Shown: one piece after another, positions 1 to 64,000 of the stretch
How the letters are laid out: each line of letters opens with the position of its first letter
How positions within the stretch are numbered: position 1 is the first letter of the stretch
Assembly: GCA_028753945.1 (NCBI GenBank)
Contig: JAPNXP010000014.1
Coordinates: 3,224,001 to 3,288,000 of the forward strand
DNA length: 64,000 bases
Source: Hexactinellida sp. DTS-2022
Taxonomy: Eukaryota > Porifera > Hexactinellida
Direction: 5' to 3'
Notes under the pieces: generated by a model
The model's input: only the letters and a program-made list of their open reading frames with translations
The model's database searches: none
Told to the model about the DNA's origin: nothing
Made by a program: the position numbers and the translations under genes

Positions 1-985
1 TATATCTCGCGATTTAAGCTCCCATGCCGGTCTGGAAAGTTTGGGCAAACTTTTTTATAGCGACAAATTCAAAGGGCCTCCGGTAATCATTTTGAAAAAT
101 TAAGGCCCCTCTCTGAACATTTCATAAATTAGATTAGAGTATTTTTGAGCAGTATGCAATAAGTAGTAGCTGCACTGAAAATTTCAACTCAATCGGGACT
201 ATACTTTTAATGTAATAACCTTTTGAAGATTCTTACGTCATTTGTCACCATGGGAGGTCCATTCTTTAAACTATTTTTTAAGGGATTTGAGGCATATCTC
301 ATCCTATATACATGCAATAACCTTTTAACTCGCTATGTAGTATGTCTCCATGTAAATCTCGGTAATAGACCTAAATTTACCACTTTGACTATACAAAAAT
401 TAAAAAATCCAGTCATTTGACGTCAAAATTGTGATAATTATATATATAAAGTGGCCGAATAAAACGATTATGGGTCAATTTTTTTTGCTTCGTCACCCCC
501 ATGTGAGATCTCCAGAAGAGTCAAAGTGGTAAATTTAGGTCTATTACCGAGATTTACATGGAGACATACTACATAGCGAGTTAAAAGGTTATTGCATGTA
601 TATAGGATGAGATATGCCTCAAATCCCTTAAAAAATAGTTTAAAGAAGGGACCTCCCAAGGTGACAAATGACGTAAGAATCTTCAAAAGGTTATTACATT
701 AAAAGTATAGTCACGATTGAGTTGAAATTTTCAGTGCAGCTACTACTTATTGCATACTGTTCAAAAATACTCTAATCTCAATTTATGAAATGTTCAGAGA
801 GGGGCCTTAATTTTTCATAATGATTCCTGGAGGCCCTTTGAATTTGTCGCTATAAAAAAGTTTGCCCAAACTTTCCAGACCGGCATGGGAGCTTAAATCG
901 CGATATTATCCTAAAGTATCAGAATCAGGCATAAAACTTAACTAGCCAGAGGTTGGTCACGGAACCTTCATTTTTGACCCTACTA
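1..985. mobile_element. Fold-back MITE, copy 1 (left end cut by window)
   Basis: Bases 1-415 and about 490-905 are near-perfect reverse complements, so the element is one long hairpin with a centre near 450. Outside the arms, 905-985 carries an extra terminal segment ending TGACCCTACTA, which matches the right end of the complete copy at 13567-14117. By comparison with that copy about 80 bp of the left end lie before base 1. The mirror-image short ORFs in the two arms are a by-product of the palindrome, not genes. It is non-autonomous; the source transposase is not seen. Confidence 0.85.
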
Positions 986-1301
986 ACAGTGAGTATGGAT
1001 ACTTCTTCTTCGTCATCTGAATGCAAATCCAGGGGATTAGAAATACGATTCCTCTTCAACTCGGGTTCCATGGAAATATTAGAATTCCACCATTCTCCTT
1101 CCAAGGAATCTAGATATTTATTTGCCTTCCTGATTTTAGATCGTACTCTGAGGAACACCGCTTCCAATTGTTTGCTAGTTTGGAAGTCAATTCCAAAGTT
1201 CTAAACTAGGTAATCGAGGGTTGTCGAGACACAATTATTGTGGTCTTTAGAACTTTTGCAAGTTCAAGGTGAGAATTAGGGAAAGTTAACTCTTCAGCCA
1301 T
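925..1301 (-). pseudogene. Decayed short ORF with EWW motif, copy A
   Basis: An ATG at 1301-1299 opens MAEELTFPN, runs about 30 codons to a stop, and a second frame continues with a charged segment, the motif GEWWNSNI and an acidic tail rich in D and E. The fold-back MITE joins at about 985, so the last 20 codons to 925 are MITE sequence. A related block lies at 35345-35702 on the same strand: it also opens MAE..FP and carries NEWWTSEI after a Lys-rich helix-like stretch. Family unknown to me. Two copies with shared order (MAE start, Lys-rich helix, EWW, acidic tail) suggest a small repeated-element ORF rather than a host gene. Both copies have a stop or frame break between the MAE start and the EWW part, which could be an intron or decay. 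Confidence 0.45.
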
Positions 1302-1455
1302 AGAGAAAAGCGTAGAAAAAGATCGAATTATCAGCAAGTACAAATTATCAATGCTATATTCATTATAACATACGTATTTATATACATATTAACATATGGC
1401 TATTGATGTACAACAATTGTGTAGTTAGCGTAAATATAACTTGTAGTTACGAGTA

Positions 1456-1629
1456 CAGTGGATGCCGGTTATAAGCACATCGTCGGGAACTGCACTTAAG
1501 GTGCTTATAACCGGCATGTTCTTATAACCGACATAAATTATACACGGTAGATGGCAAACGTTTTCCAACACAGTGTGCTTATATCCGATATGTTCTTATA
1601 ACCGGTGTACTTATATCCGACATCTACTG
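1456..1629. mobile_element. Pogo/Tigger-like MITE, family 1, complete
   Basis: The element begins CAGTGGATGCCGGTTATAAG and ends in the reverse complement type CCGACATCTACTG, with TA on both sides (1454-1455 and 1630-1631). Motifs of the kind GTGCTTATAACCGG recur inside in both orientations. The CAGT..ACTG ends with TA duplication are those of pogo/Tigger MITEs. A second copy lies at 7535-7696. Confidence 0.85.
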
Positions 1630-1823
1630 TAATACATTTGTAATTTGCATAGCAACCAAAAACTCACAATGGAATTCAATGAAAGTTTTTATGTTGCGCT
1701 TTGTTTCGGGATTTGTCATTTTAATATATGTTTATACAAGTTTTTCTGCATAACAAGTATTAATTTCTTAGTGGTGTTTTAGTGTTTAATTTTGCAGTTA
1801 CTTCAAAAAGAATTTAATTAATA

Positions 1824-2387
1824 CAGTGGAACCCCGCGTATGGGGGCACCTCCGTCCAAACGCTCAGCGCCCCGATACGAGGGATTGCCGCGATATGCGG
1901 GATTCTAAGAGAACTCCAATATGCATGTTTGGTTAAAACAATTAAGTTAGCACCTACACAACGAATCATAGACATATAGTCAAAACCTAGAGTTAAGGCT
2001 GATAATTATGCAGTACTACACATTACATTTTCACATTATACTTTACCTACACTAGAATTCACAAATCTATGATATTCACGGAAATTTCTTTTTGAAAAAC
2101 TCCCTCGATTAACCCAGCACGAGTCTCTAGCGTGAGTGGGTGACGCTTAGCGGCCATTACAAAGAATACTAAGCCGCTCAAAAGTAAATCATGTTACTCA
2201 TGCGAAAATAATCTTCTGTGGAGTGCCCCGATAAGTGAATGGCGCCCCGATACGCGGGTTTATTTTTAATGGGAAAAAAACAAATTCCCAACCGACTGCC
2301 CCGATACGAGGGGTGCCCCGACACTCGCATGCCCCGATACGAGGGGTGCCCCGACACTCGCATGCCCCGATATGCGGGGTTCTACTG
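1824..2387. mobile_element. Pogo-like MITE, family 2, complete
   Basis: Termini CAGTGGAACCCCGCGTATGG and CGGGGTTCTACTG are inverted repeats flanked by TA (1822-1823, 2388-2389). Internal copies of a CCCCGATACGNGGG motif occur near both ends. No coding capacity; ORFs here are translations of the repeats. Confidence 0.85.
2295..2387. repeat. Tandem repeat at the right end of pogo-like MITE 2
   Basis: A unit of about 41 bp, reading ATGCCCCGATACGAGGGG then TGCCCCGACACTCGC, is repeated about two and a half times and merges with the right terminal inverted repeat. It looks like amplification of the transposase-binding terminal sequence. Confidence 0.75.
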
Positions 2388-2407
2388 TAGCTATATAGTA
2401 TTAATTG

Positions 2408-2881
2408 CAGGGTTGCCAACCTCTGAAAACAAAAAAGCGGGAGATTTTGCCAATTTTGGCGGGAGTTTTACCAAAAAGCGGGAGGTCGAAGATTAAAAAG
2501 CGGGAGAAAAGCGGGAGACTCAATATATATGCTATTAAAAAAAATCTATTATGAATAGAACGATATAATATGATTATTTAGTATGTTTTGATATCTACAA
2601 TTAGGAAAAAAACTTGGTACTCGAAAAAAACTGAAAATTAAAAACTACAACTAAAAAAACCTGAAAAAAAACTAAAAAGAAAAAACTTGTTGCTCGTAGG
2701 TTGACTAATTTACTTGAATACGGTAATTTAAACAAATCCCGTTATTTACTTAATTATCATAAAATATAAACAATTTCCAAAAAGCGGGAGTTTTAAAAGT
2801 TTGGCGGGAGGTCGGGAGGATGAGAGAAAAAAGGCAAAAAAGCGGGAGACTCCCGCCAAAGCGGGAGGGTTGGCAACCCTG
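2408..2881. mobile_element. hAT-like MITE, GCGGGAG-rich
   Basis: The ends are CAGGGTTGCCAACC and GGTTGGCAACCCTG, perfect inverted repeats of 14 bp. TTAATTG flanks both sides (2401-2407, 2882-2888), a 7-bp match to the 8-bp duplication typical of hAT. AAAGCGGGAG occurs many times near both ends in mirrored orientation. The interior is A-rich and non-coding. Confidence 0.8.
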
Positions 2882-3378
2882 TTAATTGACATTTATTGAT
2901 AGCTTTCCATAAGTTAATCAATGTATGAATAATGTGTCTTGTACGCAGTTTGTAGGATCTTTATATACCTTTGTACTTTGAAACCATTTTATACAAGTAC
3001 AGGGTCGCTATTATCCTATATACGGACTCATGCATCATGCACATTCTCTTTAAATGACGTGTTGCGAGCTAATCTTTGATAAAATGGCCTTATATATATA
3101 TTTGTTAGATGCTTCATAAACTCTTCTGAAATATTTTTAACCCGTAGCCTGTAGCCACTAGTATCTGATAAAATATATAAGCGATATGAATTTATATTAT
3201 GACAAATTATTGTTTGCTGTAAACTAAAAGGAAATTAGTCAATTGTGTTGAATGTTCACAATTGGAAAAAATAATTAATCAGTCCGATTTTATCACGTCC
3301 AAATCTAAATTTGCATAAATTTGGTTTGGACGGGCTTGGGCGGGTCAAAAAAAAATAAAAAAAAAAACAAAACATATA

Positions 3379-3547
3379 CAGTCGAAACCGGATTATTCTA
3401 ACTCGGGTTATTCTAACTTATCGGTTTATTCTAACTATTAGTAATGCAATCTTTTGTAAGAAATTCCAACTATACTGTATTTTTCATCGGTTTTTTCTTA
3501 CTAATTTTATCTAAAAAGAAATGGTTAGAAAAAACCGGTTTGAACTG
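3379..3547. mobile_element. Pogo-like MITE, family 3, complete
   Basis: The left end CAGTCGAAACCGGATTATTC and the right end AACCGGTTTGAACTG are inverted and flanked by TA (3377-3378, 3548-3549). GGTTATTCTAAC motifs repeat internally. Length 169 bp, no coding capacity. Confidence 0.8.
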
Positions 3548-4289
3548 TATAAATTGAGTCCACACTAAGCAGTTTTTGTCAAATTGTGTCAACCAAAAGA
3601 TGCAACACTTATCACACCGCAAAAATTCAGAGATCCCAGATCCAGAGATCCCATTGGTTACAAAATTGTTTCCAAAAAAAATCGAATCTAAATGTAATCC
3701 TTGTAATTTCTCAGTCTATTGTATCGTATAGCATGCAAACTATTTCAATTTAGACTAAAGAGCAAAATGAATGTAGAATAGCAATTTGAATTCGCACATA
3801 TATTTGCGGTTTTTAACAATTTAATTGTTATCCAAAATAGATTACTTGAAATTGATGTTATTAGGTTCAAGTACCAGTTTAATGGCTCAAAATTGCATTA
3901 TATTAATCCGTTGATATTGAAGTATAATAAGATAAATAATAATTGACTAAATAATCTTGTGAAATTTTTGAATATTTTGCCTATTTTCTACAATGTGCAC
4001 AAGTAGAATAAACCATAGCCTACTTTATATAAGGCCTACCATCAAATGTACCATGGATGAAGTAGTGTACGATGAGAAAGTGATAAACACAGTTCAATGT
4101 TTTCAACTCCATCTAGAAATTAATCTGTTATAATAAATAATTCTAGTAAATTAATAGATTTTATCTATTGAGTCTTTATTGCTACTTAATAACAATGATA
4201 ATAATACATAAAGAATAATGTGGGTTCAAATAACAATAATAATAATAGCAATAATAATAATAGAAGAGTAGCTTCTGGTGGATTTCATT

Positions 4290-6689
4290 AATGTGAGAAT
4301 TTCTTCAGTTTTCGCTTTTCTATACCTTTAGATGCAACAGCGGAGTTATAATTTTTAACCTTGTCAGCTAGTAAACAGTTGGCGCAAGTGAAAATAAGAT
4401 TTTTTAGGATAGTCAAAATAGAGACACCACAAGAAATGCAACCACGCGCCACGGTTAGTTAATTGCAAAAGCCTGAACTCGGGTTGTGAATCTTCATCAA
4501 AGATAAAGTCTTTGTCAATGGTCAAAAGATCAATGCAAACATGACATGGCTGAGTTTTTTAAATATACAGTATTTATGTACTGCATAACCAGCAATAAAA
4601 GCTAATGACTGAAGAGTCTGTAAACTACATTCAATGGAAGTTAGATCATGAATTTCATCCCAGACTAGTTGGACATCAATTTCATCGCCATTATTCATAT
4701 CAAGGGATGAGTATTAATCAATAAATCTCTGAATTGAATATAAGCCACAATCTTGTTGTGAAGCAAAAATCTTTAATATGTTAGATAACTTGAGGCGGCG
4801 TTCAGTTTCAAGGATTTGAAGATACGAGATCGAGATATGGTAGTTTGAACCTGACATCATACGATATAGGCCAAAGTGATGTTCCAGTGGATCTGTCTGT
4901 AAAAAGGATGTCAAAAGATAGTTAAATCCACAAAATCCAGTTAAGGCCACTGTTAATGACAATATTGTTTCAGCTCCACGCGAAGTCTATCAGAGGATGC
5001 GGGCGGGCGCATCTCATTGTCATTATCTCATTATTTGATGACGACACAGTTAATAATTATTTGAGCAAATATTCTAATTTATGAGTGCTTATTGATAAAT
5101 ATGCAATCGTTGTGTAATAATGCTTGTTATAGGCTATTATGGCTATTTTAGAGTGTGTCCTACAATAAAATTGGCAACGTACCGTTGCCTTACTTGAAAT
5201 GTAGGTGTAATAATGGAAATAATGACAGTAATGACAATATTCGTGCGGGAGTGAAATCTGACGCGGGCGGTGGAGCTGAAACAAGATTCCAACAAACAGT
5301 GGCCTAAATGGTTAGTTATCTGAGGCAATACAGTACATGCATGTTTAAAACTGGTAAACGTTTGTTTACTTAACTTTCCAACATTTCCTGGCAAGGCCAG
5401 CCAAGTCTCTAACCAAATAACAACACAAGCTAAGAATGAAAATCGTTCGTCCATGTATGTTAGAGGTCTTGAGATATCATCATTCAAACGTTTACCTTTA
5501 AGTGGAGAATTTATGTTGAAAAGTTTCCAAATTTTACGAAGCATTTCAACAAAGTCGTGTGTATTGTTTCGGTCTTCTTGGTTACGGAGTTCATTCTGTA
5601 ACTTCAGAGCTGCAACAGTTAATTCGTTGAATACTTTCAAAACAAGTTTCACATTTTGGCGCTCAATAGCAGAAGGATAACAAGCTTGATAGTCAAGCTA
5701 GGAGGTAACTTAGCTAAGGATTCTTTCTCTAAATTATAAAGGAGACGCACAACACTAAAAGATGCAGAGTAAACTAGAACAGGATACACACAGTAATCCA
5801 GTTTAATGTTCTGAAAGTTTGGAAAGTGAAAGGTTTTCCGAATATCCTTCTGATTCAACCAGTTGTTTCGAATACTTTTCAAAATGTGCACAAAGTCAAA
5901 AGTTACATAGAGTTTTCTTTTATTATCAGATGGCGTCCTCAATATGTTATTTTGCTTTAGAGATATGGTGAGGATGTTTCTTCTGAGGGGAAGAGCTAAG
6001 TTTCAGAGTAATCTCTGTAAACATCGTTTTAATTTGTCAAATATCAGTGATAGAGATAAGTGAGAGAGAAATGGACTCCCCATATATATATCCGTTCACA
6101 GATAAAAAAGAATTTATTTCAAGAGAAACATCTGCACAAATATTATGATTTTCCATCTTAGTCAAAAAATCTCACACAATTATCTGTTTGAATCCAAACT
6201 AACCAGTCAGTTGGGATTGTTATCAAAGCTAACTTATCTCATATTTCATGTATACAACCAACACGAAACTTCTCCATTTCTGTATTCTCTGATCTCAAGC
6301 TGAGATTAGTTGCTTGGTTCAATAAATCTTCCTCTTTGGAGTCGCAAGAGAACCGAGTTCGTTTGATTCTAATTGAAGGGGTAGAGGAATAATAAGACGG
6401 ACAACCAGGAAGGAGAGAGGGAACAGCGCAGGATTTAATTTGGGTCTTCCTCGCGGGACCTCATAGGATGTGCCATCTCCTCTGGGTACCGTGTGAAATA
6501 TTGAATATCTTCTTTCGGAAAATGCTTAGCACACACATACACCATTTTGAGGTCAGAAATATCCTCACGATGGAGAGCACGTATCCATGCATGTCGTAAC
6601 TCAGGTGGACCATCTGAAAGTTTAAAAACTTGGACGCGCTCTTCTGGGGTATAATTACCCCTACAACCAGGGGTAGAACAGTTCGGCAT
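4290..6689 (-). pseudogene. P-element transposase (THAP domain plus core), disrupted
   Basis: The N-terminus at 6689-6435 is a THAP DNA-binding domain: MPNCSTPGCRG, then AWIRALHR and VCAKHF, giving the C2CH zinc ligands. The core lies further on in several frames: FDFVHILKSIRNNW at about 5900 is the segment after the second catalytic Asp of P transposases, and LQTDPLEHHFGLYRMM at about 4870 carries the acidic residue of the RNase H-like fold followed by SGSNYH. A MITE at 4945-5304 splits the core between the NHL and TGFCGF residues; the frame matches P3 when the insert and one TAA are ignored. Other frameshifts and stops make it non-functional. Compared with P3, most of the segment around the first catalytic Asp is not readable here. 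Family identity is secure; activity is not expected. Confidence 0.85.
4945..5304. mobile_element. PIF/Harbinger-like MITE inside P1 transposase
   Basis: The left end GGCCACTGTT continues to GTTTCAGCTCC, and the right end is the mirror, GGAGCTGAAAC to AACAGTGGCC. TAA flanks both sides (4942-4944, 5305-5307). A 3-bp TWA duplication with GGCC ends is the PIF/Harbinger signature. The surrounding P transposase codons are continuous across the site once the insert and one TAA are discounted, which confirms the boundaries. Confidence 0.85.
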
Positions 6690-6836
6690 TGAGAAAATTT
6701 TTAATATCTAAATATTAAAGAGAAACAAAATCAAATATAGTACTAGGAAGTGCTTAATTAATATATCGGTGGAAGGAGAATTCTATTAATTAATTACTAA
6801 AAATTAACAAAAATCAGTAACAAGTTGATCCAACTA

Positions 6837-7027
6837 CAGTCAGGTTCTTTTATTATGAACATTCAAGGGACCAAAAATTGTGTTCATAATAGAGACTTCA
6901 TAATAAGCGAACTCACTAAATACAAACCCTATGTAAGTTGTTAAATTGGGACTGTAGGGTTTGTTCATAATAAAAAATCTTCATATTAAGCAGACGAAAT
7001 CTTGTTCATAATAAGCAGACCTGACTG
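6837..7027. mobile_element. Pogo-like MITE, family 4, copy 1
   Basis: Begins CAGTCAGGTTCTTTTATTAT, ends GCAGACCTGACTG, with TA on both sides. The inner motif TTATGAACA recurs in both orientations. Copies at 24766-24956 and 47032-47224 have the same length within 2 bp, so this family spread as a fixed-size MITE. Confidence 0.9.
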
Positions 7028-7534
7028 TATTTTTAAAAATTTCTAATTGTACAGAGATAAATGTAAATAACTATGGGTCAATAATAATATCGTACACTAC
7101 TTCATCCTTGGTGCAAAATATCAGCTTTGATGGTAGGCCTTATATAGAGTAGGCGATGCATGTACCAATTAATTGTGCTGTTTATTATTACAATGTGACA
7201 TTAATAATATGGCCTGACAATAGGCATACAGTGATACAGTATTTGTTATAAGGATTTCGGGGCGTGTCCACGGAAAATGCTCATTCACCTAAGCTTCCGA
7301 GTGAATGCGTTTGGCAATGATCATTTCCAGAATATGGGTAGAGTCCGAGTTGGGAAGTAAGCTCTCGGGAAATGATAGGGGCACTGCTATACACTGACTA
7401 ACTAATTCAAAACACATATAGTAGATCGATTAGAAATGGGTACAGAGAGTAAATTATTTGGGATATAGTAGCCATTTGGTAGCATTTACAACCACACAAA
7501 AGTTTTTGTATGATGCAATTGTTCCATTTATATA

Positions 7535-7696
7535 CAGTGGATGCCGGTTATAAGCACATCGTCGGGAACTGCACTTAAGGTGCTTATAACCGGCATGTTC
7601 TTATAACCGACATAAATTATACAGGATAGATGGCAAACGTTTTCCAACACAGTGTGCTTATATCCGATATGTTCTTATAACCGGTGTGCTTATATG
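7535..7696. mobile_element. Pogo/Tigger-like MITE, family 1, truncated copy
   Basis: Nearly identical to 1456-1629 from CAGTGGATGCCGGTTATAAG onward, including the middle segment GATGGCAAACGTTTTCC, but it stops after GTGTGCTTATAT without the right terminus. TA precedes it at 7533-7534. Confidence 0.85.
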
Positions 7697-7859
7697 TATT
7701 AACAAACATAACTACAAAAATCCACCTGGTCAAGGCCATGAAAGGCTCTCCAAACATATTAATATTAACCTCAGTTACGTCCAAACATGTAATATACCTG
7801 ACTAGATGAGTTACTGTAACTATTGTAATTGTAATGTATTTCACAGAAAGTATTTTAAT

Positions 7860-8590
7860 GAGGAGCCATTCAAAATCAATCAAAAAATCAAAAATTGCAG
7901 CTGTGCCGACGAAGGTTCCTTTGGTGGCACTATATTTTGGTGGTAGTTTATTGATAGTGCCTCCAAAGGAACATGCTTTAGGCACAGCTGCAATTTTGTA
8001 TTTTTTTCGCCATGTCATCATCACTATGAAGGTGTTAAATTATTTCAGAAAGGTATTTCAAAAGGCAACGACCCTTAGTGAGTTGGAAGTTTCGTTTTTG
8101 CTCACTTCATTTCAAAGATTTTCAAGTTTCAGTGTAATATAATAAGTGATGAGTCAGCATTTTTTATGTGCGTGTTGGGTTTTAACCCAACACGGCAACA
8201 CCAACCAACTCATTAAAAGTATATAATTCACAAAATTGTAAAAACACACATTTTTTGATGATGTCATCATCATCACAAGGTGTCAAGACCCACTTGTAAT
8301 ATGTAGGTGGTACGTGTCATAAGGACCTATTGATAAATTGAAAGTTTGTTTCTAAATTGTATCATCTCTGACTGATTAATGAAATTTAGCTAGTTAGTAT
8401 AAATATTCAATTAATTTATTAATAATTTAACAACATTATTATGTACAGCAAAATAAATAAAGTTCAATTATTGGCAATAAATATTAATTTAAATTGAATT
8501 TAAAAATAATATTTGAATTCAGCGAACTGGATAACCCCAATAATCTAATCGGACACGTCTCTATAAGTTAAACACAGAGTGAATTAATTA
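7860..8590 (-). repeat. Unclassified composite repeat, fragment
   Basis: This block is the reverse complement of 30820-31570. Its 7880-8000 part is a hairpin: GCAGCTGTGCCGAC then TTCCTTTGGTGGCACTA on one arm, TAGTGCCTCCAAAGGAA and GCACAGCTGC on the other, around a loop of about 22 bp. The rest (8020-8590) has no ORF. The palindromic tandem head seen with other copies is absent here. Confidence 0.75.
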
Positions 8591-8654
8591 TGTCAGTGTA
8601 TCCATTGTGCATAAATATTCACGCAGAAGTAAACATAATGGGGCGCCTGATTTG

Positions 8655-8815
8655 TCAGAATTTTAAAGTTGTCATTTGTCAGAATCTTGAGTTCTGACTT
8701 TGTCAGACTGGATTTTATCGCATTCTGAATTTGTCAGACTGGGTTTTTATCGACTTCTGACTTTGTCAGACTGGGTTTTTATTGAGTTCTGACTTTGTCA
8801 GAATTGGTTTTATTG
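8655..8815. repeat. Tandem repeat with TCTGAC..GTCAGA hairpin
   Basis: Four to five imperfect units of about 40 bp contain TTCTGACTTTGTCAGACTGG followed by GTTTTTATCGA. Each unit holds a TCTGAC/GTCAGA inverted repeat. No ORF or flanking element boundary was recognised. Confidence 0.7.
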
Positions 8816-8829
8816 TGCTATGAATTGGG

Positions 8830-9985
8830 AGAATCATTTTACATTCAGTTAGAACATTTTTTCAATGCATTATTTTTATAAAACAAAATGATATTGTATA
8901 ACGGTGATCCTTATAGGAAATTGATAAATCACTATAGAACATATCTATAGATTCTCTGAATACTTCTAAGTAACCTCAGAACTTGATCAGCCTAAAAATA
9001 GCCAAGTATTTATTCATTCAAGGCCAAGCGCACCTCTGGAATTGGAAAAACCTAACTATCTTCCTTAGTTTGTATTCTATTTACTCTCTTTATTATCTAT
9101 CATTTTTTTAAAAAAAATTTCTGCCACAAATGTTGTTGTTTTTGATCATTCTGAATTTTTTAGAAAACAAATAAAAATTTTCAATATATATTATACACTT
9201 ATACAGAAAAAGTTTTTACCAGAAAACTAAAAATTTTTGAAACGGACATATATTGTGAAAAAGGCATATAAGTACGAGTACTAGTCGCTGCTGGGACCAG
9301 AATTTCGAATCTTTTTAATTTTTATTGAGAAATATTTTTTTAGTGAAAAATATATATAATTTTCAACAAAAAATACTAAAAATAAATTTTTACGAAATCT
9401 AATTAAAAAATCAAAATTGTAAAACCAGCAGCGACCAGATAATAGAGTAGAAAACATTTGATAATTGAGGTTACTATTGGAAATCATAATTCTAGATAGT
9501 AAATAGTTGATTCTTGGCTAGTATGAATCAGTATAGTATAGAAATTTGAATAAGCTATAACCGAGGATATATGAATTCGCAATTAATGGCTATTTCAACT
9601 TTTTCAAATTCGAATGTTGAAAATTCACTAAGTGTCCCCCTTAAGTACAAAACTTAAGTAACCTACTAAGTTGACTTAGAAACTTATAAGAATTTACTTT
9701 TATTGACTCTTATTATTATTATTATTAACATTGAATTAGATTTCTAGTAGTACTTGCTTTACTTTAGGGGAAGTTTATGATTCTATTTTCAACATTTTTT
9801 ACTATTGGTTGTTGTTTTCTAAAAGTTTTGTTTTTTCTCAAGCACACAAATCACAGGAACTTCATTGAGAATATTCTTTTTAAAGTTAAAAGAATACAGC
9901 AAGCTATTACAATAGCATTCCATACACTAATATGCTATGCTATTAAATATAATTGAACAAATATAATTTAATTTCGTACTTAAGT
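8830..9985. other. AT-rich stretch, one small inverted-repeat element
   Basis: No gene seen. At 9283-9442 a TCGCTGCTGG / CCAGCAGCGA pair marks a probable short MITE of about 160 bp with an AT-rich middle. The remainder is AT-rich sequence with long T and A runs. Confidence 0.5.
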
Positions 9986-10143
9986 ACGTACAGTAGAACT
10001 CGGTTAAGACGTACCACCCTGGGAAACAAGAAAAGTACGTATTAACCGAGGTACGTCTTATCCGTATGCATAATCCACAAGTAAAAAATAGTGACTTGTT
10101 CACTGATATGAATACCTTGTAGAGATATACAAGTCTTTAACAT

Positions 10144-10245
10144 CGTTGACGGAAAGATGGTCGCGGGGAAATTTGGTCGCGGAAAAATTGTCGCGGAAAA
10201 TTGGTCGCAGGGAAATTTAGTCGCTGGGAAAAATGGTCGCTACGA
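10144..10245. repeat. MULE left terminal inverted repeat made of GGTCGC units
   Basis: Six units of 13-17 bp follow one another, each starting GGTCGC or GTCGC and ending in an A/T-rich run (for example GGTCGCGGGGAAATTT). The right end mirrors the same order of GGTCGCGG, TCGCGGAAA and TCGCAGGG variants. Such iterated motifs are plausible transposase-binding sites; that role is inference. Confidence 0.85.
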
Positions 10246-10436
10246 AACCATAATATTGAAGTTAATTTCCCATTCTTGATTTCACTCATTGTTATCCAAA
10301 TGTCACTTGGGGTTAATTTGTTATTATCTCAACAAACACACGAGTATTCTTGACACTACACTATTTGGTTACTTAAGGAATATTCTACAGTATATTGTAA
10401 TTTCAATTCACATTTACGTTTTGACTTGTTTCTCTA

Positions 10437-11849
10437 ATGGCCTCTGAATTACTTATTGAAAGAATCAAGAGCAACAAAAGTAAAGACAAAGCCTCGCTAA
10501 TGGGATATATCTATACGCTAAACCGAGTATCTGATGATATATTATACTGGGCATGTGAAAAACGTGGCACATGCAAAGCTAGAATTCATACGAGAAATGA
10601 TGTTATAATCAAGCCTGTTCTAGTATCCGAAGTTGAGCAATCCCATACGCACACCCCTTCACAGGATCGTATACAGATGTTAAAGGATTATAGAAAAATG
10701 AAAGACACAGCATCTAATTCCGAGCAGAGCACTAGAGGTATATTATCCTCTGGTTTAGAAAAAATGCATCCAAGTACTGTAAGTAAGCTACCACAATTGG
10801 AATCCGTGAAACGAACGATTCGTAATTACAAAAGCATGAGTATCGAAAATTGTGGCAATCCCACTTGTGCAGCTGAAATTATCATCCCTGAAAAATATAA
10901 AAACTCTCTGAAAGGCGAAACCTTTTTACTGTATGATTCAGGGTTTGGGGATCAGCAAAGGATCATTATATATGGTACACTTAAATTTATTGATTTCCTA
11001 AGAAACTGTGATAGCTGGTTTTGCGACGGAACATTTAGAGTTGTTCCTGATCTATTTACACAACTGTATACAATCCATGCAGAAAAGGATGGTGTAATTT
11101 TCCCTTGTATCTATGCACTGCTTCCAAATAAAACTGAAGCTACATATGACAGATTGTTTAAGAAATTATTAGAAATAGAGCCATCATTAAACCCTTTAAG
11201 AATTATGGTCGATTTTGAGAAGGCTGCAATTAATGCCCTGGAGGAGAATTTTATTTCTGTAATTACGGGATGCTTTTTTCACCTCTCGCAAAATATATTC
11301 AGGCACGTTCAAGAACAAGGGTTGGCTGTACGATATCAAGAGGATAACGATTTCGCTATTAGTATTAAGATGCTTGCCAGTTTGGCTTTTGTTCCAGAGA
11401 TCGACGTTATAGACAGTTTCATAATTTTAATGCAACAGTTTCCAGAAGAGGCTATAGAAATAGCTAAATATTTTGAAAAAACATACATAGGAAAAGTATT
11501 ACACGATTTGACTAGAAGGGTTCCATTGTTCCCAATAAGAATTTGGAATCTTCACACGAGGGTCAACAGCCGTCTAGCCAGGACAAATAATAACGTTGAG
11601 GGTTGGCACAATGCATTCAGTTCTACAGTTGTATATTCGCATCCAAGTTTTTGCAAACTTTCTATGTTTCTTCAAAGGGAACAGTCTATGCAAGAGGCCG
11701 TTCTTGCAAAATGGGAGGGTGGAGAAGTAAAAAAAAGTTCAAAAGCTATTATCGCACGTGATAATCGCATCTTATCCCTTGTGGCCGATTACGAAAACCG
11801 TGAAACATTGGTTTTTCTGAAGGGAATTGCATATAATTTCGAATTTTAA
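10437..11849 (+). CDS. FLYWCH-MULE transposase, intact, 470 aa
   Basis: Cut-and-paste transposase of the Mutator-like superfamily, acting in the nucleus on the element's own ends. Residues about 20-75 form a FLYWCH-type zinc finger: DDILYWACEKRGTCKARIHT with a later HTHT pair as ligands. The MULE catalytic domain follows: CDGTFRVVP at about residue 196 holds the first Asp, MVDFEKAAINA at about 258 the second, CFFHLSQNI at about 280 the usual C..H, and NNNVEGWHNAF at about 386 the catalytic Glu. There are no stops or frameshifts. The ATG at 10437 lies 290 bp inside the left end, and the stop at 11849 leaves about 280 bp to the right end. FLYWCH plus MULE is typical of animal Phantom-like MULEs (recalled, not checked). 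Confidence 0.92.
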   Translation: MASELLIERIKSNKSKDKASLMGYIYTLNRVSDDILYWACEKRGTCKARIHTRNDVIIKPVLVSEVEQSHTHTPSQDRIQMLKDYRKMKDTASNSEQSTRGILSSGLEKMHPSTVSKLPQLESVKRTIRNYKSMSIENCGNPTCAAEIIIPEKYKNSLKGETFLLYDSGFGDQQRIIIYGTLKFIDFLRNCDSWFCDGTFRVVPDLFTQLYTIHAEKDGVIFPCIYALLPNKTEATYDRLFKKLLEIEPSLNPLRIMVDFEKAAINALEENFISVITGCFFHLSQNIFRHVQEQGLAVRYQEDNDFAISIKMLASLAFVPEIDVIDSFIILMQQFPEEAIEIAKYFEKTYIGKVLHDLTRRVPLFPIRIWNLHTRVNSRLARTNNNVEGWHNAFSSTVVYSHPSFCKLSMFLQREQSMQEAVLAKWEGGEVKKSSKAIIARDNRILSLVADYENRETLVFLKGIAYNFEF

Positions 11850-11857
11850 GACCTATA

Positions 11858-11945
11858 TCATTTTTTCTCTTTCTTCAACATTTATATTTAATTCCTTCAA
11901 CATTTATATTTAATTCCTTCAACATTTATATTTCATTTATTTCTT
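11858..11945. repeat. Triplicated 22-bp repeat after the MULE ORF
   Basis: CTTCAACATTTATATTTAAT occurs three times in tandem (the last copy diverges) directly after the transposase stop, followed by TTCTTCAATAAATTAAT, which contains a possible AATAAA polyadenylation signal. Confidence 0.75.
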
Positions 11946-12027
11946 CAATAAATTAATATTATTAATCGAATATTGGAGTATTGTGGACGTCTTGTTGTAA
12001 TTTGGACCAAATATTCAGTACCATTAA

Positions 12028-12131
12028 TTCTTGCGCGACTAAAATTCCCTGCGACTAAATTTCCCTGCGACTAATTTTCCGCGACAATCTTTCCGCGACC
12101 AATTTTCCCCGCGACCTTATTTCCGCCATTC
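12028..12131. repeat. MULE right terminal inverted repeat
   Basis: Units GCGACTAAATTTCCCT, GCGACTAATTTTCC, GCGACAATCTTTCC and GCGACCAATTTTCCCC run in tandem up to GCGACCTTATTTCCGCC. This is the reverse complement of the left repeat, unit for unit. Confidence 0.85.
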
Positions 12132-12439
12132 CTTTAACATACTTAACGATAAGATTAAAGTATTTTAGTTGTCGCCTACTCACTTAAACCAAAAACTAAC
12201 TGAGTTCTGCTGATAGTTTTCTGGAGTACGTACTAACCGAGTTAAAATAAATACTTTTTTGTTTACTTGGGAATATAATTTGGTACGTCTTATCCGAGGT
12301 ACGTCTTAACGAGTACGTATTAACCGAATCAATTATAATGGATCAGATAGGAGAAAAAATCGGTTATTAGGGAACAGTACGTAGTATCCGAGAGTACGTC
12401 TTAAGCCGAGTACGTACTAAGCGAGTTCCACTGTACTTA

Positions 12440-13170
12440 GTTAAGTATGTACTTAAGTACAACAATATTTCTTAGTGAATACGACTTAAGTATGTACTTA
12501 GTACTTAAGTATATACTTAGTACTAAGTAATCTTAGTGAATACGGGCCCAGAGCCCTTATATTATATACTAACTGAAAGGAAAGGTGTCACATGTCACAT
12601 TGTGCCCAAATTAGTACAAACTGTGCACTAGTGGTTTGATCTTTTCTAAAATTAGTTCAAAATACTTTTTCAATCTTTGTGCACAGATTTATATTAACCT
12701 TTCGAGAATAGTTTACACAGCAAGATGAATTCAATTTTATTCAAGTATGAGTAAGTTACATATAACTTAGTATCTTCCCTTGATATGCAGCTAATTTAGC
12801 CTCGAGGCGGCGTGTTCATAAATACAACCCTGATAACAGTTTACTACAACTAGATGCGATAAAGGTTAAACTATTAGCAAAATAATACAATACAACGATA
12901 ATTATTGTAAAACTCAGCAAATTTACCCCAATTCACAATACAACAGATACAGAACTCTAACAGTAACAGTAACATAATCAGGATCACAAGAATTCTGGAA
13001 CATTCTAATCCGAACAATGGCCGTCATTCTCGTTCGTTGTTCCTTGTGCTGTAACTCCTGCTACACCTGACGACATTAAAAGTAACACAGGATACTACTG
13101 CATCTATAGGTGTTACGTTATCTGCGTAATCAGACTTATATCTAATTACAGTATGAAATTCAAAATGATA
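12440..13170. other. Non-coding stretch
   Basis: No gene seen. It starts with TACTTAAGTA-type repeats (12434-12535) that also precede the pogo-like element at 9970-9990, so both flanks share a local low-complexity sequence. The rest is unique AT-rich sequence. Confidence 0.5.
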
Positions 13171-13181
13171 TTACTCTAGAA

Positions 13182-13396
13182 CAGTGGTTCTCAACCGGGG
13201 GTGCACGCACCCCCTGGGGGTGCGAGGTACGATTCTGGGGGGTGCGGAAAAAGAGTACAAGTTCTGTTTTAGTAAACAATCAACGATCTTACGTTTATCA
13301 GGGGGTGCGAGAGTTGATTTTGAAAGCTAAGGGGGTGCGGAAGTTGAATTTGAAAGCTGAAGGGGTGCGGAAGTTTAAAAAGGTTAAGAAACACTG
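13182..13396. mobile_element. hAT MITE, GGGGGTGC-rich, complete
   Basis: Ends CAGTGGTTCTCAACC and GGTTAAGAAACACTG are classic hAT termini. CTCTAGAA is duplicated exactly on both sides (13174-13181, 13397-13404). The interior contains GGGGGTGCGG repeats. Length 215 bp. Confidence 0.93.
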
Positions 13397-13566
13397 CTCT
13401 AGAACAATAATAATAAAGTGGCACATAGTAGTTAGATAAGTTTTTGAGGGATGCAGTGCTACTAGTCTACAAGTGCTGGCCGATCGTATCTCGACACTTC
13501 ATGTAGTTGTCTTGGTACTCATTGTACATGGGAAATTGTGTGCAGGAGGCTCTAGCACTGTTCTAA

Positions 13567-14117
13567 TAGTGGGGTCAAACATTAAGATTCCGTGACCAAC
13601 CTCTGGCTAGTTAAGTTTTATGTCTGATTCTGATACTTGAGGATATATCTCGCGATTCAAGCTCTCATGCCGCTCTGGAAAGTTTGGGAAACTATTTTAT
13701 AGCGACAAATTCAAAGGGCCTCCGGCAATCATTTTGAAAAAATGCCCCTATCTGAACATTTCATAAATTAAGATTAGGTGTTTTTGAACAGTATACAATA
13801 AGTAGTAGCTGCACTGAAAATTTCAACTCAATCGGGACTATAATTTTAAATTAATAACCTTTTGAAGATTCTTACGTCATTTGTCACCATGGGAGGTCCA
13901 TTCTTAAAAAGTTTTTTTGAGGAATTTGAAGCATATCTTATCCTATATACATGTAATAACCTTTTAACTTTGAATTTGTCGCAATAAAAAAGTTAGCCCA
14001 AACTTTCCAGAGCGGCATGGGAGCTTACATCGCGAGATATATCCTAAAGTATCAGAATCAGCATAAAACTTAACTAGCCAGAGGTTGGTCACGGAATCTT
14101 AATTTCTGACCCCACTA
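13567..14117. mobile_element. Fold-back MITE, copy 2, with both ends
   Basis: Ends TAGTGGGGTCA and TGACCCCACTA are perfect inverts, followed inward by a shared segment with GGTCACGGAATCTTAA and TATCTCGCGATT. TA or TAA flanks both sides (TAA at 13564-13566 and 14118-14120), which would fit PIF/Harbinger or a TA-type element. Compared with copy 1 the right arm is shortened, so the internal palindrome is incomplete. Confidence 0.85.
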
Positions 14118-14906
14118 TAATGGAAATGTTATTTATAAGGAATATATCTAGAGGAAGTTGAAAAAAGGGATTCTACAGTCAAATATTTAGCAATAGCAAT
14201 GTTCTCATAAAAATTGCAACAGTTTGCAGTTTACATGTATTGAAGTTACGCGGGAACTGTGTAAAATGCAGCCTGTCTACGTAAATTAAGCTAACTCTAA
14301 AACAAATCGAATGTGTTGATCTAAAAATAGGCATGGATTCAAAATGTACTAATGGGTGACAGTTTATTTTAAACGTCAGAAACAATTCTCGCCCACTCAT
14401 CGATATTGGTTATACACCACATTTACAACAACGGAAGCGGAACTAAGAGGCCACCAGTGGAAGTTAGTAACGAATCAAGACTAATTGAATGCCATTATCG
14501 CAATCAAAGAATTAAAAAAGTGTGACCTGTATTATGACACAAATTAGCTCAACTTACCCGGCAAACATCTGATAAGTCTATACTTAGACACCCACTAATT
14601 AGCTCTATATGTATATGGTTATACAGTACTTCTATAATTAGATGGATGAGGAAGAATCTTCCAAGTTGACAAGTGGCAGGAATTCTAAAGATACACATTC
14701 CATTAGGACACTTTCTCATACAAAACAAAAATAGACACCTATATTTAGAAACTAACAATCGAAGTAAATCAGCTTTTTCAGCTGAGTCATTCAGCAGCTA
14801 TATGCTTCATATATATATAAAGGAGGCTGGATTTAACCGGTCGATATATCAGACAAAAGAAAAGAGTCTCGCAACCAAACTTATATAACAAGTATAATTC
14901 AAATAA

Positions 14907-15239
14907 ATGAACCACGACAAGCTACAAAAGGAGAAAACACCAATTGTCTGGCAAGTACCGCCCCGTACCTGCCGCAATTCACAGCCACACTTGGTTTTGC
15001 TGCCTCAGTCTCTCAATGCCAGTCTATATGAGAAGAGCGCAATACAGCGCAAAACTACTGGCGAATCATGGGCCTATCAGAAAAACAACCATGATCCAGT
15101 GGAAATCACTTACCTGAGTGAACGAAGAGTACTCACTAGTCGAGTTAGGCGTTTGCTAGTATACGAGAATCTATATCTGGAGCTGTTCCACCCATCTACA
15201 GACCAAAACCTGGTGGAGGAGCACTCGATTCCCTCTTAA
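14907..15239 (+). other. Unidentified ORF joined to P2 relic, 110 aa
   Basis: An open frame of 110 codons opening MNHDKLQKEKTPIVWQVPP stands out by higher G+C than its surroundings. It runs into the P2 transposase relic at about 15226: the last codons and everything after match the P3 segment around TASFDDIRTIYKLEQ. The first 105 residues do not resemble the P protein or any domain I recognise, and no membrane segment or zinc motif is seen. It may be a fragment of another element fused by deletion, or chance. Not evidence for a gene by itself. Confidence 0.3.
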
Positions 15240-16810
15240 CCTACAAACAGCTTCTTTTGATGATATTCGAACGATTTATAAGTTGGAACAAAACAGTATC
15301 GCGAAACTTGCACCGCGTCTTACAGCAAAAGCATGTTGGCCTTCCAAACTAGAACGGCAGAATGTTAAATTGGCTCTCCGCATATTTTTGATGACTCTAC
15401 TAGTGCAGCTCTAAAGATTTCTAATGAACCCCGACTCGAAAGGTTTAAACACCAGACTGCAGAATTCATTGATTTAATTGTTATGGTGTGGAAGATTTTT
15501 AATGTCAATATGCCGAACAAAGACGTTCGTTTGAATGACGAATTTTTCTAAACAACCCTAGATTTGGGTTGATTACTCGCATTATTAACTGTCTATATAT
15601 TTGGAGATCCTTACCAGGAAAACAAGGTAAATTAACACCCCAGACTTTACAAGCTTCAAACATACTTGTGAAGCGCTGCCCATTTTAGTCAATCACTTAA
15701 CTTCTCAATGCGGATTTTCATATGTACTCACCTATTTCCTCCAGACAGATCCATTAGAACACCACTTCGGGTTGTATAGAATGATGTCTGGATCAAACTA
15801 TCACGTCTCATATGGCCAAATACTAGAAACTGAACAACGGCTCAAGATATCTTGTATATTGAAACTGTTTTCCCAGGAACCCTCTTCAAAAGAAAATAAT
15901 CTGGGTTTGTTTATCAAATCTTTCTCACCGAAAGATGACGTCTGTGATTCTCCTATCATAGATTTAGCACCATTTCTCTCAAAGCTACAAGATATTTCTA
16001 CTGTAATCATTAGTTGCGAACTCTTCAATCTTTGACCTTTATTGCGGGTTATTGCGCATCAATACTTGAAGAACAAGAAATTAACGCATTGTCGTGTCTG
16101 CCAAGATTTATTAATTATTGATAAGTACTTAATGTTTGATCCAGAAGAAGCTAAAATATATAAGCTCATTGAAATCTTGGACAGAGGATCATTGAAGTGG
16201 CCTTTAGATTCTGTCTTAGAATCGATCATTATTGTTTGGAGAATTCTAATCACTCTAAGACAAGATATTGATGTCTGGACAAGATTTGTCACTGAAAAAC
16301 CTCGGCAAATATTAATTGATCTGTCTATTAGAATCCTTGATAATAATTCTAGTGAACCCTGGCGCAACAGATGCTCAATTTGTAATACTGATGGTTGGGA
16401 GATCATACGTAAATTGTTTTTTGTGGCCTCAAACTGTCTAATCTCCAACATGGTTAAAAATTATAATTCACATGTATCCTCAAGAGGAGAAGATAATCGT
16501 AAATTAAAGAAACTAAGAGTTCAGTAATCAAGTACTTCGCAAGCAATACTTTATTGTAGCATTTTAATTGTTGTATGAATAATTAATTAACAATAGTGTT
16601 AGTGTATAGTGAAAAACACTAATAAACCTCATTTTAACAAAAAATGAATACTATTTGTTTATTGTAAACCATTGGCTAGGCCATTGTCTGATGTAAAAAT
16701 TATTGTAGCCCATCTAGCGCCTACATATGATTCTATTTTCAATTAATGATTTATGCCTTCGTTTTTATCCATGGTGTTTACTGTCAGGCCTGAGTAAAGT
16801 AGGCTATGTC
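15226..16810 (+). pseudogene. P-element transposase relic P2, C-terminal half
   Basis: The relic starts within the core (TASFDDIRTIYKLEQ after a frameshift) and continues through FGLYRMMSGSNYHVS at about 15770, the C-terminal HCRVCQ segment at about 16090 and SEPWRNRCSICNTDGW at about 16360, ending KKLRVQ at 16527. It is collinear with P3 but lacks the THAP domain, the first catalytic Asp and the D-containing segment before FDFVHIL. There is a deletion and stop near 15550 and a frame change at about 16035. The element's 3' end, with AGGCCTGAGTAAAGTAGGC, is at about 16790-16810 and matches the end of P3 at about 47709 in reverse. Dead copy. Confidence 0.85.
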
Positions 16811-16814
16811 CAAT

Positions 16815-18465
16815 CCAATAATATTGCAATAAGTACTACGAGAAATATATAGCATTCCATTATGATATACTTCATCAGCCTATGGATGGCTGAAACCTTA
16901 TCCAGTGGCGACACTGCGTAAATCTTAGATCTATGGTTACATTATTCTCACATAAGTATCCGGCTGAGTTCATTTCATTGTCTGGAAATTCTTGAATGAT
17001 ATAAGCAATGTCTACAACAGATAAATGGTCCGTTACGGGATCAATGGTTTATCTAGAAGCGCGACACACGCTCAGATCAGGGCACACCACAGCTTGTATC
17101 TAGGTTCCAAGCAATCATAGGAAATTGTATTGTTCGAAATAACAATTGATTGCAATTGATATAATACAATAATTCAACAGATATTTATCTAACAATTACA
17201 TATATTATGTGTATAAACAATGCCCATTGCTAGGTAGCTTGGTCATTCTGGAACTGAAAGAAAGAGAAGGAGTACTCAGTAGTGGGTAGAGGGTCAATGA
17301 AGTAGAAACTCTCTCCAAATGAAAACTCCTAAAGAGTCTATCTAAATACAAAAACAAGAAAATCACTTCTAAGTGAAACGAAGACGATAAACCAATTGAA
17401 TTACTAATTTGTCATTGTGTTGAAATTAGATAATTTCGAAACAATGCTGGCACAAAGAGATTATGGCTGGCCATTAGAGCTGTTGAGTTACATTATAGCT
17501 TGTAACAAGGAATTATGCAAATATTACCAAGAATTATCAGCTCAAAAAGGAAATATGGCAATACAATTTTGCCAAATTATCAAATTCATGAAATGATCAA
17601 ATAGACCCTAGTTGGATACTTAAATCGTAATTTGAGCTGCCACACTATTCCATACTCAATTCCTAGTGAATTGACGCGGTATTCAATAGGTAGATTGGTC
17701 AGAAAGAAGGGAGTTAAGTTAATTAAGTTAGAATTAAGTTAATTAATAAGTTATCCCTAACATGACGAGTCGGATAGATAGGAAGGGAAACTTCAAAATG
17801 TGTTACGTTTATAAAAACACAAACAATTAGTCGGAAACAGTTCTTACTTCCAAACGAATTTGGATTATTTCTATATAGTGTTAATTTAGGAGCCAAATGG
17901 TAACGCCGTATAGATTTAAATCCTAAGTACTATATGGTAATTAATTACTTATTACACACTTACTTGCGATTCTCAGATAATAGCAACATTTTCAACCTTC
18001 ATGATCAGTCTATACATTGCAAGAATCATTCTGGATAGCTACGGATTAGGAGAAGTACATCAGTCGTTACAATTCAAGACAGGTTAAAAAAAAAAAACAA
18101 TTTAGAAAGCGTTAGTCATCTACCAATACTAAGTTGAGCATTTGAAACATGGCTGTGGTTATTAAATTAGTGTACTCTAAATCTTGCTGCAGATGAACTC
18201 AGATCGATTAGCTTAGCGTATCTCAACATAACCAACTACCTTACAGTTAGCCCTTGGCGTCTTAATCAAAGAAATATGAGTAGCAACATTCTACAATAAA
18301 GCTTCAAGTTGACTCAAAGGAAATATAAAATATATAGCGTAAATAATAAAACTAACTCGCATTCAGACAGCTAAACAACTTCAGAGTATTGAGCTGTATT
18401 GTATATTTGTGTGTAATCGAATTCAAATACTATTTGTAAAGAGAAATAAAGATAATGTAATGGTC
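16815..18465. other. Long AT-rich stretch without genes
   Basis: No ORF, element boundary or structured repeat recognised over about 1.65 kb. Short direct repeats such as TTAAGTTAATTAAGTTAGA at about 17710-17750 are the only feature. Confidence 0.5.
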
Positions 18466-18479
18466 GGTGGGTTCCAACC

Positions 18480-18815
18480 AGAGGTTTTTCCAGGATTTTG
18501 TTGGCTGGCACTTTATCATGGAAGGTAAAATTTCTACGGCACCTTAAAGTTGTCAGCCATAATACATATTCGGTATAATTCAATGATGCGGCATTATATG
18601 AAGGATATAAAATTTGGACGGAACTCAGACAGGGATTTATCTACGATGTCTGGTCCAGAAAATCTGGACAGACACCTGGCGCGAAATCAAGTGGCAACTA
18701 GGCACTTTAATGGAATCACACTGCAGGAACTTTTTCACCTCAAACGATGTCTGCCTGGCTGGCACCTTAAAGTGCAGGCTACGCACCTAAATAAACACCT
18801 GATTACTATTACTGG
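18480..18815 (-). mobile_element. hAT MITE, diverged relative of 45526-45841
   Basis: The block around ATTCAATGATGCGGCATTAT is the reverse complement of the middle of the 45526-45841 MITE, and TGGCTGGCACCTTAAAGTGC matches its terminal region. Putative ends CAGAGGTTTTTCCAGGA and TAAATAAACACCTG are degenerate, and no clean target duplication is visible. The ORF here is chance. Confidence 0.65.
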
Positions 18816-19034
18816 ACGAGGAGGCATATACGGAGCGTGATGTGACGATGTGGTAACAATATTTATTGTATTGGATGAAACAGATGACGCATTTTCTTAG
18901 CTAATAGGCTGTCACAACTATAGCTAAACGATAATAAAGAAACTAGAACATTTATTGGAATGTGTGCTACAACAAATAAATAGTTGCAAACTGGTAGCGG
19001 ACATTATAGACAGGGGCCAAAAAGAGTGGCTTGA

Positions 19035-19530
19035 GATTATTTGGGTATGGATAATAGGAGTAGTCAAGCATTTAGCCTTTTAGAAATAAACTCTACAGGT
19101 CTAGTTTCAAAAATATCAAATATGTAGCCTAGATGGATAGACACAGTAAATAATGAAACTGTAAAATGATGGGATAGACGAGCAAAATGTATTGTTGGGG
19201 TATGGGAAATCTTGGTAACCAAGTGGTTAGCCGTTTAGAGCTAACCTTTAGGTCTTTTAATTTATGAGATACAGGATACCAAAGTAAGCATATATATTTC
19301 TATGATGTCATAAAAATAGAACTCAGTGATTTTGAACATGTAGAGGTGTGAAATGTATTATTTGGGTATGGGAAATCTTGGTAACCAAGTACCTAGCCGT
19401 TTAGAGCTAAACTTAGTTCTTTTAATTTATGAGATACAAGATACCAAAGTAAGCACATATTTCTATAATGTCATAAAGAATAGAACTTCGTGATTTGAAT
19501 ATAGAAGCATCAAATGTGTTATTTGGGAAT
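19035..19530. repeat. Tandem repeat, about 165-bp unit, three copies
   Basis: Each unit starts near ATTTGGGTATGG and contains GAAATCTTGGTAACCAAGT then AGCCGTTTAGAGCTAA and a late ATAGAACTCAGTGATT-like segment. Units start at about 19040, 19199 and 19364. The second and third are nearly identical; the first is diverged. Confidence 0.75.
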
Positions 19531-19755
19531 ATAATTTGGGCTGGACATGCATTTCGCCCTTTTGTGCTAAAAATTTCTGTATAATAATTGGAATGTGTTT
19601 TACAAATGAGCCACTGTTGTGCAAATATTCTGAGTATCGAACCATGGATCACAACAAGGTGCAATATAAGCGAGAATATGCGGATTCTAAGATACTATTG
19701 TAATTAATTGAAAGATATATCTGTCGGAATGATTGAATTTTCCATTTCACAAATA

Positions 19756-20101
19756 CAGTACATATTGGATATAGTGATAATGGTGGGGACATCTGATTTG
19801 TGGCTAAATTATCACTATATCCAATAATCACTATATCCAATATATCACTATATCCAATATATCACTATATCCTCTGTATCACTGCATATAATATATGACT
19901 GTATACTATACATTGTCAATACTTATATTCTGAAAAGAATAATCAAATTCCTTATCAAATTCAAGTGGTAACGATATTTATACTGTAAAATATGAAATTA
20001 TGGGGTCCAAGGAAGGTCAAAAATCCAATATTATTGTGTAATCTGTACACAAATTATCACTATATCCAATAATGATATCACTATAACCAATAAAATTTGT
20101 A
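19756..20101. mobile_element. Probable pogo-like MITE with ATCACTATATCCAAT repeats
   Basis: The left end CAGTACATATTGGATATAGT is followed by four tandem copies of ATCACTATATCCAATA at 19808-19875, and further inverted copies occur near 20045-20100. The right terminus is unclear, so the end coordinate is approximate. Confidence 0.55.
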
Positions 20102-20452
20102 TGGGATTTGCTCGGGGACGCACCTAAAGCTGCAAAATTATCACTACGTATATGATGATAGGGACATCCGATGAAGCTCAGGGATAGCATATTGGAATTG
20201 TACTTGAGGAGTGAAGATGATTCTAAAATTTATTTACAAGTGATATATAACAACAATTTTATTACATAATTCGCACTGGAAATTTTTTTAAATTGGCAAA
20301 AAGAGATGACAACGTAGAGTTTTTGAGATGTGGATAATTACTAATAGCTATCTGACAAAACAAAAGAGATATAATGTTTTGAAAAGTAATGGAAAACATG
20401 TCTGCCGCCTACGGTTAAAACACAGTTATGATTTAATTACAGTGCAATAGGG

Positions 20453-20600
20453 CAGGGGTGTTTTAAGGTTGAGACCTTGATGTAACTCAGCGCGGCCTTG
20501 GTGTAACTCAACACTGCAGCGGCCGCGGCCGATTCGAATCGAGTGTAACCAAAAAATCTTGGTTCAAATTTACACCAAGATCGGCCTTTAAAAAACCCTG
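20453..20600. mobile_element. hAT MITE with GC-rich core, complete
   Basis: Ends CAGGGGTGTTTTAAGG and CCTTTAAAAAACCCTG, with an exact 8-bp duplication CAATAGGG (20445-20452, 20601-20608). The middle has GCAGCGGCCGCGGCCG, strikingly GC-rich for this genome, and CTTGGTGTAACTCA repeats. A diverged copy is split by another MITE at 55815-56370. Confidence 0.93.
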
Positions 20601-21009
20601 CAATAGGGCACTATTCGGTGTATACTGGAGCACCCAATTTTAAAGAAAAAAAGTAATTTGATCATGTTGGTCACTCCTAGAATGATACTAAAGTAATTCT
20701 TGTATCAGGGTGCATACAAAAATTATGCAGCAATCCTGGTAAATGGTGTGCAGAAGAGGAAGCTTGGAAAGGGGGCAGTTGGTGGATTGGCATAGATTGG
20801 TAATCTGTAGCCTATTTGAGACTAGCTGTTCTAATAGATTTGTCAAGCGATCCAACTTAAAGTCAATGGTCTCGAGGATACACAATTTCTCATCTTCCCT
20901 TTCAGGAATTTTCACCTTTAATCGATCGGGTGCCAGTAAACTTTATTCAGAAAAGTTTCGCTTGAATGAGAAGTTATTTACTTTCCCGAGTCTGGAATAC
21001 AATGTGAAG

Positions 21010-21225
21010 GATTCGTAATGGCGTATGGACCAAGAAATTATCCAGGAGCGCGAAACGCTCCTTTTGGAGCATGATTTTTTGAAAATTTTAATTTAGGAGC
21101 GCGAAAATTTGGAATCCTCTCCTATACCGTAACAATAATTTGTGATTTAGAAGTATGAAAATTGGATCAGACGAGGATTAGGAGCGTATTTACAAATGGC
21201 TGTATAATACACTGGTATGGACTGA
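21010..21225. mobile_element. Short MITE shared with 28910-29055
   Basis: GGAGCGCGAAACGCTCC and GGAGCGCGAAAATTTGGAAT, plus the end ATGGCTGTATAATACACTG, recur in reverse complement at 28910-29055. The shared block is about 150-200 bp and non-coding. Confidence 0.6.
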
Positions 21226-21591
21226 TCGCCATTTCGATTTCGCTCAAAGGTGAGTCAGGTGATCCGATTGAAAGGTCAATCCCGCCTGTAATCCTTTCAA
21301 TGCTTTCCTTACCCTTAAGGATGCTGTACGCGAAAATATGCTGAATTTAATGTTAATAATGGAAAACGAGTTTATGCTGCTATGTTGTAGTTCAATAGCA
21401 TAATTTTAACATAGAAGTGTAATTTTCCAAAATTCACATTTCTAGGAACTTCCCTGAGGCTATTTAGTTACGTCATTTTTATTGAAATGACCAAATATGG
21501 AGATTTTTACAATATTTTATACTTTTATAATATATTCGTTATTTATATATAGCATTCATGTATCAGAATCCGATTATTATAAATTTTAAGC

Positions 21592-21662
21592 CGTGGTAGA
21601 CGTTTGAGTAGCGAACTGGCCAGGCGAGCACGCAGCCCGGGTTCGAACCCCAGTCCTACCAA
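21592..21662 (+). other. tRNA-like fragment (B-box), possible SINE head
   Basis: GGGTTCGAACCCC is a canonical T-arm/B-box, and GGTAG at the start can pair with CTACC at the end, giving part of an acceptor stem. The span is about 6 nt too short before the T arm, and no good anticodon arm was found. A TTCTTTTT run follows, which would suit a Pol III stop. More likely a tRNA relic or SINE head than a working tRNA. Confidence 0.4.
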
Positions 21663-21891
21663 TTCTTTTTATCCAATTTTTTTCTCAATTTGCTAATCAA
21701 GTGATTACATCATGTGCCTTGATACTTCCTACGATACAGTTTTCAACATTGTAATGTAAAAGGGTGTTTGCGGTTGTCCAACTGGATTTCTATTTTTAGT
21801 ATACAAATCAACAAACAGGTTTTACCGGTACACAGTTTATTTGAATAGTATAAATAACAGAATTAAAATAATTTATCATTTCAACTGCTAA

Positions 21892-22425
21892 CCTATTATC
21901 ATTTCCAACTCCATAGCGTATTCTTTCCCGAACCTATTTACTGGCACTCGAAAGAAGAACATTCTTCGCCGAACACGTAGACAAAGATTGATGAGAGAAC
22001 GGCGAGAACGAGACCTACTCCGAAGTGAAGGAGGACGCAGTTATAAGTCCAGCTCTTTTGGCTCAGAAGTTACCCCGAGACCTCCCAAAAAGACACCTAC
22101 CAGATCCCGAGCGCGAGGCAGAGGCAGGGGAAAATTACCATCGACCCGAGGAAAGGGTGCCAAACGCTGCCTGATCCCAGCTGAAACCTCCGAGTCCTCC
22201 AACGAATCAGATGTTTCCACAGCTGGTGAAAGTTCCGATGGGGTTTGCGACATCTGTGAAAGACGCCAACCACCGCCCCAAACACACCGCACGATCTATG
22301 AGAAAGCGACGGTCCGATGGATATGCTGTGACGCCTGTGACAGCTGGTTTCACCTGTGCTGCACGGAATTAGATGAGGACCAGGACGTGGGTACCATTGA
22401 TTATAGATGTTATAAGTGTTTATGA
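21892..22425 (+). CDS. PHD-finger ORF with Arg-rich N-terminus
   Basis: The frame is open from 21892; the first ATG is at 21991. The N-terminal part is Arg-rich (RRTRRQRLMRERRERD), followed by a Ser/Pro/Arg/Gly-rich linker. The last 50 residues form a PHD zinc finger: CDIC, then CCDACDSWFHLCC, then YRCYKC, giving the C4HC3 ligands, with the stop two codons later. PHD fingers usually bind histone H3 tails. The ORF has clearly higher G+C than the flanks. A CCATAG acceptor-like site at about 21914 could make this the terminal exon of a longer gene. CCDxCDxWFH fingers of this kind are also found in LINE and DNA-transposon proteins (family knowledge), so host or transposon origin is open. A hammerhead-like motif lies 156 bp after the stop on the same strand. 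Confidence 0.65.
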   Translation, partial: PIIISNSIAYSFPNLFTGTRKKNILRRTRRQRLMRERRERDLLRSEGGRSYKSSSFGSEVTPRPPKKTPTRSRARGRGRGKLPSTRGKGAKRCLIPAETSESSNESDVSTAGESSDGVCDICERRQPPPQTHRTIYEKATVRWICCDACDSWFHLCCTELDEDQDVGTIDYRCYKCL

Positions 22426-22445
22426 TAAGTTATGCACAGTGATCT

Positions 22446-22490
22446 ACCGTTTCAAGCATTTTTTTTTTTTTTTGATGCTTGGTAGATCAT
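22446..22490 (+). repeat. Hairpin around a T-run after the PHD ORF
   Basis: GATCTACC..AAGCAT pairs with ATGCTTGGTAGATC across a run of about 15 T, with a five-base bulge. About 20 bp further on, GGACAATTGTCC (22509-22520) is a perfect palindrome within a looser TGATAATCA / TGATTATCA pair. Confidence 0.6.
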
Positions 22491-22581
22491 TTGATAATCA
22501 CCATGACGGACAATTGTCCTGAACTTTGATTATCACACCTTTTGATTGATTTTTTTTGTTCAAAACTCTCAAAACATAGGT

Positions 22582-22636
22582 GGTGTATTAAGCGAATGGT
22601 AGCTTAACTGATGAGTCCTTACCGGGATGAAACACC
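22582..22636 (+). ncRNA. Candidate type III hammerhead ribozyme
   Basis: All elements of a hammerhead core are present in order. Helix III is GGTGT (22582-22586) with ACACC (22632-22636). The cleavage nucleotide position 17 is A (22587), preceded by T16.1. Helix I is a perfect 6-bp TTAAGC / GCTTAA hairpin (22588-22593, 22602-22607) with an 8-nt loop. The core CTGATGA is at 22608-22614. Helix II is GTCC / GGAT (22615-22618, 22625-22628) with a 6-nt loop. GAA at 22629-22631 is followed by A15.1. Because helix III is the open helix, the layout is type III. Cleavage would fall after 22587. Whether the RNA is made or cleaves is not known from sequence. Confidence 0.8.
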
Positions 22637-22699
22637 TATTAATTTGTATGTTAACTGTAGACTGCCTAACTGATACACGTTGTGTCAGGAGGGAAACAT

Positions 22700-24285
22700 G
22701 TCGATCTAATCATTCAAATTTCGAGAAGATTCGGATTTAGACATGGTTTTGCTTTCTCAATCCATTTCAATCAAAAAATCAAAATTTTCAGAATTTGTTA
22801 TGATGACGTAGCATAAAAGTGAACTGCTCCCCTTGCCACCCTCTTTCTTTTGTAGATAAGAAATGTTAAAATCTCACCGTGGGAATACCCATAAGAAGAT
22901 ATTAGACTAATTTTATCTGTTTTAGGATATTTGGGTGGACTAATATAGAGTTGTGACAGATATAACTCAAATATATGTATATTTTCGTAATCCATGGTTC
23001 ATCATATACAGATTTATCATTTTTATGAAAATGACGTAACTTTAGTTTCCTGATCCAGAATTGTTCAAATTTTGAGATCAGATAACTAATAAGATAGTCG
23101 TATTTGTTCCTGTTTAGAAACAAAGGATTACTTATATATTAACGGCAACATATCGATTTAAAGAGAAAGTATGTGTCATCACTTTTTTTCAAAATCCTCT
23201 AATAAATCTTTTCAAAAATTTCGTAATATTAATATATTATTGTGCTCTTGTTGGATTTCAAATTTATAGGTTCTACATATTATATACAAAGAACTACAGG
23301 TTAAGTTATTTTCCTGAAAATTAGACCGGCAGTCTACGGTTAATTGCTGGGATTAATCGAAAAAACTTTGAAGACTTGTATCTCAAAACACGGTTTTTAA
23401 GACTTTGCCTATTAAAATCTCAAAAAATATTGATCGAAATGAGTTGAAACTTTCGGATATATTAGTATGCACTTCTAACATTAGCCTGACACTAGGAAGT
23501 TGGAATCCATAAATTATTCCCCAAGTTTAAATCGATAAGATCCAAAAATCTTAGAAAATTGATGCTTTTTCGACACTCCATGGTATATTAGATAAAAGAA
23601 TTGAAATTAAGTACAAATTCAGACTTGTTCTAGGATTTCCTTTCATTCCTAGTGTTGATGAACACTCAGTATAATTTTAGGAACTAACGCCCTTATAATA
23701 CTAGCTAAACAAATACGCAAAGTAGTGATTCTATTGTATTACGTCTATGAGAAGCCAAATTTTACATTTTCCAATGACATGCCAAAAATATAACTCTCAG
23801 AAATGTTTTCAATTCTTAAAAATCTTAGTTAGACTTATAGATCTTATGTTTATAGTGATTAGATTCCTTTTGAAAAAAACTATAGAATCTACCCATGACC
23901 CCTAATAGGATTTCGCGTACAGCATCCTTAATTAAAGGGCTTGATCTTCTCCTCAAGCTCCGTGAAACCGGCTTCAGCCTAACCACCGCATGTCTTTTTT
24001 GAAGATGCCAATTTGTCACATAATGGGCTTATACTTGACGAGAATTTTGTACCATTTCTAGAAATCATCATCTTTGTTCCTGATATTTCCATGGTCTCGG
24101 GAATGGTTGCAGCTATTCCTTCCCAAATAGCGTTCTTATCTTCGAAAGATAGTATACTACTAAAATGCACAGAGTTTAGATATATTCTCCAAGACTAAAT
24201 CTACTAAACTGTTAGTCTCTAGGTTTGAGAAATTCTTTGATTGGGTTTGACAGACATTAAGGAGTAGAAAATGGTTTGTATGATT
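22700..24285. other. AT-rich stretch without recognised genes
   Basis: No gene or bounded element recognised. ORFs of 60-75 codons are AT-driven. The segment at 23880-24190 is slightly less AT-rich, with short overlapping ORFs on both strands, but none shows a known domain. Confidence 0.45.
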
Positions 24286-24289
24286 ATTA

Positions 24290-25207
24290 TCTATATATAT
24301 ATAAAAGACAATGTCTGTCTGTCCTCACATCTCGTCTGAGATGCCTGAACCGATCTCTACCAAATTTTGCATATTATCTAGGAATTACCTCACCACTCCA
24401 GATAAGGAATTTTTAAGAAAAAGATTCACATCTCCCATCCCCAAGGTGACAAAACCTTTAACCAATTAAATTCGAGGGTTGTCCCAGTATGGATTAGCAT
24501 CTTCATTCAATTAGTATAAAAGGATTTTTATGTCTCTATCAATTGTTAAGTGTCCAGTGTAGAATGCTCAACTGAGACTATTTTATTTGGGCGAGAGTAA
24601 ATAAATTCATCCAATCAGTTATTTGTGTTCCGTTTGTATAGCTGAACATTGTATTCCTATATGATTTCCCATAATATAAACAACAATTGAATATACATAT
24701 AGACCAATAAATTCAACCTTACATTTGTGTTGTTGGACAATTTAATAGTCATACCTATTGCTATACAGTCAGGTCTGCTTATTATGAACAAGATTTCGTC
24801 TGCTTATTGTGAAGATTTTTTATTATGAACAAGACTTATGGTCCCAATTTAACAACTTACATAGAGTTTGTATTAAGTTGAGTTCGGTTTTACGAAGTCT
24901 CTATTATGAACACAATTTTTGGTCCCTTGAATGTTCATAATAAATGAACCTGACTGTATATAGATCGGGTTGACATATTTTGTCAAATTCAGTCATAATT
25001 TACGTACATACAAAATCCAAACCTGTTATCAACTATACGTATGCCACTTAAAAAACGTTCGCGTGTTGGTAATGATTGTAAACAAACGCCCAATACAGCG
25101 AGAAAGCGATTAAAACGTGAAAATGAAACTGACCACCAAAGACAAAGCGTAGAAAAGCGTAGTAAACTAGCAGAAAAATGCCGCCCAGGGGGCGGTTTTT
25201 CGGCTAG
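24290..25207 (+). mobile_element. Helitron, internally deleted, both ends present
   Basis: The 5' end TCTATATATATATAAAAG followed by ACAATGTCTGTCTGTCC is the familiar Helitron start, preceded by A. The 3' end has a hairpin CCGCCC-AGG-GGGCGG (25181-25195), then TTTTTCGG and CTAG (25204-25207), followed by T. Insertion between A and T, no inverted repeats and no duplication all fit a Helitron. It contains the first codons of a protein (25041 onward) that run straight into the 3' terminus, so it arose by loss of the whole Rep/helicase body. A pogo MITE sits at 24766-24956. Confidence 0.88.
24766..24956. mobile_element. Pogo-like MITE, family 4, copy 2, nested in Helitron
   Basis: Begins CAGTCAGGTCTGCTTATTAT, ends AATGAACCTGACTG, with TA on each side. 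It has the same 191-bp length as the copy at 6837-7027, in the opposite orientation. Confidence 0.9.
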
Positions 25208-25280
25208 TACAGGGCCCGCGCCACCGGGGGTGTCCGGACACCCACTGCCTCAAGGAAATGAAGCGGTGCTTGTACAGTGA
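25041..25280 (+). pseudogene. N-terminus of a Helitron Rep/helicase protein
   Basis: The ATG at 25041 opens a highly charged sequence, MPLKKRSRVGNDCKQ, followed by ARKRLKRENETDHQRQS and EKRSKLAEKC, the Arg/Lys/Glu-rich start usual for Helitron and associated PIF1-type proteins. After about 47 residues the frame enters the element's 3' hairpin and leaves the Helitron at 25207; the remaining codons are flank sequence. No Rep HUH motif or helicase motif is present. It is a remnant of the autonomous parent's start codon region. Confidence 0.65.
25225..25245. repeat. Perfect palindrome next to the Helitron
   Basis: GGGTGTCCGGACACCC is a 16-bp perfect palindrome in a locally GC-rich patch (25205-25320) with further GGACACCCACT repeats. 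It may be the end of another element; none was identified. Confidence 0.5.
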
Positions 25281-25358
25281 CACCCACTAGACTATACAGT
25301 GGACACCCACTACACCCACACTTCATAATACGTGGCGCCGGCAATGTAGTAGTATATA

Positions 25359-25840
25359 CACTACCCGGACAAAAGTATTCGACCACCCAACAACATTTTC
25401 CCATTTAAAATAGTACTATAGTAGGTTGAACAATTGAAGATTGTGTTTTCAAATTACATGAGATATTGATATTTCGATTACAAATTCGTATTGTGCGCAT
25501 TCGAATTAACATTTGTAGAAGCATTCAATTCAATCCCTTTTTGATTTGGTTAAAAATTATCATCCTGTGCCACTATATACCACTTTTCCCAAAATGCCAC
25601 TATGGGAGAGATGGTAACAACGAGCAGATGTTGCCATTTGATGATAATTTCAACCCAATTAATATGTAATCAATTTGAAAGCATCTAAAATGGGTAATTC
25701 GAATGCGTAGAATACGAATCTGAAATCAAAATAGCAGTATGTCATAAAGTTTTAATACATTGAACAATATTATTAGACCTACTATAGTACTATTTTCAAT
25801 GGGAAATGTTGGGTGGTCGAATACTTTTGTCCGGGTACTG
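25359..25840. mobile_element. Tc1/mariner-like MITE, complete
   Basis: The left end CACTACCCGGACAAAAGTAT continues TCGACCACCCAACA; the right end is the mirror TGTTGGGTGGTCGAATAC then TTTTGTCCGGGTACTG. TA flanks both sides (25357-25358, 25841-25842). GGACAAAAGTAT is a common Tc1-type terminal motif. The internal ORF has no domain. Confidence 0.88.
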
Positions 25841-26294
25841 TATTTTACACTGGTTTATCATAATTTATACTAGCCAAATGTGTTTTAAAATGTCGTATTC
25901 ATATCATCATAATTACACCAATTTCGCAATTAACTTTATAAGGTATACAATTAGTGAAATGATTTTTGATGTTTTAATTATATTTATATTTGGTACGAAA
26001 AAGTGACATTAATTTAAATTGAAAGTAAATATTATTTTAATTAATTATGATCATGACAAAGTTAAACAAATGGAGCTGAGGACTTCAAATTGAAAGGAAA
26101 ACATATTATAAGAAATTTATTACCAGTATTTGGGAATTCTTTTGGAATCAGGACTGTAAACTGCAAAAATTATATTGATTTATCAACTTAAGGTACCACT
26201 TAACTAGACTTTAAAAAATTGTATGAAAACTTATTAAACTAAGTAATTTCCAGAAAAACTAAGTATTCTGCTCAAATCTAAGTTTAAACTACTA

Positions 26295-26977
26295 CAGTCA
26301 ACTCCCTTTATAACTAAGTCGGAAATGAGGAAGTATTACGAAGTCATTCATTGGTCCTGGAATTCTTCTATCTCATTACTTTATTAAAACTTCGGTTACA
26401 AAGAAATGGATATAATGAATTTCCGCTTAATACGAAGTCTTAAAATCACATATAGCCTCTAAACAATTGATTTACTTCGGTTATAACCAGGGGTGGTGAA
26501 TCTGCTGTTAACAGCCATTTTGGCTGTTTGCTGTTAACAGATAACTATTTGCTGTTAATAGCTAAGAATTCGTCCCCAATTCCTTAACGAATTCAAGTCG
26601 CCTTTAAGCTGTTAACAGCCAATTCAAGCTGTTCAAATTCAATAATTATATCAGTAAAAATTAAGAACAAGGGACAAGCAATGAAAGTTATTGCTCAAAA
26701 ATGTTTAAATTCGAATTGTATATCGTATTTACATAATAGTGAAAATTGAAACTAAATGATTATATAATAATATTTCAATTATTGCATTGGTCAGCAACTA
26801 GCTGTAAACAGCTTCGATTTTCATTTGCTGTTAACAGCCAGTTGCTGTTAACAGCTTGGCTGTTTCCATTTCTGGTTATAACGAATTCTACCTATAACAA
26901 ACTCCGCTTATAACATACTCCGCATATAACGAAATGAAACTACGCCTCGAGCAATTCGTTATAACTGGAGTTGACTG
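26295..26977. mobile_element. Pogo-like MITE, family 5, with a nested hAT MITE
   Basis: Ends CAGTCAACTCCCTTTATAAC and ATAACTGGAGTTGACTG, with TA on both sides (26293-26294, 26978-26979). TTCGTTATAAC motifs recur. The insert at 26488-26874 accounts for more than half its length. Confidence 0.88.
26488..26874. mobile_element. hAT MITE nested in pogo MITE
   Basis: CAGGGGTGGTGAAT at the left and a degenerate TTTCCATTTCTG at the right are flanked by an exact 8-bp duplication GTTATAAC (26480-26487, 26875-26882). GCTGTTAACAGC palindromes (12 bp) or close variants occur about eight times. Confidence 0.88.
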
Positions 26978-27269
26978 TATTACTTAGTTTTGCTTTATGA
27001 ATACATACATAGTTTTTGCTAAGCATGAAAAAAATACTTAGTTTTCTGGGAAATACTTAGTTTGACTTAGTTTATGTTAAGTTTAAGTTTAAGTAGTTTA
27101 GTGAACAAGGCCCCAGGAGCCTCCAAAACTTAAAGCTTGTGCTTAGTTTAGCAAAAGCTAAGTAGGTATTTTAACAAAGCAAAACTAACTTTAGTTAAAA
27201 ACTTAGTTCTGAGCAAAAGTTTTACTTAGTTTAAGTTTTAGATAAGTAGTTTAGTGAATAAGGCCTCAG

Positions 27270-27355
27270 GTTACTTTGACCCCATTAAGCGGAGAAAGCT
27301 ATTATCCGATCCGGTGGATCGTGGATCTATTAAGCGGAGTCGACTGTATATTATG
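27270..27355. mobile_element. Fragment of a pogo-like MITE
   Basis: ATTAAGCGGAGTCGACTGTA at about 27329-27348 is a pogo-type right end, preceded by TTAAGCGGAGAAAG in repeat. A similar end, TTAAGCAGAGTCGACTGTA, occurs at about 33163-33182. The left ends are not recognised. Confidence 0.5.
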
Positions 27356-27384
27356 ATTTTGGATGGGAATTGATTTGAATAATT

Positions 27385-27960
27385 TTGCATAATAGAGATA
27401 ATGAGATTATTACCAGATAAAGAATTTAGTGCAAATAATCTCATTATCTCAAAGATTATTGAAGTTAGGCCTAGAAAATGTATTATCAATGAATAGGAAG
27501 TTATCTATTGCGGATAGATCAGTACCAGCATAGTTTACATAAAATAGATAGTTTTTGAGTTAAGGCTCATTTTAAGAAATATGCATTTCCCTGGCAACCG
27601 AGGAATGTGTCAACATTCCATTTATAATTTCGATATATTTAATTCAACTAGTCATGGACATCCTCATGTTCCAATTTTGAACATTTACAAAGTGTTTAAC
27701 TATGTTAAAAGAAGGCTATAAAAACACGATAATTCCCACTAAAAATAGCGATTAAGTAATCAAATGGTGATATATCACAATTCTAAAGTGTGTTATGTAT
27801 GCCTTGATATCATGTTCCTAACTTCCTATATAATTAGAATGCATTTCTCAAGGCTGTCATTACTAGCTATTGAGATAAAGATATGACAGCTAATAATCAA
27901 TGGACTTTAAGTAATCCATGGTTCGGAGTAGTAGTAAGGCCTTATATGACGAAGGTCACG
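27385..27960 (-). mobile_element. P-like MITE, copy 1, one end lost
   Basis: Reading the minus strand from 27960: CGTGACCTTCGTCATATAAG, then GGCCTTAC, CCATGG, the middle segment with TAGTTGAATTAAATATATCG, ending at the TTTGAGATAATGAG hairpin near 27390. It is collinear with the complete copy 44122-44875 but lacks its other terminus. Confidence 0.8.
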
Positions 27961-28473
27961 CTCCCAGCCTTCCTTCCTTTGAAGGTTGACAGAGAAATAC
28001 TGATAGCAAAAAAATGAATGGCATCATTTAGGAACAAGTATGTAGCTTCATTATGAATTCTGGACGACCAATATTCCAGCCGCTTACAACATATACTACT
28101 CACTTTTGTATATAATTTAAATGTGTGTTCTGTAATGCAAATAGAATATTTTTGGATTCTTTCGAACTCAAAAATACAATGTGTCGGCCACAATTGACCA
28201 CTTAAGGGACATTTCGAAGGTATCAAAACTTCTTCAATTCAAGTCCAATCCAATTTTTAAGCTGATATTGGTAATCAAAATTAAAATTGACGTCGTTCAA
28301 CTGGCCACTTGAAACAAATTTTCCCGTACGACGCAAGAATGTTGATGAAATTTAGCAACATTCATCATTCTCAAAATTTGTCCTTACCGCGTAGAGTGAG
28401 CCCTTGGTCGACTCCACTCAACTTCCTGATGCTAGTTATACAAATCCGGAGTCTCATTTGGCGCTATTGTACG

Positions 28474-29556
28474 CAGAGGGTCCTGGCTGGAATACGGATT
28501 TACGGATTTGGAGTCCGTTAAATCCGTTATTTACGGATCTGGAAAAATTCTCTAATCCATTCCAAATCCGTAAATATTCGGATTTTTAATGGGGTTGAAA
28601 ATAATTCTCAAATATTTCGAAAATCCTTTATGATAATATGGTATAAAGGAATTTTGGAATGAGAATTCACTTTGTACCTCCTAATTTTAGATAAATATAC
28701 CAAGATTGAAACCGAATACTGATATATTTGGTTGAACCGAATATTATTTGCCACTATTCGGTATTCGGTTGCCAACCTGAAATCACTATTCTATATTCGG
28801 TCTCCCGACCGAATATTATCAGTATTCGTATTCGGTTGACGTAACCGAATATCAACAGTATTTGTATTCGGTTGACGTAACCGAGTATTATTTGTGTTCG
28901 TAATCTGCAGTGTATTATACAGCCATTAGTAATTAAGCCTAAACACAAATTAATGTTATGGTATGGGAGAAGATTCCAATTTTTCGCGCTCCTAATTATC
29001 TTTTTCCTAAATCATATTCCAAAAGGAGCGTCTCGAGCTCCTGGATAATTACCTGGTATTCGGTTGACGTAACCAAATATTATCAGTATTCGTATTCGGT
29101 TGACGTAACCGAATATTACCAGTTTTCGTATTCGGTTGAAGCAACGAAAATTATCCGTATTCGTATTCGGTTACTCAACTAAATATCAGTATTCGTATTC
29201 GGCAGGGCAACTATTCATGAATACTGATATTCGGTTCGAGCGGTTTCAACCTTGAAATATACACATGATGCCTACTATTAAGACTTCTAAACCAACCATC
29301 TGGGTCTACAAATCTATATTTATAAGCAATTAAAAATGTATTGGGAAAACGTATGGATTTGAAAATCCCTATGGATTTGAAAATCCCTATGGATTTGGAA
29401 GTTCGTATGGATTTAGGAAATCCGTATGAAAAAAAAATCAGCTACGGACAGAGGGTTCGTATGGATTACGGATTTCGCATATGGAATTATATTTCTAGAT
29501 GAGATGGATTATGGATCGGATATGGATACGGGTTCCGGATCCATTCGGACCCTCTG
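28474..29556. mobile_element. hAT-like element with an exact 8-bp duplication, composite
   Basis: Ends CAGAGGGTCC and GGACCCTCTG are perfect inverts, and ATTGTACG is duplicated exactly at 28466-28473 and 29557-29564. The outer part carries many ATCCGTA/TACGGAT motifs. The interior (about 28700-29250) is an older-style insert of ATTCGGTTGACGTAACCGAA repeats, itself holding a small MITE at 28910-29055. No transposase ORF. Confidence 0.9.
28700..29250. repeat. Palindromic ATTCGGTTGACGTAACCGAAT repeat array
   Basis: At least six copies of TATTCGGTTGACGTAACCGA or close variants are spread over both sides of a central MITE. Each copy is a near-palindrome (TTCGGTTGACGTAACCGAA, with TCGGTT and AACCGA arms). 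The array is probably the terminal region of an element inserted within 28474-29556, but its exact ends are unclear. Confidence 0.7.
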
Positions 29557-29850
29557 ATTGTACGAGTTAGTCAGCTTCTGTACACAAAATCCATACGTTT
29601 ATTATCAATGATGTTTTTGTTATGATACTATTGCATTATATATGTAGTATATTCGTGTTAACCAAAATGATTTTCATTTAATAGGCAACGAATGGTACTG
29701 AAAAGAACTCAAAATTTGTACGTCATATCCGGAGTTTCGTACTTACAAAAGTCCACTGTTTAAAAGTTATAATTTGGTAACTACACAGCCCATTATATAC
29801 ACAAAGTCAGGTACCATATTTATTCGAATAGTAGCCTAGGCGATTATTGT

Positions 29851-30150
29851 TACTGTGCAGACTATAGTATAGTATAGTGGCCCAGTATGGAATCACTGCC
29901 TTTATTTATTTATTTATTACTGTGCCGACTATACTATAGTATAGTGGCCCAGTATTGATCTTACTGCCTTTATTTTTACTGTGCCGACTATACTATAGTA
30001 TAGTGGACCAGTATTGGAATCACTGCCTTTATTACTGTGCCGACTATACTATAGTATAGTGGCCCAGTATTGGAATCACTTTTACTGTGCCGACTATACT
30101 ATAGTATAGTGGCCCAGTATTGGAATCACTGCCTTTATTTTTATTATTTT
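29851..30150 (+). repeat. Palindromic tandem array, five units
   Basis: Five units of about 50-65 bp begin ACTGTGCCG, contain the 18-bp perfect palindrome ACTATACTATAGTATAGT (the first unit is slightly altered), continue GGCCCAGTATTGGAATCACT and end in a GCCTTTATT spacer of variable length. The array directly precedes the repeat body at 30160. The same array-plus-body arrangement occurs at 54681-54960. Confidence 0.9.
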
Positions 30151-30159
30151 TATTTTTTC

Positions 30160-31570
30160 TCCGTAGCAGGTGCCTGGCCACACCTAAATACATGGAGGGC
30201 TGAAACTTGGCATGTAGGTGCGTATGGACCGTCTAATTTGCACCTGGGGTTACGATTTTTGATTAACGAATTTTGGACACATCTTTAACACCTTTCAAAA
30301 TTTGTCTGGTCCATAACTCAAAATATGTTTTACTAAACCCCCAAATTTTATTTCACATTTGGATTCACCATAAAATTCTGCGTCTAATGGGAGAAGAATA
30401 TTTTCAAAAATATGTTTAATTTCAGCCATAAATGGGGTTTGAAATTTCTTTGTTTACTCACACTTCAATTTCAGTAAAAGTGTTAAATCAAATTCTATTG
30501 TTTCAACTTGTAATAATTATATTGATTTAACTTGTTAAATCCTACTCTAGTGATTCTACTTGCGATAATTATATTGATTTAACTTATAAATTACAGCTGG
30601 CTTCTATTTAATTCTAGTATTACTATACAATGGATTAAATAAAATATAATGATATAAGGAATTTGTTGACTAAACTCAAATCACCGTGGATAACATTGCT
30701 AAAATAAATAACTAATAATTTAATTTATTATCAATAAGTAATGAATGAATGGCATTAAACTAAAGATGGTTTATGATAGAACCGTTAAGATTTTACATAC
30801 CACAACAACGACAGATTAAGTGATTATATTTATTTCGGCGAGAATATTCTTGCACAATTAATGTACTGACATATTTAATTCAAATTAATTCGCTGTGTTT
30901 GCGTATAGAGATGGTTCAAAATAGATTATTGGGGTTATCGAGTGCGTGGAATTCAAATATTATAGTGAAATTCAATTTAAATTAATAATTATTGCAAATA
31001 TTTGAACTTAATTTATTTTGCTGTATATAATAATGGTGTTAAATAATTAATAAATTAATTAAATATTTTTACTAATTAGCTAAATTTCATTAATCTCAGA
31101 GATGATACAAGATAGAAACAAACTTTCAATTTATCAATTGGTCCTTATGCCAGGTACCACCTATACAAGTGGGTCTTGACAACTTGAGGTGATTATGACA
31201 TCGTCAAAAAAATGTATTTTTACAATTTTGTGAATTAAATAATTCGCATGGGTTGGTAGGAGTTGGGTGAATACCCAAACGGCACCTAAAAAATGCTGAC
31301 TCAGCACATATTATATTCTACTGAAACTTGAATATCTCTCAAATGAAGTGAGCTAAAACGAAACTTCCAACTCACTAAGGGTCGTTGCCTTTTGAATCAC
31401 TTTTCTGAAATAGTTTAACACCTTCATAATGATGATGACATGGCGAAAAAAAATCCAAAATTGCAGCCTGTGCCGACAGCATGTTCCATTGGAGGCACTA
31501 TCAATAAACCACCACCAAAATATAGTGCCACCAAAGGAACATGCGTCGGCACAGCTGCAATTTTGGATTT
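30160..31570 (+). repeat. Unclassified composite repeat, body copy 1
   Basis: Starts TCTCCGTAGCAGGTGCC, continues GGCTGAAACTTGGCATGTAG and TTTGCACCTGGGGTTACG, then a long AT-rich part (30480-30780), and ends with the hairpin GCAGCCTGTGCCGACAGC .. GCGTCGGCACAGCTGC at about 31455-31560. The 30820-31570 part matches 7860-8590 in reverse. No ORF of note. Class undecided: no target duplication or typical termini were found. Confidence 0.75.
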
Positions 31571-31589
31571 TATTTTATATATTTATTTT

Positions 31590-32440
31590 TCTCCGTAGAC
31601 GGTGCCCTGGCCAGAGCTTTATAGTTGATGGGCTGAAACTTGGCATGTAGGTGCAATGGGACCGTCTAATTTGCACCTGGGGTTACGATTTTTGATTAAA
31701 AAATTTTGTACACATCTTTAACACCTTTCAAAATTTGTCTGGTCCATAACTCAAAATATGTTTTACTAAACCCCCAAATTTTATTTCATATTTGGATTCA
31801 TCTTAAAATTCTGCGTCTGTTGGGAGAAGAAATTTTTTAAAAATGGGTTTAATTTTTGCCATAAATGGGGGTTGAAATTTACTTGTTTACTCACACTTCA
31901 ATTTCAGTCAAGTGTTAAATCTAATTCTATTGTTTCAACTTGTAATAATAATATTGATTTAACTTGTTAAATCCTACTCTAGTGATTCTACTTGCGATAA
32001 TTATATTGATTTAACTTATAAATTACAGCTGGCTTCTATTTAATTCTAGTATTACTATACAATGGATTAAATAAAATATAATGATATAAGGAATTTGTTG
32101 ACTAAACTCAAATCACCGTGGATAACATTGCTAAAATAAATAACTAATAATTTAATTTATTATCAATAAGTAATGAATGAATGGCATAAAACTCAAGATG
32201 GTTTATGATAGAAACAAACTTCAAATTCAACAATCGTCCTTGTGACTCCGACCAATTAACAAATGGTTCTTCACACCTTGAGGCGTTGATGACTTTGCGA
32301 AAAAAAAATCCAAAATTGCAGCTTGTGCCGACAGCATGTTCATTTGGAGGCACTATCAATAAACAACCAACAAAATATAGTGCCACCAAAGGAACATGCG
32401 TCGGCATAGGCTTCGATTTTGGATTTTTGTCCATTCTCTG
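31590..32440 (+). repeat. Unclassified composite repeat, body copy 2
   Basis: Repeats copy 1 from TCTCCGTAGACGGTGCC at about 31590 through the AT-rich part and a second hairpin at about 32310-32425. It is in tandem with copy 1 and lacks both the palindromic head array and the 30820-31430 segment. Confidence 0.75.
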
Positions 32441-32459
32441 ACCACTAATTTTTGGGGTC

Positions 32460-33585
32460 ACCTTTTCGAGAATACATTATGTTGATACAATATATTTAGT
32501 ATACTCGGTTGACAATCGTATTGTGACTAATATTAGATAAATAAATTTTCTCTAGGGTACCCGTGGTAAATTTGTATTTGCTAATTTTGGGGCTATTATT
32601 GGAGGTAGACGATTATTCGAATAGGGGCTACTATTAGAGTATATACGGTATATAGAATATATACGTATATATCATCGAAATTGTGTAAGCATGTTCTCGA
32701 ATAGTCCATATTGTGCTTTTTGTCCACTGGTGGACTACTAGAGTCATCATCAATAGTAAGAAAAAGTATCAATAATTAACCTTAAACATAATCTATTCAA
32801 CGATACAAAGATGATATCACTATCATTTTGATAATAGGTGAACTTGCTATTAGTGGAACATAATTAACATTAATTGCTCGCTTGGAGAGTGAAAATTACT
32901 TTATATTAAAGCAATATTGATACGTGAGCAATTGCTATTACCACTGTAACTGAATATTAAACCGATTAAGAAAATTAGGATGTTTATAAAGCTAATATTG
33001 AGTTAATTAACCTAAAACTATTTCGGAATATCCAAATTTGGACTTCAAAAATTATTTTATACAAGTGGACTAAAATTTGACTTGATTAAGATAATTTATA
33101 CTTTTTAGTTTGTATTGGAATGAATCTGTCCATGAAAAATACTCATTTAATCAGTTAACCCCATTAAGCAGAGTCGACTGTATTTTGATTACAATTAGTA
33201 TCATTAATGCTACCTACCTACCTATGTATGTGAGGAATACTCGCTAATCTAACCCTGGATAAGTAGAACTGGGTTAATAATGGACATCATAAATTTATAC
33301 TATTAAATTGTGGTAAAATCGTGGATTATTTAGGATTACAAATTTACAAAATTCGGATTAGCAAGGCTGTCTGTAGTCAACATACCACATTGTTGACAAT
33401 ATGTGAATAAAGTATTGATATAAAAATATCCGCTAGGCAGTAGAAACAAAATTACTGATAACTGTGGCTTAATTAATGATTAAAGAACAATAGCTCTCTC
33501 AAACTCTAAATAATTGAATTGTTACAGAATTAATATTATAGCGTCTATGAAAGTTAATAAATTCTATCACATTAATTATACCGAT
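32460..33585. other. AT-rich stretch before RPL35A
   Basis: No gene seen. A pogo-type right end AGAGTCGACTG is present at about 33170-33180. This is the 3' side of the minus-strand RPL35A gene; no convincing AATAAA was found on minus in the first 100 bp after its stop. Confidence 0.5.
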
Positions 33586-33590
33586 AATAA

Positions 33591-33923
33591 CTAAATTCTT
33601 GAAGGATAGAGCATAATCTTAACAGAGTGACCCATTGCACTAGCTGGTAGGTTTTTTTTGAACTTTGCTCTTACAACACCACAATTTCCATGGGACTTGG
33701 TAACATGTCCCCACATGACACGATACTTGCTAGAATTATCACACTTTTTCATCATTTTCTTAATCCCTGCTTTATATACAAATGCTATTCTCTTGCCCAA
33801 GTAAAAATGAGATTCCTTTTTAGATCGAACTCCCTCTATCTTAATAAGAGATGTCTGAGGATGCTGATTTCGTAAACCACGCTTATATCCAAGTACTTTT
33901 CCCCTGCTAAAGAGACGAGTCAT
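33591..33923 (-). CDS. RPL35A: 60S ribosomal protein eL33 (RPL35A), 110 aa
   Basis: Structural protein of the large ribosomal subunit. The protein opens MTRLFSRGKVLGYKRGLRNQ; GYKRGLRNQ, SLIKIEGV, FYLGKR and AFVYKA are the conserved blocks of eL33, followed by VMWGHVTKSHGNCGVVRAKF and NLPASAMGH. It ends MLYPSRI, the usual C-terminus, with TAG. Length 110 aa equals the human protein. The start is the ATG at 33923. The coding region is uninterrupted; a good splice acceptor lies 14 bp upstream, so an intron in the 5' UTR is likely and argues against a processed copy, as does the lack of a poly(A) tract downstream. One odd feature: the loop after FVYKA (IKKMMKKCDNSSKYR) is Lys-rich and differs from vertebrates. 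The only clear host gene in the window. Confidence 0.93.
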   Translation of the reverse strand: MTRLFSRGKVLGYKRGLRNQHPQTSLIKIEGVRSKKESHFYLGKRIAFVYKAGIKKMMKKCDNSSKYRVMWGHVTKSHGNCGVVRAKFKKNLPASAMGHSVKIMLYPSRI

Positions 33924-33936
33924 TTCCAAAATTAAG

Positions 33937-33952
33937 CTGAAATATAAAAATA
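33937..33952 (-). promoter_or_regulatory. Splice acceptor of a 5' UTR intron, RPL35A
   Basis: On the minus strand TTTTTATATTTCAG is followed by CTTAATTTTGGAA and the ATG. The pyrimidine-rich tract plus CAG fits an intron end immediately before the start codon, a common arrangement in ribosomal protein genes. The first exon further upstream (above 33950) was not located. Confidence 0.65.
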
Positions 33953-34679
33953 CTTTAATAGAATATAAATTAATTAATTAAATTAAATTAATAAGGTGAT
34001 AGGAGCGTCGATTTTAGACACACTATAACCCCCAATTTATATTACGTTTTTAATTAAACACGACTTTTAGTAGGATCAAATAACAGTATTATCACTATTC
34101 TCTAAATTGATAATTAAAAATTCATGGTGAAAGTTAAAGCCAAAGCTTAATAGTGAATTCATAATAGCCAACATGGGCGTAAATCCTGTGGGGGACGTGG
34201 AGACGGGGGGACGCACCCCCCACTTTTTAGAGTGGAGGGACACTTATATATATTGTCCCCCCCCCCCCCCCCACTTTTTTGTATTATTGGTTGAATTCTA
34301 GTACAGTTGTACTTAAGTACTGTTTCATCAAATTTTGAATCGCATCAAGTGATGAAGTAGGAGTTGATAAATTAACGGATCATGGAATCTTTTTGCATTT
34401 TGCGTAAATAATAATAATAATATATTTGGGTTCCCCTTACGCAGGGTGTGTAGTTGGTGGGGATCAGTTTCATATAACAAGTGTTTCTCAAACTGGATGT
34501 CATTAAAAAATTCTCGGGGATCGTGGGGTACAATATTTCTGAAAGAACACTTTGATCTAACTTAAGTTTATTCTTTATATTTTATATCCAAAAATGAGAA
34601 GAATAAAGCTATTATCTCATGTCAATAGGTAACAACTTGAGTTAATTCTTCTCACCTAGGTTGTAATTACAGTGCACCC

Positions 34680-34996
34680 TCGCTAATCCGAACAGAGGTG
34701 TTCCGATTCAAAAATCTTCTGTTCCGATAAGTGAATTCGTTCGGATTAGTGAAGTAATGCATTTTATATGGGCATCTATAAATGAGAATCTCGATAATCC
34801 GAATCAAACTTGTACAAACCTTGTTAATCCGAACTAATCTTGTGTACTCCTTAAAATACTTGCCTGAGACTTATTTTTTATACTTCCATTGCAATTTACA
34901 ATTTTCCCCACATTTATTTGAATAATATTTTGGTTTCTCCTGTTCGGATTAGCGAGGGTTCGGAATAGCGGGGTTCGGATTAGCGAGGGTGTACTG
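34680..34996. mobile_element. Pogo-like MITE, family 6, complete
   Basis: Ends CAGTGCACCCTCGCTAATCC and GGATTAGCGAGGGTGTACTG, with TA on both sides (34678-34679, 34997-34998). GTTCGGATTAG motifs recur at both ends. Confidence 0.9.
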
Positions 34997-35069
34997 TACT
35001 CGACTTCTTAAACAGATTTAAAAGTAACAAGTATTGTCCACAATATGAACTTCCATATACAATTAGCCA

Positions 35070-35385
35070 TGGAGCCAAGCCCCAGAGGGCTTAAGCCCAT
35101 TTTAGAGAGGGCTTAAGTCCTCCTTTAATAAAAGAGCTTAAGAACGGGCATGGACTTAAGCCCTTTTTAGATGAGCTTCAAGCTCTTTCCAAGACACTTA
35201 TTCAATAAAATAAGGTATGTATTTCTAAATAATTAGAGTTTAAGTCTGGGCTTAAGCCCTTTATTAAGGGCTTGAGGATGGACTTAATCCCTTTTTCAAA
35301 AATCACTTGGGCTTAAGCCCTTCTGATGAGGGATGGGCTTGGATTTAAACCCTTTTGAAAGGGCTTGACCCCATGTCTGCACTCG
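35070..35385. mobile_element. MITE-like element rich in GGGCTTAAGCCC
   Basis: CATGGAGCCAAGCCC on the left and GGGCTTGACCCCATG on the right are inverted. Between them GGGCTTAAGCCC (12-bp palindrome) or AGGGCTTAAG variants occur about ten times. No clear target duplication was found. Confidence 0.65.
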
Positions 35386-35702
35386 ATAGAGACTTTCTTA
35401 TCTGAGACGTTTTCAAAATTACGGCTGGCCCTGAAGATTTGGCGGGTAGCTTGCTATGTTTTGCTTCCCAAGGAATTTCGGAGGTCCACCACTCATTATT
35501 TAATAGTTCCAAGGATTTCTTAGTTTTCTTTAAATTAGAGTTAATTATTCTCATATATGAAGTAACATATTCTGTTAATCTTCTTCAATATTTAAAAGAG
35601 TAATTACTTCATTAACTGCTTCAGGAATGTTGATTTCATTCTTCTTCAAACGTACGCAAAATCACGACGGTTTCGTGGAAAAGACACTTCAGCCATTGGT
35701 AA
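35345..35702 (-). pseudogene. Decayed short ORF with EWW motif, copy B
   Basis: An ATG at about 35692 opens MAEVSFPRNRRDFAYV and stops. Another frame gives EINIPEAVNEVITLL, then a further frame gives NLKKTKKSLELLNNEWW, followed by TSEIPWE and a Ser/Lys-rich end. The order matches copy A at 925-1301 (MAE start, Lys-rich helix, EWW). The C-terminus overlaps the repeat-rich element at 35070-35385. Function unknown; a transposon accessory ORF is one possibility. Confidence 0.4.
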
Positions 35703-36176
35703 ATTGGTTAATTGTATGTTACAGAGTTAGAATACTGAAAGAATAAATGTTAACTAAATATGTGTTACCATTTACATATTATATACATAGTAGATAGTGG
35801 CATAGCACTCCATACATAGTGAGATGTAACATAATGCAACATAGCAAATGTATTGAGAATAGAGAAAGGAATTTGAATATAAATTCCATATTGCGCATCG
35901 AACCGCATCTAAATATTTTAATATGTTTTATATGTTCCATCATAGAATGGCCACAAGAAATTTCTAAGCTATAGCATGCTATATGTGTTTTAGCGGATAC
36001 TTAAAGCAAGAAGTCATGACCTACACTCAAACGACCTCGAGTCTGAAACTGAATCCAGAGCATCCCCAGTTCCTGGCGTCTATAGAGTTCAACACCCCGT
36101 GGGAAGTCGGTATCGAGGGCACCACAGAGGGGCTGTTCGAAAGTACAATAGTCCTACCTGTTTCACCGGTAGGTAA

Positions 36177-36965
36177 GGCCAACGGTACGCAACCTGCCCA
36201 GATCGCGTCTGCGGGGAATGCCACATGAAGGGTCACGATTCCTTCAACTGTTCCCGTCTGGACCGTCGGTCGCAGATGTTCAGAGGCAGAGGAAGGGATT
36301 ACGTCAAGAACTTGGGAGGAGTCAATGTGGATAGTGAAAATTCGGCGTCAATTGTAGTTAGGGTTCGCGGTCAGTTGATCAATGCGTTACTGGATACGGG
36401 GGCCAAGGTGAATGTCATGGACACACAAACTATGGGAGAACTGGGTTTGAACCGTGTGTCGAGCCCTGATGTCGGACAAGTATATGGAGTGGGGGGAACC
36501 CCCATTAACGTTATAGGTACGGTAGAAATCCCAATCGAGTTAGGGGGTCAGAAAGTACGGAGAGTTCGAGTACACGTTCTGGAGGGAGAGGATCAAGCGT
36601 TACTACTGGGCCGACAGTTCCTCAAACTCTTCGGTCGAGTAACCTTCGACTGGCAAATGGGAACTATCACATTAGGATGCGCGGTTGTCGAAATCCAAGA
36701 GAAAGCGGCTGGAGGCGACCCGCTCACTAGAGCCCGTATGGTAAAACTTGTGGATTGCTCCAGCGGAGGACAATCAATTGGCGCCACCAAGACCGACCTG
36801 AATCCCAAGGAACAAGATAGATTCATAGCGATGCTAAAGGAATTTGAGGTGTTATTTGACGACAAGCCGGATCGCACTCCAAATTGCGAACATGCAATAG
36901 ATACGGGGGAGGCGGTGCCGTGCGAGTCCAGGCCGAGGCGAATGCCACCACGGTGGGAGGATTAA
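36177..36965 (+). pseudogene. Gypsy gag end and aspartic protease
   Basis: The zinc knuckle CGECHMKGHDSFNC fits CX2CX4HX4C (nucleic-acid binding). It is followed by the retropepsin segment: ALLDTGAKVNVMD holds the catalytic Asp-Thr-Gly, and LLLGRQFLKLFG is the usual flap-distal ILGxD/N-type motif. The frame then goes on to the linker that precedes reverse transcriptase (EFEVLFDDKPDRTPNCEHAI) and stops at 36963 near RMPPRWED. In gypsy elements protease releases the mature Pol products. No active status is implied, because downstream pol is broken. Confidence 0.88.
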
Positions 36966-37644
36966 ATTAACGTTCAATTAAATGAGCTCCTTGAGCAAGA
37001 ATTATGCAGACCGTCAAACTCCCCATGGGCAAGCAACGTCGTGTTGGTAACCAAGAAGGACGGGCGTCAGCGATTTGCCATCGACTATCGTCGATTAAAT
37101 TCAGTAACCAAGAAAGATGCTTACGGCATCCCCCAAGTCCAAGTTATATTAGACAAGCTGCGTGGTTTCCGCTACTTTTCGGTTATTTATATTTCAGCGG
37201 CGTATTGGTGTGTTCCTGTTAGAGCAAGACGTAGAGAAAACGGCGTTCAATACCCCTCGAGGGCTATTCGAGATGACTGTCATGCCATTCGGATTGGTTA
37301 ATGCTCAGGCCACATTCCAACGCCTAATGGATAACACCTTACAAGGGTTGAAGCACACAGAGTCGTATATCGACGACTGTATTATATATTCACATGACGC
37401 CGAACAACATATGGAAGACCTGCGGGCAGTTTTCTCAAAACTTCGCCGTGCTAACCTCCACGTTAAGTTCAGGAATTGTCAGTTCTTTCGCAAACAAGTA
37501 GAGTTCTTAGGGCATACAATTTCGGAACACGGAAGGCGGCCTACTTCTTCAGCCTCGGAAAAGTTGTCAAAGTTTCCAACACCCCAAAATGTAACCGAGT
37601 TACAACGGTTCCTCGGAACGGTCAATTTTTATCGTTCGTACATA
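36966..37644 (+). pseudogene. Gypsy reverse transcriptase, frameshifted
   Basis: Frames in order: SPWASNVVLVTKKDG and FAIDYRRLNSVTKKDAYG (RT motifs 1-2), then a frameshift near 37160-37220 around FRYFSVIYISAAYW, where the first catalytic Asp of the usual FS.LDL is not present (IYI instead). Then TAFNTPRGLFEMTVMPFGL, and YIDDCIIYS, the YxDD active-site box. ANLHVKFRNCQFF and FLGHTISEHG follow. At least two frameshifts and the changed first Asp show it is dead. The reading frame ends at RSYI, where the MITE begins. Confidence 0.85.
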
Positions 37645-38208
37645 CACTAACCAGCCAAAAGTATTTTAACAATTGGAATTTTAATGCAGACACAATAGTC
37701 GTCTGGAAACTTATTAACGGCTGTTTAAACTACTCTGAAATTACTATAAATTAACTACTATAGTTATATATATAAAAAATATTGTGAATTCACATCATTT
37801 TAGTAAATATCCATGAAGTGGCATATGTCTATCTGCCACGTGCCACTTGTGGCACAAGTGGCACAAATGGGAATGTGGCAGTATTTCAGCAGAAAATAAT
37901 CGTAATGTTTTGAAATTATGCAGCTAGAGTAATTCGACCATGTGGAATTCAAATCTGCAATGAGAACTTCTATATTCTCATTCCATCTTGGTGATCAGAA
38001 ATTATATATTTAATTAGCTAATTATATAGTTAATGAGTTTAACACCTCCTTAGAAATTTAAATTCAAAAAATTTGCTATTTTATTATACTTTACATATCG
38101 TTATATGTACATAGCAGTGTTGATGCATCTAACAATGCTATTAGCTGCTAGAAGTTTGAATGCATAAACACAAATTATTGCTGTTCATATACTTTTGTCC
38201 GTTTAGTG
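37645..38208. mobile_element. Tc1-type MITE inside gypsy pol, complete
   Basis: Ends CACTAACCAGCCAAAAGTAT and ATACTTTTGTCCGTTTAGTG, with TA duplicated at 37643-37644 and 38209-38210. Gypsy codons are in frame across the site when the insert and one TA are discounted. Partial relatives occur at 47517-47705, 52630-53290 and 57960-58140 (shared CCATGAAGTGGCAT and GTGCCACTTGT segments). Confidence 0.9.
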
Positions 38209-38210
38209 TA

Positions 38211-38802
38211 CCTAATATGGCCCAAATAGCGAGCCCACTTTATGGGCTCACGAAGAAAGGAGCTGAATGGGAGTGGTCCAAACGATGTGAGCAAGCATTC
38301 GAGGCACTCCGACAAAAACTTACACAGGAGCCAGTGATGTTCGTATTCCCGGATTGGGGAGTGAATTTTACGATCGAGGCTGACGCAAGTGCACGAGGAG
38401 TTGCCGCAGTGTTATCTCAGAGGGACAGGGGCGATGGGAGGTTGCGACCAGTGGACTTTTTCTCTTCTTCACTCAGTCCCGCCGGAGGGGAATTATTCTG
38501 CGGGTCAACTAGAGGTATGGGCCCTAGTTTCGGCGTGCCGGAAGTGGCGTACCTACTTAAGTTCTACAGGCGAGGTCGAGTTAATCACCGACCATTGTCC
38601 GCTGAAATGGCTCCGAAACTTAAAGGATCCTCGTCGGACCTTCGCGCCTTGGATTTTGGAGCTGGAGGAATATATATATACCATTTTTCACAGACCAGGT
38701 AAAGACAACTACCTACCGGATTACCTTAATAGGGCCTCCAACCTAACCATGGACCCCAGTGTGCAAGATGAGAGCTCATTCGAGGAAAGGAGTTTTCTGT
38801 AG
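38211..38802 (+). pseudogene. Gypsy RNase H domain
   Basis: The frame resumes with MAQIASPLYGLTKKGAEWEW, the connection region, then FTIEADASARGVAAVLSQ with the first RNase H Asp, and, after a one-base frame change near 38480, GQLEVWALVSACRKWRTYL with the catalytic Glu and ELITDHCPLKWL with the next Asp. YIYTIFHRPGKDNYLPDYL closes the domain. RNase H removes the RNA strand during reverse transcription. The frame change leaves two overlapping ORFs (38160-38702 and 38389-38802). Confidence 0.88.
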
Positions 38803-38861
38803 CCGTCACAGGAGATCCGCACGTAGCCTTTAACCTGGCCGAAGCACAGAGGAGTGACCAG

Positions 38862-39314
38862 GTGACGAACGATGCGGTCAACCAGCTGAAGAAAGAAGGA
38901 AATGTATCCTCTGGCCAACTTCAGAAGGTGAGAGAGCACCTGGAAATCTCATCAGATGGTGTGCTACTCTTTAAAAATCGGGTAGTTGTACCTGTGGAAG
39001 CCAGGAATAAGGTGCTGAAGTCCGTAATTTGTGTATTAAGGAATTTGTGTATTAAGCTAGTAGTTGAAAAACGTCACTCGTCACGGTACCATCCCCAGGC
39101 GGATGGGTTAGTGGAGAGGACTATCGATCTTGTAAAACAGGTGGCTAGATGTATAACGTTAGATCTTCACTTGGCAAAAGAGTCGTGGCCAGAGATTCTA
39201 CAAGAACTATCCTTCTACTGTAATAATGCAGAGAATGTCTCTACCAAGTTCTCACCGCACCTGTTGAAGACAGGTCGACAACCGGTATCTCCTATTGATG
39301 CTATGATCGCGTAA
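38862..39314 (+). pseudogene. Gypsy integrase, internal deletion
   Basis: The start is the pre-integrase linker (SSGQLQKVREHLEISSDGVL and VVVPVEARNKVLK). At about 39030-39055 a short direct repeat AATTTGTGTATTAAG marks a deletion: the zinc-binding HHCC domain and the first two catalytic Asp are gone. After it come SSRYHPQADGLVERTIDLVK, with the final catalytic Glu, and NAENVSTKFSPHLLKTGRQP. The ORF ends at 39314. A hydrophilic C-terminal tail follows at 39366-39710 in the same region (Asp/Glu/Lys-rich), which may be the Pol tail. Non-functional. Confidence 0.82.
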
Positions 39315-39710
39315 GAGTGGACCGGTACTTGCACTCATGCTCAACACTTAGACAGATTAAAGGAAATGTCGACTGAGCTAAAGGGCATAGCTAGAGAGAA
39401 CGATCGCCAAGCTAGAACAGAGAGGAATAACGTTCGAAATAGGGGGACAAAGTCACCGAGTTTAAAGAGCGTGCACAGTGAAAATCAGGAAGAAGATCCT
39501 GATGTCGGAATTATTCCAGGTGACGTGACGGATGATCAGCCCGAGTATGGGGGGCAGTCTAATGCAGAAAATGAGGACAGGGGGATAACGAGCTGGAGTG
39601 TGACGAGGAGCGAAGATACCCAATACGTATCCGCAAAGCAAGAGAATATAAGGACTATATCCTATGTACAAAAGCCCAAACACGACAGGGGAGGGTGTAA
39701 AAGGGGGTGA

Positions 39711-40015
39711 TGTAACGCTAGGGTTTGTTAGCAAACCACAGTACTAATTACTTACTATAATAGTTAGGTTAGATTCTAGTTAGTCTTAATGTATAGCTAA
39801 ACTTATCTATATTTCTTATATTATATCGGTCATTTAACTTGTTATTAGTTCAGTCCCTTCACAATTGTGTAAATATCCAATTGTAATTGTTTTGTATAAA
39901 GACTGTGTTGTGCTTTTGATTGTATGTATATATGTTGGATCGTGTGTAAGAATAGCTTAATAGTTAAACACGTCATCCATTAAAGAAAATAATAATAATA
40001 ATATTGCAAAATTCT
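39711..40015 (+). repeat. Probable gypsy 3' LTR
   Basis: TGTAACGCTAGGG follows a polypurine tract directly. A TATAAA box-like sequence lies at about 39895-39900 and AATAATAATAATA near the end. No second LTR copy is in the window to fix the right boundary, so the end is approximate. Confidence 0.6.
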
Positions 40016-40019
40016 TGTT

Positions 40020-41525
40020 TAAGCCAACCATACTTTGATACACTATCTATCCAATTGCGAAAGAAAAATTGGAGTCGGACATTTGTTTACCTTTTTGATT
40101 TCACCAAAGGTCAAAATCACCGTCATTTTGTACAAATACATTCCGCTAGAATATCCGGGGAGTGACCTTTGTGTTCTTATGTGTATCTCAAAAAGTTTAA
40201 GTCGTAGAGAAAAAATAATCCTCATAAATGATCCTTGTCAGTTGTTCTTGGGATTATGCCGTGTCGATTTTCAACTTTAGCACAAAGTTATATTGTGAAT
40301 AATTATATATTGCCAAATTTCTGATAAAATTGAGTGATTATTTGAAATCTATAGAAAAAAAGAATCAATCGATATCGCAAATTCTGTGTGGCATAATCCC
40401 TTGTACTAATGTAGTAGAGTTAAACCTGCACTATACTTCCGCCAAATAGAGTAAATAGCTAGAATTTAGAATGACTAGTATGGATTCACTATTACGAGAT
40501 TTTAAACTATCAAAATCAAATTCAAATTTTTAGATTTTAGAAATTCTGAGTTTGTAAGTCTTTCTTAGAATAATTAGTACTGTTCGAAAACGCAATGATA
40601 ATTGGGGGTTATCGGGTGTCGAAAATTTGATATTATATCTCCTAACCGGTGCATATCTATCGAAAATGATTTGAAGGTGTAGTTTGAGAAATTTCGGTGA
40701 TCAGTATAATAAATATAGATGTTAACCTTGCCATAATCCTTAGACTGATTATTACAGTCACAGGCGTCGTAACCCGCCCATGTCCCAGAAAAGTCCCGGG
40801 GGTCCAGACTTCAAAGAAGTTAGCCACATCTTCCCGAATATACCTGGATCCCAGAAAGTATACACTTATATAGTTGGGATACGAATTACGACCTGAAAGT
40901 GCTGAAACACCCAAATATTTGACTAGACTTGAAATGATTCGAAATTAATTATTTATAGTCCAGGAGCATTAGGGGTTAACATGGAAATAAATAGTACCAA
41001 GCTAATTTGTGCAGGATAGTTGCAAAATGCCCTATTGAGCAATGTACTAAAAGTCCCCAAGTGTCCCATTTGTGCTAAATTTTTTAGCATTTTAATTTTT
41101 TTCATTTTTCTGATGTTTAAATTTTCCGCCGATTTGTACGAATGGTGTAAATTCAATATCTCCTGAATCCTTGATTCGATCCCTTGGCGTTTTTCAAAAT
41201 AGATAGTATATCCTAGTAGGATGTATAAAATTATATGCAATTTTTTTCTAAAATATGCTTTTCTTGCCTTCAGGCCACCCAAGGTGTGAACATTTTCGCT
41301 GTTTTATGAAAACAAGATTTTTCAACTTTTATCCATCATACTAGGTGTAAATAACTCCACTGAGTTCAAAATTGCACTCAGAATCAAGAGATCTCCTTTA
41401 TTTTTAAAGATACCGTGCTCATTTTGAAAGGGATTGACTATAGACATTTTTTATATACTTTGTGTTATTTGGAAAATATACTGTCTAATAAATTGACAAA
41501 ATGTGATATAAATATAATTAGTAAT
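40020..41525. other. Non-coding stretch
   Basis: No gene recognised. ORFs of 60-110 codons on both strands (for example 40953-41282, minus) have no domain and AT-driven composition. No bounded element was found. Confidence 0.45.
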
Positions 41526-41529
41526 GGGT

Positions 41530-41760
41530 TTAAGTAACTCCTTGGATGTCAACATCGACCTCGGGCTCAGGTGCATTACAGCATGATATACCCATGCAAT
41601 TAATGCACATTTCTGAACACACCATTCCTACTTTCCTACATCCGCATGCCTTCCCGCAACCTTTAATGCATGCGAAACTGATAAAATTTATCAATTTCTG
41701 GGGAGCAGGAGGTTGGTCTGTGGCAATCGGAATTAGGGTTTGGTAAATAACTTGTTAGGA
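41530..41760 (-). pseudogene. Cys-rich C-terminal tail of a transposon-type protein
   Basis: The minus strand, between stops at about 41758 and 41530, reads through LIPIATDQPPAPQKLINFIS to a Cys-rich module: CIKGCGKACGCRKVGMVCS, then MCINCMGISCCNAPEPE and the stop. The spacing GCG.ACGCRK.G..CS..C..C.G..C.N is one I know from the C-termini of uncharacterised, repeated proteins in insects and cnidarians, similar to CXC modules. The N-terminal part is absent: a P-like MITE copy begins at about 41750. Role unknown, probably metal-binding DNA recognition. Confidence 0.55.
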
Positions 41761-42195
41761 ACATGATATCAAGGCATACATAAGACCCTTTAGAATTGTG
41801 ATATATCACCATTTGATTACGTCATCGCTATTTTTCGTAGGAATTATCGTGTTTTTATAGCCAGCTTTTAACATAGTAAAACGCGTTATAAATGTTCAAA
41901 ATTGGAACATGAGGATGTCCATAACTAGTTGAATGAAATATATCGAAATTATAAATGGAATGTTGACACATTCATCGGTTGCCAGGGAAATGTATATTTC
42001 CTAAAATCAGCCATAACTCAAAAACTATCGATTTTATGTAAACTATGCTAGTACTGATCTATCTCCAATTGGTAACTTCCTATTCATTGTTAATACATTT
42101 TCTAGGCCTAACTTCAATAATCTTTGAGATAATGAGATTATTAGCACTTAATTCTTTATATAGAATACACTCATTATTATCTCAAAGATACCCTT
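41750..42195 (+). mobile_element. P-like MITE, copy 2, truncated both ends
   Basis: It matches 44265-44700 from GATATATCACCATTTGATTA through GGAATGTTGACACATTC and CGGTTGCCAGGGAAATGTAT to the TTTGAGATAATGAGATTATT hairpin. Terminal repeats of the complete copy are missing. Confidence 0.8.
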
Positions 42196-42199
42196 CATC

Positions 42200-44115
42200 T
42201 TCTTTTATGCCCCTAATTTCATAATTTTTGACATATTCCTGAACTTTTTGACGTGAACCTAAATATTTTGACCTGTAGATTCCGAATTTTTTAATTTTGG
42301 GACACAATATATGGCAGTGCAGAATTTTATCACCTCTTTTGATGCTGAAATTCGGAGAAATTCGTGGGCCGCAGCCCTAGAATGCTTATAAAACCAAGAA
42401 TAATTATCAGAAAGTCAAAAAATTTCTCTGGGGTAACACATGATCCATCCTCAGACCCTTGATCTAGAATTGAAAAAATTTTCTTCTAAAATTTTATAAC
42501 TCTAGTTTAGTGCACTACAGCGTTATATAATTATTTTGAAAAAATGTCCTATAGCATCGTTTCTTCTGCAAAAATAAATAAAATAAAAATTATTACTGAG
42601 AGGAAATAGTCTCATAATAATATGTTCAAAAATTCAAAAAGATTCAACAATTTTTGAAAAATTGCCATGCCCATATAAGGAAGTCGACGTCATATTTTAT
42701 TAAAAACACCATCTTTATTGAAAATTAAGAAAAAAAATCATATAAGTCAATCTCTATCTCATCTAGAGTATTCCTAGTAGTGAATTATGCAATTCTGAGA
42801 TTCACCGTATTCGCCCGAATATCAATACAGGATACCCTTAAACTTGTATATTAAAGAATAAGTTTAATACAAAGTCAAAATAGAACGCATGTGTTGTTTG
42901 CTTAGGTAGCTTAACCACACGTCTATCTTCTCCATAATTACATCAAACTGTCTAAGTGAACGATAATTGGCTTTGTGAGTTAAAGCTTCTATGCGAAATT
43001 ACCATAACTCATGTACAAGACATATAATCTAGAAACAAAATAAGTTATACAGCCACATTCCAGTCCTCTCCATCTATATATTAACAGACCGAACTGTTAT
43101 GTTAACAGACCGTACTATGTAGACTCCGTTATGGTTGGTAGGGCCATGGACTTACCAATAATTTGTATATATCTATTCATCCCATTGTAAATTGAAATTG
43201 TCACCCTACCCTAGTACCTTATGCTGCCCCTTATACAGACATCAGTGTTTCAACGGATTCTGATATATAAATAACTGATTTGAAACAATCCCAATTAAAT
43301 AATTCCTAAACTGCAACTTATTTATAGTTTATAAGTTTGTAAATTATTGATAGACTCAACGAGTCATCAAGATCATTTGCATAGAGCATTTGGTTGTGTA
43401 ATCCGGACTAACAGCATTTATTCTAACCTCAAATGCAGCATTCTAATGCAAAACGTTAGTTATCTCATCACATGTTCCGATTAAAGTAATGAGGTAACTT
43501 ATTCCTAAACACGATAGCTAAATTAGAATACTTTTGCAATTCTTTATTTATTTGTGAAGGCAAGGATTTTGTTGGCTACAATATACTATAATTACTATTA
43601 CATCACTATAATATTTAAAATTATTATAATTGAAAGATTTAATTTTAATTCACTTGCCTTTACAAGGCAGGATCTAATCTAGCTATACGTATACTCCCTT
43701 ATTGATTAATTAATTAATACAATTAATATATACTACTAACTAAACACAACTTTGTTTAATCTTATGAATCAACAAAAAACACATACAAACTAAAGTTTAA
43801 TACTCTTCTTTTAATTAAATAATTCTACACTTAATTTGTATCCATATGTTCCAATCGTATTATTGTTTGTTCTAATTTTCTGATTTTTTTCAAATGTTTT
43901 CTCTCGATTTCCCATTCCGCCCTTTTCATATCCAGATACTCTTTATGTTTATCAATCATCTTACATGTCTCTTCCTGAGTCTTCCATCAAGCTCATTTTT
44001 TCTTCCTCAGTAGCTTATAAATAGTTTCGCTGTGAGTGTACTTGGTACACACTCTGTACCTTTCCCCAACCGCGAGCCTAACGGTTGAGGGATGTCAAGA
44101 GCTTACCTGAGAACA
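42200..44115. other. Long AT-rich stretch without genes
   Basis: About 1.9 kb with no ORF of note and no bounded element. TTAATTAATTAAT runs occur at about 43700. I see nothing that can be annotated. Confidence 0.5.
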
Positions 44116-44121
44116 CCTAAC

Positions 44122-44875
44122 CGTGACCTACGTTATATAAGGCCTATGCACCAACTTTGTGAAACTGGACCATGGATTAAAGGATAAATAGGTCATTTAT
44201 CGTTATCTAAATAACTAGTAGTGATAGACCTCATAAATGTTCTATGACTCTTTAGAAAGATGATACAAAGTTACATAGCACCCTTCAGAATTGAGTTATG
44301 TCATCATTTGATTACGTAATCGCTATTTTGGTGGGTGTTATCGTTTTTTTATAGCCTGCTTTTAACATAGTTAGACGCATTATAAATGTTCAAGATTTTA
44401 ACATAATGATGCCCAGGACTTGTTAAAAGAAATATATTGAAATTATAAATGGAATGTTGACACATTTTCCTCGGTTGCCATGGATATGTATTTTTCTTAA
44501 AATGTGCCATAACTCAAAAATTATCTATTTTATGTAAACTAGGCTAGTACTGATCTACCCGCAATTGGTAACTTCCTATTCATTGACCATACATTTTTTA
44601 GGCCTAACTTCAATAAGTTTTGAGATAATGAGTGTATTACCTCATAAGGAATTAAGTGCTAATTATCTTATTATCTCAAAAATTATATCTGAATGGTGTT
44701 ATCTATACCTTGATATCATGTTCGGATGTTCCTATATAGTTATAGAACATTTATGAAGTCTATCACTACTAGCTATTTAGATAACGATAAATAACCTATT
44801 TATCATTAGCCTTCCTTTAATCCATGGTCCAGTTTCACAAAGTTGGTGCATAGGCCTTATATAACGTAGGTCACG
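44122..44875. mobile_element. P-like MITE, complete reference copy
   Basis: Ends CGTGACCTACGTTATATAAG and CTTATATAACGTAGGTCACG are perfect inverts, continuing GGCCTATGCACCAACTTTG to CCATGGATTAAAGG; the terminal repeats are about 120 bp. ACCTAAC is duplicated at 44115-44121 and 44876-44882. The layout CCTAC..TATATAAGGCCTA..CCATGG resembles the ends of P relic P1, so a P-type transposase probably moved it (inference). The middle holds a TTTGAGATAATGAG hairpin. Confidence 0.88.
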
Positions 44876-44889
44876 ACCTAACTTAGCTC

Positions 44890-45480
44890 TTGACACCATT
44901 AGCGGGACCTAGGCTTAGGACAAATTACCCATAACATGAGACTGGTCACTGAGGGTTTTATTAAACAGAAGGTTTAATAAAAACTATGATAACACAACGA
45001 AAATTTTAACTTAGCTAACTGAAAGAAACGGAAATCTTGGCTAGTTATTATCTCAGTATTCCACAACAACCACCAAATTATAACCAGACATATGTACTGA
45101 AATTAGACTCTTTTTTATGGCATACGACAGCCTATATAACAATTAGTAATTAATGTTGTTCCTAGCTGCTGTACCTAGTGTAGTGTTACTATATTATATA
45201 TTATATTTCTTTGTAACTGAAAACCAGTTTGTTTGTAAAATTGTTCAATATTGCCTATTCTAATTTAATTGAGAGTTCGCTGTATGTTTATGAAAATGGA
45301 TAAGGGAAGAATTGGCTTTTTGAATTTTCCGAGGATCTATGTATTTGATGCACCCTAAGAATGCGCTTTCCAATGTTCCTAAAACTTCAAAGATAAAAAC
45401 GTAAACAATCTTAACTTTAAATAAAAAAGAAGTGTATAACTCACTTGATCCCATAGGTATAACGCTTACCTATGTGTAGC
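44890..45480. other. Non-coding stretch
   Basis: Nothing recognised; AT-rich, with short ORFs lacking domains. Confidence 0.45.
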
Positions 45481-45484
45481 ATCA

Positions 45485-46060
45485 TTAATTTACCTCCTAA
45501 ATAACAGCTCGTCATCCGCCACTGGCAGGGGTTTATCTAGGTGCCTGGCCGGCACTTTTAAGTGCCGGCCAGGCATCAGTTGTGGTGAAAAAGTGCGTGA
45601 ATTGCGATTCGATTTAGGTGCCGGGTTGGTACTTAATTAGTTGCCGGGTGTATAGCCAGATTTCCTGGCCCAGAAATGGTTGGATAAACAACTTTTGTGC
45701 ACCGTAGCAATTTACCTCCTTAAAATAATGCCGCATCATTGAATTCTACTGATTATGTATTATGGCTAATACATTTAGGGTGCCGGAAAATTTATACCTG
45801 CATAATAAAGTGCCAGCCACGAAAATCCTAGATAAACCCTGGCCACTGGGGAACATGCCGTTGTAGGTCGCGTTCCCATTACCTGGGCTCACCATGATTG
45901 GGATTGGTTGACTGAATAACCTCGAGCAGACGTCCCCACAAGGTTCGATGTACCTTGCCTTTGAGCGATTTCGAATTGAAAAATTAGTCAGAAGAGTGTA
46001 AGAGGTAAAATATGTTATTGACGGTACCATAGAAGCTGTCGCAGTCCCATATTTCAGTTG
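45485..46060 (-). repeat. Repeat shared with 61440-61720, split by a hAT MITE
   Basis: On minus, ATCGCTCAAAGGCAAGG, GTGGGGACGTCTGCTCGAGG and GGTGAGCCCAGGTAATGGGA match the plus strand at 61510-61610. After the MITE, GACGAGCTGTTATTTAGG continues the match. In the other copy this segment follows the OTU relic, so it is probably the 3' part of the same element. No ORF runs through it. Confidence 0.7.
45526..45841. mobile_element. hAT MITE, complete
   Basis: CAGGGGTTTATCTAGG and CCTAGATAAACCCTG are inverted ends. GCCACTGG is duplicated exactly on both sides (45518-45525, 45842-45849). Inside, GTGCCTGGCCGGCACTT and AGTGCCGGCCAGGCA form a strong palindrome near the left end. A diverged relative is at 18480-18815. 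Confidence 0.93.
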
Positions 46061-46118
46061 CTGGTGTCCTTAGGTAATAATATTTATGAAATTGACCATT
46101 GTACAATTTGTACCAGAG

Positions 46119-46577
46119 CTAGAATAAAAATGATTTTGGAAAAAGATAGCAAAGCCAGCAAATTGGTAATGCAAATGTAAGGTGATCGTGACAGATGGTA
46201 ATTTCTTGATCAATATCTGATATTGTTAGATTTTTGTTGAGTTCCGGAAGATGTCCTATCCCGATTGTTAGAAGAGTAGGGACGGATTCGAATTTGCCAG
46301 ATAACCGCTCGAAAATGGCTGTAGTTGATCCATAGGACTTGCACTTATTCTGATTAAGCTTCCAACTTATAGATGACTCTAGGTTTGTGACTACATTACC
46401 GATGGTACCTAGCATGTTCTTGGTATTGAAGGATTTGGTACAATGATGGCATTTGAAGGTGGAGATGTAAAGGTCGTTGCATAGGTCCTCGGAGCGTAGA
46501 AAGTTTGTAATAATTGCCTCTGATCCATAGAAATCATATGATTTGTATAAACCTGTTGAGTCATAGTTCTGTGGCAT
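46119..46577 (-). CDS. 152-aa ORF, possible transposon-encoded USP-like fragment
   Basis: The ORF (start ATG at 46577) opens MPQNYDSTGLYKSYDFYGSE. It contains two Cys pairs, CHHCTKSF and NQNKCKSYGS, then TLLTIGIGHLPELNKNLTIS and IDQEITICHDHLTFALP. This order (Cys pairs, a hydrophobic strand ending in a PELN-like turn, a strand reading I.HD..) recalls the C-terminal half of ubiquitin-specific-protease-like domains carried by some animal transposons, which continue with a catalytic His segment. Here that His segment is absent and the frame ends in a different sequence (ICWLCYLFPKSF). The assignment is from memory of the pattern and weak. The ORF lies directly upstream (minus) of the 45485-46060 repeat. 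Confidence 0.35.
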   Translation of the reverse strand: MPQNYDSTGLYKSYDFYGSEAIITNFLRSEDLCNDLYISTFKCHHCTKSFNTKNMLGTIGNVVTNLESSISWKLNQNKCKSYGSTTAIFERLSGKFESVPTLLTIGIGHLPELNKNLTISDIDQEITICHDHLTFALPICWLCYLFPKSFLF

Positions 46578-46584
46578 GATATTT

Positions 46585-46900
46585 TGAGACGAGTGAGATT
46601 TTGAGACATTCTATTAGCAAACCATGGATGTGCTATTAGAAATTATACAGTGAAATTTTCAGACACTATAAAGGAATTTTTGGCTTATTTTTACCTTTTA
46701 TTATGAATTTAATTTAAGAATGAGACGCGTGAGATTTTGAGACATTACTACTAGCAAACCATGGATGTTTTATTAGAAATAATACAGTGATATTTTAGAC
46801 ACTACTATAAAAGTAATTTTCACTTAATAATACATTTTATTAGGAATTTAATTAAGATTCTTACAATTTTGAGACTATAGATAAACCATAGAGACATAGA
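46585..46900. repeat. Repeat with GAGATTTTGAGACATT..CCATGGATG
   Basis: Two tandem units (about 46585 and 46725) share GTGAGATTTTGAGACATT, TAGCAAACCATGGATGT and TTAGAAATTATACAGTGA. Further copies lie at 54230-54300 (reverse), 56430-56471 and 57787-57900, the last two being halves of one copy split by a fold-back element. Confidence 0.7.
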
Positions 46901-47031
46901 TGTGCTATTATATATTGTTTTTTGATGCTGGTTATAACAATTTCTGACTTGATCACTTGTTTTGAACGTCTTTCACTAAATTTTATATTCTATCTGCAAT
47001 ATTTATCCCTTTTAATTAATTAACTTAATTA

Positions 47032-47224
47032 CAGTCAGGGGGTCTGCTTATTATGAACGCGATTTCGTCTGCTTAATGTGAAATTTTATTATGAACAAGC
47101 CCTATGGTCCCAATTTAATAACTTACATAGGGTTTGTATTAAATTGAGTTCGCTTATTATGAAGTCTCTCTATTATGAACACAATTTTAGTCCCTTAAAT
47201 GTTCATAATAAAAGAACTTGACTG
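47032..47224. mobile_element. Pogo-like MITE, family 4, copy 3
   Basis: Begins CAGTCAGGGGGTCTGCTTAT, ends AAAAGAACTTGACTG, with TA on both sides. Same layout as 6837-7027 and 24766-24956. Confidence 0.9.
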
Positions 47225-47516
47225 TACTGATGATTATAGCAATTAAACCAGTAACCCAATTTCCAATGTATATCTGATTTGACTAGTTTTTCCTAATCTA
47301 ATAATTTCCCCATCAGCATGTGGGTTATCATACTAAATTGCAGGGACACAACTTTAATAAAAACAAAATAAATATGCTAAATTAATTAAATAAAAGATAA
47401 TAATAATGAATACATAAACTAAATAAAAAACTCAACATATATAGAAATAATCACAAAGTATAACTTCTTTCTATATGTATCATACTTAAACTAGGTGAAT
47501 ATCTAGAAATGGATAT

Positions 47517-47705
47517 ATACACTGACAGGACAAAAGTATTTGAACAGCAATAATTTGTATTTATACATTCAAACTTCCAGCAGCATAATAGCATTGTTAG
47601 ATGCATCAACACTGCTAATAACATAAAACGGTATGTAAAGTATAATAAATTAACAAATTTTTGAATTTAAATTTTTATGGAGGTATTAAACTCATTAACT
47701 ATGTA
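47517..47705. mobile_element. Tc1-type MITE, half copy, cut by P3
   Basis: Starts CACTGACAGGACAAAAGTAT and matches the reverse complement of 38035-38208 up to AACTATGTAATTAG, where the P3 end begins. The remaining half is not adjacent. Confidence 0.75.
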
Positions 47706-50580
47706 ATTAGCCACAGCCTACTTTACTCAGGCCTGACAGTAAAACACCATGGATAAAAACGAAGGCATAAATCATTAATTGAAAATAGTCATCTGTAGGC
47801 GCTAGTTGAGCTACAATATTTTTTACATCAGACAATGGCCTAGCCAATGGTTTACAATAAACAAATAGTATTCATTTTTTGCTAAAATGAGTTTTATTAG
47901 TGTTTTTCACTATACACTAACACTATTGTTAATTAATTATTCATATAACAATTAAAATGCTACAATAAAGTAATGCTTGCGAAGGACATGATTACTGAAC
48001 TCTTAGTTTCTTTAATTTACGATTATCTTCTCCTCTTGAGGGTGCATGTGAATGATAATTTTTAACCATGTTGGAGATAAGACAGTTTGAGGCTACAAAA
48101 AAACAATTTACGTATGATCTCCAACCATCAGTATTACAAATTGAGCATCTGTTGCGCCAGGGTTCACTAGAGTAATTCTCAAGGATTCTAATAAACAGAC
48201 CAATAAATAAATTTTGGCAGACACGACAATGCGTTAATTTTTTGTTCTTCAAGTATTGATCCACGCAATAACCTGCATTAAATGTCAAAGATTGAAGAGT
48301 TTGGCAACCAATGATTACAGTAGAAATATCTTGTAGCTTTGAGAGAAATGGTGCTAATTCTATGATAGGAGAATCACATACTTCTTCTTTCGGTTAGAAA
48401 GATTTGATAAACGAGCTCAGATTATTTTCTTTTGAAGAGGGTTCCTGGGAAACAGTTTCAATATACTAGATATCTTGAGCAGTCGTTCAGTTTCTAGTAT
48501 TTGGCCATATGAGACGTGATAGTTTGATCCAGACATCATTCTATACAACCCGAAGTGGTGTTCTAATGGATCTGTCTGGAGGAAATAGGTGAGTACATAT
48601 GAAAATCCGCATTGAGAAGTTAAGTGATTGACTAAAAAGGGCAGCGCTTCACAAGTATGTTTGAAGCTTGTAAAAGTATGGGGTGTTAATTTACCTTGTT
48701 TTCCTGGTAAGGATCTCCAAGTATATAGACAGTTAACAATGCGAGTAATCAACCCAAATCTAGGATCATCTAGTACTAGTTGTTTAGAAAATTGGTCATT
48801 TAAACGAACGTCTTTGTTCGTCCTATTGTCAATAAAAATCTTCCACACCATAACAATTATATCAATGAATTCTGCAGTCTCGTGTTTAAACCTTTTGAGT
48901 CGGGGTTCATTAGAAATCTTTAGAGCCAATTTAACATTCTGCCGTTCTATTATGGAAGGCCAACATGCTTTTGCTGTAAGACGAGGTGCAAGTTTCGCGA
49001 TACTGTTTTGTTCCAACTTATAAATCGTTCGAATATCATCAAAAGAAGCTGTTTGTGGGTTAAGAGGGAATCGAGTGCAGTTAGGTGAAAAATCTTCAAA
49101 CTTTGGATACAGAAAAGTTTGGTTTTCATTTTTTAGATTCAGCCAATTGTTACGAATCGTCTTAAGTATATGCACAAAATCAAACATTAGTACAAGTGAT
49201 CATTTTGCAAATAATGGATGAGCGACGACAGGTTGTAAGGTTTTTTGATCAGAGGGAAATAACATAAAAATCTTACATTTAGTGGATAGTTATCAGTGCA
49301 CAAACCTGAACTGAAAGTCCACACCGTTCTATATCAGCAATTACCTGTATAATTACAGGATGAATAACTTGTGCACTAGTTGTAGAATTAGGAATTAATC
49401 GAACAACAGTAGACCACTTTTTGTGCAAACTTGAAACCATTATTGCGAAAACTGTCTTGATAGGATCGTCAGAATCAACACAAGAACCAATTATTCGCCC
49501 ACCCTTATAAGAAACATCGGATGTAACGTGAATTTCGTCCATTTGAACAATTACGTTTCTTTCTTGAGAAGAAAAATCTGTAGTTGCTTGATTAAGATAA
49601 CTCATATAGTCACTTTCTAACCCAATAGAGGAATAAAGTTTCTCAAGTGTATGTGCATGAGGGAGAGATAGGCACTCTAGAGATTGTAGATATTTGTAGC
49701 AGCTAGGAGAGATAAGATGGGATTTCAGTGCCAAAACTTGGCTAAGGACGCTGTATCTTCTGCGGTTCTTGGGAATGGTAGAGTTCTCGAGTTGACAAAT
49801 GATAAACTGAAGGCGAGCTAGTCTAGAAGAATCGTCGAGAGTAGTTGAGTCTCCGTCTATAGATTTTGAAATACTGACTTCAAGTTTAACAATTGCTCTG
49901 TTAATATTTCTACAAGCATTCGTGATGTGTAGCTGGATAGAATTAGAGGTAGAATTAATAATTGATTTGCTTTCGATCTCAGCAATTAGAAGCTCAATTT
50001 GTCTAACATCATTTATCACAGGTAATGATAGTATATAGGCTCTTCTCCCCGGTATGCTGTTACAGTTACAATAGAATAGATAGTCAGCGAAGACTGAACT
50101 GAAATGTGGTGATTTATATTACAAAGTGATATTAGATGAAATTCACCATCGTTGGGCTGCCAAGACACCCAATTAGAAGGAATGTTTGGGACAATAACTT
50201 CTCTTTCAACTATTCTAAAGTAGTAACACGATAAACCTCTTCTTCTTCTTTTTGTGAAATACAACTTAGCTGTATGGCTCGAGTGAAATGATATACTCCT
50301 TTTCCTCAAAAGATAGCCGATGTATAGGAGCTGATGGTTTTGAATAATATGAAGAACAACCAGGTAAGATAGATGGAACTGCTCCTGTTCGTAACTTAGG
50401 TTGGGCTCTTGGGATTTCAGAAAAGGACCCATCAGGATTTGGCACATGCTCGATGTCGGCTTCACGAAAATGTTTAGCACAAACAAAGATAAATTTAAAA
50501 TCTGTCAAATTATCTCGGCGCAGAGCAGTGATCCATTCCTGGCGTAATTCAGGCGGCTTGTTAGGAAGCTTAAATAATAA
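47706..50580 (-). mobile_element. P-element-like transposon relic P3
   Basis: The 3' end (low coordinates) has CACAGCCTACTTTACTCAGG then CCATGGATAAAAACGAAGGC, identical to the P2 end. The transposase runs on minus from the middle of the THAP domain to the C-terminus. The 5' end is lost: a LINE with an ATT tail lies at 50577 within the THAP coding sequence. P3 itself is inserted in a Tc1-type MITE. Confidence 0.85.
47992..50575 (-). pseudogene. P-element transposase P3, near full length, broken
   Basis: Order on minus: THAP remainder (PPELRQEWITALRR, FIFVCAKHF; the first Cys pair is missing), a frameshifted linker, then 50019-49279 with leucine-rich helices and VIVQMDEIHVTSD, holding the first catalytic Asp. 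This frame ends in a stop at ALITIH: a one-base deletion just before the second Asp, since the next frame gives DNYPLNVRFL. From 49187 a long frame gives FDFVHILKTIRNNW through LQTDPLEHHFGLYRMM with the acidic residue, then a frame break at about 48410. The C-terminal frame 48288-47992 carries HCRVCQ and WRNRCSICNTDGW and ends KKLRVQ. It is the best-preserved P core here and serves as reference for P1 and P2. Confidence 0.88.
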
Positions 50581-51805
50581 TAATAATAATAATAATATTG
50601 CAGCTTTTGGGACGCCTTACACAAGGGTCTCAAGGCGTTTACAGTAAAAATTGTAAAGGATTAAAGTACAAGTTAAACAAACAAACAAATAAAAGCAATA
50701 AATACACCATAACAAAGAAAAGAGAAAAATTAAGAGTAGTGTGTGTTGAACAGATGTGTCTTGAGTAGTTTTTTGAGAATTTCAACAGAGGCAGCACTTC
50801 TAATATTAAGTGGAAGAGAGTTCCAGAGCCATGGAGCAGAATATGAGAAAATACGGTTCCCATAATGCTTTCGTTGAGATCTAGGTTGTCTTAATAGATT
50901 GGTTGAATTAGATCTATGATTATAACTACTGTGCAAAAGGTAAATGAGATTGTTTAGGTAAATCGGACAGTAACCATAAAGGTTTATGTAAGTGATAAGT
51001 AATATCTTGAAGTCGATGCGTGCCTTTACTGGTAGCCAATGTAGATTTTTAAGTATAGGAGTAATGTGGTCGTATCTATTGGTACCTGAGATTAACCGAG
51101 CAGCTGCGTTTTGAATACTCTGTAACCTGTTCAACTCCTGCGTCGGTAACCCGAAAAATAAAGCATTACAGTAGTCTAGTCTACATGAGACAAATGCATG
51201 GACAAGTCGTTCAATAGATACTTTGTCAAGAAAGGTACAAAGAGCCCCTATTCTATACAGGGAAAGAGATGCTGTCTTACAAACTTTACATACATGTGAT
51301 TTCATTGACAGATGCTTGTCCCAGCTGACACCCAAGTTTAAAACAGTGTCCACGGGATGTAGAACACAGGATCCAAGTTTGATAGAGAGAGAAGCAAGAT
51401 CCAGTGGACGGGATCGGGGTGAGAAATAGATTATGTTTGTCTTTAAAGGGTTACAGGTTAGTTTATTAGCACTGAACCAGGAACTGAGATCAGACAGGCA
51501 ATTTTCTAGATGCAATAGTGATTCTTCGATTTTTGATGGCGATGGTGTGAGATACAGCTGTGTGTCATCAGCATATGATAGAATCGAGAGAGCATGAGCG
51601 TGAACTATGTCTTCTATAGGGGAAATATAGAGGTTAAAAAGTATTGGACCTAGAATTGACCCCTGAGGGACGCCATAATTAACAGACTGGGATTTAGAAG
51701 GAGTACCATTGATGCAAACAACCTCACTTCTTTGTGTGAAATAGGACTTAATCCAATAAAGTACGCTGCCAGCAAGCCCGAAACGAGATTCTAGGCGCTC
51801 TAAAC
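50577..51805 (-). mobile_element. CR1/L2-like LINE, 5' truncated, with ATT tail
   Basis: An (ATT)n run at 50577-50600 in the minus orientation forms the 3' tail, and the reverse transcriptase ORF runs up to a sharp 5' truncation at about 51803, where integrase sequence begins. A microsatellite tail and 5' truncation are typical of target-primed LINE insertions of the CR1/L2 group. Confidence 0.85.
50730..51803 (-). CDS. LINE reverse transcriptase, C-terminal part (intact frame)
   Basis: One open frame from the truncation point to 50730, about 358 codons. RT motifs: SVNYGVPQGSILGPILFNLY at about 51680, then SILSYADDTQLYL at about 51570 with the catalytic YADD box. LDYCNALFFGLPTQELNRLQ and NAAARLISGTNRYDHITPIL, then LHWLPVKARIDFKILLITY are the thumb and C-terminal blocks common in CR1/L2/Rex-type elements. 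The ORF ends in KTHLFNTHYS. The palm is complete from motif B onward; the finger region and endonuclease are missing because of truncation. The lack of stops points to a fairly recent insertion. Confidence 0.9.
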   Translation of the reverse strand, partial: LERLESRFGLAGSVLYWIKSYFTQRSEVVCINGTPSKSQSVNYGVPQGSILGPILFNLYISPIEDIVHAHALSILSYADDTQLYLTPSPSKIEESLLHLENCLSDLSSWFSANKLTCNPLKTNIIYFSPRSRPLDLASLSIKLGSCVLHPVDTVLNLGVSWDKHLSMKSHVCKVCKTASLSLYRIGALCTFLDKVSIERLVHAFVSCRLDYCNALFFGLPTQELNRLQSIQNAAARLISGTNRYDHITPILKNLHWLPVKARIDFKILLITYINLYGYCPIYLNNLIYLLHSSYNHRSNSTNLLRQPRSQRKHYGNRIFSYSAPWLWNSLPLNIRSAASVEILKKLLKTHLFNTHYS

Positions 51806-52610
51806 TTCAGAGAAAACTGATTCTTCCAAATCAAAGTCTTCCTCATCGTTGGTATGTAGGTCGTTAATTGTGGACAAGAGATCTTGATGCCGGGACTCTC
51901 TTCCCCACATAACCTTGAATGGAGTTAGTCCGAAGGAAATTTTCTTACAGGAGTTCATTGCAAGAACAGCCTGTTTCAGTAGTTTGGAGCAATGATTTTT
52001 TTCCATATGGAAGTTCGTAAATGGGTCTAAATTTTATATTACAAAATACTAACTGTTTCAGAATCTTGTTCTGCGCATCGACTAAGCCGTTAGCCATCGG
52101 AATGAAAGCACGAGTGTAACGATTGTCTATAACCAATTTCTAGTTGAATTCCTTAAATATCTGTTAAATACAATAAATAAAAATACTATAAATAAATACA
52201 AATAACAATACATACTATAATGTTAGTGTGTAAAATTAGATAATTGTCACTAATCTAATAAACAGTATTACCTTATACTACTCACACTGCTTGTGAACTA
52301 TTTGCCCTGGTCGTGCTGGATAATATTAGGTAATCCCAAATCGAGATAGATGTCTTTCAGATTCTGAATAACTTCTTGTGAAGTCTTAGTCTTGAGAGTG
52401 CATACTGCAACATATTTGCTCAGGTAGCATACAGTGACTAGAATGTGTTTATAGCCATCTTCACTCTCAGGTAGGTCGCATATAAGGTCCATTCCTATAT
52501 GTCTCCACGTTTTAGACGTATGTAGTATTGGTTGGAGTTTCTAATGCAGTTGAGGTGGCAAGGCCGCTGTCATCTGACATCTTTGGCAAGTCTTTACATT
52601 TATAATATAA
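51803..52610 (-). pseudogene. Gypsy-like integrase gene with intron, copy A
   Basis: Minus strand: CQRCQMTAALPPQ at about 52590 is the end of the HHCC zinc domain, then GMDLICDLPESEDGYKHILV with the first catalytic Asp, and NIIQHDQGK with the second. A TAG replaces the Glu codon after GK. An intron of 125 bp (52161-52285) follows, then the second exon: DNRYTRAFIPMANGLVDAQN, where Asp stands in place of the usual catalytic Glu, and LLKQAVLAMNSCKKISFGLT, then an acidic tail. The gene is cut at SEV (51803) by the LINE. Copy B at 58180-60620 is collinear and also has the intron, which speaks for spread as DNA rather than through spliced RNA. Compare Ginger-type DNA transposons (family recalled, unverified). 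Confidence 0.8.
52161..52285 (-). other. Intron in integrase copy A
   Basis: Minus: AGCAGT then GTGAGTAGTATAAGG at the donor, TGTATTTAACAG at the acceptor, followed by ATATTTAAGG. The phase is 0. Copy B has the same donor and acceptor (GTAAGTAGTATAAGG, GTATTTAACAG) at 59233 and 59911. Confidence 0.8.
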
Positions 52611-52619
52611 TAAAGCTAT

Positions 52620-53290
52620 TACCATTGTATGATCTAATACGACTTTGATACAAAGTTAAGTGAATATCATTATGAATTTGCGATTATTTTTCACTGAGAT
52701 ACAGCCACATTTCCTTATGTGCCACTTGTCCCACAAGTAGCGTGACATATCAGGGCCGTACCCACTGCTCCCATTGGTCAAGTTTCAACCTGACCACTTT
52801 TGGCACCACTTGGTCAGGTTGGACAGGTTAACCTGACCAGTTGCAGATGCGGCACACCCGGTACGGCGTGCGTGTACCACTTTTCAGAGTGGTCCGGCTC
52901 ACCGCACCACTTCAGGAAGGCCAGCTGTGTAGTACCACCTCTATCTGTTCGAATTATACAATTCATTGATAATTTATCCAATAATGCTTTTATGATCGGT
53001 GGACCACACTCAAATACCTGGTGTTGGACCGCCAGACCGCATTCAAATACCTTGTGCGGCGTCGCCGGACCACACTAGAATACAGTAAAATTCTCCGCCG
53101 TACCACTTTTCGAAATGACGTGCCGCCCCTGACTTGGTCCTGTTGGTACTGTATCCAGCCCGGTCTAACCGGACCACTTTTAATTGGTGGCCACGGCCCT
53201 GCATATACAGAGATGCCACTTCATGGATATTGGATAAGCATGACTTAAAAATTAAAATCATAATGTTATAATATTTCTAATTATATTACA
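52620..53290 (-). mobile_element. Tc1-related MITE fragment upstream of integrase A
   Basis: AGATACAGCCACATTTCC, ATGTGCCACTTGT and ATGCCACTTCATGGATA match the middle of 37645-38208. The same segment stands upstream of integrase copy B (57975-58090), so both copies were duplicated with it. It is interrupted by the MITE at 52751-53201. Confidence 0.75.
52751..53201. mobile_element. MITE, CAGGGCCGT ends
   Basis: Ends CAGGGCCGTACCCA and TGGCCACGGCCCTG are inverted. CATAT stands on each side (52746-52750, 53202-53206). Comparison with the uninterrupted copy at 57990-58020 confirms the insertion point. GTACCACTTTTC/AAGTGGTCCGG motifs repeat inside. The ends look hAT-like but the duplication seen is 5 bp, so the superfamily is open. 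Confidence 0.8.
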
Positions 53291-53294
53291 AGAT

Positions 53295-54675
53295 AAAGTC
53301 ATTTGAGAGTAGTTTAATTCAGCAGGCTTTATTACGCAAACGAGAAGTATATTGTAATTCAAGAATAAAACTTCAGTTGTTTAGCATTAACGTCTTGGGA
53401 AACGCCAGCCCATGTGTATCTTTGCTGAACTGAATGTAGGGTCGTATTTATTCCTGGATGATTGTATTTGCAGAACTAAGCGATAAATATTCGACTTCTA
53501 TATTACTATTTCCATAAGAGATTTTTGGGTTTGTTAGGGGAGTGTAAATAACAAATTACGCAAAATGAAATGATAGTTTTTAAATTAAATGTGTGTTTAT
53601 AATAGAAATTACCATTCCCCGCCCAAATTGATACACAAGGCTCTGTATAGTGACGAAATTTTTAATATAAATTCAAAGGCCTACATGGAACTTCAAGTTC
53701 AAAAGAGATTCTGTAAAACAATTATTTTCTTTGAAGAAATTCTGCCGGGCTCAAAAAGTAATTTGCCGGCCGCATGCGGCCGACAAATGAGTGGTTGCGG
53801 AACACTGCTCTAAAGGGAGAATTCAATTAATTAAACCATGGGATATTTAAAAATGGTCTAGGGGAATAAGGAAGTCTATATTACCTTGAAAAGTCTGTTG
53901 GTATCTCCAATAAAATAGGAAGACAATCTTATTTTGTAGTTCCATTTTGTCTGAAGTGAAGCTTGAGATGCTGATAGGATATTTTTATTCGCGAATAAAG
54001 TGAATGATTTCGTCATATTCATTTGGATTCATTTCAAAATAAGAAAGGATTTGATTGTTTATTTGTTGTAAATGAATAAGACAATTAATGCATAGGTATA
54101 TTAAGTTTCTTATATAGTTAATTTGACAATATTATAGGGTTTATCCATATTTTGATCTCAAAATCATAGTATTCTTAAATTCACAATAAAAAGTTAAAAA
54201 AAGCTAAAAATCTCAAAAAATCACTATAATTTCTAATAGCACATCCATGGTTTGCTAATAGTCATGTCTCAAAATCTCACGCGTCTCAAAATATCATGTA
54301 GCAGATCTAAAACCAAAGTAACAGACCTAACCAATCCCTGGTCCAAGTCCATCAATCAGCACCATTGCCTTATGTATAGAATGCTATGGCCAGGTGAATA
54401 AATTAATTATTTATGATCAGGATTTTTTAAGAAAAATGCGGACGTCGGACGGGATTTTTGCCTTTAATATGCAAATAATATAATCAATCCCCTTCCAAAC
54501 AATACATATTAGAATTTATTTTAATTCGAAAATCACGACAATCCCAAAAAAATAAAGTAATGCCCTAAAATACAACCTTAGTAAAATTGAAACATTAGGA
54601 CTACTTTAGACATGGTTATAGCCAATATTTTGACGATTGTGTTCATATGTAATAATAAAATATATTCGGGCGCAG
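53295..54675. other. Mostly featureless stretch with a hAT end fragment
   Basis: GAGTGGTTGCGGAACACTG at about 53792-53810 is a typical hAT right end (reverse of CAGTGTTCCGCAACC), next to a GCCGGCCGCATGCGGCCG palindrome at about 53765. The left end was not found. A reverse copy of the GAGACATT/CCATGGATG repeat lies at 54230-54300. No gene. Confidence 0.5.
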
Positions 54676-54680
54676 GATTT

Positions 54681-54950
54681 TTACTGTGCCGACTATACTA
54701 TAGTATAGTGGCCCAGTATTGGAATCACTGCCTTTATTATTATTATTATTATTTTTATTACTGTGCCGACTATACTATAGTATAGTGGCCCAGTATTGGA
54801 ATCACTGCCTTTATTATTACTGTGCCGACTATACTATAGTATAGTGGCCCAGTTCTAATCTTAGTGCTTTGGTTAGTTATTATTATTACTGTGCCGACTA
54901 TACTATAGTATAGTGGCCCAGTATTGGAATCACTGCCTTTATTATTTTTA
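54681..54950 (+). repeat. Palindromic tandem array, four units
   Basis: Same unit as at 29851-30150, with the 18-bp palindrome ACTATACTATAGTATAGT in all four units and TTATTATT spacers of varied length. It precedes the repeat body at 54960 directly. Confidence 0.9.
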
Positions 54951-54959
54951 TTATTTATA

Positions 54960-55815
54960 TTTTTTCTCCGTAGACGGTGCCCTGGCCAGAGCTTTATAGT
55001 TGATGGGCTGAAACTTGGCATGTAGGTGCGATGGGATCGTCTAATTTGCACCTGGGGTTACGATTTTTGATTAACAAATTTTGGACACATCTTTAACACC
55101 TTTCAAAATTTGTCTGGTCCATAACTCAAAAAATGTTTTACTAAACCCCCAATTTTTATTTCATATTTGGATTCACCATAAAACTCTGCGTCAGATGGGA
55201 GAAGAAAACTTTTCTAAAAAGGGGTCAATCTCTGCCATAAATGGGGGTTAAGATTTCTTTGTTTACTCACACTTCAATTTCAGTAAAGTGTTAAATCAAA
55301 TTCTATTGTTTCAACTTGTAATAATTATATTGATTTAACTTGTTAAATCCTACTCTAGTGATTCAACTTGCGATAATTATATTGATTTAACTTATAAATT
55401 CCAGCTGGCTTCTATTTAATTGTAGTATTACTATTTAATGAATTAAAACAAATTAAATTAAATAAGAAATTTGTTGACTTAATTCAACTCAACCGTGGAT
55501 AACATTGCTAAAATAAATAAGAAATAATATAATTTATTATCAATACATAATGGATTAATGGCATTAAACTCAAGATGGTTTATGATATAAATAAACTTCA
55601 AATTTATCTACCGTTCCTTGTGACTCGGACCGGTTAACAAATGGTTCTTGACTCCTTGAGGCGTTGATGACTTGGCGAAAAAAAATCCAAAATTGCAGCC
55701 TGCGCGCCGACAGCATGTTCCTTTGGAGGCACTATCAATAAACAACCAACAAAATATAGTGCCACCAAAGGAACATGCGTCGGCACAGGCTGCAATTTTG
55801 GATTTTTTTTAATTC
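54960..55815 (+). repeat. Unclassified composite repeat, body copy 3
   Basis: From TCTCCGTAGACGGTGCCC through GGCTGAAACTTGGCATGTAG and an AT-rich middle to the hairpin GCGCCGACAGCATGTTCC .. GGAACATGCGTCGGC at about 55700-55800, followed by a T-run. Length and order match 31590-32440. Confidence 0.8.
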
Positions 55816-56370
55816 TTATCTTGGTGCAAAATTTGCACCAAGACACCATGATTCGGGTCAGCCGCGGCCGCTGCAGTGTTGAGTTACACCGAGACCGCTG
55901 CTGAGCAGAGTGGACCATGGGTCACTAATGTTGACCCGACCCATCTGACCCATCGCATTTGTGACCCATGACACTTGACTCATCTGACCCATCGCATTTA
56001 TGACCCATGGCCCATTGACCCACGACCTATCGAGTGACCCATTGACCCATCGAGTGACCCATTGACCGATCGAGTTACCCATTGACCTTTTTAAATATCT
56101 CTTATTTAATATCTAAACGTTATGTAACACAATCCGACTTACAATATATGTATGATGCTTGTTAATCAATAAATTTGGTAGACTTCTAATACCAGAGAAA
56201 TACCCTGTAATGTTCTCGGTTCATCGATTCGTGTTATAAGTGGACGAACATCGAAATTCCAAATGGGTCATGGGTCACAGAGCCGTGACCCATGACCCAT
56301 CGACCCATGGTCCACTCTGCTGCTGAGTTATACCAAGGTCTCAACCTAAAAAAAAACCTGTGGGCAGAGG
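55815..56370 (-). mobile_element. Diverged copy of the GC-core hAT MITE, split
   Basis: CTTGGTGCAAAATTTGCACC, CAGCCGCGGCCGCTGCAG and TGTTGAGTTACACC at 55820-55890, and TACCAAGGTCTCAACC with a poly(A) and CCTG at 56330-56360, correspond in reverse to 20453-20600. The MITE 55906-56319 sits in its middle. Confidence 0.75.
55906..56319. mobile_element. hAT MITE rich in TGACCCAT, complete
   Basis: CAGAGTGGACCATGGGTCA and TGACCCATGGTCCACTCTG are perfect inverted ends. CTGCTGAG is duplicated exactly (55898-55905, 56320-56327). More than a dozen TGACCCAT octamers lie in the left half and the mirrored form near the right end. Confidence 0.93.
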
Positions 56371-56471
56371 GTAAAAATTGGACGGATGGGGATAATAAAC
56401 AAGTAATTTATTGTATATGGCCTGTGGCATGATATTTTGAGACACGTGAGATTTTGAGACATTACTACTAG

Positions 56472-57786
56472 CAGAGACTTCTTTAATATAGGGACTGTAG
56501 ACTTCGTTTTACGGTATAATTAGCGTAGGCCTAAAACAGAAAGGTTACTTATTGATATCCCGTAATCCGCTAATGCTAGACACAGGAAATGCATTATTGT
56601 CGTATAGGAAGTCATATTTTGGGAGTCCAACGGTCATATTGGTTTATCGAAAATATTTGTGGAATGTAAGTTATGCGATTTTCACACCCTTCCATATATG
56701 GTAATATTGTTAAAATCTCGAGATTACTTAACTTTATACATATGAAATGTATCATTTTCGTACAGGAAATCATATTTTGGGAGTCCAACGGTCATATTGG
56801 TTTATCGAAAATATTTGTGGAATGTAAGTTATGAGATTTTTACACCTTTCCTTATATGGTAATATTGTTAAAATCTCGAGATTAGTTAACTTTATCCATA
56901 TGAAATTTATTATTGGCGAATGGGAAATGGAAATTCATTTTTAGGGACTCAGTAGATCACATTGATTTACCTAAGGCGTTCCCCTTAGCCTATATTATTA
57001 TTTTGGCACTCTCCACAGGAGGATTGCCCCGACCCTGTTTTGTAGTTTAGCTAATTCTTACCTATCAAATATCTGTAATTATGTTGTTTATTAAAAAATC
57101 TTAATAAGTTTCTTTCAAATCTATATTTAAATCAATGTTAACCAATAAAATTTATTAAGTGGTGATGAGAAATGGATTTAGGACTACATATTCTGATAAA
57201 ATTCAAAAAATTTAATACTTTTTACATTAATTTCCCAATAACTCTGCTGTTATTCAACAGACCGGCTAACTGGTTAATAATCAGCAACGGTTAACCGGTT
57301 AACCGAATCCAGCCTTGTTGTTTTTCAATAATTAACATAATTACAGATATCTGATAGGTAAGAATTAGCAAAACTACATAACAGGGTCGGGGCAATCCTC
57401 CTGTGGAGAGTGCCAAAATAATAATATATGCTAAGGGGAACGCCTTAGGTAAATCAATGTGATCTACTGTGTCCCTGAATATGAATTTCCATTTCCCATT
57501 AGCCAATAATAAATTTCATATGGATAAAGTTAACTAATCTCGAGATTTCAACAATATTACCATATATGGAAGGGTGTGAAAATCACATAACTTACCTTCC
57601 ACAAATATTTTCGATAAACCAATATGACCTTGGACTCCCAAATATGACTTCCTATACGACAATAATACATTTCCTGTGTCTAGCATTAGCGGATTACGGG
57701 ATATCAATAAGTAACCTTTCTGTTTTAGGCCTACGCTAATTTACCGAAAAACAAAGTTTACAGTCCCTATATTAAAGAAGTCCCTG
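56472..57786. mobile_element. Large fold-back element, about 1.3 kb
   Basis: Arms of about 450-620 bp (56472-57100 and 57340-57786) are reverse complements; ends CAGAGACTTCTTTAATATAG and CTATATTAAAGAAGTCCCTG. The left arm has an extra internal duplication of about 155 bp (GGGAGTCCAACGGTCATATT occurs at about 56620 and 56778). CTACTAG/TTACTAG flank it, a degenerate 7-8-bp duplication. It splits a GAGACATT/CCATGGATG repeat. No transposase. Confidence 0.85.
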
Positions 57787-59232
57787 TTACTAGTAAACCA
57801 TGGATGTGCTATTAGAAATTATAGTGATATTTTGAGACACTATAAAGGGAATTTTTGGCTTATTTTTGCTTTTTATTATTAATTTAAGAATAGTATAATT
57901 TTTATCATAGTATAGATAAACCATATATTATTAGATACTTTACAATATATGAAACTTAAGTCATGTTTATCCAATAATTATCCATGAAGTGGCATCTGTG
58001 TCTATGTCACGTGCTACTTGTGGGACAAGTGGCACATAAGGAAATGTGGCTGTATCTCAGTTAAAAATAATCCCAAATTCATAATGATTAGAAACTAGTC
58101 ACTTAGCTTTGTAACATAGTAGAACATATTATATTACATATACAATAGTAATGGCTTTCTTATATTATAAAGGTAAAGACGTGCCATATATGTCAGATGA
58201 CAGCGGCCTTGCCACCTCAACTGCAAAAGAAATTCCTACAAATACTACATATGTCTAAACGTGGAGACATATAGGAATGGACCTTATATGCGACCTACCT
58301 GAGAGTGAAGATGGCTATAAACACATTCTAGTCACTGTATGCTACCTGAGCAAATATGTTGCAGTATGCACTCTCAAGACTAAGACTTCACAAGAAGTTA
58401 CTCAGAATCTGAAGGCATCCATCTCGATATGGATTACCTGATATTATTTAGAATAAGCGATTTGATTTCAATACTTTGATATAACTTCTAATGGTAGATA
58501 TTTTTAGTATAAGCATATAGCTGTACATAGGCGTCTATATAGAATATACTAGTATGGATTCACACTGTGTGGTCTAATACTTGCTATAATAGGCTTATCT
58601 AACTTCTACTGACTTAGTTGAAGTTTATTAGCCGGACCGAATTTGCGCTACTACTTTAGTTGTTTTTACGGCTCTTATCCTGGCATGGGTGCATATTTGG
58701 CCATATTTTGGTGAATTATGAAAATACTTTTGCTCCCCTAAGATTTTTAGGTTGAATTCGAGCAAAAATCAGGACCGGAAGTTTGATGTGCATATTATTC
58801 ATTGATTCACTAAATTTCTAACGGCCAGCTACTCTGGTCTCGGAATCCCAATCAACCCCGTTTTGTCTCATTTGTCGGGTACAATATTCTGAGAAAGAAG
58901 ATTTTAGAGTTTATTATTATTATTATTTCCGAAACTTTGTGGATTTTATCCCCATTAGTTTTCGGGTGTGGGCTAAAATGGATTATTGATATGACTGGAA
59001 AGTTAGTGTTAAGCTCTAGTTACTTTATTAATTTCAATCTTATGGAGACATCAAAGAAATGACACAACCATATATGGGCATTCTAATTTGTAGAAATGTT
59101 ACCTATAGGATAATGGTTTCATTTGATCTTCCAATGAATTAGTTATGGGATATTGAAGTGATTAGTTGGTTAGAGCTAAGCTCTATAGTTTAAGTCCTCC
59201 AGCACGACCAGGGCAAAGAGTTCACAAGCAGT

Positions 59233-59911
59233 GTAAGTAGTATAAGGTAATACTGTTTGTTAGATTAGTGCATGGCCTACTATAATACGGCTATACATGC
59301 TGCTGAATCATAGTAGGAAATAAGAGTCCAATGATAAATAGGTTATTTATATTTATCTCCATAACTAGTAATGATAGACGTCATAAATGTACTATAACTA
59401 TATAGGAACTTGGTATCAAGGTTACATAGCATCCTTCAGAATTGTGCTATGTCATCCTATGATGACATAATCGATATTTTGGGTGCGAAATATCATGTTT
59501 TTATAACCTGCTTTTACCATAGTTAAACTCGTTATAAATGTTCAAGGTGGGACATGATGATGCCTATAACTAGTTGAATAAAATATATAGAAATTATAAA
59601 TGGAATGTTGACACATTCCTCGGTTGCCAGGAAATGTATATTTCCTAAAATGAGTCATAACTCAAAAACTATCGATTTTATGTAAACTGGGCTAGTTCTG
59701 ATCTATCCGGAATAGGTAACTTCCTATTCATTGATAATACATAAATTATGCTTAACTTCATTAACTTTTGAGATAATGAGATAATTAGCAAATAATTTTT
59801 CTAAGCTAATTATCTCATTATCTCAAAAGTTATCTAATTTTAGACACTAACATTTAGTATGTATTGTTATTTGTATTTATTTATAGTATTTTTATTTATT
59901 GTATTTAACAG
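59233..59911 (+). other. Intron in integrase copy B, enlarged by a MITE
   Basis: Donor AGCAGT|GTAAGTAG and acceptor GTATTTAACAG|ATATTT match copy A. The intron is 679 bp instead of 125 because a P-like MITE (about 59333-59835) was inserted. Confidence 0.78.
59333..59835 (+). mobile_element. P-like MITE, copy 4, in integrase intron
   Basis: It matches 44195-44700 from AATGATAAATAGGTTATTTA through GGAATGTTGACACATTCCTC. It ends in the hairpin CTTTTGAGATAATGAGATAA and its mirror TTATCTCATTATCTCAAAAG. The outer terminal repeats are lost. Confidence 0.8.
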
Positions 59912-60047
59912 ATATTTAAAGAATTCAACCATAAATTGGGAATAGACAATCGTAGCACTCGTGCTTACCACCTGATGCCTAACGGCTTAGTCTAAGCGCA
60001 CAACAATATTCTGACACAGTTACTATTTTGTAATATAAATTTTAGAC

Positions 60048-60354
60048 CAGTGCTCGACAAAATGAAATTTTGATGGTGGTTAATTAAGCCACCACCTCAC
60101 TTTTCTGGTGGCTAAAGAATAAACAACGGCCGATTTAACAAACCACTGATGACTTAACAAAGATCTAATGCCGTAAAACAACTCTCATATTAAATTATTA
60201 ATAACAAATAATGCAACGATAAATATAATCTACACCACGTCAAATAATCCACAATTCATGGTAGATTAGTTAAGCCACCAAAGGCAATATTAGGTGGCTT
60301 AAATAAGATATTTGGTAGCTAACGCCACCAAACCACCTAATTTGTCGAGCACTG
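60048..60354. mobile_element. hAT MITE in integrase exon, complete
   Basis: CAGTGCTCGACAAA and TTTGTCGAGCACTG are perfect ends. TTTTAGAC is duplicated exactly (60040-60047, 60355-60362). Internally, GGTGGCTTAA/TTAAGCCACC motifs recur. The split codons correspond to the copy A exon. Confidence 0.95.
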
Positions 60355-60939
60355 TTTTAGACCCATTTACGAATTATCCATTTAGAAAACTGATTAATAT
60401 GGAGATTCAGATAGGGGATCATTGGTCCAAACTGCTGAAACAGGCTGTACTTGCAATGGCCTCCTGTAAGAAAAGATCCCTCGGACAGCTCCATTCAAGG
60501 TTATGTGGGAAGAGAGTTCCGGCATCAAGATCTCTTGTCCACCATTAACAACCTGCAGACCTCAATGAAGGAAGACTGATTTGGAAGAATTGGTTTTATC
60601 TGAAGTCACAGATTCACTAGATGATATCGAAAGGATGAGCGACATTTCCCCCCCCCCCCTGATAATCCCCTCGAAGCAGTTAGCTACCTCGATGAATCTC
60701 GAACTTCTACACAGCAATCAGCTATCAAGGCCGTAGCCACTGGTCAGGCTATATCATTAGAATTATTCTTTTATTAATTAAATTGTAAACAAGATAATAT
60801 TTTAGGGAATGCACTATCTAAACACAATGCCATGGGATTCATTTCACGACGCAGTTCCGCTCCGTAATCCATACGACACACCGATGGATCCAACGATCAA
60901 TGTATGACCTGAAAATTGGCAGCGTAGTAAATGCGATAT

Positions 60940-61435
60940 GTTGGGGATATCATTTGAATCAGTTTGCAGACAACCATATTTAGCGTTGGGAAGTCACTTA
61001 GCGGTTTTGAACCTTGGGAAACGGAACATATCGAAGGAGCGTTAATTGTATATTTCGATGCCTATCCAAATTAATTACTGGGTGTGAAAACAGCCACCTA
61101 GCTACAGCTTCGCTCCATCATCTCTCGTTTTATCGCCAGTGATGGAACAAGGAAATTATGATTGTATTTTAAAACCAAACAAATTACTCCGTGTAAATAC
61201 TTTCCTACAAATGTACTTATGAATCATGAATCCGTTTGGGGAACAGATGTGGAGATTTATGCTGCTTCTGATATTCTTGATGCCGATGTCTACGTTGCCA
61301 ATAACTTCTACTCAACGAAAGACTCAGTTATTCTACACAACGAAAGACTCAGTAAGACACAGATAACTCTACAGCCATCCTTTATATCCAAAACTACTTC
61401 GATCACTATCATCCTGTCGTATCAATGCTGAACAC
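60940..61435 (+). pseudogene. OTU-type cysteine protease relic
   Basis: OTU (ovarian tumour) proteases cleave ubiquitin-type linkages with a Cys/His pair. In shifting frames: NWQRSKCDMLGISFE at about 60920, NCIFRCLSKLITGCENSH at about 61045, which corresponds to the DGNC-x-FR active-site Cys region (the DG is lost), then MNHESVWGTDVEIYAASDIL at 61220, the conserved W..E..A.A segment, and LYIQNYFDHYHPVVSML at about 61385 with the catalytic His. Several frameshifts and stops break it. It follows integrase copy B in the same orientation; an integrase/OTU pairing is known to me from some Ginger-type and other animal elements (recalled, not checked). Confidence 0.7.
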
Positions 61436-61439
61436 GAAT

Positions 61440-61720
61440 TACAAGACTTATGGAACTATTCAGATGATGTCCAAACGATTGAATAACACTCAAAACACTC
61501 TTTCGAAAGCGCTCAAAGGCAAGGTACATCTAACTTTGTGGGGACCTCTGCTCGAGGTTATTCAGGCAACGCAATCCCAATCTTGGTGAGCCCAGATAAT
61601 GGAAACGTGACCTGCAACGGCATATCCCCTGTGGCGAAAGACGAGCTGTTATCTACGATCTACGATGCAAGAGACTTACGACTAGTATGTAGGTAAATTA
61701 TCTGTGGAATCAAGTGAGTT
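61440..61720 (+). repeat. Segment after the OTU relic, shared with 45485-46060
   Basis: TCGCTCAAAGGCAAGG-like, GTGGGGACCTCTGCTCGAGG and GACGAGCTGTTATC blocks match the minus strand around 45500-46000 without the MITE found there. No ORF. Confidence 0.65.
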
Positions 61721-61840
61721 AACATTTTTAATTATCTACTAATATAATTTATATTAATTAATTAATTAGTTTCTATTTAGTAAGTCCAATGTACACGATG
61801 TAACTTTATTACATGAAACTTACATCGTAATTATTATGTA

Positions 61841-62096
61841 CAGTGAACTCCCGTTATAACGAAGTGCGGACATCGATTTCATTTTTGTTAAAGCAAATTT
61901 GTTATAATCTGATTAAAATTAGTTATTCAGAAATTTAGAGGGTAAGAAATATCTTTGTTGAAAAGATTTATTTTAGCAGATTTTTTATTTTAGTCTATTT
62001 CGTCGATTTATTTCATTATTGTATAGTAAAATATAAGGATGTCCGGACCATTGAACTTCGTTATAAGCCGATTTATAGCCGAATTGGAATTAACTG
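61841..62096. mobile_element. Pogo-like MITE, family 5 relative, complete
   Basis: CAGTGAACTCCCGTTATAAC at the left, AATTGGAATTAACTG at the right, with TA on both sides (61839-61840, 62097-62098). TTCGTTATAA motifs link it to 26295-26977. Confidence 0.82.
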
Positions 62097-62269
62097 TAAT
62101 ACTGTTTAATTTCATAGTTTGGTTTAAAATATTTTGTTTCTATTATTTGTTAGTCGTAATCAGATGAAGTAGTGTTGGCTATTGACGTAAATGACACTGT
62201 GTATTATAATTCGTATGTTGGCTATCAAAAGTTATTACTAACTATAAGTAATAGCTTACAAACCCACCG

Positions 62270-62610
62270 GATTTAAAGATAATAAAATAATTAGCACTTA
62301 ATTCCTTATGAGGTATTACACTCATTATCTCAAAGATTATTGTAGTTAGGCCTAGAAAATGTATTATCAATGAATAGGAAGTTAGCTATTGCGGATAGAT
62401 CAGCACTAGCCTAGTTTACATAAAATAGTTAGTTTTTGAGTTATGGCCCATTTTAGGAAATATTCATTTCCTTGGCAACCGAGGAATGTCTCAACATTCC
62501 ATTTATAATTTCGATATATTTCATCTAACTAGTTATGGGCATCATCATGTTCCAATTTTGAAGATTTATGACGCTTCTAACTATGTTAAAAGCAGGCTAT
62601 AAAAAAAGCC
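62270..62610 (-). mobile_element. P-like MITE, copy 5, truncated
   Basis: In reverse it matches the centre of 44122-44875: GGAATGTTGAGACATTCC, GGCAACCGAGGAATG and the TTTGAGATAATGAG hairpin side. Neither terminal repeat is present. Confidence 0.78.
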
Positions 62611-62999
62611 CCTCACAGACGGGATGGGAGTGTGCTCCTTCTGATTGCACTTCTCCAATGTTTGATTTAAGTAGAATTTCAATATTAAAATTACATTTAT
62701 CTTAGTGTAATATTATTTAATTATTGTTTGAATTGTGAAGACTTCAAATGTTTAAATTAATTAAAGATTAATTTAAAAAAATTATTACAAATAGAAATTT
62801 GGATACGTGTAGTATTTACGTCACTATTTTGAATAATATAATTGACATCATCATCAACTTGTAAAATGCTTAAAACTTTTACTTAAAACTTTACACAACT
62901 TTCAAATAAAACTAAACAGAATTAGATTTTTATTTATATGACTACACCTCAATTTGAGACAGTCAATCAGCCAGATTCTCTACCCCCGAATACAATGGA

Positions 63000-64000
63000 A
63001 CATGCTATCCTTGCACGTTGGAACCCTGCTGTCGATGTACTGATAGTGGCCACTGCAGAGACAAGCGCTGTCCATGCAAGAGAAGGGACCGAGAATGCTG
63101 GAGCTGTGGACCGTTAGGATCCGGACTTTGTACAAATTTAGTGCCAAGGTTTCTTCCCCTATTTTTGAAATTACTGATCCACTTCCAACTGCTCACTCAA
63201 ACTCATTACCCCAGACTCCAAATTTTATTTGGGGTAATATACCTGGAGACCTTTTCACACATTTAATCAGGATGGCTCATTCTGAAATAGTACACTGGCG
63301 CCGAAACTTATTCTCAGTGCCATCCGGACTAGCAGGTAAGGAATTTGTAAAAGAAATTTCTATACTCATAAACGCCATACCTGAAAGAAATATGCTTGAA
63401 CAAATAGCCATGTCTGCAGTAATGACTATGCCTGCTCTACTTCTACAAAAACCTCACAAAACCTCGGAAGCTAAAGAGCACGTTGTATGCTTGACCAGGA
63501 GAATGCATCTATGGAAAGCTGGTGACCTTCAATCCCTGCTTGAAGAAGGGAGAGAAATACAGGAGCGCCTCCCGTTGAGCACACCTACAGAGCATACCAC
63601 AGAAAATCTTTCAAGAACATTCACCAAAATGGTACTAGAAGGTAAACTTAAAGCTGCAATTCGGCTACTCTCAAATTTTCAGGAGGAAATAGGTGTTCTG
63701 AACCTGAACGCCCTCACCAAGTCAGGAGACACTGTACTAGAAACTCTAAAGAAAAAACATCCTGCAGGAAAATCACTTTCAACTCTTACTAATACAGATA
63801 GGCAAATTGCCACTCATCCGCATCCAGTTATTTGTGAACAAATTGATGCAGACCTCATGAGGTCTGAGGTACTCCACACCCAAGGAGGAGCTGGTCCCTG
63901 AGGGATAGATGCCCAGGGATGGAGAAGATTGTGTACCTCTTTTAGGTCTGCTTCCACAGACCTATGTAATTCCCTAGCTTCTTTCGCCAGGTACTTATGT
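63000..64000 (+). pseudogene. Reverse-transcriptase element ORF with Cys-rich start (runs off window)
   Basis: The frame at about 63000-63140 gives a Cys-rich module: CYPCTLEPCCRCTDSG, HCRDKRCPCKRRDRECWSC and GSGLCTN. A frameshift near 63150 leads into 63074-63901, a long frame with SLPQTPNFIWGNIPGDLFTH, LTRRMHLWKAGDLQSLLEEG, FTKMVLEGKLKAAIRLLSNF and HPHPVICEQIDADLMRS up to GGAGP. A TGA follows, then GIDAQGWRRLCTSFRS continues in the same frame to the window end. These blocks are those of a widespread family of reverse-transcriptase ORFs in sponges, cnidarians and amphioxus, whose RT palm lies further downstream. In relatives the residue at the TGA is usually Ser. The element is therefore a recent but dead copy: one frameshift and one nonsense codon are seen. 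Confidence 0.75.

Follow-up and report, generated by a model that had tools for sequence, protein, structure and literature searches.

The window, by which we mean the whole 64-kb stretch of DNA analyzed (G000:C6:3224001-3288000, in a genome of 112.4 Mb in 18 contigs), carries at positions 22582-22636 of the forward strand a type III hammerhead ribozyme with a predicted cut after A22587, a reading based on the letters themselves, their fold, a descriptor search, and a family of related copies. Read directly, the motif is GGTGT-A-TTAAGC-GAATGGTA-GCTTAA-CTGATGA, continuing after CTGATGA with GTCC-TTACCG-GGAT-GAA-ACACC. All core elements are present (CUGAUGA, GAA, U16.1-A15.1, and A at H17, position 22587), and there are three helices: helix III of 5 bp, helix I of 6 bp, and helix II of 4-5 bp with a G.U at 10.1-11.1. 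Helix III is open and helices I and II are closed, which is the type III order, and both the MFE and the centroid fold of the 55 nt are exactly the type III hammerhead structure. The initial annotation had described a complete type III core with three helices in these 55 nt, and this is borne out by direct reading and fold. The motif is thus confirmed as a real hammerhead observation; by sequence it is of type III, and it is predicted to cleave itself.

The fold energy of the 55 nt is unremarkable (z -1.61; 10 of 200 shuffles fold equally well). A descriptor composed after the motif was known (all core bases; stem III of at least 5 bp, I of at least 5 bp, and II of at least 4 bp) matches, with both strands scanned, one place in the 64 kb and none in 300 dinucleotide shuffles, in agreement with the annotation's estimate that such a combination would rarely arise by chance. 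The annotation had also made its claim depend on a significant covariance-model hit, and that part formally fell: the Rfam model Hammerhead_3 (RF00008) scores the motif at 19.3 bits against a gathering cut-off of 48.5, with an E-value of 0.23 (for 600 bp and 4227 families), and no Rfam family reaches its own cut-off anywhere in the window. The gathering cut-off is a detection threshold and not a chemical criterion, and we overrule the lack of significance because stems I and II and the loop-loop contact show compensatory changes among copies across the genome. Taken alone, the window motif would be a moderate case.

The ribozyme lies inside a mobile element. An exact inverted pair, with no equivalent in 100 shuffles, is formed by a left terminal inverted repeat with its TTAA target (TTAAGGATGCTGTACGCGAAA; 21315-21335, forward strand) and a right terminal inverted repeat with TTAA (23911-23931, reverse strand). 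Between them, on the forward strand, is a transposase gene remnant (21892-22425, stop codon 22423-22425) that corresponds to the C-terminal part, is 86% identical to residues 665-825 of the transposase at a sibling locus (L045), and includes a PHD finger (PF00628, 22.3 bits, just below the cut-off of 24). Downstream from the ribozyme, an abundant foreign repeat of 689 bp (about 22652-23340, strand not assigned) has been inserted in this copy, and the element resumes at ~23341. Since the terminal repeats are kept while the transposase is truncated and a foreign repeat is inserted, the sequence identifies the host of the window ribozyme as a DNA transposon that is deleted and non-autonomous, and not a retroelement, a context that the annotation had not described. 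A tRNA-like B box (GGGTTCGAACCC, 21639-21650) also lies in its left part, with a similar box in L045, L035, and L040; ARAGORN found no tRNA. Elsewhere in the window, 21029-21147 and 28941-29057 form pairs of inverted arms of ~50 bp, separated by 7.8-7.9 kb, which may represent a larger nested repeat.

Searching the genome at the DNA level with 73 bases, we found 15 places including the window: five copies that we call W-type (the window, C15:238099, C11:5498793, C11:9620941, and C11:6928837), seven of a second type (L034-L039 and L041, hereafter L034-type), two of a third (L040/L043-type), and one truncated copy (L042). Inverted repeats, TTAA ends, a PF20700 domain, and a PHD finger are common to the window family and TTAA/PF20700 transposons, from which the W-type copies differ by a hammerhead that starts 153-158 nt past the transposase stop codon in five of five. 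From stop to stop, the transposase frame has 826 aa (L045) or 824 aa (L047), with interruptions in L044 and L046; a 456-aa piece of a sibling transposase matches PF20700, a Mutator-like transposase, with an E-value of 1.2e-49. L044 and L045 have 3.94 kb in common at 99.4%, and the shared stretch stops no more than a few bases away from inverted repeats of the form TTAAGGA(T/A)GCTGAACGCGAAA, and the repeats of the window copy are of the same kind. Judging from the TTAA target and the domain, these elements may be Kolobok-like. The DNA search showed no second hammerhead of the window family in W-type elements, and in the 3-kb loci of three siblings (L030, L032, and L033) no Rfam family matched at E≤1. 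Neither the L034 family, in which the H17 column is absent, nor the L040/L043 family, in which helix III is absent, is coding; between W-type and L034-type copies, ~50 bp around the core align at 84%-91%, except for parts of the 3' end. A wider pattern, CTGATGANTCCNNNNCGGGATGAAACACC with up to three mismatches, gave 123 matches in the genome and none for the reversed-pattern control.

A form with CTGACGAGTCC..GCCGGGACGAAACACA was frequent among these 123 matches and defines a further family, F2. With a dedicated pattern we counted 93 F2 copies (control, 0), of which 63 are exact, that is, they match a 35-place pattern through CTGANGA. The F2 core can be aligned with that of the window: loop I is similar (GAAWGGNA in most), H17 is the same in most rows, and loop II ends in CCG. 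Helix I is TTGCG/CGCAA in F2 versus TTAAGC/GCTTAA in the window (TTGAG/CTCAA in L073), and helix III usually has 4 bp. In nine F2 loci with an RF00008 match the scores are 22.7-36.6 bits, below the cut-off. When seven F2 copies were folded with flanks of 20 nt, no copy showed all three helices. Some F2 subfamilies can be aligned over just 54-64 bp around the ribozyme, the flanks having diverged.

Among the matches listed (150 scored of 531 OTU candidates and 150 scored of 890 rve candidates), at least 26 of the 93 F2 copies have an OTU-protease match within 3 kb, always upstream and on the same strand (26 of 26, at 94-737 nt), and at least 34 have an rve integrase match within 8 kb (29 same-strand upstream, four opposite-strand upstream, and one downstream). 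PF20700, with 103 transposase matches listed, lies within 6 kb of 10 copies (eight upstream on the same strand, one downstream, one opposite), and 39 copies have none of the three domains nearby among the matches listed. Random placement on the same contigs yielded, over 200 trials, on average 0.9 OTU, 2.3 rve, and 1.2 PF20700 neighbors, with maxima of 3, 8, and 4. The ribozyme is not universal among related transposases and OTU genes in the stretches fetched: seven other OTU 3' ends had no ribozyme match, nor had 14 short stretches downstream from related transposases, although two of these loci (L053 and L054) have one further on.

One F2 element could be delimited, at C12:598k, in a search for terminal inverted repeats that covered four F2 loci and was negative in the other three. 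Its terminal inverted repeats are 147 bp long (TGTTG...CAACA), and GTCC stands on either side of the element. Inside are rve and OTU domains (rve above the Pfam cut-off, OTU at 23.1 against 23.3), with the ribozyme located past the OTU stop and before the right repeat; the gene is probably split by introns. Ginger1 transposons are described as carrying a Gypsy-like integrase together with an OTU or Ulp1 protease domain, introns, terminal inverted repeats of 40-270 bp that start with TGTNR, and a 4-bp target duplication (Bao et al. 2010, PMC2836005). The C12:598k element agrees in having rve and OTU in one element, in its 147-bp repeats, and in their TGTTG start, and differs in its duplication, GTCC in this one element versus CCGG or CCGT in Ginger1. 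Elsewhere in the window, at 52289-52597 on the reverse strand (C6:3276289-3276597), there is a Ginger-like integrase match with 58% identity and two stops.

In two further loci, L083 and L084, a PF20700 transposase lies 1.7 kb before an F2 ribozyme. They have 13,190 bp in common at 99.99%, beginning exactly at TTAA and including the ribozyme, a length that is a lower bound as the right end is beyond the sequence covered; with their flanks (L096-L099) they appear as a TTAA-flanked unit of at least 13.2 kb running into a long tandem array. Such near-identity probably reflects very recent mobility of a large transposon. About 280 bp around the ribozyme match L086, a Ginger-like locus, at 87%, so the sequence here could be a Ginger piece that is nested or was captured.

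That these sequences form a real hammerhead family seems to us virtually certain, and we have hardly any doubt that the family lies inside DNA transposons. Two alignments were used: one of 13 of the 14 located cores from the DNA search (the duplicate L031 was dropped; the core of the truncated L042 was not located), and a larger one for covariation, with 34 of 44 rows after 10 identical ones were dropped, and without L077-L082 (of L040-type except for L077 and L079, in which helix I is missing). In the 34 rows, the type III structure plus a kissing helix pairs 81.6% of cells, versus 26%-39% with the partners slid. Cells changed on both sides number 50, compared with 20.2 in shuffled alignments, and the covariation score is 0.195 versus 0.097, neither value being reached in 500 shuffles. 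There is no excess in the 34 rows in pairs changed on both sides (6 versus 6.2 in shuffles) or in further pair types (17 versus 17.2). Independent covariation events are few, because the pair states largely follow clades.

Individual pairs show where the changes lie. Helix I switches at 10-25 and 11-24 between GC and AU (19 and 10 rows) and between CG and AU (18 and 13), with L073 representing an extra intermediate state; the first pair of helix II, 35-48, switches between GC and AU (22 and 8 rows). Helix III varies little across the 34 rows, with one weak pair, and RNAalifold on the same rows called helices I and II and not helix III. In the window, GGUA of loop I (22598-22601) pairs with UACC of loop II (22620-22623), both on the forward strand. 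The inner pairs of this kissing helix change jointly among GGU/ACC (the window state), GGG/CCC, and GGC/GCC, and the pair 20-41 occurs as CG, GC, or UA (15, 6, and 5 rows). On the basis of this covariation the family would have the loop I-loop II tertiary contact of known hammerheads, among which such pseudoknots are reported for all types and matter for speed (PMC3088659). Covarying copies elsewhere in the genome, which the annotation had proposed looking for, therefore exist, with 15 places from the DNA search, 93 homologous copies, and compensatory changes.

Within its own flanks the window copy is predicted to fold differently. The probability of the active helix III falls from 0.97 to 0.06-0.01 once 10-40 nt of flank are added, as a competing register (AUAGGUG/CACCUAU) and other pairings arise; that register is preferred at about 10-30 nt of flank, and longer contexts leave little helix III. 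In W-type siblings with flanks it is 0.96-0.97 in L030, 0.51-0.67 in L032, and 0.98 in L033; helix II of L033, with U.U as its first pair, reaches only 0.02 in the standard register. The window copy, belonging to a deleted element, may thus cut poorly, while its intact siblings would very probably cut themselves.

The position of the ribozyme suggests what a cut would do. Poly(A)-type hexamers are found downstream from it in all five W-type copies, and those of L044 and L045 are clearly part of the element; the first AATAAA of the window copy is within the inserted repeat, and L046 has an extra AATAAA 23 nt upstream of the ribozyme. We infer that, once the transposon gene is transcribed, the RNA would cut itself after A22587, and the transposase mRNA would lose its poly(A) tail because the cut falls between the stop codon and the downstream poly(A) signals.

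A structure for the resulting end is predicted upstream, on the same strand. In the window copy, UGCAC (22433-22437, invariant in four aligned copies) would pair with the cleaved 3' end GUGUA (22583-22587) and close three hairpins: hairpin 1 (22438-22491), with a U-rich loop and two pairs changed on both sides among the four copies, hairpin 2 (22492-22535), with one such pair, and hairpin 3 (22536-22582). In the predicted 5' products of all four W-type copies folded (L031, nearly identical to L030, was left out), UGCAC/GUGUA closes the three hairpins, and the last base of its 3' strand is H17; the outermost pair has a probability of 0.64-0.67 and the other four 0.96-1.00. In the window copy the hairpins abut, with no unpaired base between 22433-22437 and 22583-22587, and the predicted junction is gap-free in three of the four copies, L032 having two single-base gaps. 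The closing stem itself has no covariation among the four copies. In shuffle tests of end pairing the observed value was reached in 0-3 of 60 for W-type copies, a mild test, and results for F2 copies were mixed. In the uncut RNA, helix III and the closing stem both draw on GUGUA, and a consensus fold of the four W-type copies before cleavage forms the closing stem rather than helix III. In the window family, then, the new 3' end would complete a four-way junction, 155 nt long and built from three hairpins, this closed junction would protect the new mRNA end, and the purpose might be to limit or re-route transposase expression.

The reading that we consider likely starts from what can be read in the DNA, namely, the motif, its conservation and covariation, its position and orientation, and its transposon context: a type III hammerhead on the sense strand, 3' of the stop codon, in PF20700 and Ginger1-like transposons, which would cut the transposase mRNA. 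We lean slightly toward processing of the transposon mRNA 3' end as its main role. A further model, in which at least two kinds of DNA transposon make poly(A)-free ends by hammerhead cleavage and, in the window family, the helix III strand re-pairs with UGCAC close to the stop codon as a ribozyme-made substitute for the tail, is tentative and, in our judgment, rather doubtful; if true, such an mRNA end would be independent of the host 3'-end machinery.

Chance resemblance in a single window would fit the low Rfam score, about ten such scores being expected over the whole 112 Mb by arithmetic from the E-value of 0.23. We rejected it as extremely improbable given the absence of matches in 300 shuffles, a repeat family with reversed-pattern controls at 0, and the covariation. 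The conserved block might also act as a site at the DNA level or as a target for protein binding, such as an internal binding site of the transposase, its hammerhead look being an inherited accident. The 3' half of the block lends itself to this explanation: TCCATACCGGGATGAAACACC has 101 matches with up to two mismatches (control, 0), and 20 such stretches picked from them (19 distinct, as two overlap; L095 and L123-L142 included) keep the 3' half without CUGAUGA in 19 of 19, while the non-coding L034 and L040 families retain the block without H17 or helix III, respectively. What a DNA site would leave aside is that two stems with compensatory changes and a kissing pair with three states indicate RNA structure, that the 63 exact F2 copies preserve their pattern through CTGANGA, and that a homologous module recurs in two transposon types, with every OTU neighbor among the matches listed upstream on the same strand. 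We hold this explanation to be quite improbable. The same observations count against the mRNA-end reading as well, since the 3' half persists in families that have no transposase and have lost CUGAUGA or helix III, and that model leaves the 3'-half-only families unexplained.

If, instead, a retrozyme- or viroid-like insertion had been captured by an ancestral transposon, the ribozyme would cut but have no function for the element. The genome does contain at least 64 canonical type III hammerheads above the Rfam cut-off, the presence of F2 and W-type ribozymes in two kinds of transposon requires a transfer, and ~280 bp around the ribozyme in L083/L084 match a Ginger-like locus. Such a hitch-hiker is nevertheless unlikely: no second hammerhead of the window family was seen in W-type elements, and the ribozyme alone stays alignable (54-64 bp among some F2 subfamilies, ~50 bp between W-type and L034-type copies) while the flanks diverge, so selection seems to retain it. 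A retrozyme or tandem-repeat context for the W-type ribozymes themselves was rejected, given the terminal inverted repeats and the one hammerhead per element.

Hammerheads in animal genomes have been linked to circular RNAs and retroelements. In animals they are usually of type I, type III being found mostly in plants or viroid-like RNAs (PMC7761336), which agrees with the annotation's remark that a type III arrangement is unusual in animals. The window motif has the core bases and the open helix III order of RF00008 members, known from plant viroid-like RNAs and plant retrozymes; it differs from them in scoring below the cut-off and in being a single copy in a DNA transposon rather than part of a circular RNA or retrozyme, and its GUA cleavage triplet and a genome that is animal-like by its gene content set it further apart from the plant and viroid-like members. 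The discontinuous hammerhead of mammalian Clec2 is likewise a type III in an mRNA 3' UTR (PMC6155905), but it has a very large helix I and belongs to a host gene, whereas here helix I has 5-6 bp and the ribozymes are in transposon genes, in many copies. Penelope-like elements and animal retrozymes are also cases of hammerheads spread by mobile elements in animals (PMC7229834 and PMC6155905). Those are retroelements, with type I motifs in the repeats of the retrozymes, whereas the elements described here are DNA transposons with terminal inverted repeats and one type III hammerhead, in contrast to the hammerheads in direct repeats of a non-autonomous retroelement that define a retrozyme; by eye, no reverse transcriptase was seen among open frames of at least 100 aa in W-type and F2 loci.

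We found no report of hammerheads in DNA transposons among the papers listed by a literature search outside subscription papers and preprints, PMC6431247 and PMC7761336 included; in the main text of PMC2836005, on Ginger1, the word "hammerhead" has no occurrence. The ribozyme class is thus a known one, and its location and kind of host are new. Transposons without an RNA intermediate are an unexpected setting for self-cutting RNAs, and explanations by rolling-circle replication or reverse transcription do not apply because a cut-and-paste host has no such intermediate. The predicted ribozyme could shape the end of a transposon messenger RNA, and with ~100 natural variants in one genome, the role of hammerheads in mRNAs becomes directly testable. 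The findings further suggest that a family of mRNA-end ribozymes escapes notice under the Rfam cut-offs.

Searches with other models and in other sequence sets gave further observations. The Rfam model Hammerhead_1 had no match in the genome, nor had its control, and exact ribozyme patterns had no match in viral contigs and prokaryote genomes, a set from which records of the source genome may have been omitted. In similarity searches bearing on the source organism, the named hits were Elysia crispata and Actinia tenebrosa, at 26%-27% identity. Genome-wide, at least 64 RF00008 matches exceed the Rfam cut-off, the best at 64.3 bits (68 scored of 12,319 candidates), and some lie ~210-650 bp apart. 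Three of the eight such loci fetched (L002-L004, of L001-L008) have 272-278 bp in common at 93%-94%. Hammerheads of this kind are canonical type III, retrozyme- or viroid-like, and distinct from the window family. One of these loci, L001, also contains at 2303-3018 a long near-perfect palindrome (718 aligned bp, 98% identity).
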